A stretch of DNA of 64,000 nt, taken from positions 496,001 through 560,000 of the forward strand of contig NZ_CP035928.1 of NCBI RefSeq assembly GCF_004214795.1, written 5' to 3'. The DNA is from Malaciobacter pacificus (lineage in GTDB: Bacteria > Campylobacterota > Campylobacteria > Campylobacterales > Arcobacteraceae). This document shows, piece after piece, positions 1 to 64,000 of this stretch. The notes beneath the pieces were generated by a model. That model did not search any database and had not been told where the DNA came from. It saw nothing but the letters and a program-made list of their open reading frames with translations. Position 1 is the stretch's first letter; each line of letters begins with the position of its first letter. A program made the translations under genes and the position numbers.

Positions 1-1
1 A

Positions 2-37
2 TTTTTAGAAATTAGAGAAAAATTTAAGGATAATTAA
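2..37 (+). CDS. Possible 3' end of an upstream gene (partial)
   Basis: An open frame enters from the left edge and ends at TAA 35-37. It encodes eleven residues (FLEIREKFKDN) of the mixed polar composition expected of a protein C-terminus. It stops 20 bases before the next gene on the same strand. The fragment is too short to name, and it could be chance. Confidence 0.3.
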   Translation, partial: FLEIREKFKDN

Positions 38-57
38 CTTTTAGTTAAAATATACAC

Positions 58-1332
58 ATGGAACAACTAAATAAAAAACTATTAAAAAATATTAAAATTC
101 TTTATGTTGAAGATGAAAAAAATATAAGTGAACAAGTGAAATACTTCTTTGATAGATATGTTAAAGAATTTCATATAGCAAATAATGGTGAAGAGGGACT
201 AGAGCTTTTTGATAAAGTAAACCCTGATGTAGTAATTACTGATATTCAAATGCCAAAAATGAATGGTTTGGACATGATAAAACAATTAAGAAGAAAAGAT
301 TTGCCAGTAATTATTACCACTGCATATTCAGATGCTGAGTATTTCTTAAAAGCAATTGAGCTAAAGGTTGATAAGTTTGTTATTAAACCTATAAATTTAA
401 TAGAATTAGTAAATGATGTTCAAAGTGTTGTTTTAGAAAATCATTTAAAAAATGAGATTTTTGAAAAAGATACATTACTTGAAATAGTTGATAAAAATGT
501 TTTAATTTCAATTACAGATACAAATGGAGTTATTTTAGATGTAAGTGAAGCTTTTTGTAATCTTACTGGTTATTCAAAATCTGAATTAATAGGGAAAACT
601 CATAATATTCTTAGACATGACACAACAGGTGATGAGTTATATCAGGAATTGTGGAATGAAATTACTTTGGGAAAATCTTTTAATGGTGAAGTGAAGAATA
701 AAAATAAAAATGGTGATACATATTGGACCAAACTTACTATTACTCCTGTTAAAATAGAAGGGAAAATTCAAAAATATATTGCAATTAGACATGATATAAC
801 AAATAAAAAAATATTAGAAACATTAGCAATTAAAGATGATCTAACAAAAATTTATAATAGAAGATACTTTAATAAAATTATTAATAAAGAGATTAGAAGA
901 GTTAAAAGAGAAGATAATACTTTAAGTTTATTATGTATTGATATAGATCATTTTAAAAAATATAATGACACTTTTGGACACCAACAAGGTGATGAAATTT
1001 TAATATCAATAGCAAATAGTCTAAAATCATCGCTATTAAGACGTTCTACTGATTATCTATTTAGAATTGGTGGCGAAGAGTTTAGTATGATTTTTTCAGG
1101 ATTAAGTATCGAAGAGTCTTTAGATTTTGCTAATAATATAGTAAAAAATATAGAAAGCTTAGAACTAAAACATAAAGATAACTCCAACGTAACTATATCA
1201 GCAGGTTTAGTTGTTCAAAGTTCTCAATATCTAGAAGATGAAAGAATTCTTTATAAATATGCGGATGATGCACTTTATGAAGCAAAAGAAAAAGGTAGAA
1301 ATCAAGTAATTTTATCTGAACATTCAAAATAA
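58..1332 (+). CDS. Response regulator with PAS and GGDEF domains (diguanylate cyclase)
   Basis: Predicted cytoplasmic enzyme making cyclic di-GMP under control of a receiver domain. Residues about 12-125 form a REC domain with acidic pocket E18/D19, phospho-acceptor D62 and conserved K110. A PAS domain follows at about 145-250, then a GGDEF domain at about 262-420. The active-site motif is intact (GGEEF, 338-342). An RxxD product-inhibition site (RSTD, 329-332) lies five residues before it, so feedback by c-di-GMP is expected. There are no membrane segments. No clear Shine-Dalgarno precedes ATG 58, so translation may depend on the upstream gene. The cognate kinase is not in view; it may be the gene cut by the window edge. 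Confidence 0.9.
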   Translation: MEQLNKKLLKNIKILYVEDEKNISEQVKYFFDRYVKEFHIANNGEEGLELFDKVNPDVVITDIQMPKMNGLDMIKQLRRKDLPVIITTAYSDAEYFLKAIELKVDKFVIKPINLIELVNDVQSVVLENHLKNEIFEKDTLLEIVDKNVLISITDTNGVILDVSEAFCNLTGYSKSELIGKTHNILRHDTTGDELYQELWNEITLGKSFNGEVKNKNKNGDTYWTKLTITPVKIEGKIQKYIAIRHDITNKKILETLAIKDDLTKIYNRRYFNKIINKEIRRVKREDNTLSLLCIDIDHFKKYNDTFGHQQGDEILISIANSLKSSLLRRSTDYLFRIGGEEFSMIFSGLSIEESLDFANNIVKNIESLELKHKDNSNVTISAGLVVQSSQYLEDERILYKYADDALYEAKEKGRNQVILSEHSK

Positions 1333-1335
1333 GTC

Positions 1336-1364
1336 TTGACAAAAAAAATTTTATTAATTATACT
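1336..1364 (+). promoter_or_regulatory. Sigma-70 type promoter for the leuA leader transcript
   Basis: TTGACA (1336-1341) and TATACT (1359-1364) are separated by exactly 17 bp. This is unusually close to consensus for this group, where -35 boxes are often weak. Transcription would begin near 1371, just before a GGGAG ribosome site and the short leader ORF. Confidence 0.75.
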
Positions 1365-1395
1365 TGTATAACTTAAAAATAATAGGGAGAGTAAA

Positions 1396-1473
1396 ATGAA
1401 AATATTTAATTTTTATAATAACCATTTCATCAAAAGTGTTAATACTCTTCTATTGCTTAATTTTTCTCTCTAA
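1396..1473 (+). CDS. leuL: Candidate leucine leader peptide upstream of leuA
   Basis: A 25-codon ORF starts at ATG 1396, six bases after a GGGAG ribosome site, and ends at TAA 1471. Residues 18-21 are four leucines in a row, and the last residue is also leucine. The five leucine codons are CTT, CTA, TTG, CTT and CTC; none is TTA, the codon that dominates surrounding genes. A short, well-initiated ORF with a run of the end-product amino acid just before the committed-step gene is the hallmark of ribosome-mediated attenuation, as in enteric leu operons. What I see is promoter, ribosome site, ORF and leucine run. The regulatory role is inferred. It does not look like a gene for a folded protein. 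Confidence 0.75.
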   Translation: MKIFNFYNNHFIKSVNTLLLLNFSL

Positions 1474-1487
1474 TTACAATCGTAATT
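1472..1487 (+). terminator. Weak hairpin after the leader ORF, possible attenuator
   Basis: AATTAC (1472-1477) pairs with GTAATT (1482-1487) around a four-base loop and is followed by TTC. The stem is short and overlaps the leader stop codon, so a ribosome finishing the leader would cover it. It may be part of an attenuator, but the competing structure is not obvious by eye. Confidence 0.3.
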
Positions 1488-1539
1488 TTCTCAAAATAAT
1501 TTTAAACAAATTGTTGTATTTTTTTAATAAAAAATAGAA

Positions 1540-1545
1540 TATAAT
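1540..1545 (+). promoter_or_regulatory. Second -10 box close to leuA
   Basis: TATAAT at 1540-1545 lies 28 bases before the leuA start and follows a T-rich tract, the usual promoter style in this phylum. If active, it would give a leaderless-control transcript that bypasses the leader ORF. This leaves open how much leuA expression passes through the leader. Confidence 0.4.
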
Positions 1546-1573
1546 ATATACGTATAAATAAAAGGTAATAATA

Positions 1574-3127
1574 ATGGATAAGAATAAAATCATAGTTTTT
1601 GATACTACATTAAGAGATGGTGAACAATCTCCTGGTTGTTCAATGAATACTGAAGAAAAAATCAAAGTTGCATTACAGTTAGAAAAATTAGGTGTCGATG
1701 TTATTGAAGCAGGATTTGCAGCAGCAAGTCCAGGAGATTTTGATGCAGTTTCTAGAATAGCAGAGCAAGTGAAGAACTCTAGTATTTGTTCTTTAAGTAG
1801 AGCTGTTGAAAATGATATTAAGCAATCTGGATTAGCTGTTTCAAAAGCACCATTACATAGAATTCATACATTTATTGCAACTTCACCAATTCATATGAAA
1901 TATAAATTAAAAATGGAACCAGATGAAGTTATTAGAAGGGCAATTCATGCTGTACAATATGCAAAAACATTTGTTGATGATGTTGAGTTTTCTTTTGAAG
2001 ATGCAGGAAGATCTGAAATTTCATTTATGAAAGAAATGATGGATGCAGTTATTGATGCAGGTGCTTCAACTATTAATTTACCAGATACTGTTGGATACAG
2101 ATTACCACATGAATTAGGTGCAATGGTTAGAGAATTAACTGATTATGCTAATGATAGAGCGATTATTTCAGTTCATAACCACAATGACTTAGGATTAGCA
2201 ACAGCTAATACTTTAGCAGCAGTTGCTAATGGTGCTAGACAAATTGAGGTTACAATTAATGGTTTAGGTGAAAGAGCTGGAAACTCTGCTTTAGAAGAAG
2301 CAGTAATGGCTATTAAAACTAGAAAAGATGCATTTGGAGAGTTATATACTACAATTAACACTCCTGAGTTATATCCAACTTCAAGATTAGTTGCAACAAT
2401 TACAGGTGTTGAGCCACAACAAAATAAAGCAATTGTTGGTAAAAATGCATTTGCACATGAAAGTGGTATTCATCAAGATGGTGTATTAAAACATCAAGAA
2501 ACATATGAAATTATGAGACCTGAAGATGTAGGTGTATTTAAAGACTCTACATTAATCTTAGGAAAACATAGTGGAAGAGCAGCATTTAAAGATAAAATTG
2601 CTCATTTAGGATTTGATAAAGTTAGTGATGCTGAATTAAACTCTGCATTTGAAAGATTTAAAATCTTAGCTGATAAGAAAAAAGAGATTACTGATGATGA
2701 TGTAAGAATGTTAATTACAGATGAAGCTTTAAACTCTGGAAAAACTTATGAGCTAGTTGGATTACAGATTTCTGATTGTTCAAATGGTATGCCAATGGCG
2801 GCAGTTTCTATTAAAAAAGATAATGAAGTTATTCAAGATGCGGCAATTGGTGATGGTACAATGGATGCCATCTTTAAAACTATAGATAGATTAACAGGAA
2901 TTAGCGGTGAACTAAATGACTATAAAGTAATTTCTGTAACTGAAGGAAAAGATGCATTAGCTAAAGTTACTACAAGAGTAACATTTGATGAAAATGCTCC
3001 ATCATTTGTAGGTCATGGATTAAGTATTGATACTATGTTAGCAACTGCGAAAGCTTACTTAGGATCTGTTAATTCATACCTTTCTCAAAAAGAGAGACTT
3101 TCTAAAAAAACAGAACACCAAGTATAA
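1574..3127 (+). CDS. leuA: 2-isopropylmalate synthase
   Basis: Condenses acetyl-CoA with 2-oxoisovalerate, the first committed step of leucine synthesis, in the cytosol. The 517-residue length matches the long LeuA form. The N-terminal TIM barrel carries [11 protein letters not shown] near residue 11 and the metal-binding HNHNDLGLA near 202. The C-terminal part, about 390-500, is the regulatory domain that binds leucine (with GDGTMDAIF). Feedback inhibition by leucine is therefore expected, in addition to the possible leader control. ATG 1574 is preceded by AAAGG at 1561-1565. No other leu gene follows, so leuBCD must lie elsewhere. Confidence 0.97.
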
Positions 3128-3132
3128 TACTT

Positions 3133-3154
3133 AAATAGCTCCTTTGAGCTATTT
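3133..3154 (+). terminator. Hairpin terminator after leuA
   Basis: AAATAGCTC (3133-3141) pairs with GAGCTATTT (3146-3154) around CTTT. The nine-pair stem starts six bases after the leuA stop. There is no long U tail, so termination may be partial. Confidence 0.5.
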
Positions 3155-3191
3155 AATAGCTGCAATTTAAACTACACAAGGAGACTTCAAT

Positions 3192-5174
3192 TTGCTACAA
3201 TTCTATTTCTTTTTAAAATTATTAAAAGAATCATTTAGGGATTTAATCCCAATTATAATCGTTATTTTATTTTTCCAACTTGCAATTATTCAAGCTGTCC
3301 CAGATGGATGGGTTAGTACTGCAATTGGATTAGGTATTGTTGGTGTTGGTTTAGCTATATTTTTACAAGGTTTAGAAATAGGAGTTTTCCCTGTAGGAGA
3401 GGGATTAGCTCGTGATTTTGCTAAATCAGGCTGGACTGCATGGATATTAATTTTTGGATTTTTAATAGGTTTTGGTACTACAATTGCAGAACCAGCACTT
3501 GCTGTTATTGCAGATAAAGCAGCATCCATTTCAAGTGGTCGTATTGATGCTACATGGTTAAGAATAGTTGTTGCTTTATCAGTTGGTTTTGCTATTTTAT
3601 TAGGTGTTTTTAGAATTATTAAGGGTCATCCTATACACTATTATATTATTGCAGGATATATTTTAGTTGTAGGAGTTACTTTTTTTGCACCTCAAGAAAT
3701 TATAGGTCTTGCATATGATTTAGGGGGAGTTACAACTTCAACTGTAACAGTTCCTTTAGTTGCAGCTCTTGGTATAGGTTTAGCTTCTTCAATAAAAGGA
3801 AGAAATCCTGTTATTGATGGCTTTGGACTTATCGCTTTTGCTTCTCTAACTCCTATGATTTTTGTACAAATTTATGGAATAGCAGTTTATAATTTGGTTG
3901 ATGCAAAAGATGTTGCTGAAGTAGTAGTTCAAGCAACTGTTTCAACTACAGCAGCGATAACTCCACAATCACTTTTAATGGGTATTTATAATGTTGCAAA
4001 AGATGTACTGCCTATTATTTTAATTATTTTATTCTTTCAATATGTTGTTGTTAAAAAGCCAATAGAAAATATTAAAACAGTATTTTTTGGATTTTTTTTA
4101 GTAATTTTAGGACTTGATGCATTTATTCTTGGTTTAGAAATGGGTCTTTTCTCACTTGGTGAGACAATGGCTTACCAACTTACAAAATCATCTTCTGTTA
4201 TGATGATTTATGCATTCGCTTTTGCAATTGGTTTTTCTACTACTATGGCAGAGCCAGCACTTATGGCAATTGCTAAAAAAGCTAAAGAGATTAGTGATGG
4301 TAAGATAAATGATTTTGCTTTAAGACTTTTTGTAGCTGCTGGTGTTGCAATTGGTATTGCTTTAGGTGCATTTAGAATTGTTGATGGTGGGCATATTCAC
4401 TACTATATTATTGTTGGATATATTGTTGTTATAGTATTAACTTTTATTGCTCCAAAATATATTATTCCAATTGCATATGATAGTGGTGGAGTTACAACTT
4501 CAACTGTAACAGTTCCTTTAGTTGCAGCCCTTGGTATTGGACTTGCTACAAATATTGAAGGAAGAAGTCCTTTAATTGATGGATTTGGTCTTATTGCCTT
4601 TGCTTCACTTTTCCCTATGATTACAGTTATGTTATATGGAATAATAACAGAAAAACTTGGCGTTAAATCTGATACTCAAATTGAAAAAGAAGAGTTATTA
4701 CATGATACATTAAGTGATGCAGAAAACATGGATTTATCAACTGTTAATATTGATGGATCTAAAGTTAGACACTCTTTATCTTTACAGTTTAGTGCTGTTG
4801 TAATAATAGTTCCTGAAGATAAAAGAGATGAAGCTATCCAAGCGGCACATAGTGCAGGTGCTAGTGGAGTTACTGTTTTAAATGCACATGGTATTGGACT
4901 TGAAGGTATTGCAAATTTCTATAGAACATCATTTGAAGCAACAGATGTAATGCTTTTATTTTTATTGCCACAACATATGGTAAATGATGTAATAAAATCA
5001 ATTATCCATTCACTTCATATTACAACAACAGGAAAAGGTATTGCATTTGCCTTTCCTCTGTCTCATATGAAAGGAATATCTTTAACAAAAGAGGATATAT
5101 TCAAAGATAAAGCATATGAAGTAGATATAAATAAAAAATCGGAAAATAATCTTGCACAAAATTCAAAATCTTAA
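3192..5174 (+). CDS. Double DUF1538 membrane protein fused to a PII-like domain
   Basis: Integral membrane protein of 660 residues, probably a transporter of unknown substrate. Two homologous DUF1538 halves (about 5-245 and 270-500) each contain the same signature, [17 protein letters not shown], near residues 178 and 432. Each also has a (T)T(I/M)AEPAL motif in a hydrophobic helix. Residues about 530-640 are soluble and resemble PII signalling proteins ([20 protein letters not shown], then a GATGVT-like [11 protein letters not shown]). The start is TTG 3192, chosen because AAGGAG lies eight bases upstream; no ATG fits as well. It leads a + strand run through 9891. The PII fusion suggests transport gated by an effector nucleotide or metabolite, which is inference. 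Confidence 0.85.
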
Positions 5175-5481
5175 TGAAATAAATAAAATTATTAATACAG
5201 GCGAGCCTGTATTAATATATTTTAGTGGTGAAAACTGTTCTGTTTGTAAGGTTTTAAAACCTAAAATTGAGCAAGAAGTATCTGCTAATTTTCCTAAATT
5301 TAGAATATATGAAGTTCAAACGGACATACATAAAGAACTTGTCAGCCAATTTACTGTATTTTCTATTCCTACAACAATTATTTATTTTGATAAGAAAGAG
5401 TTTAAAAGATATGGAAGAAACATGAGTATTCATATTTTTTTAGAAGATATAAGAAGACCATATAATTTGATGTGTGAGTAG
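5152..5481 (+). CDS. Thioredoxin-family protein
   Basis: Small cytoplasmic thioredoxin-fold protein (109 residues). The redox motif is CSVC at about residues 27-30 in the context [14 protein letters not shown] cis-proline follows in [10 protein letters not shown]. There is no signal peptide, so reduction of a cytosolic partner is more likely than periplasmic haem chemistry. The start is TTG 5152, overlapping the preceding gene by 23 nt, with GGA about ten bases upstream; a later start would cut into the first helix. The tight overlap makes co-translation with the DUF1538-PII gene likely. It is not a canonical WCGPC thioredoxin, and the substrate is unknown. Confidence 0.8.
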
Positions 5482-5482
5482 T

Positions 5483-5908
5483 ATGAAAAGAACGTTATTA
5501 ATATTTTTAATTGTATTTATTGTTATGCAATTTATTCAAACAGATAAAACTTTACCAAGTGTTGATAAAAATTTAGAGATAAAAGCTAATGAAGAAATCA
5601 TGACTATCTTTAAAAATGCATGTTACGATTGTCATTCAAATGAAGTAAAATGGCCTTGGTACTCTAATATTGCACCATTTTCATGGGTAATATCTAATCA
5701 TGTTAATGAGGGGAGAAAAGCACTTAATTTCTCAACATGGGAAAATTATAGTGAAGAAGAAAAACAAAAAGAGTTAAAAGCAATTTATAGAACAGTTTAT
5801 GGTTCTATGCCACTTATAAGTTATATTTGGCTTCATAAAGAGGGTGATTTAACAAAAGAGCAAAGGCAATTAGTTAGAGATTGGACGGGAGTTAGAAAGA
5901 AAAAGTGA
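5483..5908 (+). CDS. Membrane-anchored haem-binding domain protein
   Basis: About 141 residues beginning with a hydrophobic helix (TLLIFLIVFIVMQF) that serves as signal or anchor, so the rest lies in the periplasm. A single CYDCH motif (CxxCH) with a following SN matches the Haem_bd family (PF14376), and tryptophan-rich segments (VKWPWYSNIAP, SWVISNHV) fit it too. I prefer ATG 5483, directly after the thioredoxin stop; GTG 5474 in the same frame is possible. The end overlaps the mutS start by four bases (GTGA). It may be an electron carrier or haem sensor. Its pairing with a thioredoxin gene is suggestive only. Confidence 0.75.
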   Translation: MKRTLLIFLIVFIVMQFIQTDKTLPSVDKNLEIKANEEIMTIFKNACYDCHSNEVKWPWYSNIAPFSWVISNHVNEGRKALNFSTWENYSEEEKQKELKAIYRTVYGSMPLISYIWLHKEGDLTKEQRQLVRDWTGVRKKK

Positions 5909-8865
5909 GAGAAGAAGTAGCAGAGCTTTTAGCTGATAAAAAAAACTTACTTACAATTACATACTTTGAGCTTCAAAAATTGTTTGAAAAAAAATATGGT
6001 CCTAATACTGTAGTTTTGATGGAGATAGGAACATTTTTTGAAGTTTATGAAGTAAACAATGAAGAAGAACAAATAGGTAAAGCAAAAGAGATTGCAGAAC
6101 TTTTAAATATTCAACTAACTAGAAAAAATAAAACTATTTTGGAAAACTCAAAAGAGAATCCAATTATGGCTGGAGTTCCTGCAATCTCTTTTGAAAAGCA
6201 CCTTGCTAGAATTATTGGTGAGCAAAAATATACAATCGCAATTATTAGACAAAAAGGTGTTCCACCTAATGTTACTAGATATTTAGATACTGTAGTAAGT
6301 CCTGGTACTAACTTTGACTTTGTAGTTGACCAAGATGAGAATAATATTACTTCTCTTTTAGTTGATCAAGTAAAAGGAATATATTTAGTTGGTTATAGTG
6401 CTATTGATGTAACAACTGGTAAATGTTACTATAATGAAGTACATGGAACAAGTGAAGATAAGTTCTTTGCTCTTGATGAAGTATTTAATTATATGAATAT
6501 GCATAAAACAAATGAGGTTGTAATTACATTTGCAGATAATAATATTAATCAAAAAGAGGTGATTGATTATCTAGAACTAAAGCTAAAAACATTTCATATA
6601 GGTTCTTTTAGACCAAAGATAAATTACCAAAATGAACTATTTAAAAATGTATTTAATATACAATCTTTATTAACTGCAATTGAACATCTTGATATGGAAA
6701 GAGTTCCTTTAAGCACTGAATCACTTGCAGTTTTAATTGACTTTGTAATAGGACATGATTCAAATATCATTCAAAAGTTATCTTTTCCTGCTAAACTTGA
6801 TGTTAGCAGATATATTTATTTAGGGAATAACGCTTTAGAGCAATTAAACATAATAGAGACTACCCATAACCCAAGTTTAATAAAACTTATCAATAACACA
6901 TCTACTGCAATGGGAAAAAGACTTTTAAAAGAAAGACTTACTCATCCTGTAAAAGATAGTAAAGAAATCTTGCGAAGATTTGCTTTATCAAAAGAGTTGT
7001 TTGATTACCATGCTCCAATTGAAAATGAATTAGCAAATATTTATGATATAGAAAGACTAACTAGAAGAATAAAACTAAATAGACTTCATCCTTTTGAGTT
7101 AAACTATTTATATGACTCATTACTTAGTATAAAAGAAGTAGTGTCTTTTATGGAAAACTACAAGTTTTTAACTCCTCCTTGTAGTAGTGCAGAGCTAGAG
7201 CTATTTATTCAATCTATTGATTCAACGTTTGATTTAGCAATCAGTGGAAAGTATATGCTAAAAGATGTTGAAGGAAATATGGTTTGTGAGGGTATTAATA
7301 CTCAAATTGATGAGTTAAATACTCAAAATGAAGAGTTATATTCAAAACTACAACTTCTTCAAAAACATATTTTAGGATTTTTAAAAACTGAAGATTCAAA
7401 CTATGTTGGAATTAATAGATTAGATAAAGAAGGTTTCTTTTTAACACTAACTAAAAATAGATACAATTTAATTAAAGATGAATTACAAAATTCACATATA
7501 ATAATAGATGATGATTTACATCTATTTAAAGACTTTACTGTAAAAGTACAAACGAACAATGTAAAGATTTTTTGTAAAGTAACAGAGAGTGTATCTGATA
7601 AATATGTTCATAACTTAAGAAAAATAGTTGAACTAAATAAACTAGTATTTAAAGAAAAGATTGCAGAGTTTGAAAAGAAGTTTGCAACGCTACTTGAAGA
7701 GTTAGTTCAATTTATTGCTGAAGTTGACTTAACAGTTTCAAATATCAAAACAGCCAAAAAATATAACTATACTTGTCCAAAAATAGTAAAAGCAAAAGAG
7801 GGTGAGAACTTTATAGAGCTTATCGATTTAAGGCATCCAATAATTGAGGCAAATGAAGAGCAGGGGATTTATGTACCAAATGATGTTATTTTAGGTGAAT
7901 TAAGTCTTGCATCAAAAGAGTATCAGAATAATGTGATTATCAAAAACTCAAATCCAGTAAATATGTTTAATAATAAAATGCATGGAATACTTCTTTATGG
8001 GATTAATTCTTCAGGTAAATCATCACTTATGAAAGCAATAGGAATTTCTGTAATACTTGCACAAGCAGGGTTTTATGTACCTGCTAAATCGATGAGGTTT
8101 TCTATATTTGATGCTGTATTTACTAGAATTAGTGGAGCTGATAATATTGCAAAAGGATTATCATCATTTGCAGTTGAAATGTTAGAGCTTAAGAATATTT
8201 TTAATAGAGCTAGTAAAAATTCACTTGTATTAGGTGATGAAATTTCTCATAGTACAGAAACTATGAGTGGTCTAAGTATTGTTGCAAGTGCAATATTAAA
8301 ACTTGCAAAATTAGAATCTATTTTTGTATTTGCGACACATTTACATCAATTACCTGAAATTGAAGAGATTCAAAAGCTTAAAAATATTATCTCTCTTCAT
8401 TTATCAGTTATGTATAAAGATGATGAAGATAAGCTAATATTTGATAGAAAACTAGCTTTTGGAAGTGGCTCTTCTATGTATGGTTTAGAGTATGCAAAAT
8501 CACTTCATATGGATAGAGAATTCTTATCTGTTGCAAATGATATTAGAAAAAAATTAACTGATGATTATAATCCATTAGAAAGATTATCTCAGAGAAAAAC
8601 TTCTAAATACAATAAAGACGTTTTTGCAAGTTCATGTGTAATTTGTGGAAAAGCTTGTGATGATGTTCACCATATTAAAGAGCAAGCAAGAGCAAATAAA
8701 GATGGCTTTATTGGTCATATAAATGCTAATCATAAATATAATCTAATTCCACTTTGTAAAGAGCATCATAAAATGGTTCATGATGGAACTATAAATGTAA
8801 ATGGCTTTGTAGCTACTTCAAGTGGATTAGAACTTCATTATACAATATTAGATGATACTAAGTAG
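5905..8865 (+). CDS. mutS: MutS7-type mismatch repair ATPase with C-terminal HNH nuclease domain
   Basis: A 986-residue MutS homologue. The N-terminal mismatch-recognition domain keeps the Phe-x-Glu motif (FFE, residues 44-46, in GTFFEVYE). The ATPase has a Walker A motif (GINSSGKSS, from about residue 699) and a Walker B (VLGDEIS). After the ATPase, residues about 911-961 form an HNH-type zinc domain: CVIC at 911, DVHHI near 921, YNLIPLC near 945 and EHH near 953. This architecture matches the MutS7 subfamily described from Campylobacterota, giant viruses and octocoral mitochondria, in which recognition and nicking may sit in one protein. The start is GTG 5905, overlapping the previous stop. 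No mutL is present nearby. Confidence 0.9.
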   Translation: MREEVAELLADKKNLLTITYFELQKLFEKKYGPNTVVLMEIGTFFEVYEVNNEEEQIGKAKEIAELLNIQLTRKNKTILENSKENPIMAGVPAISFEKHLARIIGEQKYTIAIIRQKGVPPNVTRYLDTVVSPGTNFDFVVDQDENNITSLLVDQVKGIYLVGYSAIDVTTGKCYYNEVHGTSEDKFFALDEVFNYMNMHKTNEVVITFADNNINQKEVIDYLELKLKTFHIGSFRPKINYQNELFKNVFNIQSLLTAIEHLDMERVPLSTESLAVLIDFVIGHDSNIIQKLSFPAKLDVSRYIYLGNNALEQLNIIETTHNPSLIKLINNTSTAMGKRLLKERLTHPVKDSKEILRRFALSKELFDYHAPIENELANIYDIERLTRRIKLNRLHPFELNYLYDSLLSIKEVVSFMENYKFLTPPCSSAELELFIQSIDSTFDLAISGKYMLKDVEGNMVCEGINTQIDELNTQNEELYSKLQLLQKHILGFLKTEDSNYVGINRLDKEGFFLTLTKNRYNLIKDELQNSHIIIDDDLHLFKDFTVKVQTNNVKIFCKVTESVSDKYVHNLRKIVELNKLVFKEKIAEFEKKFATLLEELVQFIAEVDLTVSNIKTAKKYNYTCPKIVKAKEGENFIELIDLRHPIIEANEEQGIYVPNDVILGELSLASKEYQNNVIIKNSNPVNMFNNKMHGILLYGINSSGKSSLMKAIGISVILAQAGFYVPAKSMRFSIFDAVFTRISGADNIAKGLSSFAVEMLELKNIFNRASKNSLVLGDEISHSTETMSGLSIVASAILKLAKLESIFVFATHLHQLPEIEEIQKLKNIISLHLSVMYKDDEDKLIFDRKLAFGSGSSMYGLEYAKSLHMDREFLSVANDIRKKLTDDYNPLERLSQRKTSKYNKDVFASSCVICGKACDDVHHIKEQARANKDGFIGHINANHKYNLIPLCKEHHKMVHDGTINVNGFVATSSGLELHYTILDDTK

Positions 8866-8871
8866 TTTTTC

Positions 8872-9891
8872 ATGCTTTTACTAACATATTTTTTAATAGC
8901 TGTTGGAATATCTTTTTTATGCTCTATCTTAGAAGCTGTGATTTTGTCTTTAACTCCAGCTTATGTACAATCTTTGACAAAAACTAATCCTAAGTTGGCT
9001 AAAAGGTTAGTTAGACAAAAAGATAATATAGATTTATCAATTGGTGCAATATTAACTTTGAATACTTTTGCACATACTTTAGGGGCAGCTGGTGTTGGAG
9101 CTGAAGCTGTGAAGATTTTTGGTGAAGAGTTTATGTTTTATATTTCAGCTATTTTAACTCTACTTATTTTAATATTCTCTGAAATAATACCTAAAACAAT
9201 TGGTGCAGTTTATTGGAAACAATTAAGTGGAATCAGTTCTTATCTTATTAATATATTAGTCTTTATTACCTATCCCTTACTTTTAGTGATGAACAAAATT
9301 ACAGCTTTTATTTCTAGTAAAAAAGATCATAAAAATATTACTAAAGAAGAGATTGAAGCGGTAGTTAGTATGGGTGAAAGTGAAGGTGTTTTAAAAGAAA
9401 AAGATGGAAATATAATTGAAAATATACTTCATTTAAATTCAATTAAAGTAAAAGATATATTCACTCCAAGAAAAGTTATGTTTACATTAAGTCTTGAAGA
9501 CTTAAAAAGAATTTCTCAAAATAAGATAGATAATGATTTAGAGTTAGAGAAGTTAAAAGAGTATTCAAGAGTACCTATTTATGATAAAAATATTGATGAT
9601 ATTGTTGGAGTTTTATTATCAAAAGAGTTTTTCTTTGATTATATAAAAAATACAAGGGATATTGAAAAGTTAGTAAAACCTGTTTATAGTGTAAATGAAA
9701 ATATATCTGTTTCAAGATTACTAGACCTTTTTTTGAAAAAAAAGGAACACCTATTTATGGTTGTTGATAATTTTGGCCAAACAGAAGGAATAGTAACTTT
9801 AGAAGATGCAATGGAAACAGTACTAGGTCAAGAAATTATTGATGAATTAGATAAAAATATTGACTTACGAGAGATTGCAAAAAATAGTTAA
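8872..9891 (+). CDS. CNNM/CorC-type membrane protein with CBS domains
   Basis: 339 residues. The N-terminal 150 residues are a DUF21/CNNM transmembrane region with about four hydrophobic helices (FLIAVGISFLCSILEAVIL; LTLNTFAHTLGAAGVG). A linker with EEIEAVVSMGESEGVLKE leads to a CBS pair, about 195-320 (KVKDIFTPR; FMVVDNFGQTEGIVTLEDA). The C-terminal CorC_HlyC domain of longer relatives is absent. Family members act in magnesium or cobalt efflux or homeostasis, often sensing adenine nucleotides through the CBS pair. It starts six bases after mutS and probably shares its transcript. The stop codon lies within a terminator hairpin. Confidence 0.85.
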   Translation: MLLLTYFLIAVGISFLCSILEAVILSLTPAYVQSLTKTNPKLAKRLVRQKDNIDLSIGAILTLNTFAHTLGAAGVGAEAVKIFGEEFMFYISAILTLLILIFSEIIPKTIGAVYWKQLSGISSYLINILVFITYPLLLVMNKITAFISSKKDHKNITKEEIEAVVSMGESEGVLKEKDGNIIENILHLNSIKVKDIFTPRKVMFTLSLEDLKRISQNKIDNDLELEKLKEYSRVPIYDKNIDDIVGVLLSKEFFFDYIKNTRDIEKLVKPVYSVNENISVSRLLDLFLKKKEHLFMVVDNFGQTEGIVTLEDAMETVLGQEIIDELDKNIDLREIAKNS

Positions 9892-9904
9892 TATTTTTTG
9901 CAAT
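9874..9904. terminator. Bidirectional terminator between convergent genes
   Basis: A 13-pair stem, ATTGCAAAAAATA (9874-9886) with TATTTTTTGCAAT (9892-9904), closes a five-base loop and is followed by TTTATTT. It overlaps the last codons of the CNNM gene and sits six bases from the end of the convergent diguanylate cyclase gene. Confidence 0.8.
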
Positions 9905-9909
9905 TTTAT

Positions 9910-11766
9910 TTAATACTTTTCTTTATCATTATTTTTTAGTAATTCAGGTCTAAATCTAATTACTTTATTTCTTCCAGTTTCTTTTGCTTCATATAAACAT
10001 AAATCAGCATATTTAATACATTTCCAAATTTGATCTGTGTCAGTTGGATAGAAAGCATATCCAATACTTACAGTTTTACTAAATGATTCATTATTAAATG
10101 TGAAAACTAATTTTGAAAAGTCATTATTAATTTTCGTTGCTAAATTTAATGCACTCTCCTCAGTTGGATTTTTCATAATAATTAAAAACTCTTCCCCTCC
10201 AAATCTAATAATAAACTCATTTTCACTAATTGAGCTTTTCATTGTTTTAGAAAGTTTTTGTAAAATTGCATCACCAGCATCATGTCCATAAGTATCATTA
10301 ATCATTTTAAAATAATCAATATCTAAGAACATAATTGCATAAGTTGTACCCTTCGAAACTTCAATAGGCATTTTTTTCTCAATAAATTCATCAAGGTATT
10401 TTCTATTATAAAGTCCTGTTAAACCATCTATTAAATTTCTCTCTCTCAAGACATCCATAAGCATTCTGCTTTCTAAAATAGGTTTAGTCTCTTCTAAATA
10501 TTTTTTAATAATACCTATTTGATATTTCGTATGTTTAAGACAATTCTCATCTTTACAAATTATGTGTATAGTAATACTTTTTTGATCATTTATTAAAAAT
10601 GGTATGCATATATAATGATTATTCTCTTTGCAATTTGCAACTCTACAAATTTCTGAAAAGTTTTCTGATAAGATTATAGTATCAGTTCTTTCAGCTCTAC
10701 AATGCTCTTTTATATTTTTATTTATATGACAACATGCTTTTAGATTATTTGTTGAATAGATTACTACTCTTTCATCTTTTATTAAATCATTTTCAAAAAT
10801 ATAAAAATCTTCTATTTTGAGTTTGTTTTTTAATACTTGTGTTAATCTATAATAGATATCTTCTTTTGTCAAATCTGTTTCAATAGTCTTTTTATAATTA
10901 TAAATTTCAGATATATCTTTTATAATTTCTTGAGCTGTAAGTAGCTTATCATTATTAACATTAGTCGATCTATTATGTACAAATGCAGTAAGATTTTTTT
11001 CAATTCCTGTTAAAACTGTTTCAAGTTTTTCTATTAATTCATTAACCCATAAGGAAGCTTCTTTATCCTCTTTTAGAACTCCTTGCTTTGCTCTAACAGA
11101 ATAATCACCTTCGTGTACTTGTTTTAAAACATCAGTAATACCATCAAAAGATGAAGTATAAGGTTTAATTCTTTTTACTATATAAAATAGAATTATAATT
11201 AAAAATATAGTTATAATAGCTATTATTTTTAATAAAATAGATATGCTTGCAATTCTATCTTCTTCAATATCGAAACTTAATGATATAGCCCCTAAAACTT
11301 CACCCTCTTTTGCATTATGACATGATAAACAATTAGGTTTATCATGCATAGATGCTGTATAAGGAATAGTGATTCTAAGTGAAGCGTTTGTAAAAGATTC
11401 ACTTATTACTATCTCTTCTTTTCCTGTGTCTAATACTTTTTTATCTATGGCATCTTTTGGATATTCATTACCAAGTGTTGATTCTCCAAATTGCTCACTT
11501 ACACTTTTAGCTCTTATTATCCAAAGATCATTGATATCTTTTAGATCATTGATACTTTCTAAAAATACATCCCTTTGATTCATATTCCCATTAACCATAT
11601 GAGTGGTTAAAGACTTTTTAACTATATCTGCTGTTAAATAAGCTCTTTTTTTTGCACTATCATAGCCACTTTGCCTAGATCCAAGTGCTACAAGTGCTAC
11701 AATTAATATTGTTAACAAAGTTACCATAGAGAATATTATAATAGTTATTTTTTTATTTGAATTCAT
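9910..11766 (-). CDS. Membrane diguanylate cyclase with periplasmic CxxCH sensor and GAF-like domain
   Basis: About 618 residues from ATG 11766; an upstream in-frame ATG at 11805 would add 13 residues but has no ribosome site. An N-terminal helix (IIIFSMVTLLTILIVAL) and a second (IIAIITIFLIIILFYIV) flank a periplasmic sensor of about 140 residues. That sensor ends with PNCLSCHNAKEGEV, a CxxCH haem c-type motif. A HAMP-like segment and helical linker follow. Next comes a cysteine-rich GAF-like domain (ACCH, EHCRAER, CRVANC), then GGDEF with an intact GGEEF but no RxxD inhibition site. It likely makes c-di-GMP in response to a redox or gas signal, which is inference. The gene is alone on its strand, with a terminator just beyond its end. 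Confidence 0.85.
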   Translation of the reverse strand: MNSNKKITIIIFSMVTLLTILIVALVALGSRQSGYDSAKKRAYLTADIVKKSLTTHMVNGNMNQRDVFLESINDLKDINDLWIIRAKSVSEQFGESTLGNEYPKDAIDKKVLDTGKEEIVISESFTNASLRITIPYTASMHDKPNCLSCHNAKEGEVLGAISLSFDIEEDRIASISILLKIIAIITIFLIIILFYIVKRIKPYTSSFDGITDVLKQVHEGDYSVRAKQGVLKEDKEASLWVNELIEKLETVLTGIEKNLTAFVHNRSTNVNNDKLLTAQEIIKDISEIYNYKKTIETDLTKEDIYYRLTQVLKNKLKIEDFYIFENDLIKDERVVIYSTNNLKACCHINKNIKEHCRAERTDTIILSENFSEICRVANCKENNHYICIPFLINDQKSITIHIICKDENCLKHTKYQIGIIKKYLEETKPILESRMLMDVLRERNLIDGLTGLYNRKYLDEFIEKKMPIEVSKGTTYAIMFLDIDYFKMINDTYGHDAGDAILQKLSKTMKSSISENEFIIRFGGEEFLIIMKNPTEESALNLATKINNDFSKLVFTFNNESFSKTVSIGYAFYPTDTDQIWKCIKYADLCLYEAKETGRNKVIRFRPELLKNNDKEKY

Positions 11767-11863
11767 AGAGATACCATCAATGTTAAATTTATATAATGAT
11801 ATCATAAAATTATTTTTTTGGAAATAGTTTTTTATAATTTTTAAGTGAAAAATTAAATATTAG

Positions 11864-12019
11864 TTATTTTTCTCTTTTTTTCTCTTTTATTATATTTCTA
11901 GTCATAAGTAGTAAGAATAGTAAAGCAATAGATATATTTAAATAAAAGCCTTGCATATTACCATCTGTGTAGAAAGTATATGCAAGTGCTGAAAAGATTA
12001 GTGTAATTACTAAGCACAT
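11864..12019 (-). CDS. Small membrane protein encoded directly after hisA
   Basis: A 51-codon ORF starts two bases after the hisA stop and ends with TAA at 11864. It predicts two hydrophobic helices (VITLIFSALAYTFY; ISIALLFLLLMT) joined by a short polar loop (TDGNMQG). A basic tail follows (RNIIKEKKREK). This is the layout of a small inner-membrane hairpin protein with both ends in the cytoplasm. The near-contiguous junction implies translational coupling to hisA. I do not recognise the family and infer no role in histidine synthesis. Codon use matches neighbouring genes. Confidence 0.6.
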   Translation of the reverse strand: MCLVITLIFSALAYTFYTDGNMQGFYLNISIALLFLLLMTRNIIKEKKREK

Positions 12020-12021
12020 AA

Positions 12022-12729
12022 TTATAAGGCTTTGAAACCTTCTTCTAGGTCTAATGTTCCTTCATAAAAGGCCTTACCAACAATCACACCAGCAATATTC
12101 CCATTTGCTTTACAATTAGTAATGTCATTAATATCTTTTACTCCACCTGAAGCTATTGTATCAACTCCTGAAGCAAGTGCAATTGATTCAGTAAATTCTA
12201 CATTTACACCACAAAGCATACCATCTTTTGAAATATCAGTACAAATAATAGCTTCAACTCCAGCATTTGCGAATTCTTTTGCTAAATCAGTTGCCTTCAT
12301 TGTTGAAACTTCTGCCCAACCTTCAACTGCTACCATTCCATTCATAGCATCAATTCCAACAGCAATTGGATATTTTGCAGCCATATCTTTTACAAATTGT
12401 GGATCTTTTACAGCAATTGAACCTAAGATTAATCTATCAATACCAAGTTCTACATACATTTTGATAGTCTCTTCATCTCTGATACCACCACCAACTTCGA
12501 TTTTTAAATTACAGTTCTCTTTGATTTTCTTGATTTGTTCTAAATTTGCTGGCTCTCCTGCAAAAGCACCATTTAAATCAACAACGTGAACCCATTTTGA
12601 ACCTAATTCTTCAAATCTTTTTGCAACTTGCCAAGGCTCATCTGAATAGATTTTTGCACTATCCATAAGCCCTTTACTTAATCTTACAGCTTTTCCATCT
12701 TTTAAATCAATCGCTGGTAAAATATCCAT
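12022..12729 (-). CDS. hisA: Phosphoribosylformimino-5-aminoimidazole carboxamide ribotide isomerase
   Basis: Catalyses the Amadori isomerisation of ProFAR to PRFAR, the step just before the HisFH synthase in histidine synthesis. The 235-residue TIM barrel has the expected catalytic aspartates: D8 in [17 protein letters not shown], and the second in [11 protein letters not shown]. Phosphate-binding loops VGGGIR and ASGGV are present. It lies in the order hisH, SDR epimerase, hisA, so product and next enzyme are made from one transcript. It ends two bases before a small membrane ORF. Confidence 0.96.
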
Positions 12730-12750
12730 TTAGTATTTCCTTATTTAGAT

Positions 12751-13602
12751 TTATTTACATAAATCTTCTATAGTATCTTCAATTGTTTTATACTTAAATT
12801 CAAATCCAAGGTCTAATAGATTCTGTGGAGTAGCACTTTGTCCATCAGTTAATACTTTTGCACCCTCAGAAAAAATAAGTTGTAAAACAAATTCTGGTAA
12901 TGGAAGTATAGTAGGTCTTTTTAGTGTTTTACCTAAAGCGTGAGTTAAACCTGCATTTGTAGTTGGACATGGTGCAGTTAAGTTAAATATTTTAGAAGTT
13001 GGATTATCTATAATAAATTTGTATGCTTCAAGTAAATCTTCAATGTGAATAAATGAAAATGCTTGTTTACCACTTCCAATTACTCCACCCAGACCTAATT
13101 TAAATGGAGTAATCATTTTTACTAATGCTCCACCATCTTTACCAAGAACAATCCCAAATCTAAATATTGATACTTCTGTATCTTCACTTTTTGCTTTTAA
13201 TGCTTCTTTTTCCCAATCTTGACAAAGATTTGATAAAAAATCATTAGAGTAATTACCAGTTTCTGTGTATGTACTTTTATTATCATAAATACCAACAGCA
13301 GAAGTTGATATAAAAAGCTTTGGTTTATTTTTGACACTTTTTATAGCTTCTACAACTTTTTTTGTAGTATCAATTCTACTAAAATATAAAAGTTTTTTAT
13401 AAGATTCGCTCCATCTATTGATGATATTAGCACCTGCAAGATTTATAACTATATCAGAAGAGTTAATTATCTCTTCTAATTTATTTTTATCATTTAAAGT
13501 TTCTCTTTGTATAGAGATAACTTTATAGTATCTGTTTGTAAAATAGTTTCGAAGACTTTTTCCTACAAAACCACTAGCTCCTGTTATAGCGATAGTTTTC
13601 AT
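12751..13602 (-). CDS. TIGR01777-type NAD(P)-dependent epimerase
   Basis: A 283-residue short-chain dehydrogenase/reductase of the extended type. The N-terminal nucleotide-binding motif is TGASGFVGKSL. The central HIEDLLEAYKFIID and RFGIVLGKDGGAL segments are typical of the TIGR01777 family. The C-terminal quarter (about 235-280) corresponds to DUF1731. Members are widespread (E. coli YfcH) and their substrate is not settled; sugar-nucleotide or cell-envelope roles have been suggested. It sits between hisH and hisA with gaps of about 21 bases, so it is cotranscribed with histidine genes, but nothing in it suggests a histidine-pathway reaction. Confidence 0.85.
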   Translation of the reverse strand: MKTIAITGASGFVGKSLRNYFTNRYYKVISIQRETLNDKNKLEEIINSSDIVINLAGANIINRWSESYKKLLYFSRIDTTKKVVEAIKSVKNKPKLFISTSAVGIYDNKSTYTETGNYSNDFLSNLCQDWEKEALKAKSEDTEVSIFRFGIVLGKDGGALVKMITPFKLGLGGVIGSGKQAFSFIHIEDLLEAYKFIIDNPTSKIFNLTAPCPTTNAGLTHALGKTLKRPTILPLPEFVLQLIFSEGAKVLTDGQSATPQNLLDLGFEFKYKTIEDTIEDLCK

Positions 13603-13623
13603 AAGAGCTCCTTTATTTATATT

Positions 13624-14229
13624 TTAGATATTCATAAAGTTTTTTAAAATTTTTAGTCCATTATCATGAGATTTTTCAGGGTGTGGTTGGAATCCATAAA
13701 TATTTTCTTTATTAACTGCACTTACAAACTCATAACCATAAGTTGTAGTTCCAATCACATTTTTCTCATTTGTAACTGCATGATAAGAGTGTACAAAGTA
13801 TAAATAAGGGTTTTTTAATCCTTCAAATAAAGGATGTTCTTTATTTACAATTGTATTCCATCCCATATGAGGGATTTTGTGATCTTCATGCATTTTTGAC
13901 TTATCAAATTTTACAACTTCACCTTCAATTAAACCAAGTCCATCACTGTGACCAAACTCTTGAGAACTTTCAAAAAGTAGTTGCATACCTAAGCAAATAC
14001 CAATCATTGGTTTTCCTGATTTTGCAAATTCATATATTGCTTCTTTCATGCCAGTCTCATTTAGATGCTCCATAGCATCTCCAAATGCGCCAACTCCAGG
14101 TAAAATAACTCTATCAAAATTTTTTAGTTCATTTGGGTTTTTAACTATTGTTGCTTTTGCATCAATTAAATGACAAGCATTATAAACACTTGCTAGATTT
14201 CCCATATTATAATCAATAATTCCTATCAC
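13624..14229 (-). CDS. hisH: Imidazole glycerol phosphate synthase glutaminase subunit
   Basis: Class I glutamine amidotransferase subunit (201 residues) that supplies ammonia to HisF. The catalytic triad is visible: nucleophile Cys in GICLGMQLLF, and His and Glu in FQPHPEKS. The oxyanion region PGVGAFGDAM is also normal. The start at ATG 14229 leads directly into the first strand (MIGIIDYNMGNL). It precedes the SDR and hisA genes on the same strand. hisF is not in the window. Confidence 0.96.
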   Translation of the reverse strand: MIGIIDYNMGNLASVYNACHLIDAKATIVKNPNELKNFDRVILPGVGAFGDAMEHLNETGMKEAIYEFAKSGKPMIGICLGMQLLFESSQEFGHSDGLGLIEGEVVKFDKSKMHEDHKIPHMGWNTIVNKEHPLFEGLKNPYLYFVHSYHAVTNEKNVIGTTTYGYEFVSAVNKENIYGFQPHPEKSHDNGLKILKNFMNI

Positions 14230-14258
14230 TTTATTCCCTTTTATAAAAAACTATTATA

Positions 14259-14831
14259 CTAAAGTTTTGCATCAGCTAGGGTTAAAGAAAAGAGGACTTT
14301 ATTATTTTGTTTTTCTAAAGCTATTTTAGCTTCTTTAATTGTAGCACCAGTTGTGATTATATCATCACATAATATTGTCGTTTGATTATATAATTTTGTT
14401 AATTTAAATTTTCTTGGATTATTTTCTCTATAGTTAGCATCTTTTCCCGCGTATTTAACTATATTTGTAGCTTTTAAGCAGTTGTATTTTGGTTTTATAT
14501 ATTTTGATTTTAAATGTTTTGCTAATACAGCTGTATGGGAAAATTCATGTCTTGTATGATCATCAATTGGTATTGCTACAATTTGCTCATTAAAATCAAA
14601 ATTTTGTGCAAATTTTGCAAATGATAATTTTGCTAAAAGATTAAAAACTCTATCTCCATGGAAATAGTATTTAGAGCTAATTAAATCATCAAGCTCCGAA
14701 AGTGAATAAAAAGAGTAATTATAAAATCCTGGTAAAATTTCTCTTTTATGAAAAGAGGGTGTTAGTAGATTGTTTTGACAATCTTTACAAATAATCTGGA
14801 AAGATAAGTTTTTACAAGCTAGACATAACAT
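14259..14831 (-). CDS. ComF-family phosphoribosyltransferase-like protein
   Basis: 190 residues. Two CxxC pairs at the N-terminus (C3/C6 and C15/C18) form a likely zinc site. The C-terminal half contains the PRPP-binding motif of type I phosphoribosyltransferases (ILCDDIITTGATIKEA). ComF proteins take part in uptake or processing of single-stranded DNA in naturally competent bacteria, but many non-competent species keep the gene. It lies between lepA and hisH on the same strand with gaps of 46 and 29 bases. Confidence 0.85.
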   Translation of the reverse strand: MLCLACKNLSFQIICKDCQNNLLTPSFHKREILPGFYNYSFYSLSELDDLISSKYYFHGDRVFNLLAKLSFAKFAQNFDFNEQIVAIPIDDHTRHEFSHTAVLAKHLKSKYIKPKYNCLKATNIVKYAGKDANYRENNPRKFKLTKLYNQTTILCDDIITTGATIKEAKIALEKQNNKVLFSLTLADAKL

Positions 14832-14877
14832 ATTAAAATAATATCATAAATTATTTTAATATGTTTAAATGATAGTA

Positions 14878-16665
14878 TTAAATTTTTAAAACAGCCATAA
14901 AAGCTTCTTGCGGTACATTTACTTTACCAATAGCTTTCATTCTTTTTTTACCAGCTTTTTGTTTCTCTAAAAGTTTTCTTTTTCTTGTAATATCACCACC
15001 ATAACATTTAGCAGTAACATTTTTACCTGTTGATTTAACAGTTTCTCTTGCAATAATATTATTACCAATAGATGCTTGAACAGCAACTTCAAATAATTGT
15101 CTAGGAATTAACTCTTTTAAGGCTTTAATAAACTCTCTACCCTTTGATAAAGCTTTATTTTCAGGAACAATAATTGATAATGCATCAACAACTTCTCCAG
15201 CTACTTTAATATCAAGTTTTTGCAAAATTCCTGGTCTAAATCCAATTGGTTCATAATCAAAAGATGCGTAACCTTTTGTAGTTGATTTTAATTTATCATA
15301 AAAATCCATTACAATTTCATTCATTGGAATATCATAATCAAGTAAAACTCTTTTACCTAAGTAATCCATTTTATTTTGAACACCTCTTTTATCATTTAAA
15401 AGTTTAATACAATTCCCTAAAAATTCATCAGGAACTAATATTGTAGCTTTTACGTATGGTTCAAAAATAGTCTCAATATAGTTAGGTTCTGGTAGTTCTG
15501 AAGGATTTTGAATAACAATTCTTTCTCCATCTTTTTTTAATACTTCATAAACAACTGTAGGTGCTGTTGCAATTAAATCAAGATTAAATTCTCTTTCTAA
15601 TCTTTCTTTAATAACTTCCATATGAAGCATCCCTAAGAAACCAGCTCTAAATCCACTTCCAAGTGCAGCTGAACTTTCTGGTTCAAAAGAAATAGATGAA
15701 TCATTTAATTGAAGCTTAGTAAGCGCTTCTCTTAAATCTTCAAATTTATCAGTTTCAATTGGATAAATTCCTGCAAATACAAATGGCTTAGCTGGTTCAA
15801 ATCCATCAATAGCTTCACTAGTTGGATTTTTTGCATCAGTCATGGTATCACCTACTGCAATACCATCTAGAGTTTTCAGACCAAGCACAACAATTCCTAT
15901 TTCTCCTGTTTCAAGCTCAGTTGTTTTTTCTCTTTTTAATGGATGAGGATACATTAAATCTAATACTGGATGTTCTACTTTTGTATTCATCATTTTTAGC
16001 ATTTGACCTTTTTTAATACTTCCATCATAAACTCTAACAAGTGCTAAAGCTCCCAAATAGTTGTCAAACCATGAATCATATATAAGTGCTTTTGTAGGTG
16101 CATTTTCATCACCTGTTGGGCAAGGGATTCTATCTACAATAGAATCAATTAAATCTTTTACTCCAACTCCTGTTTTTGCAGAAATCAGATTATGTTCTGT
16201 ACAATCAAGTCCAATAGCTTCTTCAGTCTCTTCTAAAACTCTAATTGGATCAGCACTTGGAAGGTCAATTTTATTTACTACAGGTAAAAGCTCTAAGTCA
16301 TTATCAAGTGCAATGTAAACATTTGCAATAGTTTGCGCTTCAACACCTTGAGTTGAATCAACAATTAATAATGCACCTTCTGATGAAGCTAATGATCTAC
16401 TAACTTCATAAGAAAAATCAACGTGACCTGGAGTATCAATTAAGTTTAGTACATACTCTTGTCCATCTTTTACATATTTTAACCTAACACTTTGTGCTTT
16501 AATTGTAATACCACGCTCTTGTTCAATATCCATAGTATCCATCATTTGTGAAGATAGCTCTCTATCACTAACTGCTCCACACTCTTGGATAATTCTGTCT
16601 GCTAAAGTAGATTTACCGTGGTCAATATGTGCAATAATACTAAAATTTCTAATATTTTTTTGCAT
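14878..16665 (-). CDS. lepA: Translation elongation factor 4 (back-translocating GTPase)
   Basis: Ribosome-associated GTPase, 595 residues, the family's usual size. G1 is [11 protein letters not shown]3 DTPGHVDF and G4 NKIDLPSA. Domains resembling EF-G II, III and V follow. The LepA-specific C-terminal domain begins near residue 485 and ends in the basic [23 protein letters not shown]-type region (longer than quoted), which contacts the ribosome. It leads the transcription unit lepA, comF, hisH, SDR, hisA, small ORF. Confidence 0.97.
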
Positions 16666-16698
16666 TTATATCCTAACGTATATTAATATTTATTCGCG

Positions 16699-16704
16699 AT
16701 TATA
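16699..16704 (-). promoter_or_regulatory. -10 box for the lepA transcript
   Basis: TATAAT on the - strand (in AGATATAATCG), 34 bases before the lepA start. It follows an AT-rich tract without a clear -35 box, as usual in this phylum. Confidence 0.5.
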
Positions 16705-16756
16705 TCTAAAAAATTGTAAGTTTAATGTTAAGTAATTTTAATTTGTAGAGGGGATA

Positions 16757-16785
16757 AAAAGATTTAGGTAAATCCTAAATCTTTT
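16757..16785 (-). terminator. Terminator after the first OmpA gene
   Basis: A 12-pair stem, AAAAGATTTAGG with CCTAAATCTTTT, closes a five-base loop. In the - direction it ends in a run of Us. It lies nine bases beyond the gene end. Confidence 0.75.
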
Positions 16786-16793
16786 ATTGTGAA

Positions 16794-17912
16794 TTATTGA
16801 TTGATTAATCCAGTAACTCTTCTATTAGCAGCTCTACCCTCAGCTGTATCATTTGTTGCAATTGGTTGTGTTTCACCATATCCTATTGCTTGTAATCTCA
16901 TTGCATCAATACCTAATTCTTCAAGTGCTTTAACAGCTGAATTTGCTCTTTGCTCTGATAATTTTAAGTTATAATTTTCAGAACCTTTTGAATCAGTATG
17001 AGCTTCAATAACTGCGTTTAATTTTGGGTTTTCTTTCATTATTAAAGCAAATGCTTCTAAATCTGCATTATATGCACCTTTAATATTAGAAGAGTTAGTA
17101 TCAAAATTAATACTTAAATTTACTGTATTTACACAACCATCTGTATTTACTTTTACACCTGCAGATGTGTTAGGACATTTATCTAATTTATTAACTACCC
17201 CATCATTATCATCATCAAGTTCACAACCATTTTCATCTACAATTGCACCTGGTGCTGTATTTGGACATAAATCTTTTGAGTTTAATACCCCATCATTATC
17301 ATCATCCCCATCTACAATTGGAGCAGTTACAACTGGTTCAACAACTGTTGGAACTACAGGAGCAATTGTTTCACTATATTTTTTACCTAAAGGCATACCT
17401 AAACCAATAGTGTACATAAAGTCATCTTGAGTTTCCTCAAATGCATATAAGTGTCTAATATCACCTTTTAAAGCTATACCATAGTATGGAATATCATATC
17501 TTAAACCAATACCATAGTTTACAATTCCTCCATCATCATGTGAAGTGATTTCTTGAGATACATCTTGGTAACCAATACCTGCTAAAGCATATGCTGCTAA
17601 TCTTTCTGTTAAAGGGTATTGTTTCACTGCATTTAAAAAGAATCTATTTACATTTGTATTTCCAGAACCTTTATATTCTAAGCTATCACTTCTCATATAT
17701 GCTAATTCTATTTGGTCTATATATTTGTAGTCTAAGTTTTTTGCTAATGAAATTCCTGCATTTGCATAGTTATCATCTTCTAAGTTAATTTTACTATCAC
17801 TTAAAATACCCGCTGCAAACGGAGTAAGTTCATATGAATAATCTTTACTTGGAGAGCTTGCTGCAAATATTAGTGAAGCACTAAAAGCAGTTGTTAGTAA
17901 GACTTTTTTCAT
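16794..17912 (-). CDS. OmpA-family outer membrane protein with calcium-binding repeats (copy 1)
   Basis: Predicted outer-membrane protein, 372 residues. A signal peptide (KKVLLTTAFSASLIFAAS) precedes a beta-barrel of about 170 residues. Two thrombospondin type 3-like acidic repeats follow (DGDDDNDGVLNSKDLCPNT; DDDNDGVVNKLDKCPNT), typical of calcium-stiffened linkers. The C-terminal OmpA domain, about 260-372, has the peptidoglycan-binding pattern NINFDTNSSNI... and EAHTDSKGSENYNLKLSEQR. It should tether the outer membrane to the wall. It follows a paralogue on the same strand but has its own -10 box and terminator. Confidence 0.9.
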   Translation of the reverse strand: MKKVLLTTAFSASLIFAASSPSKDYSYELTPFAAGILSDSKINLEDDNYANAGISLAKNLDYKYIDQIELAYMRSDSLEYKGSGNTNVNRFFLNAVKQYPLTERLAAYALAGIGYQDVSQEITSHDDGGIVNYGIGLRYDIPYYGIALKGDIRHLYAFEETQDDFMYTIGLGMPLGKKYSETIAPVVPTVVEPVVTAPIVDGDDDNDGVLNSKDLCPNTAPGAIVDENGCELDDDNDGVVNKLDKCPNTSAGVKVNTDGCVNTVNLSINFDTNSSNIKGAYNADLEAFALIMKENPKLNAVIEAHTDSKGSENYNLKLSEQRANSAVKALEELGIDAMRLQAIGYGETQPIATNDTAEGRAANRRVTGLINQ

Positions 17913-17946
17913 TATAATTATCCTTAATATATTAATAATTTTTAAA

Positions 17947-17952
17947 ATTATA
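17947..17952 (-). promoter_or_regulatory. -10 box for OmpA copy 1
   Basis: TATAAT on the - strand in TGTTATAATTTT, 35 bases before the start. An AAGGAT ribosome site lies near the ATG. Confidence 0.5.
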
Positions 17953-18047
17953 ACAGAAAAATAGTTTAATTACAAATTATTTGGTATAAAAAATATTAAT
18001 TTAAGATAAATGTATAAATTGGAGATAAAAGTGATTAGATAGTTAAA

Positions 18048-18069
18048 AAGATAGACCTTAGTCTATCTT
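18048..18069 (-). terminator. Terminator after OmpA copy 2
   Basis: AAGATAGAC pairs with GTCTATCTT around CTTA (nine pairs). In the - direction it is followed by TTTAAC. It lies 12 bases past the gene end, separating the two OmpA genes transcriptionally. Confidence 0.7.
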
Positions 18070-18080
18070 CTTTTTGAGAA

Positions 18081-19151
18081 TTATTTATTAATTACAGCAG
18101 TAACTCTTCTATTTTCTGCTCTTCCTTCTTTTGTCATGTTAGATGCAACAGGTTTAGTTTCACCATAACCAACTGCATTTAATCTTGAAGTGTCAACATT
18201 TAATGCTTTTAATGCTTCAATTGTAGAAGCAGCTCTTTTTTCTGATAATTTTTGATTATATTTTGCAGATCCAACTGAATCAGTATGTGCTTCAATTGTA
18301 GCTTTTAACATAGTATTCGTTTTCATCATAGTAGCAAATGCTTCTAATTTTGAATCATACGAAGGTTTAATTTTCGCAGAATCTGTATCAAAGTTAATGT
18401 TTAAGTTAACAAGTGTCATACAACCAGTATTATCAACTTTAGCACCAGCAATTGTATTAGGACATTTGTCTAATCTATTTACTACACCATCTTTATCATC
18501 ATCTAATTCACATCCATTTGCATCAACAGTTGCACCTGCAACAGTATTAGGACATTTATCTTTAGCATCAATCACACCATCATTATCTGAATCTAATGGA
18601 GCTGGAGTTACAACAGGAGCTGGTTTTGCAATTTTTCCAAATGGAATAGCTAAACCAACAGTGTATAATAATGTGTTATCTCCATGATCTGTTTCAATTA
18701 AATGTCTTAAATCAGCTTTAAATGAAATATCATTGTAAACTGGTAATTTTACACCAAAACCATAATTACCAAATAAGCCATCTTCATTTCCAGCAAATTC
18801 ATCATCAAAAATTTCAACACCTGCACCAACTAATGTATATAAAGAGAAAGATGAACTTAAGTCATACTCTTTAATAAAGTTAGTAAATACTCTAGTTACA
18901 CCAGTATCTCTAAATGCATTTTGGTATTCTACATCTTCAATTGATCTTAAGAAACCTAATTCAATTTGATCAAAGAAAGAGTCAGTTTGATTAAAACCTA
19001 AAGCTAAACCTGCATTTGCATAAGCATCTGGTAAATCAGTATTATGCTCAGGGAAAGCTGTACTAAACATTGGCGTTATTTCGTATTTGTAATCACTTGC
19101 AGCGAACATCATTGATGCACATACAACTGATGATAATAATATTTTTTTCAT
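18081..19151 (-). CDS. OmpA-family outer membrane protein with calcium-binding repeats (copy 2)
   Basis: 356 residues with the same plan as the neighbouring copy. A signal peptide (ILLSSVVCASMMFAAS) leads to a barrel. Two acidic TSP3-like repeats follow (DSDNDGVIDAKDKCPNT; DDDKDGVVNRLDKCPNT). The C-terminal OmpA domain has EAHTDSVGSAKYNQKLSEKR and ends RVTAVINK. The repeat and OmpA parts are clearly related to copy 1, whereas the barrels differ substantially, with extra acidic loops here. Old duplication with divergent surface parts is the likely history. It has its own -10 box, an AAAAGGA ribosome site and a terminator. Confidence 0.9.
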   Translation of the reverse strand: MKKILLSSVVCASMMFAASDYKYEITPMFSTAFPEHNTDLPDAYANAGLALGFNQTDSFFDQIELGFLRSIEDVEYQNAFRDTGVTRVFTNFIKEYDLSSSFSLYTLVGAGVEIFDDEFAGNEDGLFGNYGFGVKLPVYNDISFKADLRHLIETDHGDNTLLYTVGLAIPFGKIAKPAPVVTPAPLDSDNDGVIDAKDKCPNTVAGATVDANGCELDDDKDGVVNRLDKCPNTIAGAKVDNTGCMTLVNLNINFDTDSAKIKPSYDSKLEAFATMMKTNTMLKATIEAHTDSVGSAKYNQKLSEKRAASTIEALKALNVDTSRLNAVGYGETKPVASNMTKEGRAENRRVTAVINK

Positions 19152-19183
19152 TTTTTGTCCTTTTGGATTAAATAATCTTTGTA

Positions 19184-19189
19184 ATTATA
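19184..19189 (-). promoter_or_regulatory. -10 box for OmpA copy 2
   Basis: TATAAT on the - strand in GCTATAATTAC, 33 bases upstream of the start, with AAAAGGAC as ribosome site. Confidence 0.5.
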
Positions 19190-19212
19190 GCTAAAATTTA
19201 TTAATTTTACTA

Positions 19213-20145
19213 TTAAGCTATAAAAATAGAGTTTACAGATTCGTTATTATGGATTCTTCTAATAGTTTCTCCAATCATTGTTGAAGCTGTTAAAACTGTA
19301 ATTTTTTTAGCTCCTTCTTTAATTGGAATTGTATCTGAAACAACTAATTCATCTAAAACACCATTCTCTATTCTATCATAAGCAGGTCCACTTAATACAC
19401 CATGAGTACAACATGCCATAACAGAAGTAGCACCTTTTTTCTTTAATACTTCAGCAGCTTTTACTAAAGTACCAGCAGTATCAACCATATCATCAACTAA
19501 GATAACATCTTTACCTTTTACATCACCAATGATATTCATAACTTCAGATACATTAGCTTTTTCTCTTTTTTTATCAACAATTACTAAATCATATCCTAAT
19601 TTATCTGCATAACTTCTAGCTCTAGCAACCCCTCCAATATCTGGACTTGCAATAATAGGATTTTTCAATTTCTTTGTCTTAATGTAGTTTACAAATAAAA
19701 TTGAACCAAATAAGTTATCTGCAGGAATGTTAAAGAATCCTTGAATTTGTGCAGCGTGTAAATCAATAGTTACAACTCTATCAATTCCAGCAGCTTCTAA
19801 TAAGTCAGCTGTTAATTTTGCTGTAATTGGAACTCTAGGTGCTGCTTTTCTATCTTGTCTTGCATATCCATAATATGGAATAACTGCAGAAATAGATTTT
19901 GCACTTGATCTTTTTAGGGCATCTACCATAATTAGTAGTTCCATTAGATTGTCATTTGTTGGAGCACATGTTGGTTGAATAATAAATACATCAAGACCTC
20001 TAACGCTTTCTGTAATTTGTACAGATATTTCTCCATCACTAAATTTATTTAATGTTGCACTTGATACTTTCATACTTAAGTATTGTGCTACTTTTGTTGC
20101 GAATTCAGGGTTTGCTGAACCACTAAAAAGTTTGAATGTTGACAT
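19213..20145 (-). CDS. prs: Ribose-phosphate pyrophosphokinase
   Basis: Makes PRPP from ribose 5-phosphate and ATP; it feeds histidine, purine, pyrimidine and NAD synthesis. The 310-residue class I enzyme has the catalytic flexible-loop segment YGYARQDRKAAPR. The metal-binding motif VVTIDLHAAQIQGFF and the PRPP-binding loop VDDMVDTAGTL are intact. The start ATG 20145 leads directly into FKLFSGSANPEFA, the family N-terminus. It is a single gene between mnmA and an OmpA gene on the same strand. Confidence 0.97.
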   Translation of the reverse strand: MSTFKLFSGSANPEFATKVAQYLSMKVSSATLNKFSDGEISVQITESVRGLDVFIIQPTCAPTNDNLMELLIMVDALKRSSAKSISAVIPYYGYARQDRKAAPRVPITAKLTADLLEAAGIDRVVTIDLHAAQIQGFFNIPADNLFGSILFVNYIKTKKLKNPIIASPDIGGVARARSYADKLGYDLVIVDKKREKANVSEVMNIIGDVKGKDVILVDDMVDTAGTLVKAAEVLKKKGATSVMACCTHGVLSGPAYDRIENGVLDELVVSDTIPIKEGAKKITVLTASTMIGETIRRIHNNESVNSIFIA

Positions 20146-20218
20146 AAAATTTTCCTTGGGTTTATTAGTTGTTGTATTTTATCCAAATGGTACTTAATAG
20201 AATTTAAGGTAAATAAAA

Positions 20219-21262
20219 CTAAGAGATTGTACTTTTTATAAATGCACTTCCAATAACTTTAGCTTCATCATAGAATACCGCAAGCTGCCCTGCAGCTACT
20301 CCTAAAACAGGCTCTTTTAATGAAATAATAACTTCATTCCCTTGAATTTTAACATCACAAGTAGTTGCAGTTGTTCTATATCTAAGTTTAACTGTACATG
20401 AAAACTCTTTTTCATCAATATACATATTTAAATTACTACAAAGAACTTCATTAACTTCTAAAGCAGCTTTTTTACCAACAGTAATTGTGTTATCTTTTGG
20501 ATTTAATTTTGTAACAAAATGAGGTTCTTGTGCTCCATGAACCGTAAAACCTCTTCTTTTACCAATTGTATAATGAGCATAACCTTTATGCTCTCCAATT
20601 TCATTACCCATTTCATCTAAGACTTTTCCTGCTTTGTCTATGTTTGCATGCCTTTTTATCACATCTGTATAAATAGTTTCAACAAAACAAATCTCTTGAG
20701 ATTCACTTTTCTCAGTAATTTTTTTATAAGCTACATTTAGCTCTGAACCAAACTTGATAATATCTTCTTTTTTATAAGTACTTAAAGGAAACATCATATA
20801 AGGAAGGGCATCAGGACTTACTTGTGCTAAAAAATAGCTTTGGTCTTTTGTTTTATCATCAGCTTCATAAAAAAACTTTCCATCAGTTTTTACATAATGT
20901 CCTGTTGCTAAATATGATGCTCCATGGCTTTTTGCAAAATCTAACATCGCACCAAATTTGATTTGTTTATTACACTTCACACAAGGATTTGGTGTAGTAC
21001 CCTGTAAATATGAATCAACAAAATAGTCATAAACCTCTTTTGAAAAATCATCAGCTAAGTCTAAAACATGATATTTGATACTTAAAAAATTAGCAACATC
21101 TTCAATAAAACCAAGGTTCTTTTCATGGTATCCATCAGTACGGTTGTGAAGTTTTAGATATACACCTTCAACTTCATATCCTTCTTTTTGTAACATATAA
21201 GCAGTAACTGATGAATCAATTCCACCACTCATACCTACCATTACTTTTTTTATACTCATCAT
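20219..21262 (-). CDS. mnmA: tRNA-specific 2-thiouridylase MnmA, paralogue 1
   Basis: ATP-dependent thiolase that makes 2-thiouridine at wobble position 34 of Lys, Glu and Gln tRNAs. The 347-residue sequence has the PP-loop GMSGGIDSSV. The catalytic cysteines are in NPCVKCNKQIKF and SQEICFVE. DQSYFLAQV and the C-terminal beta domain are also present. All key residues are intact, so it should be active. It differs substantially from the next gene (366 residues), for example NPCVKCNK instead of NPDILCNR. The two are nine bases apart in the same operon. Confidence 0.88.
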   Translation of the reverse strand: MMSIKKVMVGMSGGIDSSVTAYMLQKEGYEVEGVYLKLHNRTDGYHEKNLGFIEDVANFLSIKYHVLDLADDFSKEVYDYFVDSYLQGTTPNPCVKCNKQIKFGAMLDFAKSHGASYLATGHYVKTDGKFFYEADDKTKDQSYFLAQVSPDALPYMMFPLSTYKKEDIIKFGSELNVAYKKITEKSESQEICFVETIYTDVIKRHANIDKAGKVLDEMGNEIGEHKGYAHYTIGKRRGFTVHGAQEPHFVTKLNPKDNTITVGKKAALEVNEVLCSNLNMYIDEKEFSCTVKLRYRTTATTCDVKIQGNEVIISLKEPVLGVAAGQLAVFYDEAKVIGSAFIKSTIS

Positions 21263-21270
21263 TTGCCTTT

Positions 21271-22371
21271 TTATTTATAAAAACTTATAAATCCACCACC
21301 AAGACAATAATCACCCTCATATAAAACAAGACTTTGTCCAAGTGTTACAGCTCTTTGCTCTTTTTCAAATTCAACTACAACTTTTTCATTATTTGCTTCT
21401 ACCACTGTACAGGCTTGTTTTTGTTGTCTGTATCTTACTTGTGCCATTAGTTTATCTCCAATTTTTGGAGGAGTTTCTAATACCCAATGCATATGACTAG
21501 CTTCAACACTTTTACTCATTAGTAATGGATGATTTGTATCTTGAACAACTGTTAATGTATTGTTTTTTATATCTTTAGCTGCAGCGTACCAAGGTTTGTG
21601 AGTGTTGTTCTCACCTTCAGTCTCTTTTATTCCACCAAGTCCAATTCCTTTTCTTTGACCTAATGTGTAGCAAACTAAGCCTTTGTGTTTACCTATAACT
21701 TTCCCATGCTCATCAATAATATCACCTGGAATTGCTTTTAGGTGTTGCGTGATAAAGTCATCAAATTTCTGATTACCTATAAAACAAATTCCAGTACTAT
21801 CTTTTTTATTACTTACATGAAGGTTATGTTTTTCAGCAATCTCTCTAACTTCTTTTTTTGTTAAATCTCCAAGTGGAAACATAGCTTGACTTAATTGCTC
21901 ACTTGAAAGTGCATGTAAGAAATAACTTTGATCTTTTGAACTATCTTTTGGAGTATCAAGTACATAGTGGTCTTTGTATTTTGCAATTTTTGCATAATGT
22001 CCAGTTGCAATCATATCTGCACCCATACTTTTTGCTTCATTTAAAAATACATTGAATTTGATTTCTCTATTACATAAAATATCTGGATTTGGAGTAAGCC
22101 CAGCTTTTAAGCCTTCTAAAAATACATCAAAAACCCTATCTCTGTACTCTTTTACGAAGTCTTTTCCCTTTACTTCAATTCCAATTAATGCACCAACTTT
22201 TTTTGCATCTTCAAATTCTATTCTATTAGGGCATTGGCTACCTTTGATGCCATATTCCCAATTTCTCATAAAAAGGCCTGTTACATCATAGCCTTGTTGT
22301 TTTAACAATAGTGCCGTAACTGATGAATCAACTCCACCAGACATTCCTACTACTACTTTTTTCTTGTTCAT
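21271..22371 (-). CDS. mnmA: tRNA-specific 2-thiouridylase MnmA, paralogue 2
   Basis: Second MnmA-type enzyme, 366 residues, closer in motif spelling to E. coli MnmA. The PP-loop is GMSGGVDSSV. Catalytic cysteines lie in NPDILCNREIKF and STGICFIGNQKF, and DQSYFLHAL is present. It carries a slightly longer central part (GGIKETEGENNTHKPWYAAA) than its neighbour. It precedes paralogue 1 on the same strand. Two intact MnmA genes in a row is unusual. They may divide tRNA substrates or one may act on another RNA or sulfur route; nothing in the sequence decides this. Confidence 0.88.
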   Translation of the reverse strand: MNKKKVVVGMSGGVDSSVTALLLKQQGYDVTGLFMRNWEYGIKGSQCPNRIEFEDAKKVGALIGIEVKGKDFVKEYRDRVFDVFLEGLKAGLTPNPDILCNREIKFNVFLNEAKSMGADMIATGHYAKIAKYKDHYVLDTPKDSSKDQSYFLHALSSEQLSQAMFPLGDLTKKEVREIAEKHNLHVSNKKDSTGICFIGNQKFDDFITQHLKAIPGDIIDEHGKVIGKHKGLVCYTLGQRKGIGLGGIKETEGENNTHKPWYAAAKDIKNNTLTVVQDTNHPLLMSKSVEASHMHWVLETPPKIGDKLMAQVRYRQQKQACTVVEANNEKVVVEFEKEQRAVTLGQSLVLYEGDYCLGGGFISFYK

Positions 22372-22419
22372 AGTTTACCTTTAAAAAGCTCTTTTAAAGC
22401 TGTATTTAATTTACAACAA

Positions 22420-22905
22420 TTAGTTGTTTATCATATATTTTAAAGGAATAATAACTGACTCTCTATTTGCCCAATCTTTGTGAGGGATAATAAGATTTTT
22501 TTTATTTATTCTCTTATTATCAAAAAAGATTATATCTATATCTAAGGTTCTAGGCGCATCTTGAAAGGACCGCTTTCTTCCAAATTTTTTCTCATATCTT
22601 TGCATCGCTTTTAATAAGTCATTAGGGCTAAGATTTGATTTGATCGTGATTATACCATTTAAAAAGTCATTTTGTTCTAAAAAGCCAAAAGGAGGATTTT
22701 TTAATAATGGAGAAGTCATAAGTAAAGTAAATCTTGAATCATTTTTTAAACATAAGATTAATTTATCAAATGTTTTTTTCATATTTCCAATATTTCCCCC
22801 AATTCCAATAGTTACTAGATACTTTTTTGAAGAGTAACTATTGAATTTTTTTGGAAAATTTGGAGTATAAAAAAGTGTTAATTTTTCATTTAGTTTTTTT
22901 TTCAT
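22420..22905 (-). CDS. folK: 2-amino-4-hydroxy-6-hydroxymethyldihydropteridine pyrophosphokinase
   Basis: Transfers pyrophosphate from ATP to hydroxymethyl-dihydropterin in folate synthesis. The 161-residue protein has the family N-terminal motif IGIGGNIGNMKKTF (near residue 33) and the signature PRTLDIDIIFFD near the C-terminal third. FGRKRSFQDAPR supplies ATP-loop arginines. An extra 30 residues precede the conserved core. It follows the M24 peptidase by three bases. In Campylobacter, as I recall, folK lies beside aroQ and the same hydrolase and sppA genes, so the order is conserved. Confidence 0.93.
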   Translation of the reverse strand: MKKKLNEKLTLFYTPNFPKKFNSYSSKKYLVTIGIGGNIGNMKKTFDKLILCLKNDSRFTLLMTSPLLKNPPFGFLEQNDFLNGIITIKSNLSPNDLLKAMQRYEKKFGRKRSFQDAPRTLDIDIIFFDNKRINKKNLIIPHKDWANRESVIIPLKYMINN

Positions 22906-22908
22906 ATT

Positions 22909-23934
22909 TTATAAAATCACAGCCTTACCATTTTGCATTACAATTGTATCTTCAATTCTAACACCAAACTCATTTGGAAGATAAATACCTGGTTCAATTG
23001 TGAATACCATATTATTTTCTATAATTACATCACTTTTAGAGTTAATAAATGGAAACTCATGAATATCAAGTCCCACTCCATGACCAGTTGAGTGAACAAA
23101 ATATTTGCCATAACCAGCTTTATCAATTATACTTCTAGTTAGGTTATCAATTTCACTAGCTTTCATACCAACTCTTGCTTTTTCTATAGCATTTAATTGG
23201 GCTTTATAGACGATATCATAAATTTTTTGATGTTTTTTATTTTTAAAATTTTGTTCTCTTTTGAAATTAAATTTTTCAAAATTAGCTACGCTTGTACAAG
23301 TTCTATCTGAACAATATCTTTTATATTTAACTCCAGCATCAACTAATAATAAATCATTTAACTTTAGTTTTTTGCTTGTAGGAAGAGCATGAGGTTTTGC
23401 TGCATTTTGATTAACTGCTACAATTGGTTCAAAGCTAACATCTAATTTTCCTGTTTGAGTCATTTTTTCAAAACATTTAAAAAATAAAAACTCTTCACTT
23501 TGGTTAAAACCATTTTTTCTAATATATTTAGCAAACTCTTTAAACCCTTTTCTTCCAAGTTTTGCAGCTTTTTTTAGTAATTCAATCTCTTTATCACTTT
23601 TAATAGATCTTTTTAACTTAGAAAAGTTTGGACTTTCAATAAACTGTGTTTTTATATCATTAGTTAAGTTTTTAAAAGTAGAATATTTAAAATCATTTGG
23701 ATCAAAGTTTATTTTTTTGATTTTATTTTTTGTCAATATTTCTTTTGTTGTTTTGATTAAATCATTAGTTTCTATTACTTCACAATCTTTTGCATACTCT
23801 TTTGCTTCTATGGTATATCTAGCATCAGTTATAAAATATTTGTCATTTTCTAGATTTAAAAAGATAACATTGTCACAAGAAAAGTTACATTCATAATAGA
23901 TTGCATTTTCATTTTGAAGAATAAAATTTTTCAT
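22909..23934 (-). CDS. M24-family metallopeptidase (Xaa-Pro aminopeptidase type)
   Basis: 341 residues with an N-terminal creatinase-like domain (about 1-110) and a C-terminal pita-bread catalytic domain. The five metal ligands are in place: Asp in LLVDAGVKYK, Asp in CSDRTCTS, His in HSTGHGVGLDIHE, Glu in FTIEPGIYLP and Glu in GVRIEDTIVM. It probably removes N-terminal residues preceding proline in the cytosol. It is divergent from aroQ, and folK follows three bases after its stop. Confidence 0.9.
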   Translation of the reverse strand: MKNFILQNENAIYYECNFSCDNVIFLNLENDKYFITDARYTIEAKEYAKDCEVIETNDLIKTTKEILTKNKIKKINFDPNDFKYSTFKNLTNDIKTQFIESPNFSKLKRSIKSDKEIELLKKAAKLGRKGFKEFAKYIRKNGFNQSEEFLFFKCFEKMTQTGKLDVSFEPIVAVNQNAAKPHALPTSKKLKLNDLLLVDAGVKYKRYCSDRTCTSVANFEKFNFKREQNFKNKKHQKIYDIVYKAQLNAIEKARVGMKASEIDNLTRSIIDKAGYGKYFVHSTGHGVGLDIHEFPFINSKSDVIIENNMVFTIEPGIYLPNEFGVRIEDTIVMQNGKAVIL

Positions 23935-23974
23935 ATAAAGCCTTTGCTTTGGTATTGTTTAACATAAATTTAAT

Positions 23975-23980
23975 TATAAT
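23975..23980 (+). promoter_or_regulatory. -10 box for the aroQ operon
   Basis: TATAAT 31 bases before the aroQ ATG, with an AAAGGAAT ribosome site in between. It lies in the short divergent region with the M24 peptidase gene. Confidence 0.5.
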
Positions 23981-24010
23981 CTTACCTAAATTTTATAAAA
24001 GGAATATAAT

Positions 24011-24484
24011 ATGAAAATAGCCGTAATTCAAGGACCAAATATCAATATGTTAGGAATTAGAGAACAACATATTTACGGACCTATGTCAATGGATCAAATA
24101 CATGAACAACTAAAAAATGCTGCAGCTCAAAATGGAGTTGAATTAGAATTTTTCCAATCAAACTTAGAAGGTGAGATTGTGGATAGAATTCAAGAGTGTT
24201 TAGGAACAGTTGATGGAATTATGATTAACCCAGCTGCATTTTCTCACACTTCAATTGCAATTAAAGATGCACTAAGTGCCGTAGCTATGCCTACTGTTGA
24301 AGTACATATTTCTAATATTTACAAAAGAGAAGAGTTTAGACAAAAATCAATTACTGCAGGGGCTTCAACAGGAGTTATTTCTGGATTTGGACCATTTGGT
24401 TACCATATGGGATTAATTGCTTTAATGCAAATAATTGCAGAGATTAAAGCTGCTGAAAATGCTCAACAACAATCTGCTGAATAA
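24011..24484 (+). CDS. aroQ: 3-dehydroquinate dehydratase, type II
   Basis: Third step of the shikimate pathway. The 157-residue length fits the dodecameric type II enzyme. [18 protein letters not shown] holds the catalytic loop: Asn and Arg are conserved, and the Tyr is in the IYG position. [13 protein letters not shown] and the histidine in VEVHISNI complete the active site. The next gene starts with the base after its stop. Confidence 0.96.
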
Positions 24485-25708
24485 ATGAAAATTATAAGTG
24501 CAAATTGGCTTTTAACTTGTAATGAAAATAATAGTATCATAAAAAATGGTGCTATTGTTTTTGATGAAAAAATATTAGAAATTGACTCTTTAGAAAATAT
24601 CCAAAAAAAATATCCAAATAAGCAAATAGAAATTTTAGGTAAAAACTCTGTTTTAATGCCAGGGCTTATAAATTCTCATATACATTTAGAGTTTAGTGCT
24701 AACAGTACAACTTTAAAATATGGAAATTTTATGAATTGGTTAAACTCTGTAATTAAAAGTAGGGATGAGTTAATTAATAAAGCTACAAAGCAATTAATTG
24801 ATGCAAAATTAAAAAAGATAATAAAAACAGGTACTACAACAATTGGAGCAATTTCATCATACTCTTTTGAGCTAGAAGCTTTAATTAATTCTCCAATTAA
24901 TAAAGTATTTTTTTGTGAAGTTATTGGTAGTAAATCAGATATGATTGATACACTTTTTGCAGATTTTAAATCAAGATATAATAATGCAAAAAAATATTCA
25001 TCTAAAAATTTTATACCTGCTATTGCTATTCATTCTCCATATTCTGTACATCCTTTTTTAGTTAGAGAAGCACTAAAGTTTTCAAGGGAAGAAAAATGTG
25101 CTGTAAGTGCGCACTTTTTAGAATCACCTGAAGAGTTTGATTGGTTACATAAAGATGAAGGTAGTTTTTTAGAGTTTTTTAAAAACTTTTTAGGGCAAGA
25201 AAAAGCTGTAAGTAAACCAATGGAATTTTTAAATCAGTTTTCAAATATTGAGAATTTATCTTTTACTCATTGTGTAGAAGCAAGTGATGCTGATATAAAA
25301 AAAATTGGAGATTTAGGTGCTTATATAAATCATTGTGTTACATCAAATAGGGTTTTAAATAATTCTAAATTAGATTTAGAAAAGATAAAAAATGTACCTT
25401 TTACAATTGGTACAGATGGATTGAGTTCTAACAATTCATTATCTATGTTTGATGAATTAAGAAATTGTATTATGGTTCATTCAAGTGAAAATATAATAAA
25501 TCTTTCAAAGAAACTTTTAATTGCTGCTACATCAAATGGTGCAAAAGCATTAGGTCTAAAAAAAGGTCAACTAGAAAAAGAGTTTGATGCAGATATGATA
25601 TATTTTAAGTTACCAGATATTTTAGAAGATAAGGATGATTTAGCTATGAATATTATACTTCATACTAAATTTGTTGATAAAACAATCATAGGAGGTAAAT
25701 ATGTTTAA
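24485..25708 (+). CDS. Aminofutalosine deaminase-type amidohydrolase
   Basis: A 407-residue metal-dependent hydrolase of the cytosine deaminase-like fold. Metal ligands are visible in LINSHIHLEFS (HxH near residue 59), AIHSPYSVHP, SAHFLESPEE and GTDGLSSNNSLSM. In Campylobacterota this family deaminates 6-amino-6-deoxyfutalosine in the futalosine route to menaquinone, so that is the likely role. The start ATG 24485 directly abuts the aroQ stop, and it overlaps sppA by eight bases. Substrate assignment rests on family and lineage. Confidence 0.85.
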   Translation: MKIISANWLLTCNENNSIIKNGAIVFDEKILEIDSLENIQKKYPNKQIEILGKNSVLMPGLINSHIHLEFSANSTTLKYGNFMNWLNSVIKSRDELINKATKQLIDAKLKKIIKTGTTTIGAISSYSFELEALINSPINKVFFCEVIGSKSDMIDTLFADFKSRYNNAKKYSSKNFIPAIAIHSPYSVHPFLVREALKFSREEKCAVSAHFLESPEEFDWLHKDEGSFLEFFKNFLGQEKAVSKPMEFLNQFSNIENLSFTHCVEASDADIKKIGDLGAYINHCVTSNRVLNNSKLDLEKIKNVPFTIGTDGLSSNNSLSMFDELRNCIMVHSSENIINLSKKLLIAATSNGAKALGLKKGQLEKEFDADMIYFKLPDILEDKDDLAMNIILHTKFVDKTIIGGKYV

Positions 25709-26588
25709 TTTTATTAAAATACTTTTTTCTCCAGTAATTGCAATTTTAGATTTTATTACTAAATATTTTAAAACAATTGTATTTCTAACTATACTTTATT
25801 TTTTTGTATTTGACTCAAGTGAAGCTTTAAATGAAAATAGTAATTCTTATGCGAATCTACAGAAAATAGAGTTATTTGGACCAATTTTAGATGTTTCTAA
25901 AGTTTTAGAAGATATTCAAAAAGCTAAAAATGATTCAAATATTAAAGGTGTTATGATAGATGTTAATTCTCCTGGTGGTGCAGTGGCTCCTTCTGTTGAG
26001 CTGGCTTATGCTATTAAAGAGTTAAAGGAAGTAAAACCTGTAGTTGTTTATGCAAGTGGAGTAATAGCAAGTGGTAGCTATTATGCATCTATTTGGGCTG
26101 ATAAAATTATTGCAAATCCGGGAAGTATGGTAGGCTCTATTGGTGTTATTATGCAAGGTGTTAATGTTGAAGAGCTAATGAAAACAATTGGAGTTTCAAC
26201 TCAAACTGTGAAAGCTGGTAAATATAAAGAGATTGGAACACCAAGTAGAAAATGGTTTGATTATGAAGAAAAACATTTACAATCAGTTATTGATGATACT
26301 TATAAAATGTTTATTAATGATGTAGCTAATGCAAGAAAATTAAATGTTGAAAATCATACTGAATTTGCTGACGCAAGAGTTTTTACGGCAAATCAAGCTA
26401 AAAATGTAGGATTAGTTGATGAACTTGGAACTATTTCTACTGCTCAAAATATTTTAATTGAACTTTCAAATGTTGATAACCCTATTTGGAAAAAGCCAGA
26501 TAGATTTGAAAAATTTATGGATAAGATTATTAGTGAAACAGTTTCTCAAGTTTCTGTTTATTTTTCTAATGGATTAAAAGCTTATTAA
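25701..26588 (+). CDS. sppA: Signal peptide peptidase SppA, short form
   Basis: A 295-residue membrane-anchored serine protease with one N-terminal helix (TIVFLTILYFFVF) and a single protease domain, the short bacterial form. The Ser nucleophile is in VIASGSYYAS near residue 117. The Lys general base is in VKAGKYKEIGTPSR near 173. VNSPGGAV is the typical crotonase-like loop. It degrades cleaved signal peptides at the membrane. It is the last gene of the aroQ run and is followed by a strong terminator. Confidence 0.93.
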   Translation: MFNFIKILFSPVIAILDFITKYFKTIVFLTILYFFVFDSSEALNENSNSYANLQKIELFGPILDVSKVLEDIQKAKNDSNIKGVMIDVNSPGGAVAPSVELAYAIKELKEVKPVVVYASGVIASGSYYASIWADKIIANPGSMVGSIGVIMQGVNVEELMKTIGVSTQTVKAGKYKEIGTPSRKWFDYEEKHLQSVIDDTYKMFINDVANARKLNVENHTEFADARVFTANQAKNVGLVDELGTISTAQNILIELSNVDNPIWKKPDRFEKFMDKIISETVSQVSVYFSNGLKAY

Positions 26589-26611
26589 AAATATAATTTA
26601 TTTTAGATATA

Positions 26612-26643
26612 AAAAAAGGGGAAGCAAATGCTTCCCCTTTTTT
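26612..26643. terminator. Strong bidirectional terminator between sppA and ackA
   Basis: AAAAAAGGGGAAGC pairs with GCTTCCCCTTTTTT around AAAT. It has a GC-rich core and A/T tracts on both sides, so it should stop transcripts from both convergent genes. Confidence 0.9.
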
Positions 26644-26661
26644 ATTTAGTACTAATAAGAA

Positions 26662-27858
26662 TTATTTAGTTCCTGTTACTACTTTATAAGTATCATTAGC
26701 AATTACATATTCTTCATTTGTTGGGATAACAAGGATTCTTGAAGCAGAACCATTTGTAGAAATATCTCTAGCAGTTTTAGCTCTTTTGTTATTTTTAACT
26801 GGGTCTAATACTAATCCCATAGAGTCTAAACCAGCACAAACTTTTTCTCTAATTAACGCTGCATTTTCACCAATACCACCTGTGAAACATAATGCATCAA
26901 CACCATCAAGTGCAGCTACATAAGCTCCTACATATTTTTTGATATTATAAGCAACCATATCAACTGCTAATCTACATCTTTCATCACCATTACTCATACC
27001 TTCTAATACTTCTCTTAAATCTGAAGATTTACCAGAAATACCTAAGATACCTGATTTTTTGTTCATTACATTTAGTGCATCATCAATAGTCATATTTTCT
27101 TGAGACATCATGTATTGTAAAGCACCAGCACCAACATCACCAGCTCTTGTTCCCATCATAAGTCCTTGCACTGGAGTAAGACCCATAGAAGTATCAATAC
27201 ATTTACCATCTAATACAGCAGATACAGAAGAACCGTTACCTAAGTGACAAACGATGATTCTAGTATTATGTTTTTTATCTAGCATTCCTCTTGCTTCATT
27301 TGATACAAAATAGTGGCTAGTTCCGTGGAATCCATATTTTCTAATACCATGTTTTGTATATTGATCATATGGTAATGCATACATATAAGCGTAATCTGGC
27401 ATAGTTTGGTGGAATGCAGTATCAAATACAGCAACATTTGGTTTACCTGGCATTAACTCTTGACAAATTTCCATACCTAAGATATTTGCTGGGTTATGTA
27501 AAGGAGCTAATGGGATTAATCTTTTCATTGTTTCAATAACTTGATCAGTTACCATTACTGAACCTGAGAACTCTTCCCCACCATGAACTGCTCTATGTCC
27601 AATAGCTTCGATATCATTTACAGAGTCAATAACTTTACCTTCACCAACTGTTAAAGTAGATAATACAGCTTCAATTGCTTCTTTGTGTGTTGGCATCTCA
27701 ATTTTTAATTCTAACTCTTTTTCACCAAACTCATGTTTTAAAACACCATCAATACCAATTCTTTCACAAATACCTTGTGCAAAAACTTTTTTTATAACTG
27801 GGTTCATTAATTGGTATTTTAATGAAGAACTTCCTGCATTTAAAATGAATACTAACAT
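26662..27858 (-). CDS. ackA: Acetate kinase
   Basis: Interconverts acetyl-phosphate plus ADP with acetate plus ATP. The 398-residue length is standard. Signatures are VFILNAGSSSLKYQL at the N-terminus, VFDTAFHQTMP, RKYGFHGTSH, HLGNGSSVSAV and FTGGIGENA. It is downstream of pta with a gap of 32 bases, forming the usual pta-ackA pair. It can run in either direction, and the two acetate uptake operons just upstream favour acetate activation in this organism. Confidence 0.97.
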   Translation of the reverse strand: MLVFILNAGSSSLKYQLMNPVIKKVFAQGICERIGIDGVLKHEFGEKELELKIEMPTHKEAIEAVLSTLTVGEGKVIDSVNDIEAIGHRAVHGGEEFSGSVMVTDQVIETMKRLIPLAPLHNPANILGMEICQELMPGKPNVAVFDTAFHQTMPDYAYMYALPYDQYTKHGIRKYGFHGTSHYFVSNEARGMLDKKHNTRIIVCHLGNGSSVSAVLDGKCIDTSMGLTPVQGLMMGTRAGDVGAGALQYMMSQENMTIDDALNVMNKKSGILGISGKSSDLREVLEGMSNGDERCRLAVDMVAYNIKKYVGAYVAALDGVDALCFTGGIGENAALIREKVCAGLDSMGLVLDPVKNNKRAKTARDISTNGSASRILVIPTNEEYVIANDTYKVVTGTK

Positions 27859-27890
27859 ATTTACTTTCCTTTAATTGTTTTAGTTTTTAA

Positions 27891-28886
27891 TTATTTAATT
27901 TGTGTTGCTGTAATAGCTACTAAGTTTGCAATATCTTCGATTGAACAACCTCTTGATAAATCGTTAACTGGCTTATTTAAACCTTGTACGATTGGTCCAT
28001 GAGCTTCAGCTCCTGCAAATCTTTGAACTAATTTATATCCAATATTTCCAGACTGTAAGTCAGGGAATACTAATACATTTGCTTTACCAGCAACTTTTGA
28101 ATCTGGCGCTTTTTTTGCTCCAATTGCTTCAACGATAGCAGCATCTGCTTGCATTTCACCATCAAATGAGAAATCAACATTTCTTTCATCTAAAATTTCA
28201 CAAGCATATTGAACTTTATCAACTAATGGATGTTTTGCACTTCCTTTTGTTGAGAATGATAACATTGCAACTCTAGGTTCTAATCCTACAACAGAAGATG
28301 CAGTAGCAGCAGTAGCAGCAGCAATATCAGCTAATTGTTCAGCATTTGGTTCTGGGATAACAGCACAGTCTGCAAATAAAATCAGACCATTGTCTCCAAA
28401 TTTACCATCTTTAGTTTCCATAACAAATGTTGAAGAAACAGTATTAATACCAGGAGCTGTTTTAATAACTTGAATAGCAGCTTTTAAAACATCAGCAGTT
28501 GGAGAATTCGATCCTGCAACTAAACCATCAGCATCACCAAGTCTAACCATCATACAACCAAAAAATCTAGGTTCAGTTGTCATAATTTCAGTAGCTTCTT
28601 CTCTTGAAAGATTTTTTGATCTTCTTAATTCAACTAATTCATCAATATATTTATCGATATTATCGAAATTTTTAGGATCTACAATAGCTGCACCTTCAAT
28701 ATTTGCACCATATTTAGCAGCATCTGCTTTTATAGTATCAACATTTCCTATTAAAACTACATTTGCAGTTTTTTCTTCAAGAACCATTTGAGCAGCTTTT
28801 AACACTCTCTCATCTTCTGTTTCTGGAAGAACAATCGTTCTTAATTGTAATTTTGCTTTCTCTTTAATGCTTTCAATTAAACCCAT
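27891..28886 (-). CDS. pta: Phosphate acetyltransferase (short form)
   Basis: Interconverts acetyl-CoA and acetyl-phosphate. At 331 residues it is the short enzyme lacking the N-terminal DRTGG regulatory region of E. coli Pta. It begins with the catalytic domain (LQLRTIVLPETEDERVLKAA). VAGSNSPTADVLKAA and MLSFSTKGSAKHP are family signatures. An AAAGGATAACTTAG ribosome site precedes ATG 28886. Upstream lie a -10 box and one copy of the GCTATT-N4-TGCTAC motif, so it may be regulated together with acetate uptake. Confidence 0.96.
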   Translation of the reverse strand: MGLIESIKEKAKLQLRTIVLPETEDERVLKAAQMVLEEKTANVVLIGNVDTIKADAAKYGANIEGAAIVDPKNFDNIDKYIDELVELRRSKNLSREEATEIMTTEPRFFGCMMVRLGDADGLVAGSNSPTADVLKAAIQVIKTAPGINTVSSTFVMETKDGKFGDNGLILFADCAVIPEPNAEQLADIAAATAATASSVVGLEPRVAMLSFSTKGSAKHPLVDKVQYACEILDERNVDFSFDGEMQADAAIVEAIGAKKAPDSKVAGKANVLVFPDLQSGNIGYKLVQRFAGAEAHGPIVQGLNKPVNDLSRGCSIEDIANLVAITATQIK

Positions 28887-28922
28887 CTAAGTTATCCTTT
28901 CTACTTTAAACTTTCAATAATG

Positions 28923-28928
28923 ATTATA
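28923..28928 (-). promoter_or_regulatory. -10 box for pta-ackA
   Basis: TATAAT on the - strand in TTTTTTATAATCATT, 37 bases before the pta start. Exactly ten bases separate it from the candidate operator upstream, which would therefore cover the -35 region. Confidence 0.55.
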
Positions 28929-28938
28929 AAAAAGAAGC

Positions 28939-28954
28939 GTAGCAAAAGAATAGC
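28939..28954 (-). promoter_or_regulatory. Candidate operator GCTATT-N4-TGCTAC upstream of pta
   Basis: On the - strand the site reads GCTATTCTTTTGCTAC. The two GCTA elements are 11 bp apart, about one helical turn, as in sites for OmpR-family activators. It matches sites before both DUF485-ActP operons at all twelve fixed positions. Function is inferred from recurrence and position over the -35 region. Confidence 0.55.
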
Positions 28955-29099
28955 ATTTTTAATATTCTTTTTTAAGACAAATCTTTTTGAAAATCCATAT
29001 TAGTACATTGAATATATAGTATTAAATAAAAAAAGCTCAAAGATGAAGATTATTGTGACAATCATTGATTTAATTGTATAAATAGTAAGAAAAAAAAGT

Positions 29100-29121
29100 A
29101 GTTTTTGTACAGTTTTTGTAC
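29100..29121. repeat. Two tandem 11-bp repeats upstream of pta
   Basis: AGTTTTTGTAC occurs twice in direct succession (29100-29110 and 29111-29121). About 40 bases nearer pta is a short palindrome, ATTGTGACAAT (29052-29062). Both lie between the end of an exonuclease gene and the pta promoter. They may bind regulators, or be chance in AT-rich sequence. Confidence 0.4.
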
Positions 29122-29161
29122 AATAGACTCAACTTTTTATAAAGTGAGCATTTTGTAACAG

Positions 29162-29782
29162 TTATTTGATTTTTACATTTGGTTGATTAAGAAGTTTAAT
29201 AAAAATTAATGATGTCATTAAAGCATCATTATAGGCATCATGTTTCCCCATAGTTGGTATTTTTAAATCTTCCATTATTACATCAAATCTAAGATCAATG
29301 TTACTTTGAGGAATTTTCTCTATTTTATAGTCATAATAAATTGCTGAAACTTCATATGCTCTATTTGGGAGTTTAATACCTAGTTTTGGTTTTAAATATT
29401 TATTAATCATGGCAATATCAAATTCTAGAAAATATCCTACTAAAGGTTTATTTCCAATATAGTCAATAAATTCTAAAATTACATCATCAATATCTTCAGC
29501 ACTTTCTAAATCACATTCTCTAATGTGATGAACTTTAATTGCTTCTGCTTGTAGTTTTGTTTTAGGTTTTACAAATCTAACAAATTTTTTACTTGATACT
29601 ATAGTATTATTTTTTATAGTAACTGCACCAATTGAGATAATATCATCTTTTTTAGGATCAAGGCCTGTAGTCTCACAATCAAAACATACAAACTCTTCAT
29701 TTGAAGAGTTTTCAAAAAGATAAGAAAACTTGTCATCTTTTAGATTTTTTTTATTGAAATAATTACTAATTTTTTTAAACAT
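29162..29782 (-). CDS. DEDDh 3'-5' exonuclease, DnaQ-like (copy a)
   Basis: 206 residues. The exonuclease motifs are complete: DxE in FVCFDCETTGLDPKKDD, the second Asp in LVGYFLEFDIAMI, and HxxxxD in KHDAYNDALM. It resembles the proofreading subunit fold but is a separate short protein with an N-terminal extension (KKNLKDDKFSYLF). It overlaps the upstream DUF294/CBS gene by eight bases. The same gene pair recurs at 36-38 kb. DUF294/CBS proteins next to DnaQ-like nucleases are commonly found near acetate symporters, but the reason is unknown. A nucleotide-signal or RNA turnover role is possible. Confidence 0.85.
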   Translation of the reverse strand: MFKKISNYFNKKNLKDDKFSYLFENSSNEEFVCFDCETTGLDPKKDDIISIGAVTIKNNTIVSSKKFVRFVKPKTKLQAEAIKVHHIRECDLESAEDIDDVILEFIDYIGNKPLVGYFLEFDIAMINKYLKPKLGIKLPNRAYEVSAIYYDYKIEKIPQSNIDLRFDVIMEDLKIPTMGKHDAYNDALMTSLIFIKLLNQPNVKIK

Positions 29783-31616
29783 AGTTCAACTTAAAGTGAA
29801 ATTCTAACTGCTTTTTTAATTTATTAATGATTTTAAATGAATCTTTCAATAAATCTTTTTCCATTGTATTTAGATTTTCAGGATTTATATAATTGTCAAT
29901 TTTTTCTTTTTTATCTAGTTTATCAAGATTTGATTTTAATTTTAAATTTGTCAAAAAGTTAAATGCCATACTTAATTCTTTTGCAAACTCGGTTTCTAAA
30001 ATGCCTAATTCATTAAGTTTTTGAATTCTTTTTATTGTATTTATATTTAATACTTTTTTTTCTAAACTTAAACTTCTGATACCTTGAACAATTATAAAAA
30101 TACCACCCTTTTTTATATCAATTTCATTTTTATGTTCTTTATCATCTGTTTCAAATACAAAACCATCAAAGAAACCTAATGGAACATCAAAACTACTAAT
30201 AACTTTTGCAAATTGGGCATTAAATGTTTGGCTATTTCCTGCAACTTTAAATAAATACTCTTTTAAACTTATAATTAGTTCTTTATTACCTGAAACACTT
30301 ACCGCATCATAAAATATAGCAATATTCATAAAATTATCACCACTTGGTTGATTAACCCATTCATAAATCAAGTTTTTAAATTCAGATTTTTTTCTACACC
30401 AGTAAGGATTTGAAACCATGATATTACCTTCACATCTTGGAAAACCAAAATCAACTAATGTTTCTGTAAATTTTTCAGTGAAATCTTTTAATGTTTTTTC
30501 ATCAATTTCACAATCATCATCAATAATTAAAGCATTGTCTTGATCAGTTCTAAGTATTTGTTCTCCTCTACCTTCACTTCCCATTACAACTAAAGAAGAT
30601 TTTTCGTAAAGATCTTTTGGTGCTAATAATTTATATAATTTATCAAGTAGTTTTTTATTTAATTGATTAATTAATTTTGAAATAAACTCTACTTTAACCC
30701 CTTTTGCATTTAATGATTTAATAATTTTAATAAATGAAAGGGAAGCTTTTTTTAACTCTTCAACAGTTTCTGCCTTTACTATTTGGTTAGAGACTGAAAA
30801 TGTATTAGTTGCAAAAAATGATGATAGAGATATTTGGTCTAGAATTCCAACAATCTCATTTTCATCATTTTTAACTATAACTCTTTTTAATCCATGTTTT
30901 GCCATAGTTAACTGGGCATTAAATAAAAAGTCATTTTCATTTATATAAACTAATCCTTTTGATGCAATTTTTATTACTTTATCATCAAAATCCATTCTAT
31001 TTAAAATTACTTTTTCCCTAAAATCTGAATCAGTTACAACGTACATTTCTCCATTTTCATCTTTTAATAGAAGTGTTGGAATTTTTTCTTTTTTTATTGT
31101 TTTAACTGCTTCAAATATTGTTTTATTTGTATCTAAGACTATAGCTTTATGAATTTGTGCATCTTTAACTTTTGCAATCATTATATTTGCCATTTCTTTG
31201 TTCTTTTCATGGCTAATATGATTATTTAATTTATCTGAAATAGATTGAAAAAAATAGCTCTCTAATTGAGAGTTTTGATGTAATGTTTCTATGAATATTT
31301 GTCTAGGTAACTCATAGCAAATAGTCTCTTGGGCTGTAACAAATTCATGCTTTGAAAAGTTTTCAATTAATGATATGGCATCAAATATTTCATTTTTAGA
31401 ATATATTGATAATACTTCATCTTCACTTTTTTCTTGAACCATACCCTTTAGTATGAAGTATAAGTGTGTCGGCTTCATCTGTGCTTTTTGAATAGTTTGA
31501 TTAGCTTTAAAGTAAGTAATATCAATATTTTCAGCAAATTTATCTAGTTGTGATTTGTTTAGATTTTCAAATGGATGGATACTTTTTATGAACTGTTTTT
31601 GTTCTAGAATACTCAT
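29775..31616 (-). CDS. DUF294 nucleotidyltransferase-like protein with cNMP-binding and CBS domains (copy a)
   Basis: 613 residues, cytoplasmic. Order: a cyclic-nucleotide-binding-like domain (about 15-130), a CBS pair (about 150-270), the DUF294 nucleotidyltransferase-like domain with VMGSEGRGEQILRTDQDNA near residue 345, and a helical DUF294 C-terminal domain. The GSEGR-x-Q-TDQD pattern resembles GlnD-type nucleotidyltransferases, so it may modify a partner protein. Substrate and ligand are unknown. Position between ActP and pta-ackA, with a second copy beyond the other ActP, suggests control of acetate transport. Confidence 0.85.
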   Translation of the reverse strand: MSILEQKQFIKSIHPFENLNKSQLDKFAENIDITYFKANQTIQKAQMKPTHLYFILKGMVQEKSEDEVLSIYSKNEIFDAISLIENFSKHEFVTAQETICYELPRQIFIETLHQNSQLESYFFQSISDKLNNHISHEKNKEMANIMIAKVKDAQIHKAIVLDTNKTIFEAVKTIKKEKIPTLLLKDENGEMYVVTDSDFREKVILNRMDFDDKVIKIASKGLVYINENDFLFNAQLTMAKHGLKRVIVKNDENEIVGILDQISLSSFFATNTFSVSNQIVKAETVEELKKASLSFIKIIKSLNAKGVKVEFISKLINQLNKKLLDKLYKLLAPKDLYEKSSLVVMGSEGRGEQILRTDQDNALIIDDDCEIDEKTLKDFTEKFTETLVDFGFPRCEGNIMVSNPYWCRKKSEFKNLIYEWVNQPSGDNFMNIAIFYDAVSVSGNKELIISLKEYLFKVAGNSQTFNAQFAKVISSFDVPLGFFDGFVFETDDKEHKNEIDIKKGGIFIIVQGIRSLSLEKKVLNINTIKRIQKLNELGILETEFAKELSMAFNFLTNLKLKSNLDKLDKKEKIDNYINPENLNTMEKDLLKDSFKIINKLKKQLEFHFKLNYV

Positions 31617-31687
31617 AGTTTACTCTTTGTAGTAGTATTGTATTTAATGATAACGAAAGATAGATAAATAATTATTAAATAATTATG

Positions 31688-31714
31688 TTTTCAAAGGAGA
31701 AACTCCTTTGAAAA
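31688..31714 (-). terminator. Strong hairpin after ActP copy a
   Basis: TTTTCAAAGGAG pairs with CTCCTTTGAAAA (12 pairs) around three As, seven bases beyond the actP stop. No U tract follows on the - strand, so it may protect the mRNA end rather than terminate by itself. Confidence 0.55.
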
Positions 31715-31720
31715 TTGATA

Positions 31721-33370
31721 TTAGTGATCAACTGCTCCAGCTGCACCAATACCTGTATTTGCTCTAATATTTTGAGCTCTAAATAATTCTTTTTCGTCTT
31801 TACCTCTTTGAGAGTTATCAGTTTTAGAGAATAACCAAATAGCAACAAATGCAATAGTTACAGAGAATAATGCAGGGTGTTTATATGGGAATAATGCTTC
31901 AGCGTTTCCTAAAATATCTACCCAAACAATTGGTCCTACAATTACAAGAGTAACAGCAGTAATAAGACCAATAAATCCACCAATAAATGCACCTCTAGTT
32001 GTTAATCCTCTCCAGTAAATAGATAAGAATAAAATAGGGAAGTTAGCAGAAGCAGCAATACCAAATGCTAACCCAACCATATATGCGATATTTTGTTGCT
32101 CAAATGCAATACCTAAGATAACACCAACAATACCAACAATAACAACAGTGATTCTTGAGATTTTAACAACTTTTTCATCACTTGCATTTGGATTAATAAC
32201 ATTTGCATAGATATCATGAGAAATAGCAGATGCTCCTGCTAGTGTTAATCCAGATACAACAGCTAAGATTGTAGCAAATGCAACAGCTGAAATAAATCCT
32301 AAGAATGCATTACCACCAAGTAAGTGTGATAAGTGAATTGATGCCATATTGTTTCCACCAAATAGCTTACCATCTATAAAGTATTGTGCACCAGCATCAG
32401 AGTTTAATAATGCAATCGCACCGAATCCAACGATAGTAATGATAATCCAGAAATAACCAACAAAACCAGTTGCATAAACAACAGATTTTCTAGCTTCTTT
32501 TGCATTACCAACTGTAAAGAATCTCATTAATACGTGAGGAAGACCAGCAGTACCAAGCATTAAAGCCATACCTAAAGAAATAGCTGAAATAGGATCAGAA
32601 ATAAATCCTCCAGGACTTAAAATAGACTCAGCAGCAGCATGGTTTTGTGTAGCGTTAACGAATAAAGCTTCAAATGAGAAATCAAATTGGTATAAAACCA
32701 TAATAGCCATAAATGAAACACCAGAAAGAAGTAAACAAGCTTTAATAATTTGTACCCAAGTTGTAGCTAACATTCCACCAAATGTAACATAAATAATCAT
32801 CATTACACCTACTAAAATTACTGCAAACTCATAATCCATACCAAATAAAACTTGAATTAATTTTCCAGCTCCTACCATTTGTGCAATAAGGTATAAAACA
32901 ACAACAGAAAGTGAACCAAATGCAGCTAATGTTCTAATCTCTTTTTGTCCAAGTCTATAAGCAGCAATATCAGCAAATGTAAATTTACCTAAGTTTCTTA
33001 GTTTTTCTGCCATAAAGAAAAGAATAATTGGCCAACCAACTAGGAATGAAACAGCATAAATAACACCATCATAACCTTTTAAGTAAATAAGACCAGAAAC
33101 CCCTAGGAATGCAGCAGCTGACATATAATCTCCAGCAATTGCTAAACCATTTTGAAAACCTGAGATTCCTCCACCAGCAGTATAGAAATCACTTGCAGAT
33201 TTAGTTTTTCTAGCAGCCCAATAAGTAATACCTAAAGTACCAACAATAAAAATAAAGAACATAATAATCGCAGGTATATTAAGTTCTCTCTTTGTTGCTT
33301 CAAACTCTGCATCACCTGCAGCAAATGCAGCAATTGCAAAAATAGCAATTAATGATAATATTCTTAGCAT
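31721..33370 (-). CDS. actP: Cation/acetate symporter (copy a)
   Basis: A 549-residue sodium:solute symporter (SSS family) with an N-terminal signal-like segment and about 13 membrane helices. Typical stretches are [30 protein letters not shown] and [11 protein letters not shown]. It imports acetate and other short carboxylates with a cation. The start codon overlaps the stop of its DUF485 partner by one base. It is nearly the same protein as the copy at 34001-35650. The main differences are around residues 230-255, where one has [14 protein letters not shown] and the other [14 protein letters not shown]. Confidence 0.95.
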
Positions 33371-33684
33371 TATATGATATCCTTTACATCTTCTTTAATT
33401 TCATTTGTTAAGTCTTCAAACTCACCATTAGCTCTTTTTACATAAATTAATGTTGTAATAAAGCTAATTACTAAAATTGCTAATGCAATAGGAAATGCAA
33501 TAGTAATAATACTATCATCTAATTTTGTTGCTAGGACTTCTTTGTTAAATGCAATTGTTAAGATATATGCATAAAACATAACTAGTACAAAGATACCTAA
33601 TTTGATACCAAAACCATTCCTCTTTGAAACTAATTCCTGATATTTAGGATTAGATTCAATTCGTTCAACTAATTCGTTGTTCAT
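33370..33684 (-). CDS. DUF485 membrane protein (copy a)
   Basis: A 104-residue protein with two membrane helices ([43 protein letters not shown]) and charged ends. DUF485 proteins are encoded with ActP-type symporters (E. coli yjcH-actP) and are presumed accessory subunits. It overlaps actP by one base, and an AAAAGGAAG ribosome site precedes its ATG. Confidence 0.9.
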
Positions 33685-33726
33685 TTTGCTTCCTTTTTTA
33701 CTAGTTTTTACAAAAGCTATTTAATA

Positions 33727-33742
33727 GTAGCAATTAAATAGC
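33727..33742 (-). promoter_or_regulatory. Candidate operator GCTATT-N4-TGCTAC upstream of DUF485-ActP copy a
   Basis: On the - strand the site reads GCTATTTAATTGCTAC, ending 42 bases before the DUF485 start. It is identical to the pta and copy b sites at the twelve fixed positions, with a different N4 spacer. Confidence 0.55.
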
Positions 33743-33967
33743 AAGTGAAAAATGTAATCAATTATACATACTAAAATAATTTACTCAAGAAAAAATTGAA
33801 AAATTTATGTATAAAAAATGTAAAAATGTAGAAAAGTAACATAATATACATATATTAATTATTTAATTTAATAGATAAATTTAATATTAATTTAAGAATA
33901 TATATTATTGATAATAAGTTTTAATATTAAAGTGTAACTTTTTGTAATAATATTGATTTATAATGTT

Positions 33968-33992
33968 ACTAAAGAGAATAAATCTCTTTAGT
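33968..33992 (-). terminator. Hairpin after ActP copy b
   Basis: ACTAAAGAGA pairs with TCTCTTTAGT (ten pairs) around a five-base loop, eight bases past the gene end. There is no clear U tract, like the hairpin after copy a. Confidence 0.5.
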
Positions 33993-34000
33993 AGTTACAA

Positions 34001-35650
34001 TTAGTGATCAACAGCTCCTGCTGCACCAATTCCAGTATTTGCTCTAATATTTTGAGCTTCAAACAATTCTTTTTCATCTTTTGCTCTTTGAGAATTATCT
34101 GTTTTTGAGAAGAACCAAATTGCAATAAATGCAATAGTTACAGAGAATAGTGCAGGGTGTTTATAAGGGAATAAAGCCTCTTCATTTCCTAAAATTTGAA
34201 CCCATACAATTGGTCCAATTACAACTAAAATAACCGCAGTTGCTAAACCAATAAACCCACCAATGTAAGCACCTCTTGTTGTTAATCCTCTCCAGTAAAT
34301 AGATAAGAACAAGATAGGGAAGTTAGCAGATGCAGCAATAGCAAATGCAAGACCAACCATAAATGCGATGTTTTGGTTTTCAAATGCAATACCAAGTACA
34401 ACACCAATTACACCAATAGTAATAACAGCAATTTTAGAAACTCTAATTTCTTGCTCTTCAGTAGCATTTGGATTAATTACACAAGCATAAATATCATGAG
34501 AAATTGCAGATGCACCAGCAAGAGTAAGACCTGCAACAACCGCTAAGATTGTAGCAAATGCAACAGCTGAGATGAATCCTAAGAATACATTTCCACCAAC
34601 AATGTGAGATAAGTGAATAGCAGCCATGTTGTTTCCACCAAATAACTTACCATCAACAAAGTACGCAGCACCTGCATCTGAGTTTAAGAATACGATGGCA
34701 CCTAAACCAATTACAGCAATTACTAAATAGAAGTAACCAATAAATCCAGTTGCATAAACAACAGATTTTCTAGCTTCTTTTGCATTACCAACTGTAAAGA
34801 ATCTCATTAAAACGTGAGGAAGACCAGCTGTTCCTAGCATTAAAGCCATACCAAGTGAGATAGCTGAAATAGGATCAGAAATAAATCCTCCTGGTTCCAT
34901 AATTGCTTGACCTTTTTCATGTGTTTCAACAGCTTTTGTAGCTAAGGCTTCAAATGAGAAACCAAAGTGACTTAGTACCATGAATCCCATAAAAGTTACA
35001 CCTGAAAGTAATAATACAGCTTTAATAATTTGAACCCATGTAGTTGCTAACATACCACCAAATGTTACATAAATAATCATCATAACACCAACTAGAATTA
35101 CTGCATACTCATACTCTAAACCAAATAATACTTGGATTAATTTACCAGAACCAACCATTTGTGCGATTAAATATAAAGTAACAACAGATAATGAACCAAA
35201 TGCAGCTAATGTTCTAATCTCTTTTTGGCTTAATCTATAAGCTGCAATATCTGCAAATGTAAATTTACCTAAGTTTCTTAATTTTTCAGCCATTAAGAAT
35301 AAAATTACAGGCCACCCAACTAGGAATCCAACTGCATAAATTAAACCGTCATAACCACTTAAGTAAACAAGTCCAGAAATACCTAAGAATGATGCTGCAG
35401 ACATGTAATCCCCTGCAATTGCCATACCATTTTGGAATCCAGAAATTCCTCCACCTGCTGTATAGAAGTCAGATGCAGATTTAGTTTTCTTAGCTGCCCA
35501 GTATGTAATACCTAAAGTACCACCAACAAAAATGAAGAACATAATAATCGCAGGGATATTTAATTCTCTCTTTGATGCTTCAAAGTTAGCGTCACCTGCA
35601 GCAAATAAAGCTACAGCGAAAATTGAAATAAGTGTTAATATTCTTAGCAT
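34001..35650 (-). CDS. actP: Cation/acetate symporter (copy b)
   Basis: A 549-residue SSS-family symporter, the tandem paralogue of the gene at 31721. By eye most aligned residues are identical, including the start and the last 20 residues. Symporter motifs [16 protein letters not shown] and [11 protein letters not shown] are intact. It overlaps its DUF485 partner by one base. Retaining two full copies suggests dosage or different regulation rather than decay. Confidence 0.95.
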
Positions 35651-35964
35651 TACATTAAGTCCTTTACATCTTCTTTAATATCATTTGTTAAATCTTCAAA
35701 TTCACCATTAGCTCTTTTTACATAAACTAGTGTTGTAATGAATCCAACAATAATAATAGCTGCTGCTATAGGAAATGCAATTGTCATAACACCTTCGCCA
35801 GTTCTTATACCAAGTAATGTTGGTTCAAATGCAATTGTTAAAATATATGCATAAAACATTACAAGTACAAAAATAGCTAATTTTAAAGAAAAGCCATTTC
35901 TTTTTTTTACCAATTCTTTATATTTTGGATTTTCTTTGATTCGTTGTATTAACTCATCATTCAT
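35650..35964 (-). CDS. DUF485 membrane protein (copy b)
   Basis: 104 residues, two membrane helices, clearly homologous to copy a (both share [19 protein letters not shown] or a close variant). It precedes ActP copy b with a one-base overlap. A strong AGGAGG ribosome site lies before the ATG, and the candidate operator lies 53 bases upstream. Confidence 0.9.
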
Positions 35965-36016
35965 ATTTTCCTCCTAAATATTTAAAATACAATTGTAGTT
36001 TAGCTTAAAGCTATAA

Positions 36017-36032
36017 GTAGCATTAAAATAGC
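36017..36032 (-). promoter_or_regulatory. Candidate operator GCTATT-N4-TGCTAC upstream of DUF485-ActP copy b
   Basis: On the - strand the site reads GCTATTTTAATGCTAC. A possible -10 box (TACAAT) lies about 19 bases downstream. The flanking sequence differs from that of copy a, so the conserved bases are not just a remnant of a perfect duplication. Confidence 0.55.
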
Positions 36033-36172
36033 GCTTTGTATTAAATAAGTGGGAATTATATAGATGTAAAGTTTATGTATAAATATTATTTTAATAAAAT
36101 AAGATAAATTTAAGTAAAAATTAAAAAGATGTAACTTTTTGAATCGTTATTTTGAGTAAATTAATCAAAAAA

Positions 36173-36805
36173 TTAGTTTGTATAGAAAGTAGTTTTTGCA
36201 GGAGTCATATCTTTTAGCTTTAAAAACATCATGGAAGTCATAATTGCATCATTTAAAGCATCATGTTTTCCTAATTCAGGAATATCAAGTGTTTTCATTA
36301 TTGTATCAAATTTTAAATCTATAAATTCATATTCACTAGTTTTTTTTCTTGTTTTATAATACATTGATGATACTTCAATAGTTTCATTTGGAAGTTTAAT
36401 ACCTATATATCTTTTTGTATATTTAGAAATCATTGCTATATCAAATTTTATGTAGTAACCTACAATTGGTCTATTACCGATAAAATCTAAAAGTTTTAAA
36501 ATTGCTTCTTGAGGCTCAATTGCATTTTGTAAATCAATAGGTCTAATTTGATGAATTTTTATTGATTCTGCATCAATATTTTTAGATGGTTTAACAAATA
36601 TATTAAATGTATCTCTCATTATGATTTTGTTATCCTTAATTTTAACTGCACCAATAGAAAGTATTTCATCTTTTTTAGGATTAAGTCCACTTGTTTCACA
36701 ATCTAATGATACATATTCACCTTTTATTGGAGTGTCAAATAAGTAAAGATATTTATCATCTTTTAATCTTTTTTTATTTAGGTTCCTAAAGAAGTTATCA
36801 AACAT
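36173..36805 (-). CDS. DEDDh 3'-5' exonuclease, DnaQ-like (copy b)
   Basis: 210 residues, related to the gene at 29162. Catalytic motifs are intact: YVSLDCETSGLNPKKDE, IVGYYIKFDIAMI and KHDALNDAIM. The N-terminal NKKRLKDDKYLYLFD extension is shared with copy a and not with DNA polymerase III epsilon. It overlaps the DUF294/CBS gene by one base. Confidence 0.85.
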   Translation of the reverse strand: MFDNFFRNLNKKRLKDDKYLYLFDTPIKGEYVSLDCETSGLNPKKDEILSIGAVKIKDNKIIMRDTFNIFVKPSKNIDAESIKIHQIRPIDLQNAIEPQEAILKLLDFIGNRPIVGYYIKFDIAMISKYTKRYIGIKLPNETIEVSSMYYKTRKKTSEYEFIDLKFDTIMKTLDIPELGKHDALNDAIMTSMMFLKLKDMTPAKTTFYTN

Positions 36806-38625
36806 TATGAGATCTTATCAATTTTAAATTTATAAGTAATGAATTTTTTAAATTCAACAACAATTTTTAAAGAGTCTTTTAGCAAGTCTCTTTCAATTTT
36901 ACCTAAAGTGTGAGTATCAATTTCATTATCAATTTTATTACCATCTTGAATATTTTCAAGTTGTGATTTTAATCTTAATGTATTAACTACATCAAATGCT
37001 TCTAGTAGCTCAGCTGCTTGTTCTTTTTCTATTTCACCTCGTTGTTGCAAAATCTTTATTCTTTTTACGGTTGTAGTTTCTCTAATTTTTTCTCTTAATG
37101 CTAAACTTCTAATACCCTGAACAATAGGGAATACAGCAACTTTTTTAATATCAAGTTTATTTGATTTTGTCATAAAATTAGATACGGTTGTAGGAGTATC
37201 AAAAGTTAATGTTGCTTTTGCAAAATATGCCATAAATACATCTTTATCATGAAGTTTATTAAATAAATCATCTTTTAAATTAATTAATAATTCCTTATCC
37301 CCTGCAACTGCAAATGAATCAAAGAAAATTGCTAAGTCCATGTAGTTTTGCATATCAGGTGCTTCTATCCATCTTGCTGTTTCAGCTTTATATTCACTAA
37401 CTGTCTTACACCAAAATGGATTTGAAACCATAATATTACCTTCACATGGAGGATAACCAAAATCAATTAGGTGTTCAATTATTTTATTCATATATGGTCT
37501 ATATTGTTCTACATCAACACCATCTTTTACTACAAGTGCATTATCTTGATCTGTTTTTATTATTTGTTCATTTCTACCTTCACTACCCATTACAATAAAA
37601 CAAGCTTCTCTTTGAAGTTGTGAGGGAACAACTAAACTATAGATTTTTTGATAAACTTTTGTATTAAGTTGACCTATAAGATTTGAAATATGATTTACTT
37701 TTACACCTTTTGCATGTAGACTTCTAATGATATTAATTAAATCACCACTAGCATTTTTTAAATCTTCAATTGTCTTAGCTTTTTTTATTTTAGAATCAAC
37801 TACATAAGTATGATTTGCAAAATGTGATAAAACATCAATCTGTTCTAAAATACCAATCATTTCACCTTCACTATTTGTTACGCCAACTCTTTTTATATTT
37901 CTTTTAATTAATAAAGTTAGTGCTTCAAATAAATAATCATCACTAAACACTGTTAATAGTGGAAAAATAGCAATATCTTTTACAGGAATTGTTAAATCTC
38001 TTCCTTCAAGTAGAACTTTTACTTTTAACAAAGAATCTGTAATAATACCATAAACACCATCATCTCTTTTTACAATGATAGTTGAAGTTTTATACTCCAT
38101 AGATTTAGATATTGCATCATTAAGTTTAGTATTTTCTTCAACAATACATGCTTCATGAATTAATGTATCATCAACTTTTGCAATCATAAAAGAAGAAAGT
38201 TCAGATGTATACTCTTTATCTTTTAATGTTTTAATTTTATTAACTAAATCTTTTAAATAAAAATCTTTAAACTCTTGATTATCTTCAATGAGTTTTAAGA
38301 AAGCTTGTTTTTCTAACTCATAACAAATTAAATCTTCATGAACTTTAAATGTATTTTTACACTTTCCATAAATTAAAGAGTTTGAGTCAAATGAATCTTC
38401 ACTATGATAATCCATTACAACTGCATTATCTGAAGAGTATTCAAAAACGCTCCCTTTTATAATAATAAAAAAGTGATTACTTATTTTTTCTGGAGTTATA
38501 AGTGTTGAATCCTTTGGATAATAAGCAATATCCATATATTTTATACAATAATCCATTTGTTCTTGCGTTAAAGCCTGAAAAGGAGGAATTTTAGATAGGA
38601 ATAGTTCTTGATCTTGAAGACTCAT
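36805..38625 (-). CDS. DUF294 nucleotidyltransferase-like protein with cNMP-binding and CBS domains (copy b)
   Basis: 606 residues with the same domain order as copy a: cNMP-binding-like (about 15-130), CBS pair, DUF294 with VMGSEGRNEQIIKTDQDNA, and helical C-terminus. Divergence from copy a is much greater than between the two ActP proteins, so this pair duplicated earlier. It follows the VC_2705-type symporter operon, separated by a hairpin. Likely an acetate-transport regulator; biochemistry unknown. Confidence 0.85.
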   Translation of the reverse strand: MSLQDQELFLSKIPPFQALTQEQMDYCIKYMDIAYYPKDSTLITPEKISNHFFIIIKGSVFEYSSDNAVVMDYHSEDSFDSNSLIYGKCKNTFKVHEDLICYELEKQAFLKLIEDNQEFKDFYLKDLVNKIKTLKDKEYTSELSSFMIAKVDDTLIHEACIVEENTKLNDAISKSMEYKTSTIIVKRDDGVYGIITDSLLKVKVLLEGRDLTIPVKDIAIFPLLTVFSDDYLFEALTLLIKRNIKRVGVTNSEGEMIGILEQIDVLSHFANHTYVVDSKIKKAKTIEDLKNASGDLINIIRSLHAKGVKVNHISNLIGQLNTKVYQKIYSLVVPSQLQREACFIVMGSEGRNEQIIKTDQDNALVVKDGVDVEQYRPYMNKIIEHLIDFGYPPCEGNIMVSNPFWCKTVSEYKAETARWIEAPDMQNYMDLAIFFDSFAVAGDKELLINLKDDLFNKLHDKDVFMAYFAKATLTFDTPTTVSNFMTKSNKLDIKKVAVFPIVQGIRSLALREKIRETTTVKRIKILQQRGEIEKEQAAELLEAFDVVNTLRLKSQLENIQDGNKIDNEIDTHTLGKIERDLLKDSLKIVVEFKKFITYKFKIDKIS

Positions 38626-38701
38626 TTTTGTCCCTTAGTAAAGTGCTTTTTTATATTAAACTATTTTAACATAAAAAAACACAAGAAGAGTGAGAATAAA
38701 T

Positions 38702-38720
38702 CCCCCTTAGAAAAAGGGGG
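38702..38720 (-). terminator. G/C hairpin with a G8 tract after the symporter operon
   Basis: CCCCCTT (38702-38708) pairs with AAGGGGG (38714-38720) around AGAAA. The G run extends to eight bases (38716-38723). It lies about 30 bases past the symporter stop. The tail is only moderately T-rich. Confidence 0.5.
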
Positions 38721-38750
38721 GGGACTCATCTCTTAAAGTGAAATTAGATA

Positions 38751-40628
38751 CTAGTGATCGTGTGCCTCACCAGCTCCCGAAGGAATTCTAATTTTTTCTA
38801 CAAGATCTTGAATCTCTTGTGGAGGTTCTGGAGTCATTCTAGATACAACGAATGCTACTACTAAGTGTAGGATTGTACCAATTGTACCGAATGCTGCAGG
38901 AGCAATTCCCATGAAGTAATCTTCAGGTTTACCACCACCCCAGATGAAGTAGATAGCATAAGCAACAGTTGATACAAGACCAACAAGAATACCAGCAATC
39001 GCACCTTCTTTATTCATTCTCTTATCAAATACCCCAAGGATAATTGTTGGGAAGAATGCAGCTGCAGCAATACCGAATGCTAATGCAACAACTTGTGCAA
39101 CGAATCCTGGAGGGTTGATTCCTAAGTAACCAGCAACACAAATAGCAGCTACTGCTGAAACTCTTGCCCACATTAACTCAGTTTTCTCATTTAATGTAGA
39201 TTTACCAGTCTCTTTGTCTTTAAAGATAACTTGACCCATTAAGTCATGTGAAATCGCTGAAGCAATTACAAGTAATAAACCTGCTGCTGTTGATAATGCT
39301 GCTGCTAATCCACCAGCTGCAATAAACGCGATAACCCAGTTTGGTAAGTTTGCAATCTCAGGATTTGCAAGTACCATGATATCTCTATCAACGTATAACT
39401 CATTTTCAATTTTTCCAGTATTTTCAGCTGGTTTACCATTAGTAGTTAATCTGTGACCATCTTCTGCTCTGTTATCACCATCAAATACAGGTTTTCCACC
39501 TTTTCCTTCAAATGCAGCACCAGCAGCATATTGAATTTTACCATCACCATTTCTATCATTCCATGCTAATAGTCCACCATTTTCCCAAGTTTTGAACCAG
39601 TTACCATCGTTTGGAGTACCATCTTTATGACTTAACTCACCATTTACAAACGCTTTATATTCAGTGTTTTGTAAGTTTTTAATTAAGTTAATTCTTGAGA
39701 ATGATGCAACTGAAGAAATAGTTGTATACATAATCGCAATAAATACTAACGCCCATCCAGCAGAAATTCTAGCATCTTTAACAGTTGGAACTGTAAAGAA
39801 TCTAACAATAACGTGAGGAAGTCCAGCAGTACCTAACATTAATGCTGTAGTTAACATAAATGTATTCCATAAGTTACCTGGTTGAGTATACTCATTAAAA
39901 CCTAAATCAGATACAGCTGTATCAAGTGCATGCAGTAAGAAGGTACCTTCTTTAATTGTTTGAACACCAGTATCAAATTCAAAAGTTGTTTGCGCAAAAA
40001 TACCTAATTGAGGTAAGAATGTATCAGTAACTTGTAATGATAAGAAAATCGCTGGAATCATGTAAGCGAAAATCATAACAACATATTGAGCAACTTGAGT
40101 ATATGTAATACCTTTCATTCCACCAAGAACTGAGTAGAAGAATACAACTGCCATACCAATGATAACACCTGTGTTTACATCAACTTGTAAGAATCTTGAG
40201 AATACGATACCAACACCTCTCATTTGTCCAGCAACATATGTGAACGAAACGAAGATAACTGAAATAACTGCAACTAATCTAGCTGTATCAGAGTAGTATC
40301 TGTCACCAACGAAATCAGGAACTGTAAATTTACCAAATTTTCTTAAATAAGGAGCTAATAACATAGCTAGTAGAACATATCCACCAGTCCATCCCATTAA
40401 GAATGCACCACCATCAGAACCTCTAAATGCAATAATACCTGCTAATGAGATAAATGAAGCTGCTGACATCCAGTCTGCTGCTGTTGCCATACCATTTGCA
40501 ACTGGGTGAACTCCACCACCTGCAACATAGAAGTCCTTAGTAGACCCTGCTTTTGCCCATAAAGCAATACCAATATAAACTGCGAATGAAATACCTACGA
40601 ATAGATAAATTAATGATTGTAATTCCAT
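38751..40628 (-). CDS. VC_2705-type sodium:solute symporter, probable acetate transporter
   Basis: 625 residues, SSS family. Signature stretches are KDFYVAGGGVHPVANG, TAADWMSAASFISLAG and GLPHVIVRFFTV. An insert of roughly 100 residues between helices, about 325-425, is hydrophilic. It contains NDRNGDGKIQY, which resembles a calcium-binding EF-hand-like loop, plus several Asp/Gly-rich turns. It would face the periplasm. The gene follows a DUF4212 partner by 11 bases. Family members are implicated in acetate uptake. Substrate specificity here is inferred from neighbours. Confidence 0.88.
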   Translation of the reverse strand: MELQSLIYLFVGISFAVYIGIALWAKAGSTKDFYVAGGGVHPVANGMATAADWMSAASFISLAGIIAFRGSDGGAFLMGWTGGYVLLAMLLAPYLRKFGKFTVPDFVGDRYYSDTARLVAVISVIFVSFTYVAGQMRGVGIVFSRFLQVDVNTGVIIGMAVVFFYSVLGGMKGITYTQVAQYVVMIFAYMIPAIFLSLQVTDTFLPQLGIFAQTTFEFDTGVQTIKEGTFLLHALDTAVSDLGFNEYTQPGNLWNTFMLTTALMLGTAGLPHVIVRFFTVPTVKDARISAGWALVFIAIMYTTISSVASFSRINLIKNLQNTEYKAFVNGELSHKDGTPNDGNWFKTWENGGLLAWNDRNGDGKIQYAAGAAFEGKGGKPVFDGDNRAEDGHRLTTNGKPAENTGKIENELYVDRDIMVLANPEIANLPNWVIAFIAAGGLAAALSTAAGLLLVIASAISHDLMGQVIFKDKETGKSTLNEKTELMWARVSAVAAICVAGYLGINPPGFVAQVVALAFGIAAAAFFPTIILGVFDKRMNKEGAIAGILVGLVSTVAYAIYFIWGGGKPEDYFMGIAPAAFGTIGTILHLVVAFVVSRMTPEPPQEIQDLVEKIRIPSGAGEAHDH

Positions 40629-40639
40629 GCTTTAAACTC

Positions 40640-40894
40640 CTACTCGTGAACGCCGTATTTTTCGTCAATACCTGTCATTGCTTTAACGTAAACAAAAATT
40701 AAGATAACGAATACATAAATTGCACCTTGTTGTGCAAACCAGTAACCTAATTTAACACCACTGATTTCAATAGCGTTAAGCTCATTTATGAATAATATCC
40801 CACAACCGAAAGAAACAACAAACCAAACTACAAGTAGTTTAAGAATCATTGCAATATTTTCTTTCCAGTATGCTTGTGCTTTTTCTGGACTCAT
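40640..40894 (-). CDS. DUF4212 membrane protein
   Basis: An 84-residue protein with two membrane helices (MILKLLVVWFVVSFGCGILF; GAIYVFVILIFVYVKAM). DUF4212 proteins are the usual small partners of VC_2705-type symporters, as DUF485 is for ActP. A CTCCT-complement AGGAGAG ribosome site precedes the ATG. Two weaker copies of the acetate-region motif lie upstream. Confidence 0.88.
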   Translation of the reverse strand: MSPEKAQAYWKENIAMILKLLVVWFVVSFGCGILFINELNAIEISGVKLGYWFAQQGAIYVFVILIFVYVKAMTGIDEKYGVHE

Positions 40895-40967
40895 CCTGCT
40901 CTCCTTTAATTTATTTATTAAACAACAAGTGCTTAATAAGTTAACAATGAAATTTTAATAAGTTAAG

Positions 40968-40983
40968 GTTGCAAAAGCGTAGC
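40968..40983 (-). promoter_or_regulatory. Degenerate operator-like site upstream of DUF4212 (proximal)
   Basis: On the - strand the site reads GCTACGCTTTTGCAAC, nine of twelve fixed positions of GCTATT-N4-TGCTAC. It shares the longer string TTGCTACGCTT with the pta site, in a shifted register. Confidence 0.35.
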
Positions 40984-41017
40984 AATGAAAAAAAAATTTA
41001 TAAAAATTATTTTGAAA

Positions 41018-41033
41018 GTAGGAATAAAGTAGC
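41018..41033 (-). promoter_or_regulatory. Degenerate operator-like site upstream of DUF4212 (distal)
   Basis: On the - strand the site reads GCTACTTTATTCCTAC, ten of twelve fixed positions. It lies 50 bases upstream of the proximal site, a near-integral number of helical turns, and just past the response-regulator stop. Confidence 0.35.
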
Positions 41034-41069
41034 ATTTTAGGGCTTAAAGCCCCTAATTATAGGTGTTTA

Positions 41070-41732
41070 TTAAGCAGAATAAAATCTGTCGATTTTATAT
41101 CCTAAACCTCTAATGTTTTTTATAAAATCTTCTTTTAATGCTTTTTTTAATCTTGAAATTTCTGCTCTAATTGTTGGATTATCAATATTTTCACCATCCC
41201 ATATGTCAATTCTGAATCTTTCAAAGTCGACAATCATATTTATATTAAGTGCCAAAATATGAATGATATCAAGTTGTTTTTTTGTTAAGTTTTGGGGTTC
41301 ACCATTAAAATAGAGTGTTTTTTTATCTTTTGAGTATGAGTAGTTTTCTGAAAATCTTATATGAGATGTATTACTTTGCTCTTTTTTTAATATTTGATTT
41401 ATTTTAATTCCAAGTTCACCTAAATGAAAAGGTTTTTTAATATACTCTCTGCAACCTAAGTCATATGCTTTTGTTATATCTTCTATGTCAATTAATGCTG
41501 AAATAAAAATAGTTGGGATGTATATTTTTCTCGCATTTAATTCTGTTAAAATTTCAAATCCATCTTTAGTGGGTGTGTTAATATCTAAAATTAAAAGATC
41601 ATAGCTATTATTTACATTATCTAATACGTCTTGGCCATCAGTAAAACTTTCAACCATATGTCCAATATCTTTTAAGTACTCTGTTATAGAGTTATTTAGC
41701 ATTAGTTCATCTTCAAGAAGTAGTATTTTCAT
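41070..41732 (-). CDS. OmpR-family response regulator
   Basis: 220 residues. The receiver domain has acidic pocket EDE (7-9), phospho-acceptor Asp in LLILDINTPTKDGF (near residue 51) and Lys in YIKKPFHLGEL. The C-terminal winged-helix DNA-binding domain spans about 130-218 (LTKKQLDIIHILALN; IRAEISRLKKAL; IRGLGYKID). It overlaps the kinase gene by 20 bases. Its position directly upstream of the DUF4212-symporter operon makes it the leading candidate to bind the GCTATT-N4-TGCTAC direct repeats, which is inference. Confidence 0.92.
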   Translation of the reverse strand: MKILLLEDELMLNNSITEYLKDIGHMVESFTDGQDVLDNVNNSYDLLILDINTPTKDGFEILTELNARKIYIPTIFISALIDIEDITKAYDLGCREYIKKPFHLGELGIKINQILKKEQSNTSHIRFSENYSYSKDKKTLYFNGEPQNLTKKQLDIIHILALNINMIVDFERFRIDIWDGENIDNPTIRAEISRLKKALKEDFIKNIRGLGYKIDRFYSA

Positions 41733-43296
41733 TTATTTTAAACCTATAAGTAAATTTTGTTTCTTTGTCAGTAGATTCTAAATTGATTATAACTAAATTT
41801 TTATCACATATTTCTTTTACTATTTTTAATCCTAGTCCAAATCCACCACGTGCAGAATTTTCTCTATAGAAATCATCAAATATTTTGTTTTGATACTCTA
41901 TTTTTTTTGAGTTTGTAACAACACTAAATTCTACATCATCATCTTTTGTATATTCAAGTTTGACAAAAATAGGAGACTTAGCATATGAATATTTAATTGC
42001 ATTTGATAAGTTATTATCAATAACTCTTTGAAGTTCAGTTATGTTAAACTTTATATAAATATCATCATCAATATTACTTATAAAATATAAGGAATTTGAT
42101 ATAGCAATTTCCTCAAAAAATTCAAGTCTATGTTTTAAAATAGTACTAAAGTCTAAATACTCTTTTTCATATATAACTCTATCCTTTTTAATTAAGTAAG
42201 ATAAGTCATCATAAATGTATTGAATTATTTTTGCACCTGATTCAATATGAGTGATGTATTTATTATTTGGTATTTTCATTTTTAGAAGATCAATGTTGGT
42301 TTGAATTATTGATAATGGCGTATTTATTTCATGAACAGAATTTTTGATAAATGATTTTTGTGATTCAATTAATTTTGTAAGTTCAGCTGTTTTTTCACTA
42401 ACTTTAAATTCAAGATTTTTATTTAAATCTTCAAGCATATGTGTTTTAAGTTTTATATTATTCATAGCATCTGTTGCATAGTTTGCAATAACTTTAAACT
42501 CTCCAAACATTAATCTATTTTGATTTATAGGAGTGTCATCAATTTGTGATTCTTTAAAATACTTTCCTATTTCCTTTACATCGTTTACAATTAATATAGT
42601 CGCATTTTTATAAATAAAAATTGAATAAAGAACTAACATTATTGTTAAAGAAGATATTTGTAAAGTATAGTTTGAAATTTTTTGATTGTATTCTTCTTCT
42701 TTTTGTTTTACTAACTCATCAATTTCGTCTAAATAAACACCTTTGCCAATAGTCCAGCCCCATTGTTCATATGATTGAGCATAAGAGATTTTTTTAATAT
42801 TTTTTTGAACATCTGGTTTAAACCAAATGTAATCAATAAAGCCACCATTTGGAAGTTGTGAAATTTCTATTAATTCTTTTATAACACTTTTTCCTGCTTT
42901 ATCTTTAATGTGGAGTTTATTTTTCCCTATATCATCAGGAACAACAGGATGAAAAATTAAATTTCCATTATAGTCGTAGATAAAAATATATTCATTTATA
43001 TTGTTATTATGTTGTATTTGATATAAAGCATTTAATACTTCTAATTTAATATCTTTTTCATTTTTTTCATTTTTATATTTATTATGGTAAAAGTTAATAA
43101 AATTTATCGTTGATAATATATCACTTTTGAGTAACTCTTTTTGACTATTAGTGTAATCTTGTTTTTGTGTTTCTATTTTTTGCTGTAACTCTTCATGGGC
43201 ATTATCTATTATAATAAAGGTAAAAAATGATATTAAAATGACAATAAAGAAAATACTATAAACAATTAGGTGATAAAGACTTTTAGCTTTAAACAT
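41713..43296 (-). CDS. Sensor histidine kinase with periplasmic Cache domain
   Basis: 527 residues. Helix 1 (LIVYSIFFIVILISFFTFIII) and helix 2 (ISSLTIMLVLYSIFIY) enclose a periplasmic domain, about 30-205. Within it FIYDYNGNLIFHPVVPDDIG and YEQWGWTIGKGVY are typical of single Cache domains, which often bind small carboxylates. The HisKA phosphosite is VHEINTPLSI. HATPase motifs are NNLSNAIKYS and GGFGLGLKIVKE. AAGGA precedes the ATG. The Cache domain plus neighbouring acetate genes suggest an acetate or carboxylate sensor; the ligand is not shown by sequence. Confidence 0.92.
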   Translation of the reverse strand: MFKAKSLYHLIVYSIFFIVILISFFTFIIIDNAHEELQQKIETQKQDYTNSQKELLKSDILSTINFINFYHNKYKNEKNEKDIKLEVLNALYQIQHNNNINEYIFIYDYNGNLIFHPVVPDDIGKNKLHIKDKAGKSVIKELIEISQLPNGGFIDYIWFKPDVQKNIKKISYAQSYEQWGWTIGKGVYLDEIDELVKQKEEEYNQKISNYTLQISSLTIMLVLYSIFIYKNATILIVNDVKEIGKYFKESQIDDTPINQNRLMFGEFKVIANYATDAMNNIKLKTHMLEDLNKNLEFKVSEKTAELTKLIESQKSFIKNSVHEINTPLSIIQTNIDLLKMKIPNNKYITHIESGAKIIQYIYDDLSYLIKKDRVIYEKEYLDFSTILKHRLEFFEEIAISNSLYFISNIDDDIYIKFNITELQRVIDNNLSNAIKYSYAKSPIFVKLEYTKDDDVEFSVVTNSKKIEYQNKIFDDFYRENSARGGFGLGLKIVKEICDKNLVIINLESTDKETKFTYRFKINENTTS

Positions 43297-43373
43297 AAAA
43301 GAATCCTTGATTAAATAAGTTTATAAGGATATCTAAAAAAGTTTTAAAATAAGGTTTTGATTTCATAAGTAAG

Positions 43374-43450
43374 TGGCGCGGTTGACGAGACTCGAACTCG
43401 CGACCTCCTGCGTGACAGGCAGGCATTCTAACCAACTAAACTACAACCGC
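43374..43450 (-). tRNA. tRNA-Asp (GTC), copy 1
   Basis: A 77-nt cloverleaf. Acceptor GCGGTTG pairs with CAACCGC, the anticodon stem CCTGC/GCAGG encloses CTGTCAC, and the 3' CCA is encoded. Last gene of the first block. Confidence 0.97.
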
Positions 43451-43464
43451 ACATACTTAAACAA

Positions 43465-43540
43465 TGGTGGTCGATATAAGACTCGAACTTATGACATCTA
43501 CCTTGTAAGGGTAGCGCTCTACCAACTGAGCTAATCGACC
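43465..43540 (-). tRNA. tRNA-Val (TAC), copy 1
   Basis: 76 nt. Acceptor GGTCGAT pairs with ATCGACC, the anticodon stem CTACC/GGTAG encloses CTTACAA, and CCA is encoded. Confidence 0.97.
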
Positions 43541-43548
43541 AAATGAGA

Positions 43549-43623
43549 TGGTGACCCCTAGGAGACTCGAACTCCTGTGGCATGGATGAAAACCATGAAT
43601 CCTAACCGCTAGATGAAGGGGCC
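43549..43623 (-). tRNA. tRNA-Glu (TTC), copy 1
   Basis: 75 nt. The anticodon stem CATGG/CCATG encloses TTTTCAT; the acceptor has one G-U pair and CCA is encoded. A substrate class for MnmA. Confidence 0.97.
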
Positions 43624-43640
43624 AACAATGAAAAGTTAAA

Positions 43641-43716
43641 TGGTGACCCGTGAAGGATTCGAACCTTCGGCCACCTCCTTAAAAGGGAGATGCTCTACCA
43701 GCTGAGCTAACGGGTC
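43641..43716 (-). tRNA. tRNA-Lys (TTT), copy 1
   Basis: 76 nt. Acceptor GACCCGT pairs with ACGGGTC, the anticodon loop is CTTTTAA, and CCA is encoded. Confidence 0.97.
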
Positions 43717-43730
43717 AATTTGAAAGTAAG

Positions 43731-43807
43731 TGGCGCGGTTGACGAGACTCGAACTCGCGACCTCCTGCGTGACAGGCAGGCATTCTAACCAACTAAACTA
43801 CAACCGC
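43731..43807 (-). tRNA. tRNA-Asp (GTC), copy 2
   Basis: Same sequence as the copy at 43374; 77 nt with encoded CCA. Confidence 0.97.
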
Positions 43808-43824
43808 ACAAACTTTCTTAACAA

Positions 43825-43900
43825 TGGTGGTCGATATAAGACTCGAACTTATGACATCTACCTTGTAAGGGTAGCGCTCTACCAACTGAGCTAATCGACC
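43825..43900 (-). tRNA. tRNA-Val (TAC), copy 2
   Basis: Same sequence as the copy at 43465; 76 nt with encoded CCA. Confidence 0.97.
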
Positions 43901-43907
43901 TAAAATA

Positions 43908-43982
43908 TGGTGACCCCTAGGAGACTCGAACTCCTGTGGCATGGATGAAAACCATGAATCCTAACCGCTAGATGAAGGGGCC
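43908..43982 (-). tRNA. tRNA-Glu (TTC), copy 2
   Basis: Same sequence as the copy at 43549; 75 nt with encoded CCA. Confidence 0.97.
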
Positions 43983-43999
43983 ATATTTGAACTTTATAA

Positions 44000-44075
44000 T
44001 GGTGACCCGTGAAGGATTCGAACCTTCGGCCACCTCCTTAAAAGGGAGATGCTCTACCAGCTGAGCTAACGGGTC
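44000..44075 (-). tRNA. tRNA-Lys (TTT), copy 2
   Basis: Same sequence as the copy at 43641; 76 nt. First gene of the operon, about 40 bases after the -10 box. Confidence 0.97.
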
Positions 44076-44114
44076 GCTCTTCAATTTAAGTTGTTCTTCT
44101 TAAATTGGACTGGA

Positions 44115-44143
44115 ATTATAATAGGTTTTTTTTTATTTGTCAA
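44115..44143 (-). promoter_or_regulatory. Consensus promoter of the tRNA operon
   Basis: On the - strand TTGACA (44143-44138) and TATAAT (44120-44115) are separated by 17 bases. Both boxes are perfect. The -35 box is made of the final sense codons of cinA (CTT GAC AAA TAA), so promoter and coding sequence constrain each other. Confidence 0.85.
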
Positions 44144-44639
44144 GGGTTTTTTGAAAAAAATTTAAAATTTCTTTCAAAGATGTCTTTGCAGCTTGTATTT
44201 GAACCTCATTTCTATTACCTAAAAAGTGGTGTGTAGATACCATGAAATCAATATTTTTGCCTCCTACACCTATTACAACTGTACCAACAGGTTTTTTTTC
44301 AGTTCCCCCACTTGGTCCTGCAATACCTGATATAGCTATAGCATAATCAGCCCTAAATTTTTCTAGGGTACCCTTTAGCATCTCATTGACAGTTTCATGT
44401 GATACTGCTCCAAAATTTTCTAAAGTTTCTTCTTTTACATTCAATTCTTTATGTTTAATTTCATTTGAGTAGCTTACAATTGCTCCATTAAATATATCAG
44501 ATGAACCAGAAATTTGTGTAATCATATATGAAACTAAACCTCCAGTACAAGATTCAGCTGTTGTAATTGTTTTATTATGTGCTCTTAGAAGCTCTTGAAG
44601 CTTTAGCATATCATTTTCATTAAAAATATCATTAAACAT
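44133..44639 (-). CDS. CinA C-terminal-type nicotinamide-nucleotide amidase
   Basis: A 168-residue protein consisting only of the CinA C-terminal (PncC) domain. Conserved motifs are TTAESCTGGLVSYMIT, which holds the active-site serine, IVSYSNEIK, and ISGIAGPSGGTEKKPVGTV. It converts NMN to nicotinic acid mononucleotide in NAD recycling. The N-terminal molybdopterin-binding-like half of full CinA is absent, as in many bacteria. The last codons overlap the tRNA promoter. Confidence 0.9.
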   Translation of the reverse strand: MFNDIFNENDMLKLQELLRAHNKTITTAESCTGGLVSYMITQISGSSDIFNGAIVSYSNEIKHKELNVKEETLENFGAVSHETVNEMLKGTLEKFRADYAIAISGIAGPSGGTEKKPVGTVVIGVGGKNIDFMVSTHHFLGNRNEVQIQAAKTSLKEILNFFQKTLDK

Positions 44640-44740
44640 GAATAATAGCCTTTAAAATTGATTTATAGCTAATTGTAGTAGTAATTATATTAAAAGTAGA
44701 AAAATTAAAAGGATATATAGATGAATTAAAGAATAGATAC

Positions 44741-44764
44741 AAATAAGAGAAAATTCTCTTATTT
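44741..44764 (-). terminator. Hairpin after mqo
   Basis: AAATAAGAGAA pairs with TTCTCTTATTT with a minimal loop, 12 bases past the mqo stop. The - strand continues with TTATTTGTATC, a weak tail. Confidence 0.5.
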
Positions 44765-44775
44765 ATACTGTAGTA

Positions 44776-46134
44776 TTATTTGTCGTCAGTAAAATCTGCT
44801 AAGAATTGATCTTCGTAGAATGTTTTACCTAAATGTTCACATACTTTTTTAATGTCTCTTTCTGCATTTCCTAAACAAGAAGTTGCACCAGGACTTGGAG
44901 TCATATTAAAGATGATTCCTTCTAATTCAGTAATTGATGCTTCACCAAGCATTAATTTTTGCTCATCTTTATTTAATACTTGTGGTCTAACACCACCGAA
45001 TCCTTTTGCATATTCAATATCATCTGTAGATAAAGAAGGAACGATTTTTTTAGCATCTTTAACAAATAAACCTTTGTTAATACCAGGAACTTCAAATAAG
45101 AAGTTTTTAAATACATAGTTTCTGATGTCTGAATCTTTTAATAGATCCCAGAAAATTTTCATAATATTTCCATCGAAGTTTAGAGTTTTTAAACATTGGA
45201 AGAATGATTTTCCACCTTTGTATCTTTCTAAAACTAATAATGCTAATGCTGTTGGTCCAAACCTAGTTTTTCCATCACATAAAATATCAGGATCTCCATG
45301 AAGTGCTGCAAATGGTAATTTATCATTTTGTACCATATATACTTTACCATTTAAGTAAGTATCATTAGTAATGTAGAATGATCCAGCCATTGATAATGAT
45401 CCCATATGTTTACCGTAACCCATTTTATGAGCTAAGAATAATGAGTGAGCACCAGCATCAACAACTACGAAATCTGCAGTATAAACTGTACCATTAACTG
45501 TAGTTAACTTAAATTTATCACCAATTTTTTCAATCTCTTCAACTTCAGAATTAAAATACACATCAGTTGTTTTTGATTCATCAGCAGCTTTACCAGCTTT
45601 AACTAACTCTTTAGTCATTTCACCAAAGTCAACAGTTGTATATTGATTATCAGTACCCATTGCTACAATTGGTTCAGGTCTTTCTTTTGTTCTTTCTTTA
45701 TCAGCCCATACTAATAATGGTTCTTTTTCTTTTAAAGTCTCTTTATCCCATAATTCTAAGTAAGGGAAAATCTCTTTAAATTGGTTATATCTATTTGTAA
45801 TAAATTCAACCTCTTTTTCACCAACACCTAAAGCCATTTTTTGGTGTTTAAACATGATTTTATCTTCAAGTCCATACATTAAGTTGAACTTTTCAATCAT
45901 TTTTGCAGTTCTTTTTGTGATTTTTGCTTTTTCAAATGTATAATTTGTTTCAATATCACCTACGTGGATTGTTTGAGAGTTACTTGTCCCTTTTGAGTTT
46001 AAAGTAGCTAAATCTTCATATTTTTCTAATAAACAGATACTATTTACATCCGAATATTTTGCTAATTCGAAGAATAATGCAGCACCAGAGATACCACCTC
46101 CAACAATTACAACTTCATAATGTTTCTCATTCAT
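44776..46134 (-). CDS. mqo: Malate:quinone oxidoreductase
   Basis: A 452-residue FAD-dependent membrane-associated dehydrogenase oxidising malate and reducing (mena)quinone. The N-terminal FAD motif is EVVIVGGGISGAALFFEL. Other family segments are SNSQTIHVGDIETNY, VDAGAHSLFLAHKMGYG and NMTPSPGATSCLGNAE near the C-terminus. This is the shorter Campylobacterota type of Mqo. It replaces or complements NAD-malate dehydrogenase in the TCA cycle and suits growth on acetate. AGGAA lies before the ATG, and it is divergent from ileS. Confidence 0.88.
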   Translation of the reverse strand: MNEKHYEVVIVGGGISGAALFFELAKYSDVNSICLLEKYEDLATLNSKGTSNSQTIHVGDIETNYTFEKAKITKRTAKMIEKFNLMYGLEDKIMFKHQKMALGVGEKEVEFITNRYNQFKEIFPYLELWDKETLKEKEPLLVWADKERTKERPEPIVAMGTDNQYTTVDFGEMTKELVKAGKAADESKTTDVYFNSEVEEIEKIGDKFKLTTVNGTVYTADFVVVDAGAHSLFLAHKMGYGKHMGSLSMAGSFYITNDTYLNGKVYMVQNDKLPFAALHGDPDILCDGKTRFGPTALALLVLERYKGGKSFFQCLKTLNFDGNIMKIFWDLLKDSDIRNYVFKNFLFEVPGINKGLFVKDAKKIVPSLSTDDIEYAKGFGGVRPQVLNKDEQKLMLGEASITELEGIIFNMTPSPGATSCLGNAERDIKKVCEHLGKTFYEDQFLADFTDDK

Positions 46135-46329
46135 ACAGCGTTCCTATGTTTTGAATTATTGGGAGATTTTATCATAAATTTTTATTAATTGGTTTAAAAA
46201 AAATAGATTGTTCATCAATTAAGTTATATTTTATATAGTTTGGTAACATCTTACAAATATAAATTAAAGCTAAATTTAAGCTAAAGATTTAAAAAAATAT
46301 TCATAATATGTTTTTCAAAATTCTTTAGA

Positions 46330-46335
46330 TATAAT
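46330..46335 (+). promoter_or_regulatory. -10 box for ileS
   Basis: TATAAT in TAGATATAATCTACG, 51 bases before the ileS start. A GAAGGTG ribosome site sits near the ATG. Confidence 0.5.
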
Positions 46336-46385
46336 CTACGATTTAATAAAACAACAAATATTTCGATTATTGAAGGTGTTATAAT

Positions 46386-49115
46386 ATGGATTACAAAGAG
46401 AGTTTATTACTTCCAAAAACTGATTTCCCAATGAGAGGGAATCTTCCTCAAAACGAACCAAAAAAATATGAGTCATGGGATACAAAAAAAGTATATGACA
46501 GAATGAAAAAGAATAGAGAAGGCGCTCCTTCTTTTACATTGCATGATGGACCTCCATATGCAAATGGACATATTCATATCGGTCATGCTTTAAATAAAAT
46601 TTTAAAAGATATTATAGTTAAGTATCACTATTTTGAAGGAAAATCAGTAAGATATGTTCCAGGTTGGGACTGTCATGGTTTACCAATTGAGCAAAAAGTT
46701 GAAGAGAAAATTGGAACTACTAAAAAAAAAGAGTTACCAAAGTCAAAAATTAGAGAGTTATGTAGAGAGCATGCTTCTAGATTTGTAGATATTCAAAGAG
46801 ATGAATTTAAAAAGCTTGGAGTTATTGGGGATTGGGAAAATCCTTATTTAACTATGGATTTTAAATTTGAAGCAAATATTTATAGAGAACTTTGCGCAAT
46901 TGCAAAACAAGGTTTATTAGTTCAAAGAAGTAAGCCAGTATATTGGTCATGGGCAGCACAAACTGCACTAGCTGAAGCTGAAGTTGAATATGAAGATAAA
47001 ACTTCACCATCAATTTATGTTGCATTTAAGCATGAATCAATTGATGCAAGTGTAATTATCTGGACTACAACTCCTTGGACATTACCAGCAAATACTGGTA
47101 TTGCTTTAAATGGAGAAGAAGAGTATGTAAAAACAAGTGACAAGTTTATTGTTGCTAAAAAACTATATAATCAATTAATCGAAAAAGAAATTATTAATGG
47201 AGAGATTGTTGATTCAGTTAATCCAAAAGATTTAGAAAATACAAATGCTATTAATCCATTAAATGGAAGAACATCTAAAATTGTTTTAGGTGACCATGTT
47301 GAAATGGAAACAGGAACAGGTGCAGTGCATACAGCACCTGGGCATGGTGAAGATGACTACAAAGTTGGTTTAAAATATGGACTTGATGTTATTATGCCAG
47401 TTGATGCTGAAGGTAAATATGATGAAACAATAGTTAGAGAAAAACTATTTAACGATACTGAAAAATATCTTGGTATGCATGTATTTAAAGCAAATGAGTT
47501 AATTTTAGAAGAGTTAGGTGAGGCACTTTTAAGTAGAGTTGATATTAGACACTCTTATCCACACTGTTGGAGAACTCATAAGCCAATTATTTTTAGAGCA
47601 ACTAAGCAATGGTTTATCTCTATTGATGATGAGTATGGGCAGGAAAATAAAACTCTTAGACAAAATGCACTTGATGTAGTTGAGAATTTAACTTTCTATC
47701 CTGAATGGGGAAGAAATAGACTTAAGTCTATGTTAGATGGAAGACCTGATTGGTGTATCTCACGTCAGCGAGATTGGGGTGTGCCTATCGCATTCTTTAG
47801 AAATAAAAAGACTGATGAAATCATTTTTGATGAAAAAGTTCTTAACTTTACAGCTATGATTTTTGAACAAAAAGGTTGTGATGCTTGGTATGATTTATCA
47901 ATTGAAGAGTTATTATATCCAGGAAGTGGATATAACCCAGAAGATTTAGAAAAAACTATGGATATTTTAGATGTATGGTTTGATTCAGGTTCTACTCAAA
48001 ATGCTGTATTAAGAAGTAGAAACTATGATGCTGGAACATTCCCTGCTGACATGTATTTAGAAGGAAGTGACCAACATAGAGGTTGGTTCCAGTCTTCACT
48101 TTTAACTACTTTAGCATCATCTGAAATTGCACCTTATAAATCGATTTTAACACATGGATTCACTGTTGATGAAAAAGGTGAGAAAATGTCTAAATCAAAA
48201 GGAAACGTAGTTGCTCCTGATAAAGTTATGAAGCAATATGGAAGTGAAATTTTAAGACTATGGGTTGCAATGAGTGATTATCAAAGTGATTTAAAAATTT
48301 CTGATAATATCTTAAAACAAAATGCAGAGTTATATAGAAAAATCAGAAATACTTCTAGATTCTTACTTGCAAATGTTAGTGACCTTGAAGAGATTGTATC
48401 AGTAGATAAAATGGGACCATTAGATAAGTGGATATTAAGTAAAGCTAAAAAAGTATTTGATGAAATTGAAGCTGCATTTAGTGTTTATGAATTCTCTAAA
48501 GGATTAAATAAATTAAACAACTTCTTAGTAGTTGATTTATCAGGTATCTATTTAGATGTTTGTAAAGATAGATTATATTGTGATGATAAAAGTGATATTC
48601 ATAGACTTGCAAGTCAAAGTGCAATGGCATTAATTGCTAAAAAGTTAATTTCTACATTGTCTTGTATATTAACATATACTATGGATGAGTTAATTGCTTA
48701 TGCACCTGCATTTATTAAAGGTGATTGTGAAGATATTTTTGATTATTCAAAATTTGATCTACCTGTAGTTGAATCTGGAATAAATGATGCTTTGTTAATT
48801 GAAGCAAAAGAGAAGTTTGCTGAAATCAAAGATGCATTAAGTAAAGAAAAAACTATTAAGTCTACTTTAGAGTTAAGTATGTATACTAACTGTGAAGAGA
48901 TTTTAGCTTTAGGCGAAGTAGAAGCATCAGATTGGTTCTTAGTTAGTTCAGTAACAAACAGTAAACAAAAATCTGATATATTAGGTTCGTTTAGTATTGA
49001 AAACTTTGAGTTTGAAGTTTATAAAGCACAAGAACACAAATGTCCAAGATGTTGGAAGCTAACTTCAAAAGAAGAAGACACACTTTGTTCTAGATGTGAT
49101 GAAGTGTTAAATTAG
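46386..49115 (+). CDS. ileS: Isoleucyl-tRNA synthetase
   Basis: 909 residues, class I synthetase, bacterial type. HIGH-type motif [11 protein letters not shown] lies near residue 60, and KMSKS is in [10 protein letters not shown] near residue 599. The editing domain is present ([30 protein letters not shown]). The C-terminal zinc finger is CPRCW...CSRCD. All elements are intact. A 37-codon membrane ORF and nfu follow immediately. Confidence 0.98.
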
Positions 49116-49122
49116 GAAAAAA

Positions 49123-49236
49123 ATGTTTCAAGAAGAAGTTACATTAACATTTATATTCGCAACTATAGCTGTAATATTAGCATTTACAGCTATAGGAATA
49201 TATTTTGTAAAGAAAAAAGCAAAAGAGGTGAAATAA
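49123..49236 (+). CDS. Small single-pass membrane protein between ileS and nfu
   Basis: A 37-codon ORF, ATG 49123 to TAA 49236. TTAGGA lies five to six bases upstream and overlaps the ileS stop. The product has a short acidic N-terminus (MFQEEV), one hydrophobic helix (LTFIFATIAVILAFTAIGIYF) truncated here to its core, and a basic C-terminus (VKKKAKEVK). This gives an inner-membrane protein with the C-terminus in the cytoplasm. The nfu gene starts one base after its stop, so all three are translated in line. I do not recognise the family. Confidence 0.65.
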   Translation: MFQEEVTLTFIFATIAVILAFTAIGIYFVKKKAKEVK

Positions 49237-49237
49237 T

Positions 49238-49516
49238 ATGATGCCATTTACTGATGAAGATTTACAAGCACCAGTTAGTTCAATAATAAAAGAAAAAATT
49301 GCTCCAATGCTAGCAAGAGATGGTGGAGCTATTGAGTTATTAGATATCAAAAACGCTAGGGTTTTTGTTCAATTGCAAGGTGCATGTGTAGGATGTAGTG
49401 CTAGTAGTAGTACACTCAAATTTGTTGTGGAAAAAGAACTAAAAGCAGCAATTCATCCAGAATTAGAGATTGTAAATGTACCACATGGTATGGAAGATAA
49501 ACTACAGGAGCTTTAA
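49238..49516 (+). CDS. NifU-like (Nfu) iron-sulfur scaffold protein
   Basis: A 92-residue protein corresponding to the NifU C-terminal domain alone. The cluster-binding CxxC is in LQGACVGCSASSSTLKFV near residue 48. ARDGGAIELLDI is the typical preceding stretch. It holds a 4Fe-4S cluster, probably bridged in a dimer, for delivery to apo-proteins. GAGGTG precedes the ATG, and a second ATG at 49241 is possible. It overlaps the next start by one base. Confidence 0.92.
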   Translation: MMPFTDEDLQAPVSSIIKEKIAPMLARDGGAIELLDIKNARVFVQLQGACVGCSASSSTLKFVVEKELKAAIHPELEIVNVPHGMEDKLQEL

Positions 49517-50109
49517 TGATAAATGAGAATAGATTATTAAATGAAGCAAATAGCTTATTTTTACAAAAAAAATTTGAAAAAGCTTTATTCTTATATTCAC
49601 AATTATCAACTGAATTTCCTGAAAATAAAGAGTATCCAGTTTACGCATTATTTTGCGATATAGCTAGTGAAGATGAACAAAAAGCTTTATCTTTATTTGA
49701 CTATTTTAGTGTAGTAAAAAATGAAAACCTTGATGAGGCAATTCATTATGTTGAAGATGTAATAAATGCTTATGATGGTGACATTGATAAAATGATGGAG
49801 ATACTTCAAGATTTAAGTGCTTCAACTGTTGATGCTCTTGATGCTATTAAATATGAAGATTTTAAAAAATTAATTGAATCTAGAGGTTCTTTTAGAGTTG
49901 CCTTTGAAGATATTATGTTTTCAACTAAAGTAGCTATTGAATCAAAAGAGGATTTTTTTGATTTTGTATCAAAATTAATCGATAACGATTTTAATAACAC
50001 TGCATATACATATTTAGATGGTTTTAATGAATATTTTTCATATGACAGTGAAATTGAGAAACTTTATAAAAAATTAGAAGAGAAAAAACTTGCAGCTAAT
50101 CATAAATAA
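49516..50109 (+). CDS. Tetratricopeptide-like helical protein of unknown function
   Basis: 197 residues, almost entirely helical. The first 70 residues read like a TPR pair (LLNEANSLFLQKKFEKALFL; YPVYALFCDIASEDEQKALS). The rest has further amphipathic helices with many acidic residues and no signal peptide or membrane segment. It links nfu and murE, overlapping murE by 20 bases. Its consistent placement in a tight operon suggests a real protein, possibly a scaffold; no function can be assigned. Confidence 0.8.
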   Translation: MINENRLLNEANSLFLQKKFEKALFLYSQLSTEFPENKEYPVYALFCDIASEDEQKALSLFDYFSVVKNENLDEAIHYVEDVINAYDGDIDKMMEILQDLSASTVDALDAIKYEDFKKLIESRGSFRVAFEDIMFSTKVAIESKEDFFDFVSKLIDNDFNNTAYTYLDGFNEYFSYDSEIEKLYKKLEEKKLAANHK

Positions 50110-51373
50110 CAGAGTATATACTGATAACTCAAATGAAGTAGATGAAAATTCAATTTTTGTTGTTTCAAAACAAAATGAAAGATTTAAACAAGCAGCTATT
50201 GATAATGGTTGTAAGGAAGTTGTTTTTGCAAAAGATTTAAAAAATCATTTAGATATGAGTTCAATTAAAGTTATTGGAATTACTGGAACAAATGGTAAAA
50301 CTACAACTGCTGCTGCTATTTATTCAACTTTACTTGACTTAGGTTATAAAGTAGCCCTTCAAGGTACACGTGGTTTTTTTATAAATGAGACAAGAGTTGA
50401 AGAGTACTCTTTAACAACTCCCGTTCAACTTGGAAATTTTGCACATATTCAAAAAGCTATGGATAATGGATGTCAGTTCTTTGTAATGGAAGTTAGTTCA
50501 CATGCTATTGAACAAAAAAGAATTGAAGGGCTTGAGTTTGCTTTAAAAATTCACACAAATATTACAAGAGATCACTTAGATTATCATAAAACAATAGAAG
50601 AGTATATTAGAGTTAAAAATTCTTTCTTAAGCGACGAAACACCAAAACTTATAAATAAAGATGACCCAAAAGTTGTTTGTAATACTAAAAATGGTTTTGC
50701 ATACTCACTTGAAACTCCATCAACTTATAAAGTAGATGCATATTCTTTTAAAAATGGTATGCATGTGATGTTTAATCACTTTGGAAAACATTACTCTTTT
50801 TCATCAATGATGATGGGTATTTTTAATGTTTACAATCTTATGGCTTGTGTTGCTGCTGTTCATATAACAACACAAAAACCACTTGAAGAGATTTGTGAAG
50901 CCTTGGAAGGATTTGGGGGAGTTAGTGGAAGAATGGAAACTATTAGTGTTGACCCACTAATAATAGTTGATTTTGCTCACACACCTGATGGTATGGATGA
51001 GGTTTTAAAAAGTTTTAATGAAAAAGATATTATTTGTATATTTGGAGCAGGTGGGGATAGAGATAAAGAAAAACGACCTCTTATGGGAAAAGTTGCAGCA
51101 AAATATTCAAAACATATAATAGTTACTTCAGATAATCCAAGATTTGAAGACCCTGATATGATTATAGAAGATATTTTAAAAGGTATTGATAATCACCCAA
51201 GTGTAATAGTTGATGTAAATAGAAAGAGTGCTATCAAAACTGCAATTGATATGGCTGATAAAAATTCTGTAGTATTAGTTTTAGGAAAAGGTGATGAGGC
51301 TACTCAGATTATTTATGATAAAAAATTCCCTTACAATGACAAAGAAGAAATTTTAAAAATATTAGGACAGTAA
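50090..51373 (+). CDS. murE: UDP-N-acetylmuramoyl-tripeptide synthetase (MurE)
   Basis: Adds meso-diaminopimelate to UDP-MurNAc-L-Ala-D-Glu in peptidoglycan synthesis. 427 residues, shorter than many MurE proteins because the N-terminal domain is abbreviated. The ATP loop is GITGTNGKTTTAAAI. The DNPR motif (TSDNPRFEDP) specifies diaminopimelate over lysine. FSLTTP-like SLTTPVQLGNF and GVSGRMETI are conserved. The start is TTG 50090, inside the preceding gene, seven bases after GAAGAG; later in-frame starts would cut the N-terminal domain further. Confidence 0.95.
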   Translation: MQLIINNRVYTDNSNEVDENSIFVVSKQNERFKQAAIDNGCKEVVFAKDLKNHLDMSSIKVIGITGTNGKTTTAAAIYSTLLDLGYKVALQGTRGFFINETRVEEYSLTTPVQLGNFAHIQKAMDNGCQFFVMEVSSHAIEQKRIEGLEFALKIHTNITRDHLDYHKTIEEYIRVKNSFLSDETPKLINKDDPKVVCNTKNGFAYSLETPSTYKVDAYSFKNGMHVMFNHFGKHYSFSSMMMGIFNVYNLMACVAAVHITTQKPLEEICEALEGFGGVSGRMETISVDPLIIVDFAHTPDGMDEVLKSFNEKDIICIFGAGGDRDKEKRPLMGKVAAKYSKHIIVTSDNPRFEDPDMIIEDILKGIDNHPSVIVDVNRKSAIKTAIDMADKNSVVLVLGKGDEATQIIYDKKFPYNDKEEILKILGQ

Positions 51374-51751
51374 ATGTTATATATAGAAAAAACAAAAAAA
51401 AGCGTACAAGAAGTTGTTGATAAAATTCAAGAAGTAGTTCCAAACTATAAATTTGGAGTTTTACATATTCATAACATAAAAGAGACATTAAATTCAAAAG
51501 GATTTGATTTTAAAAATGACTGTCAAGTTTTAGATGTATGTAATCCAACAGTTGCGAGTACATTTTTAGGACAAGATATGAGTTTAAGTGCAATAATGCC
51601 TTGTAAAATTTCTGTTTACAGGGAAAATGCTAAAACATTCATCGCTAGTAATTCTGTAGTTCAATTAGTAGATGATATTAATCCAGATTTAATAGAACTT
51701 GCTCAAGAAACACAAGAAACTATTTTAAAAATTATTGATGAAGTCAAATAA
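51374..51751 (+). CDS. DUF302 domain protein
   Basis: 125 residues. The pattern TKKSVQEVVDKIQEVVPNYKFGVLHIHNIKETL followed by QVLDVCNPTVASTFL and MPCKISVY is typical of the DUF302 fold. That fold is a small alpha/beta domain of unknown function found alone or with redox proteins. No signal peptide. The ATG directly follows the murE stop. A terminator lies at its end. Confidence 0.85.
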   Translation: MLYIEKTKKSVQEVVDKIQEVVPNYKFGVLHIHNIKETLNSKGFDFKNDCQVLDVCNPTVASTFLGQDMSLSAIMPCKISVYRENAKTFIASNSVVQLVDDINPDLIELAQETQETILKIIDEVK

Positions 51752-51777
51752 TATTAAGACTTTTTAGTCTTGATATT
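51750..51777. terminator. Terminator between the DUF302 gene and the convergent small secreted protein gene
   Basis: AATATTAAGAC pairs with GTCTTGATATT (11 pairs, one G-U) around TTTTTA, followed by ATTTTT on the + strand. Confidence 0.75.
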
Positions 51778-51781
51778 ATTT

Positions 51782-52024
51782 TTACTTTTTTTTCTCACAA
51801 ATTTTTGCAACATTTGAACTAATTAATTTCACATCATTTTGACTTTTACTTAATAAATCCATATAGTTATTTGTTCTTTTTTCAAACTCTTCAACTACAC
51901 AATTACAAAAAATTTCATTTTTTTCTTTGTACATACATGATCCTTTTAGAATCTCTTTGTCTGATTTGGGCCAAGCTGCAAAACTAAAGTTTACAACTAA
52001 AATTAATGTCAATATATTTCTCAT
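51782..52024 (-). CDS. Small secreted cysteine-containing protein
   Basis: 80 residues. A signal peptide (RNILTLILVVNFSFAAW) would be cleaved to leave a helical, lysine-rich domain with four cysteines: GSC, FCNC (a CxC) and IC near the end. Two disulfides or a metal site are possible. An AGAGGA ribosome site is clear. It follows the VWA protein by 12 bases and ends the MoxR-VWA operon. I do not recognise the family. It could be a periplasmic partner of the VWA protein. Confidence 0.75.
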   Translation of the reverse strand: MRNILTLILVVNFSFAAWPKSDKEILKGSCMYKEKNEIFCNCVVEEFEKRTNNYMDLLSKSQNDVKLISSNVAKICEKKK

Positions 52025-52036
52025 ATGTTTCCTCTT

Positions 52037-52945
52037 TTACTCTCTATTTTTTAAATAAATTAATCCTATTAAACTTAAAACTGCTATAAATAAGGGATAG
52101 AAAAACAAGTAGTCTTTTAGAACAATTTTATTTTGTTCTATTTTTGATTTTTCTAATCTATTGATATCTGCGTAAATTAAAGCTAAATCTTCTTTAGAAT
52201 AAGCTGTATATGATTTTGCATTTGATTCTTTTGCAATATAATTTAATACACTTCTATTAGAATTCCCAATACCTATTGTATACGCTTTAATATCATATTT
52301 CTTTAAGAATTTTATAACTACATCTAAAGGAATTTTAGATGCTGTGTCTTCTCCATCACTTAAAATGATTATGATATTTGATTTTGCTTTTTTATCTTTT
52401 AATATATTTACACTTTGAGCGATTGAATCAAATAGGGCAGTATTTCTTCCTGCCATTTCTACTTCTAAATAGTTTAAAATTTCTATTTGTGCCTCTTTAT
52501 CAAAACTAAGTGGGCTTGCAAGTAAGGCTGAATCTCCAAATAAAACTAAAGCAATATTATCAGATACCCTTTTTGAGATAAAATCTTTTACTATATCTTT
52601 AACTACATCAAATCTATTTTTTAGTGGGTCTAAATCTCTATTTATCATGGACCTTGAAGCATCAAGATTTAATACGATATTTACTCCATCATTTTTTATA
52701 AGTTGAGTATCATTTATTTTCACAGGACTAGCTAGAGCAATTATCGAAAATATTATTACAACATATTTTAATGTATTTAAAAGTGCTGTTGATTTTTTTG
52801 TAGCACTTTGAAAAATATTTAGATGTGGCATATACATGCTTGGAGTTTTTGCTTTACAAAAAATTGAACATGCAACAAAAACAAGAATTAAAAGTAAAAA
52901 ATATGGATACTCAAAACTTATATTTTCAAATATATTAAACATCAA
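52037..52945 (-). CDS. VWA-domain membrane protein (BatA/BatB-like)
   Basis: 302 residues. Helices near residues 13-28 and 55-72 and at the C-terminus (YLFFYPLFIAVLSLIGLIYL) flank a von Willebrand A domain, about 85-265. The metal-ion site is intact: NLDASRSMIN (DxSxS), a Thr in NTALFDSI, and LSDGEDTAS. In aerotolerance-type (Bat) operons, such proteins work with a MoxR ATPase and a DUF58 protein. Function is probably envelope stress or complex maturation. It overlaps the DUF4381 gene by 11 bases. Confidence 0.88.
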   Translation of the reverse strand: MMFNIFENISFEYPYFLLLILVFVACSIFCKAKTPSMYMPHLNIFQSATKKSTALLNTLKYVVIIFSIIALASPVKINDTQLIKNDGVNIVLNLDASRSMINRDLDPLKNRFDVVKDIVKDFISKRVSDNIALVLFGDSALLASPLSFDKEAQIEILNYLEVEMAGRNTALFDSIAQSVNILKDKKAKSNIIIILSDGEDTASKIPLDVVIKFLKKYDIKAYTIGIGNSNRSVLNYIAKESNAKSYTAYSKEDLALIYADINRLEKSKIEQNKIVLKDYLFFYPLFIAVLSLIGLIYLKNRE

Positions 52946-53333
52946 TCACATCCAAAAAGTTGGAAAATTTTGCTTGTATACTTTTATCAATATCTTTTAC
53001 TTCTTTTTTATATTTATATTGTTCTAAATCTTCAATCAAATCATTACAAAGTCTTATTTCCCTTTCATTTCGTGCAAGTAGTCTTGAGTATTTTGTAATA
53101 TCATAAGCACTTTGTTTAGGATTTGAAAAATCAATATTTTCTAAAATCTCAAAATATCTTTTTCTATCACTTTTTTTTCTATTTTTAAAAAAACGTATAA
53201 GTACAAAAGCTATTGATATTAAAAGTATAAGTCCAAATATAACTAAAGCTAAAAATATAAAAAATGAATTATCAGGAATTTCTACTAAAGGTTTTATGTC
53301 ATGTAGTTTTGATAAAGGGTCATTTTGTGGCAT
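52935..53333 (-). CDS. DUF4381-like membrane protein of the MoxR-VWA operon
   Basis: 132 residues with one central helix (FFIFLALVIFGLILLISIAFVLI), preceded by PLSKLHDIKPLVEIPDN, the pattern of DUF4381 proteins. The C-terminal cytoplasmic part is charged and helical. It overlaps its upstream DUF58 gene by one base. Presumed assembly partner of the VWA protein. Confidence 0.75.
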   Translation of the reverse strand: MPQNDPLSKLHDIKPLVEIPDNSFFIFLALVIFGLILLISIAFVLIRFFKNRKKSDRKRYFEILENIDFSNPKQSAYDITKYSRLLARNEREIRLCNDLIEDLEQYKYKKEVKDIDKSIQAKFSNFLDVIDV

Positions 53334-54181
53334 TATCTTAAAACTCCAATTAGTTTTTTTGTGCTATCTTCGTGTGTGTATATTTTTGTAAATTTTATAC
53401 CACAATCTTGAAAATGATTAAATAGCTTTCTATCGTTTTCTTTTATTTTTTGAATATAGTTTTTGATTGTTCCTTTACTAATTACACCATCAAAGTTTTT
53501 ATTTGTCATTGGGTCAACAAAGTTTACATTCCCAAGTTCCGCTGGATTTTCTTCAAAGTTATCTCTAACAATTAATGCAATAACTTCATGTTTTTGACAA
53601 AGTAATTTTAGATCTAAAGTATCTATGTCAAAAAAGTCACCAATTAAAAAGATTATTGATTTATGATGAATTGATTTAAAAAGTTCTTTTGTTATTGTTT
53701 TATAGTTTATATTTTTACCTAATACATTATAGTTGTAAATCTGTTCAGCCATAAAATTAACATTGAAAATCTTTTTTGATTTTTTTGTACATATTTCTAA
53801 TGTTTCATTTGCAATAAAAGATGCAAAAGGGTCACCTTGTTTTATACTTATATATCCAAGTGAACTAGCAAGTTCAGTTATTATTTCTTGTTTAAATTTT
53901 TTTGTTCCAAAATATGTTGAACCAGTTAAGAAAGATACAATTTTTATATTTAGCTCTTTTTGAGTGTGATACTGTTTTACATAAGGTTTTTGCATCTTTG
54001 CACTAATAAGCCAATCAATATTTTTTACATCATCTCCATATTCATACTCTTTTAGTTCACAAAAGTCATACCCCTCACCTTTTTTTAGGCTAGAGTTATT
54101 CCCTATAATTTCTGAAAATAAGTTTTTTTTTGTTTTTATAAGTATCTTTTTTAAGGCTTGATTCATATTATGGGATATCAA
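53333..54181 (-). CDS. DUF58 domain protein
   Basis: 282 residues. GEGYDFCELKEYEYGDDVKN followed by IDWLISAKMQKPYVKQY is the hallmark of DUF58. The second half has a degenerate VWA-like fold (IIFLIGDFFDIDTLDL). It lacks membrane helices and acts with MoxR in this operon type. It overlaps the moxR gene by 14 bases. Confidence 0.88.
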   Translation of the reverse strand: MISHNMNQALKKILIKTKKNLFSEIIGNNSSLKKGEGYDFCELKEYEYGDDVKNIDWLISAKMQKPYVKQYHTQKELNIKIVSFLTGSTYFGTKKFKQEIITELASSLGYISIKQGDPFASFIANETLEICTKKSKKIFNVNFMAEQIYNYNVLGKNINYKTITKELFKSIHHKSIIFLIGDFFDIDTLDLKLLCQKHEVIALIVRDNFEENPAELGNVNFVDPMTNKNFDGVISKGTIKNYIQKIKENDRKLFNHFQDCGIKFTKIYTHEDSTKKLIGVLR

Positions 54182-55121
54182 CCTTTTCTAAAATCTTTTG
54201 AATTACATCATCAACAAGAATCTCATTTGCCATTGCTTCATAAGTTAATATAATTCTATGTCTTAAAACATTTTTTACAACCATTGCAATATCTATTGGG
54301 CTTACATAGTCATTCCCTCTTAAAAAAGCGTTTGCTTTTACTGCTTTAAACATATCAATAGTTGCTCTAGGGCTTGCACCAAAGTGAATCATATTTGATA
54401 CTTCATCTAGATTATATTTATTAGGATATCTACTAGCATCAATAATATTTACTATATACTCTTCTAATTCATTGTCTATATGTATATTTTTAATTGATTT
54501 TTTTAAATTATTTAATTCATCTTTATTTATAACTTTATTAATATTCTCAAAACTATTCATAGTAACTTTTTTAGCCATTTCTAATTCTTGTTCTTTTGTA
54601 TTATAGCCAACAACAATTTTAAACATAAACCTATCTAATTGTGCTTCAGGAAGTGTATATGCTCCTTCACTTTCAATTGGATTTTGTGTAGCTAAAACTA
54701 AAAAGGGTTGTTCTATTTTAAAACTATCTTCTGCAATGGTAACTTGTCTTTCTTGCATTACTTCAAGAAGTGCAGACTGTACTTTTGCAGGAGCTCTATT
54801 TATTTCATCTGCTAATAAAAGATTTGTAAACACAGGTCCTTTTTTAATTTTAAAATCACCTGTTTTCATATCATATATTTGAGTACCTATAATATCACTT
54901 GGTAGTAAATCAGGTGTGAATTGAACTCTTTTGAAGTTTAAATCAATTGCATCAGCTACACATTTAACGGTAGTTGTTTTAGCAAGTCCTGGAACTCCTT
55001 CTAAAAGTATATGTCCATTCGTTAATAATCCTATTAAAATAGAATTTACCATGTCTTCTTGACCTATTACACCTTTTGAAATCTCTTTTTGTAATAGTTC
55101 TATCTTTTCGTATAAGCTCAA
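54168..55121 (-). CDS. MoxR-family AAA+ ATPase
   Basis: About 317 residues from TTG 55121, which has AAAGGA six bases upstream. An ATG 36 bases farther out has no ribosome site, so the shorter form is preferred. Motifs are Walker A LLEGVPGLAKTTTVK, Walker B LLADEINRAP, sensor 1 VLATQNP and the arginine finger region GASPRATIDM. MoxR proteins act as chaperone-like ATPases with VWA partners. It is first in the operon moxR, DUF58, DUF4381, VWA, small secreted protein. Confidence 0.92.
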   Translation of the reverse strand: MSLYEKIELLQKEISKGVIGQEDMVNSILIGLLTNGHILLEGVPGLAKTTTVKCVADAIDLNFKRVQFTPDLLPSDIIGTQIYDMKTGDFKIKKGPVFTNLLLADEINRAPAKVQSALLEVMQERQVTIAEDSFKIEQPFLVLATQNPIESEGAYTLPEAQLDRFMFKIVVGYNTKEQELEMAKKVTMNSFENINKVINKDELNNLKKSIKNIHIDNELEEYIVNIIDASRYPNKYNLDEVSNMIHFGASPRATIDMFKAVKANAFLRGNDYVSPIDIAMVVKNVLRHRIILTYEAMANEILVDDVIQKILEKVDIP

Positions 55122-55234
55122 AAATAGTCCTTTGTTTTTGATACATGATTGTATCAAATTAGTGGTAAATTAAGATTTAAAAACCACTTAAACTAAAATT
55201 AATGTAAGCTTAGTTAAAATCACGACTCTAATTT

Positions 55235-55240
55235 TATATT
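55235..55240 (+). promoter_or_regulatory. -10 box for rpsB-tsf
   Basis: TATATT 109 bases before the rpsB start, leaving a long structured 5' untranslated region. Confidence 0.4.
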
Positions 55241-55268
55241 AGAACCTCACATGTGTCAACATCCTGAT

Positions 55269-55322
55269 TTGGGTTGTGACTAGTTTGCGCTAGACATTAA
55301 GGGGCACAGAGGCAAAACCCAA
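55269..55322 (+). promoter_or_regulatory. Structured leader upstream of rpsB
   Basis: TTGGGTT (55269-55275) pairs with AACCCAA (55316-55322). Inside are CTAG-TTTGCG-CTAG and a GTG/CAC pair. The stretch is distinctly more GC-rich than nearby spacers. It lies between the promoter and the AAGGAG ribosome site. In E. coli the rpsB leader mediates repression by S2, so an analogous autoregulatory element is plausible. Confidence 0.5.
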
Positions 55323-55348
55323 GATTTATTATATTCAAGGAGAATACT

Positions 55349-56146
55349 ATGGTTACAATGAAAGACCTATTAGAGTGTGGTGTACACTTCGGACACCAAA
55401 CAAGAAGATGGAATCCAAAAATGAAAAAATTCATTTTCGGTGTTAGAAAGAATATTTATATTATCGACTTACAAAAGACGTTAAGATACTTCAGATATAC
55501 ATACAATGTTGTTAGAGATAGAGCTGCTGCTGGTGAAACAATGATTTTCGTTGGTACTAAAAAACAAGCTTCTCAAGCTGTTAAATCTGCTGCAATTTCT
55601 TGTGGTATGCCTTACGTTAACCACAGATGGTTAGGTGGTATGTTAACTAACTTTGGAACAATCAAAAAATCAATTAGAAAATTAGAAATCATCAAAAAGA
55701 TGAGAGAAGAAGGTCAATTAGACTTACTTACTAAAAAAGAAGCTTTAATGCTTTCTAGAAAAGAAGAAAAATTAGAATTATACCTTGGTGGTATCAAAGA
55801 AATGAACAAAATCCCTGATATGATGTTCGTTTTAGATGCAGTAAAAGAAAAAATTGCTATCCAAGAAGCTAGAAGATTAGGAATCACTGTTGTTGCTCCT
55901 TTAGATACTAACTGTGACCCTGATGTTGTAGATTTACCAATTCCAGGAAATGATGATGCAATCAGATCTATTCAATTATTCTGTAACGAAATGGCTGCAG
56001 CAATGAATGAAGGTAGAGCTGCATTAGCTGAAGAGACTGGTGAAGATGTTGAACCAATTAGTGAAGAAGAGCAAGCAGAAGTTGTTGCTGAAGCAGTAGC
56101 TGAAGGTGAAGCTGAATCAACTGAAGAAACTACAGAGGAAGCGTAA
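55349..56146 (+). CDS. rpsB: 30S ribosomal protein S2
   Basis: 265 residues. The N-terminus [23 protein letters not shown]-type core ([20 protein letters not shown]) and [13 protein letters not shown] are invariant S2 segments. The last 40 residues are a glutamate- and alanine-rich tail ([18 protein letters not shown]), longer than in E. coli. A strong AAGGAGAA ribosome site is present. tsf follows by two bases. Confidence 0.98.
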
Positions 56147-56148
56147 TT

Positions 56149-57192
56149 ATGGCAGGTGCAACTCCAAAATTAATTAAAGAATTAAGAGAAAAATCTGGTG
56201 CAGGAATGCTTGATTGTAAGAATGCATTAAACGAGTGTAATGGTGACATTGATGAATCAATTAAGTGGTTAAGAGAGCAAGGTCTTTCTAAAGCTGCTAA
56301 AAAATCTGCAAATGTTGCTGCTGAAGGTATTGTTACTATTTTAGTAAACGAAGACAATACTATAGGTACAATGACAGAAGTTAACTCACAAACTGACTTC
56401 GTTGCAAAAAATGCACAATTCTTAGATTTAACAAAAGGAATTACTGCACACGTTCAAGCAAACTCAATTGCTGATGCGCAAGCTTTAGCTTCTTCAACTA
56501 TCGAAGGTCAAGAGTTTACTACTTACTTAAACGAAAAAATTGCAGTTATTGGTGAAAACTTAGTTGCAAGAAAAGTTGTAAATGTTGAAGGTACTGTTGT
56601 TAATGGTTACGTTCACATGGGTAAAGTAGGGGTTTTATTAGCTGCTAAATGTGATGATGCTGCTAAAGAAAAAACTGCTGAATTATTAAAAAAAGTTGCT
56701 ATGCACGCAGCTTCAATGAAACCAACTGTAATTTCTTACAAAGATTTATCAGCTGAATTTATTGAATCAGAAAACAAAGCGATTATTGCTGATATTGAAA
56801 AAGAGAACGAAGAGTTAGTTAGACTTGGTAAACCTCTTAAAAATATCCCTCAATTCGTTTCTAAGCAACAATTAACTGAAGAAGCTGTTGCTGCTGCTGA
56901 AGCTGAAATGAAAGAAGAGTTATTATCTCAAGGTAAACCAGAGAAAATTATTGGAAACATCGTTAAAGGTAAAATTGCTAGATGGATTGAAGATAACTCT
57001 CAATTAGATAGAACTCACGCATTATTATCTCAAACTTACGTTATGGATGATTCAATGACTGTTGAAGAAGCTATTAAAGCTTGTGATGCATCAATTGAAT
57101 TAGTTGAATACGTTAGATTTGAACTTGGTGAAGGTATCGAGAAAAAAGAAGAAGATTTCGCTGCAGAAGTTGCTGCGCAAATGGGTAAATAA
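56149..57192 (+). CDS. tsf: Translation elongation factor Ts
   Basis: Nucleotide exchange factor for EF-Tu, 347 residues. The N-terminal UBA-like part LIKELREKSGAGMLDCKNAL and the TDFVAKN motif (VNSQTDFVAKNAQF) are intact. The central and C-terminal dimerisation parts are complete (YVRFELGEGIEKKEEDFAAEV). The rpsB-tsf pairing is the standard bacterial order. Confidence 0.98.
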   Translation: MAGATPKLIKELREKSGAGMLDCKNALNECNGDIDESIKWLREQGLSKAAKKSANVAAEGIVTILVNEDNTIGTMTEVNSQTDFVAKNAQFLDLTKGITAHVQANSIADAQALASSTIEGQEFTTYLNEKIAVIGENLVARKVVNVEGTVVNGYVHMGKVGVLLAAKCDDAAKEKTAELLKKVAMHAASMKPTVISYKDLSAEFIESENKAIIADIEKENEELVRLGKPLKNIPQFVSKQQLTEEAVAAAEAEMKEELLSQGKPEKIIGNIVKGKIARWIEDNSQLDRTHALLSQTYVMDDSMTVEEAIKACDASIELVEYVRFELGEGIEKKEEDFAAEVAAQMGK

Positions 57193-57223
57193 TCCAAAGA
57201 AAAATCTTCATAAAGGTAAACTT

Positions 57224-57910
57224 GTGATAGGTGAACAACAAAATATAAAAACACCTATCTCAGGTAACCAACTACTAACTGCAAATAATTTATCCCATAA
57301 ATTTGATTATGAATTATTTAATAATATTAATTTATCATTAGAAAAACAAGAATCAATAGCTATTATTGGAACAAGTGGAAGTGGAAAATCTACACTTTTA
57401 AATGTTTTATCAACTTTATTAAAACCTTTTGCTGGAGAAGTTTTATATAAAAATAAAAATCTTTATTCATTAAAACAAAATGAGCTTTTAAAAATTAGAA
57501 GAGAAGATTTTGGTATAATTTTTCAAGCGCACTATTTATTTAGAGGTTTCACTGCAAGTGAAAATCTAGATATTGCTACTTTTTTAAGTGGTGAAGCATT
57601 AGATGAAAAGTTGTTAAAAGATTTAAAAATTGACCACGTTTTAGCTCAAGGAATTGGTGAGTTAAGTGGAGGACAACAACAAAGGTTGTCAATTGCTAGA
57701 GTTTTAACTAAAAAACCTAGGATAATTTTTGCAGATGAACCTACGGGTAATCTTGATAAAGATACTGCAAATATAGTTATGGATACACTTTTTGATTACA
57801 TAAAAAATAATGATGCAGGATTAATTCTTGTTACACATGAAGAAGAATTAGCTTATAGATGTGATAAATTGTACAGATTAGAAGATTTAAAATTGCAGGA
57901 GTTAAAGTGA
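57224..57910 (+). CDS. LolD-like ABC transporter ATP-binding protein
   Basis: 228 residues from GTG 57224, chosen because AAAGGT lies six bases upstream and earlier in-frame codons fall inside tsf. Walker A is IIGTSGSGKSTLL, the signature LSGGQQQRLSIARV, Walker B IIFADEPTGNLD, and the switch His is in LVTHEEE. It belongs to the MacB/LolD/FtsE group, which powers FtsX-type permeases. No permease gene is adjacent, so the partner lies elsewhere. It overlaps the next gene by four bases. Confidence 0.9.
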   Translation: MIGEQQNIKTPISGNQLLTANNLSHKFDYELFNNINLSLEKQESIAIIGTSGSGKSTLLNVLSTLLKPFAGEVLYKNKNLYSLKQNELLKIRREDFGIIFQAHYLFRGFTASENLDIATFLSGEALDEKLLKDLKIDHVLAQGIGELSGGQQQRLSIARVLTKKPRIIFADEPTGNLDKDTANIVMDTLFDYIKNNDAGLILVTHEEELAYRCDKLYRLEDLKLQELK

Positions 57911-58722
57911 ATTTATTATTAATATGTGAGACTGCAATCATTGAGCATATTTTTACTTTGGTTTGTAAGAAACTAAATATTGATTTAACTGTTCAAAAAA
58001 ATAATAATGTTGAAGATAGATATGACTTAATAGTTATAGATCAAAATTTTATTGATGACAAATTTAATATTATTAAACAATTTTCAAAAAAGCTTGGAGC
58101 TATTTCAAGTGAAGAATTACCATTTGACAAATCTAGAGATTTTATTATTCCAAGACCTTTTTTACCTACGAAACTTACAGTTTTACTTCAAGAACAAATG
58201 GATGTTATTAAAGAAGAGGCTCAGGTTGAAAGTTATAAAAAAGAGAAAGTAATAGCTAATGATGTTGCTGATTTAGACTATGAAGAAGAGGATGTAGAAG
58301 TCACTGTTCCTGTTACAGCTTATGTAGATTCTTTAGCAAATGATATATATGAGCAAATTGAAGAAGAAAATGATGAAAGTATCGTAAATCTAGCAACACT
58401 TAAAAGCGGTGGAGTATTAGATTTAAGTGAGTTGTCTAAAATAAATGATATTTTAAAAGAAGAATCAATTCAAGATGAAATTAATCTTGAAAAAGAGGAT
58501 TGGAAAAATATTTCAGATATTATAGATGATGCTCTAGAAGAGGTAAAAGAGTATGAGTTTGATTTAGAACAAAATCAGCCTAAACCTTATAATTTAGTTC
58601 TTAGTCATTATCAAATAGATGAATTAAAACCATTATTAGAAAAGTTTAACCAAACTATAATTGATAAACTTGCAAATGGTGAGACTGTTGATGTTAAAAT
58701 AGCTTTAAAGGAAAAGAATTGA
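57907..58722 (+). CDS. Unknown protein with a degenerate receiver-like N-terminus
   Basis: 271 residues from GTG 57907, overlapping the ABC gene stop (GTGA). Residues 1-100 read like a response-regulator fold: LLLICETAIIEHIFTLV, then YDLIVIDQNFID with Asp at the phospho-acceptor position. IPRPFLPTKL follows, where the usual Lys is Arg. The first acidic pair is missing. The middle part, about 105-225, is strongly acidic and probably disordered. The last 40 residues return to a helical segment (YQIDELKPLLEKFNQTIID). It is probably a regulatory or adaptor protein without phosphotransfer. No family is recognised. Confidence 0.7.
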   Translation: MNLLLICETAIIEHIFTLVCKKLNIDLTVQKNNNVEDRYDLIVIDQNFIDDKFNIIKQFSKKLGAISSEELPFDKSRDFIIPRPFLPTKLTVLLQEQMDVIKEEAQVESYKKEKVIANDVADLDYEEEDVEVTVPVTAYVDSLANDIYEQIEEENDESIVNLATLKSGGVLDLSELSKINDILKEESIQDEINLEKEDWKNISDIIDDALEEVKEYEFDLEQNQPKPYNLVLSHYQIDELKPLLEKFNQTIIDKLANGETVDVKIALKEKN

Positions 58723-59339
58723 TAAGTGAAAAAAAAGGTGCTATATTAATTTTATCAGGACCTAGTGGGTGTGGAAAATCTACTTTATTAAAAGAAGTAT
58801 ATAAAGAGATTGATGATTATTACTTTTCTATTTCAACTACAACTAGAGCTCCAAGAGTAGGTGAGCAAAATGGTGTTGATTATTTCTTTGTATCAAAAGA
58901 AGAGTTTGAAGAAGATATTAAAAATGATGGTTTTTTAGAGTATGCAAAAGTTCATGATAATTACTATGGAACATCATTAAAACCTATAATGAAAGCACTA
59001 AAAGAGGGTAAGTTAGTTATTTTTGATATTGATGTTCAAGGTCATGAAATAGTTAGAAAGAAGCTTGATTCTATTGTTACTTCAGTATTTATAACAACAC
59101 CTAATTTAAATATCTTAAAAGATAGATTAACTTCTAGAGACACAGATAGCAGTGAGATTATTGAAAAAAGAATTAAAAATGCTAAAACAGAAGTTGAATA
59201 TTTTGATACTTATGATTATTTAATAATTAATGATAATTTAGAACTAGCAGCGAAGCAATTAGTTAGTATTGCTAATATTACTAGAATAAAAGCAAAACTA
59301 TTTGATAAAGAAAAAATCGTATCTAACTGGCTAAATTAA
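58719..59339 (+). CDS. gmk: Guanylate kinase
   Basis: Phosphorylates GMP and dGMP to the diphosphates. 206 residues, normal length. The P-loop is LSGPSGCGKSTLL. The GMP-binding segment is STTTRAPRVGEQNGVDYFFV. The lid contains TSRDTDSSEIIEKRI. The start is TTG 58719, with AAGGA seven bases upstream, overlapping the previous stop (TTGA). It ends one base from the convergent gene. Confidence 0.96.
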   Translation: MISEKKGAILILSGPSGCGKSTLLKEVYKEIDDYYFSISTTTRAPRVGEQNGVDYFFVSKEEFEEDIKNDGFLEYAKVHDNYYGTSLKPIMKALKEGKLVIFDIDVQGHEIVRKKLDSIVTSVFITTPNLNILKDRLTSRDTDSSEIIEKRIKNAKTEVEYFDTYDYLIINDNLELAAKQLVSIANITRIKAKLFDKEKIVSNWLN

Positions 59340-59340
59340 T

Positions 59341-60963
59341 CTATTTTATAGAGTCAAATGACGAGGGTTTATCAAAATAATACCCTTGGCAATAGTCTAT
59401 ATTCAATTCTTTAATCTTATTATAAATATCTTCATTTGAAACATATTCAGCAACTGTTTTAACTCCAAACTCTTTTGAGAAGTTTGCAATAGTACTAACA
59501 ATAATCTCTAAATCTTTAGATGTATTAATACTCTCAATTAATGAACCATCAATTTTTACAAAGTCTATATCTAGCAGTGTTAGTAGATTAAAGTTTGAAT
59601 ATCCAGCACCAAAATCATCAACACCAACTATACAATCAAATTTTTTAATATTTGAAATAAATTTTGAAACTTCGTTAAAATCAGATATCTCTTCAGATTC
59701 TAATATCTCAAACTCTAATCTATCTGTATATTCTCTATTTTGTTCTAATGATTCATAAATAAATTTTGTAGTCTCTTCATTTGCAATATCATCAAATGAA
59801 ATATTTACAGAAACTCTTTTATTTTTTTCTTTTATAAGTTTAAATGAGTCTTGTAAAATAATTTTAATAATATTAGGATATAGCTTTGTTCTTTTAGCAA
59901 CATCTAAAAAGTTAAAAGGTGAGATTTCCTGTCCATCTTTTGTAATGTATCTAATTAGGGCTTCATATTTATAAGTCTCTTTTGTTTTTGTATCAACAAT
60001 AGATTGAAAATATGCTTGAAATAAATTCTCTCTAAACCCTGTCTTTAACTGTTTAACCCATTTAATATTCTCTTCAAATGATTGTTGAATTTTAAAGGCT
60101 TCATTGTAAACCATTATTCTTTGAAGTTTACTTCTTGCATAGTTTATAACCCTTTGAGAGTATTTAAATGCCCTAGATCCATCACCTTTTGCAATACCAA
60201 TTGTAAGATTTATATCAATTTCATTATCTTGGATATATAGAGATTCTTTTTCAATTTTATCTGCAAAATCCCTACATATTTCAACAAACTCATCTAAGTT
60301 TTGTTCATGCTCATTTGCAACAATTGCAAATTTGTCAGCTTCAATTCTATAAATAGTAAATTTTTTATTATCTAAAAAGTTTTTAAGTTTATTTGCTAAA
60401 TCAGCTAAAATTATATCACCATTCTCTTCACCAAAAAGGTCATTAATAGTTGAAAATTCATCAATATCAATTAGTGCCATTAATTCAACATGATTTTCAT
60501 CTAACTCTTTTTTTAGTTTATTTCTATTTGGAAGGTTTGTTAATTTATCAATATATAAATCTTTTAACTCATGATAAAGTAATGATTGAGACATTACTTG
60601 AAGAAGTTTTGCAACATCAATTGGCTTTAAAACATACTTATCTACTCCAATATCAATGGCTTCTAGTAAGTACTCTTTATTTGAAAAAGCTGTTGCTACT
60701 ATAATTGGGATATTTAGATTAATTTTTTTAATCTCTTTTACCATATCCAATCCATTCATGATTGGCATGTTAACATCAGTTATGATTAGATCAATTTCAC
60801 TTTCATGCTGTTTAAAAAGTTCTAAACCCTCTTGCCCATTTTGTGCAACATACTGTTTTTTTGTAAAACCTTTTAAAATTTGATGAGTTACTTCTCTTAA
60901 ATCTTTTTCATCTTCTGCATATAAAATTGTGATATTTTTTAGTATTGAAATATTGTTTACCAT
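59341..60963 (-). CDS. Response regulator with degenerate GGDEF and EAL domains (probable c-di-GMP phosphodiesterase)
   Basis: About 540 residues from ATG 60963; an upstream TTG at 60981 is possible and GGAG lies between them. REC (about 5-120) has the phospho-acceptor in DLIITDVNMPIMNG and Lys in YVLKPIDV. The GGDEF domain is degenerate: RIEADKF replaces the GGDEF signature. EAL (about 300-540) keeps YEALIRYI, VNISFDDI, FEILESEEI, DDFGAGYSNF and VKIDGSL, so hydrolysis of c-di-GMP is likely. It opposes the two cyclases elsewhere in the window. It is a stand-alone gene convergent with gmk. Confidence 0.9.
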   Translation of the reverse strand: MVNNISILKNITILYAEDEKDLREVTHQILKGFTKKQYVAQNGQEGLELFKQHESEIDLIITDVNMPIMNGLDMVKEIKKINLNIPIIVATAFSNKEYLLEAIDIGVDKYVLKPIDVAKLLQVMSQSLLYHELKDLYIDKLTNLPNRNKLKKELDENHVELMALIDIDEFSTINDLFGEENGDIILADLANKLKNFLDNKKFTIYRIEADKFAIVANEHEQNLDEFVEICRDFADKIEKESLYIQDNEIDINLTIGIAKGDGSRAFKYSQRVINYARSKLQRIMVYNEAFKIQQSFEENIKWVKQLKTGFRENLFQAYFQSIVDTKTKETYKYEALIRYITKDGQEISPFNFLDVAKRTKLYPNIIKIILQDSFKLIKEKNKRVSVNISFDDIANEETTKFIYESLEQNREYTDRLEFEILESEEISDFNEVSKFISNIKKFDCIVGVDDFGAGYSNFNLLTLLDIDFVKIDGSLIESINTSKDLEIIVSTIANFSKEFGVKTVAEYVSNEDIYNKIKELNIDYCQGYYFDKPSSFDSIK

Positions 60964-61085
60964 GATTAAGACGCACTCCAAATTTAATAAGATATAATAT
61001 CATAAATAAACATAATTGCAAAATAATTTTAGATAAAAAAATAAAAAATAATTTTTTGCTTGTCCATAAATAGTAGGAAAAAATA

Positions 61086-63527
61086 GTGTCAAAAGTAAAA
61101 TGTAATCATTGTCATCTCTCATTTGACGATGAAATTATGATAAAAGATGGTGATTTGAAATTTTGTTGTAAGGGCTGTCAAGGAGTGTATCATTTATTGA
61201 AAAGTGATGGTCTTGATTCATTTTATGACAAATTAGGAAATAAAACAATTGCTCCTCCAATAAATTTAGAAAATGATGATTTAAATAAATTTGATTCAGA
61301 AAATTTCTTAAATAATTATGTTCGTAAAACCGATGAAGGTTTTAATCAAATTGATTTGATTATTGAAGGAATTCATTGTGCCGCTTGTGTATGGTTAAAT
61401 GAAAAAATTTTACATGATACAAAAGGAATTATTCAAGCTGATATAAACTTTACCACAAATAAAGCAAGAATAATTTGGGACGAGGATGAGTTAAAGCTAT
61501 CAGATATTATTTTAAGAATTAGATCTATTGGATACAATGCTTATGCATATGATTCTAGTATAGCTGATATTCAAGCTACAAAAGCAAAAAGAGACTACTT
61601 TATTCGTATGATGGTTGCAGTTGTTGCTAGTATGAATATTATGATGATAAGTGTTGCTAAATATACGGGGTTTTTCACTGGAATGGATAATGATGTAAAA
61701 CATATGATTCATTTTGCAGAATTTTTATTATCTACTCCTGTATTATTTTATAGTGGTTGGGTATTTTTTAAAGGTGCATATTTTGGTTTAAAAAATCGTG
61801 TATTAAATATGGATTTTTTAGTATCATCAGGCGCAACTTTAACTTATATTTACTCTTTATTTATTCTATTTGGAGCAAAGGGCGAGAGTTATTTTGATAG
61901 TGTTGCTATGATTATTACTTTTGTACTTGTGGGGAAATATTTAGAAGTAATTGGTAAAAAATCAGCAGTTGATACACTAGATAAAATTAAATCTTCACTT
62001 CCTTTAGAAGCAACTATTATAAAAGATGGTATAAAAAAAGTTGTAGCGTTAAATAGCATAAACATTGGAGATATTGTTCAATTAAAAGCAGGGGAAAAAG
62101 TTCCCGTTGATGGAAAGATAACAAAAGGTAATGCTTCATTTGATGAATCAAGTTTAACAGGTGAATCAATCCCTGTTTATAAAAATGTAGGTTCAGAGTT
62201 ATATAGTGGGACAATAAATAATGATTCTTTAATTGAGTATGAAGTAACAAAAGATTTCAAAAACTCAACTTTTTCATCAATTGTTACTTTATTAGAAGAT
62301 TCATTAAACTCTAAACCAAAAATTCAAAATACTGCAAATGAAATATCAAAAGGTTTTACTACAGCAATTTTATCATTATCATTATTGACTTTTTTAGTTT
62401 GGTATTTTTTTGGGATTGATTTAGGTTTTGATTATGAAGGAACTAATCATTTTGAGAAATCATTTATTGTTGGAATCTCAGTGATTGTAATTGCTTGCCC
62501 CTGTGCTTTAGCTTTAGCTACACCAATAGCGAGTTTAATAGGTATTTCAGAATTAGCAAAAAAAGGTTTACTATTTAAAGAAGCTAAATTTATAGAATCA
62601 ATTGCAAAAAGTGATACGGTTGTTTTTGATAAAACAGGTACTTTGACAAAAGGTGAGTTATCAGTTGTAAAAATGAGAATTTTAGATGAAAATATACATA
62701 AATTAAATCTATTGTACTCTTTACTAGATTCATCTTCTCATCCTATAAGTGTTTCAGTTAAAAAAGCTTTATTGAAGAAATATGATAACTTAGAGTTAAA
62801 AAATTTAAATGAAGTTAAAACTATAAATGCAAAAGGTGTTACTGCAAAATATAAAAATCTAGATGATAAAGAGTTTGAACTTATTGGTGGAAATATTGAA
62901 TTAATGAGAGATAATGAAATTTGGTATAAATTTGATAGTACTAGTAGTGTTTATTTATTTGCTATTAATAAAAAAGTAATTGCAACCTTTGAACTTGAAG
63001 ATGAAATTAAAGAAAATGCTCAAGATTTAATTGATTATTTAAAAGAACAAAATTTAAATATAGTAATGTTAACAGGTGATAATGAAGCAGTAGCAAAAAA
63101 AATATCGGAAAAGTTAGGTATAAAAGAGTATTATGCATCACAAACACCTATTTCAAAAGCTCAATATATAAAAGATTTAAAAGCAAAAGGTAAAACAGTT
63201 GTTATGGTTGGAGATGGATTAAATGATAGTGTAGCATTAGGTAATGCTGATGTTGCAATTGCAATGGGTAATTCAGCAGATGTTTCATTATCAATTTCTG
63301 ATATAGTTTTATTAAATTCATCATTAAAATCTTTAAAAGAGTCATTTGTTTTATCTTATAGAACATACAAATTTATTAAACAGAATCTATTAATCTCTTT
63401 ACTGTATAATGTTGTAACAATACCATTTGCAATGGCTGGATTTGTTATGCCTTTAGTTGCAGCACTTTCAATGAGTTTAAGTTCACTTATTGTTGTATTA
63501 AACTCATTAAGAATAAAAATGAAATAG
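61086..63527 (+). CDS. ccoI: Copper-type P1B ATPase for cbb3 oxidase assembly
   Basis: 813 residues from GTG 61086. The N-terminus has a cysteine-rich metal-binding region (CNHCHLSF; FCCKGCQGVYHLL), then an HMA-like domain with GIHCAACVWLNE. About eight membrane helices follow, including the CPC motif (VIACPCALALATP). Other motifs are DKTGTLTKG, TGES and MVGDGLNDSVAL, all intact. This FixI/CcoI-type pump moves copper to the periplasm for the cbb3 cytochrome oxidase. ccoS follows by 11 bases. Confidence 0.92.
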   Translation: MSKVKCNHCHLSFDDEIMIKDGDLKFCCKGCQGVYHLLKSDGLDSFYDKLGNKTIAPPINLENDDLNKFDSENFLNNYVRKTDEGFNQIDLIIEGIHCAACVWLNEKILHDTKGIIQADINFTTNKARIIWDEDELKLSDIILRIRSIGYNAYAYDSSIADIQATKAKRDYFIRMMVAVVASMNIMMISVAKYTGFFTGMDNDVKHMIHFAEFLLSTPVLFYSGWVFFKGAYFGLKNRVLNMDFLVSSGATLTYIYSLFILFGAKGESYFDSVAMIITFVLVGKYLEVIGKKSAVDTLDKIKSSLPLEATIIKDGIKKVVALNSINIGDIVQLKAGEKVPVDGKITKGNASFDESSLTGESIPVYKNVGSELYSGTINNDSLIEYEVTKDFKNSTFSSIVTLLEDSLNSKPKIQNTANEISKGFTTAILSLSLLTFLVWYFFGIDLGFDYEGTNHFEKSFIVGISVIVIACPCALALATPIASLIGISELAKKGLLFKEAKFIESIAKSDTVVFDKTGTLTKGELSVVKMRILDENIHKLNLLYSLLDSSSHPISVSVKKALLKKYDNLELKNLNEVKTINAKGVTAKYKNLDDKEFELIGGNIELMRDNEIWYKFDSTSSVYLFAINKKVIATFELEDEIKENAQDLIDYLKEQNLNIVMLTGDNEAVAKKISEKLGIKEYYASQTPISKAQYIKDLKAKGKTVVMVGDGLNDSVALGNADVAIAMGNSADVSLSISDIVLLNSSLKSLKESFVLSYRTYKFIKQNLLISLLYNVVTIPFAMAGFVMPLVAALSMSLSSLIVVLNSLRIKMK

Positions 63528-63538
63528 GATGAAAATAT

Positions 63539-63781
63539 ATGATAAATGATACCTTATTTTTAATGTTGATTGTTGGGCTGATTATCACAGCTGCATTACT
63601 TTTGCTTTTTATTTGGGGTGCTAAAACGGGGCAGTTTGATGATTCAAATAAAATGGTTGATGGATTGCTTTTTGATAGTGTTGAAGATTTAAATGACGCC
63701 ATAGAAAAAGAGAAAAAATTAAAAGAGGCTAAAGAATTAAAGTCTAAAAATAAAAATAGTGAAGAAATAAAAAAAGCTTAA
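63539..63781 (+). CDS. ccoS: cbb3 cytochrome oxidase assembly protein CcoS
   Basis: 80 residues with one N-terminal helix (LFLMLIVGLIITAALLLLFIW). The CcoS-typical short segment GAKTGQFDD follows, then a lysine- and glutamate-rich tail. It is needed for cofactor insertion into the oxidase in other bacteria. The stop codon forms part of a terminator stem. Confidence 0.92.
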   Translation: MINDTLFLMLIVGLIITAALLLLFIWGAKTGQFDDSNKMVDGLLFDSVEDLNDAIEKEKKLKEAKELKSKNKNSEEIKKA

Positions 63782-63803
63782 AGTATTAAACTTTAAGCTT
63801 TTT
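63771..63803. terminator. Bidirectional terminator between ccoS and the cytochrome c gene
   Basis: A 14-pair stem, AAAAAGCTTAAAGT with ACTTTAAGCTTTTT, closes a five-base loop. It overlaps the last ccoS codons. Confidence 0.85.
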
Positions 63804-63823
63804 GAAAAGTACGTAAATAAAAA

Positions 63824-64000
63824 TTATTTACCGATGTACTCTGCTAATTCTTTGATTTGCTCATCAGACAGTCTTGCAACTTGACCTTTCATAAGCATTT
63901 TCATTTTACCAGCATTAGCATAGTTTCCAGCTTTGTAACCATTTAAAGCTTCAATAACTTGAGCTTTAGTTAAATCTGCAGGGATATGTGATTTTCCACC
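63824..64000 (-). CDS. c-type cytochrome (C-terminal part, cut by window edge)
   Basis: The last 58 residues of a small monohaem cytochrome c. The segments GGKSHIPADLTKAQVIEALN, MKMLMKGQVARLSDEQIK and ELAEYIGK match the C-terminal half of periplasmic cytochrome c553 proteins in this phylum. A methionine in the MKMLMKGQ region would be the axial ligand. The CxxCH motif lies beyond the window. It is convergent with ccoI-ccoS. Confidence 0.85.
   Translation of the reverse strand, partial: GGKSHIPADLTKAQVIEALNGYKAGNYANAGKMKMLMKGQVARLSDEQIKELAEYIGK

Follow-up and report, generated by a model that had tools for sequence, protein, structure and literature searches.

The leuA locus of Malaciobacter pacificus

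The window considered here is a stretch of 64,000 nucleotides from Malaciobacter pacificus. Near its start, on the forward strand, it carries leuA (1574–3127), which encodes a 2-isopropylmalate synthase of 517 amino acids, the enzyme for the first committed step of leucine synthesis. The gene is preceded by a small leader ORF, leuL (1396–1473, forward strand), of 25 codons (MKIFNFYNNHFIKSVNTLLLLNFSL*), which has five leucines among its last eight residues and a stop codon 100 nt upstream of leuA. A leader promoter, P1 (1336–1364, forward strand), consists of TTGACA (1336–1341) and TATACT (1359–1364) separated by 17 bp. It matches the consensus at 11 of 12 positions, and is the top promoter-like site of the region in a sequence scan. 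Sequence and alignment identify two forward-strand Shine–Dalgarno sequences: AGGGAGAG (1384–1391), 4 nt upstream of the leader ATG at 1396, and AAAGG (1561–1565) in front of leuA. A preliminary description of this DNA had pointed to a consensus promoter with 17-bp spacing, a good ribosome site, and a 25-codon ORF with four consecutive leucine codons other than TTA, and each of these is present.

Within the window, leuL is the only intergenic ATG-initiated ORF of 12–40 amino acids that combines an LLLL run with a Shine–Dalgarno-like sequence, and LLLL is absent from all 38 long ORFs. The balance of synonymous and nonsynonymous change in leuL has the pattern expected of a translated ORF. A search of the region 1000–2000 with Rfam covariance models returned no credible match, just chance ones of the snoRNA type.

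The neighbours of leuA, annotated by eye, are a response-regulator/PAS/GGDEF-like gene (58–1332) and a gene for a large membrane protein (3192–5174), not leuBCD. The idea that the leader governs the entire leu pathway was considered and rejected, since leuC lies elsewhere in the genome, after lspA. No such leader was seen at trpE or at the two TPP-enzyme (ilvB-like) genes of this genome that were examined.

Conservation across Arcobacteraceae

The LeuA protein was used to retrieve 80 leuA loci. Essentially all of the nearest 25 loci with enough upstream sequence share this leader and its distance from leuA. A profile built from 19 leaders (A1; threshold E<1e-3) matches 75 of 104 Arcobacteraceae species genomes, with about one strong match per genome. 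Negative genomes belong mostly to a few genera, and at least one of them has a different leucine-run leader (L239). The preliminary description would have been undermined by a leader or leucine run confined to one species, and this outcome can be set aside.

Comparison of 76 distinct upstream regions, from related species whose counts are not independent events, shows how tightly the arrangement is held. The leader is exactly 25 amino acids long in 70 of the 76 loci, its stop codon lies 87–124 nt upstream of leuA, and the family consensus of its Shine–Dalgarno sequence is AGGAGAG. P1 matches at least 11 of the 12 consensus positions in 73/76 loci, and its spacing is 17 in 74/76. Chance is ruled out by the family-wide conservation of the leader, P1, and the TATAAT box described below. 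Outside the enteric bacteria, leucine-run leaders before leuA are close to a rule for the whole family Arcobacteraceae.

Leucine codons of the leader

The four consecutive leucine codons, CTT CTA TTG CTT (1447–1458, forward strand), are the putative control codons, and the leader closes with a fifth leucine codon, CTC, followed by TAA (1468–1473, forward strand). TTA makes up 65% of leucine codons in the long ORFs of the window, but none of the five leader leucines uses it (chance ~0.005). CTT is only moderately rare, at 20% of the window's leucine codons. The same avoidance is found throughout the family: the runs of 70 leaders contain CTT 154 times, CTG 39, CTC 30, CTA 24, TTG 9, and TTA 5, so that TTA occupies 5 of 261 run codons, compared with 88% of leucine codons in leuA of the same loci. 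Leucine is present at codons 19–21 in 66–69 of the 70 leaders, and at codon 18 in 59. The genome has two tRNA-Leu genes with the anticodon UAA and one each with UAG, CAA, and GAG. Consequently, the control codons are mostly read by single-copy tRNAs.

The last codon is constant. Every 25-residue family leader ends in CTC (70/70), followed by TAA in 69 of 70, and CTC is the rarest leucine codon in the window ORFs (0.4%). Textbook attenuation does not account for this invariant final codon. Leaders from Sulfurovum-like relatives that end in leucine do so with CTC in 16 of 19 cases.

A conserved peptide core

Just upstream of the leucine run lies the peptide core FIKSVN (codons 11–16; 1426–1443, forward strand). 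Among 24 species with a full leuA, the core has a pN/pS of 0.037, compared with 0.187 for LeuA, 0.297 for leader codons 2–10, and 0.866 for codons 22–24. The tail is thus nearly neutral and serves as an internal control for the constraint on the core. Synonymous change within the core is high (pS 0.64), and this combination indicates that the amino acids are held, rather than the RNA.

A second class of leader, GxIKxxKxLPKIEI[K/R]N-x-LL, is found before leuA in several other families of Campylobacterota (L201–L270; for example L213, L223, and L228). Among 299 genomes of the order, 78 carry it, with one match each. Its core is invariant, and pN/pS over LPKIEIKN is 0.029, with synonymous change near saturation. 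The last residue of both cores is Asn, which either abuts the leucine run or is separated from it by one residue. Because the cores lie within about 10 residues upstream of the run, they would be expected to occupy the upper exit tunnel while the leucines are decoded. Textbook attenuators need no such conservation of a peptide core. Leaders of a SLLLPL type end before leuA in L218 and L219 (family f12), possibly forming a third class, and leuA has no detectable leader in L234–L237 (family f14), L226, L238, and L240.

Conservation of this kind would be expected if the nascent chain took part in the response. By analogy with TnaC, the core in the exit tunnel might be required for, or might tune, a pause at the leucine codons or at the CTC–stop, so that more than codons would be sensed. 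The low pN/pS of both cores, their shared terminal Asn, the constant length, and the invariant last codon all fit, although something else that restricts the peptide, or initiation, could also explain why the core is conserved. We regard nascent-chain arrest as conceivable but doubtful. It also seems rather improbable that LeuL of Campylobacterota is an arrest-type peptide rather than a plain codon counter, in which core, invariant CTC–stop, and Rho in place of an intrinsic terminator together set the leucine response. If this were true, the leader of a biosynthetic gene would join tRNA sensing with nascent-chain sensing. More generally, if the cores are functional, amino-acid attenuators may read the nascent chain in addition to codons.

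The region between leader and leuA

The leader stop codon is overlapped by an A/U-rich hairpin, H1 (AATTAC-AATC-GTAATT; 1472–1487, forward strand), with a predicted energy of −2.3 kcal/mol. The arms of H1 vary among species while their complementarity is kept, and about 75% of the family show excess structure here (z<−1) when folded against shuffled sequences. H1 overlaps a spacer that is rich in C and poor in G (1474–1511, forward strand; 5 C and 1 G in 38 nt), and which is a candidate Rho loading region. Across the 76 loci, the spacer averages 11.9% C and 2.2% G, C exceeds G in 70 of them, and comparison with shuffles gives no structure signal. Rho is encoded in the genome, as judged by a domain match.

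Nearer to leuA is a second inverted repeat, H2, formed by a T-tract and an A-tract (TATTTTTT-TAAT-AAAAAATA; 1517–1536, forward strand). It is found throughout the family, about 55–25 nt before leuA, with arms that differ in sequence yet remain complementary. It directly precedes GATATAAT, and shows excess structure over shuffles in 87% of the family.

The consensus fold of the leader itself contains no stable structure; its Shine–Dalgarno sequence may pair with the leucine run or with the terminal CTCT, each at low probability. Pairing with the leucine run dominates the predicted fold of the window sequence. It was nevertheless rejected as a selected switch, as random synonymous CTN codons pair as well (25/68 better), and it is thus a by-product of CT-rich codons.

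A scan of the window for intrinsic terminators found none, and none is recognisable in the leader–leuA regions of the family. This bears on the classical form of attenuation, in which H1 or another hairpin would act as a weak terminator and a stalled ribosome would free an antiterminator. The conserved position of H1 over the stop codon is consistent with such a role, as are the G+C hairpins followed by T runs that precede leuA in Sulfurovum-like relatives (for example AAGCCAAATGGCTTTTT in L034). In Arcobacteraceae, however, H1 consists almost entirely of A and U and is seldom followed by a T run. H2 likewise has no T run after it; the T-tract close to leuA forms its 5′ arm and has no hairpin ahead. 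Intrinsic attenuation can therefore be entertained tentatively at best. The preliminary description had noted a weak terminator overlapping the leader stop; a weak hairpin is there, but it falls short of an intrinsic terminator. The broader claim of an attenuation signature holds in part: a leucine-codon leader controlling leuA is strongly supported, while the terminator/antiterminator form is not, as no terminator was found.

In four of the Sulfurovum-like loci (L040, L047, L072, and L075), a nested inverted repeat, TCTAATTAATCC-GATATA-GGATAGAATTAGA, is followed by a T run upstream of leuA, and a second hairpin with a T run lies nearer to the gene.

A promoter-like box close to leuA

A second −10 box, P2 (TATAAT; 1540–1545, forward strand), also remarked on in the preliminary description, lies 28 nt before leuA. 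TATAAT is present 23–29 nt upstream of leuA in 75 of the 76 family loci, a conservation equal to that of the leader. P2 shows no clear −35 element. The combination of T-tract/A-tract and TATAAT was considered as a common promoter type and rejected because the genome yields few matches. There are six, of which two overlap at leuA, so that five are other or overlapping sites, and the reversed control pattern gives three.

If active, P2 would give leuA mRNA free of the leader, and part of the leuA transcripts may bypass the leader altogether. This box is what most weakens the case for attenuation, since much of leuA expression might then not depend on the leader. Taken to its extreme, P2 would be the working leuA promoter, and the P1 transcript would be minor or would merely interfere with it. 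A TATAAT retained so consistently at a promoter-like distance agrees with this. However, P2 is a candidate promoter by sequence and lacks an apparent −35 element, and such a reading would leave the conserved leader, its Shine–Dalgarno sequence, P1, the codon bias, and the core unexplained. We consider it unlikely that P2 dominates in this way. It is very improbable that the ORF product has an independent function as a free small protein: selection does act at the amino-acid level, but the run of rare leucine codons, the nearly neutral tail, the fixed place before leuA, and the occurrence of about one strong match per genome all argue against it.

Proposed mechanism

Taken together, the conserved leader, Shine–Dalgarno sequence, P1, and distance to leuA, the avoidance of TTA, and selection on the core suggest, with a probability of roughly 0.8, that 1396–1473 is leuL, whose leader peptide ties leuA expression to the supply of charged leucyl-tRNA. 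The first ORF on a transcript from P1 would end in leucines specified by rare codons. When leucine is plentiful, ribosomes would complete the leader and depart, exposing the pyrimidine-rich leucine run and the C-rich, G-poor spacer. Transcription would then stop before leuA, most likely through Rho. When charged tRNA-Leu is short, a ribosome would stall at the leucine codons and cover the region, H1 would form, and the polymerase would run on into leuA. The core, sitting beside the leucine run and in the upper exit tunnel during the stall, may make the pause stronger. A basal transcript independent of leucine probably comes from P2.

Rho is favoured for the termination step because no intrinsic terminator is recognisable. 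The composition of the spacer and the presence of a rho gene lend modest confidence to this assignment. The apparent absence of an intrinsic terminator thereby makes the locus a candidate for Rho-based amino-acid attenuation. Three features go beyond textbook attenuation, namely the conservation of the core, the invariant final CTC, and the lack of a recognisable terminator in a region that instead holds H1, the C-rich spacer, and H2 with the TATAAT box. The earlier suspicion that the mechanism may not be classical was justified, given the lack of a terminator and the conserved proximal −10 box.

Comparison with known systems

The leuL attenuator of enteric bacteria such as Escherichia coli also places a leader ORF before leuA, and the E. 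coli leader carries an LLLL run. In contrast to the enteric system, M. pacificus has no recognisable intrinsic terminator, a conserved proximal −10 box, and a pure A/U hairpin over the leader stop, and by eye the peptides share no similarity beyond the leucine run. Measured against a classical ribosome-mediated attenuator, the control codons for the end product are present, whereas the intrinsic terminator is not. Rho-dependent leaders pair Rho with C-rich, G-poor, unstructured RNA behind the leader, and both are found here.

Ribosome-arresting leaders are characterised by conservation of the amino acids nearest the tunnel, and the M. pacificus leader fits this pattern. As an analogy, leaders of the TnaC type resemble it in their length of 24–25 amino acids, in conserved residues before the stop, in an invariant end, and in C-rich, G-poor RNA past the stop. 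TnaC, however, responds to free tryptophan in a catabolic operon and has no sequence relation to the M. pacificus leader.

The closest relatives are the LeuL leaders of Epsilonproteobacteria. The preliminary description had associated such leaders mainly with enteric bacteria, but LeuL was named in Campylobacter jejuni in 2013 and predicted in most Epsilonproteobacteria with leu genes, in a survey whose genomes included three Arcobacter species (PMC3847290). The same report describes a C. jejuni LeuL RNA that ends shortly past the leader stop. Translation of C. jejuni LeuL has since been recorded by Ribo-seq (PMC11955535, 2025). The tBLASTn search in that study found leaders mainly in Campylobacter, a range that the A1 profile search extends. 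The main texts of these two papers do not describe the conserved cores, the invariant CTC, H1 and H2, or the P2 box, and neither FIKSVN nor LPKIEI[K/R]N was found printed in the literature searched. The C. jejuni transcriptome paper of Dugar (2013) does not mention the system.

The M. pacificus leader shares with LeuL of Epsilonproteobacteria a leucine-rich C-terminal end, an ORF of 20–35 amino acids directly before leuA, and leucine codons that are rare in the genome. Its Shine–Dalgarno sequence and predicted promoter are conserved in the family, and its translation is predicted from the substitution pattern, whereas in C. jejuni translation is directly recorded. Two differences stand out. 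In C. jejuni, leuABCD lie together, whereas leuA of M. pacificus has no leuBCD behind it. The M. pacificus leader also belongs to the FIKSVN class, while the Campylobacter-like family member L213 represents the LPKIEIRN class. The M. pacificus leader is a real and conserved LeuL of known type, rather than a new kind of system.
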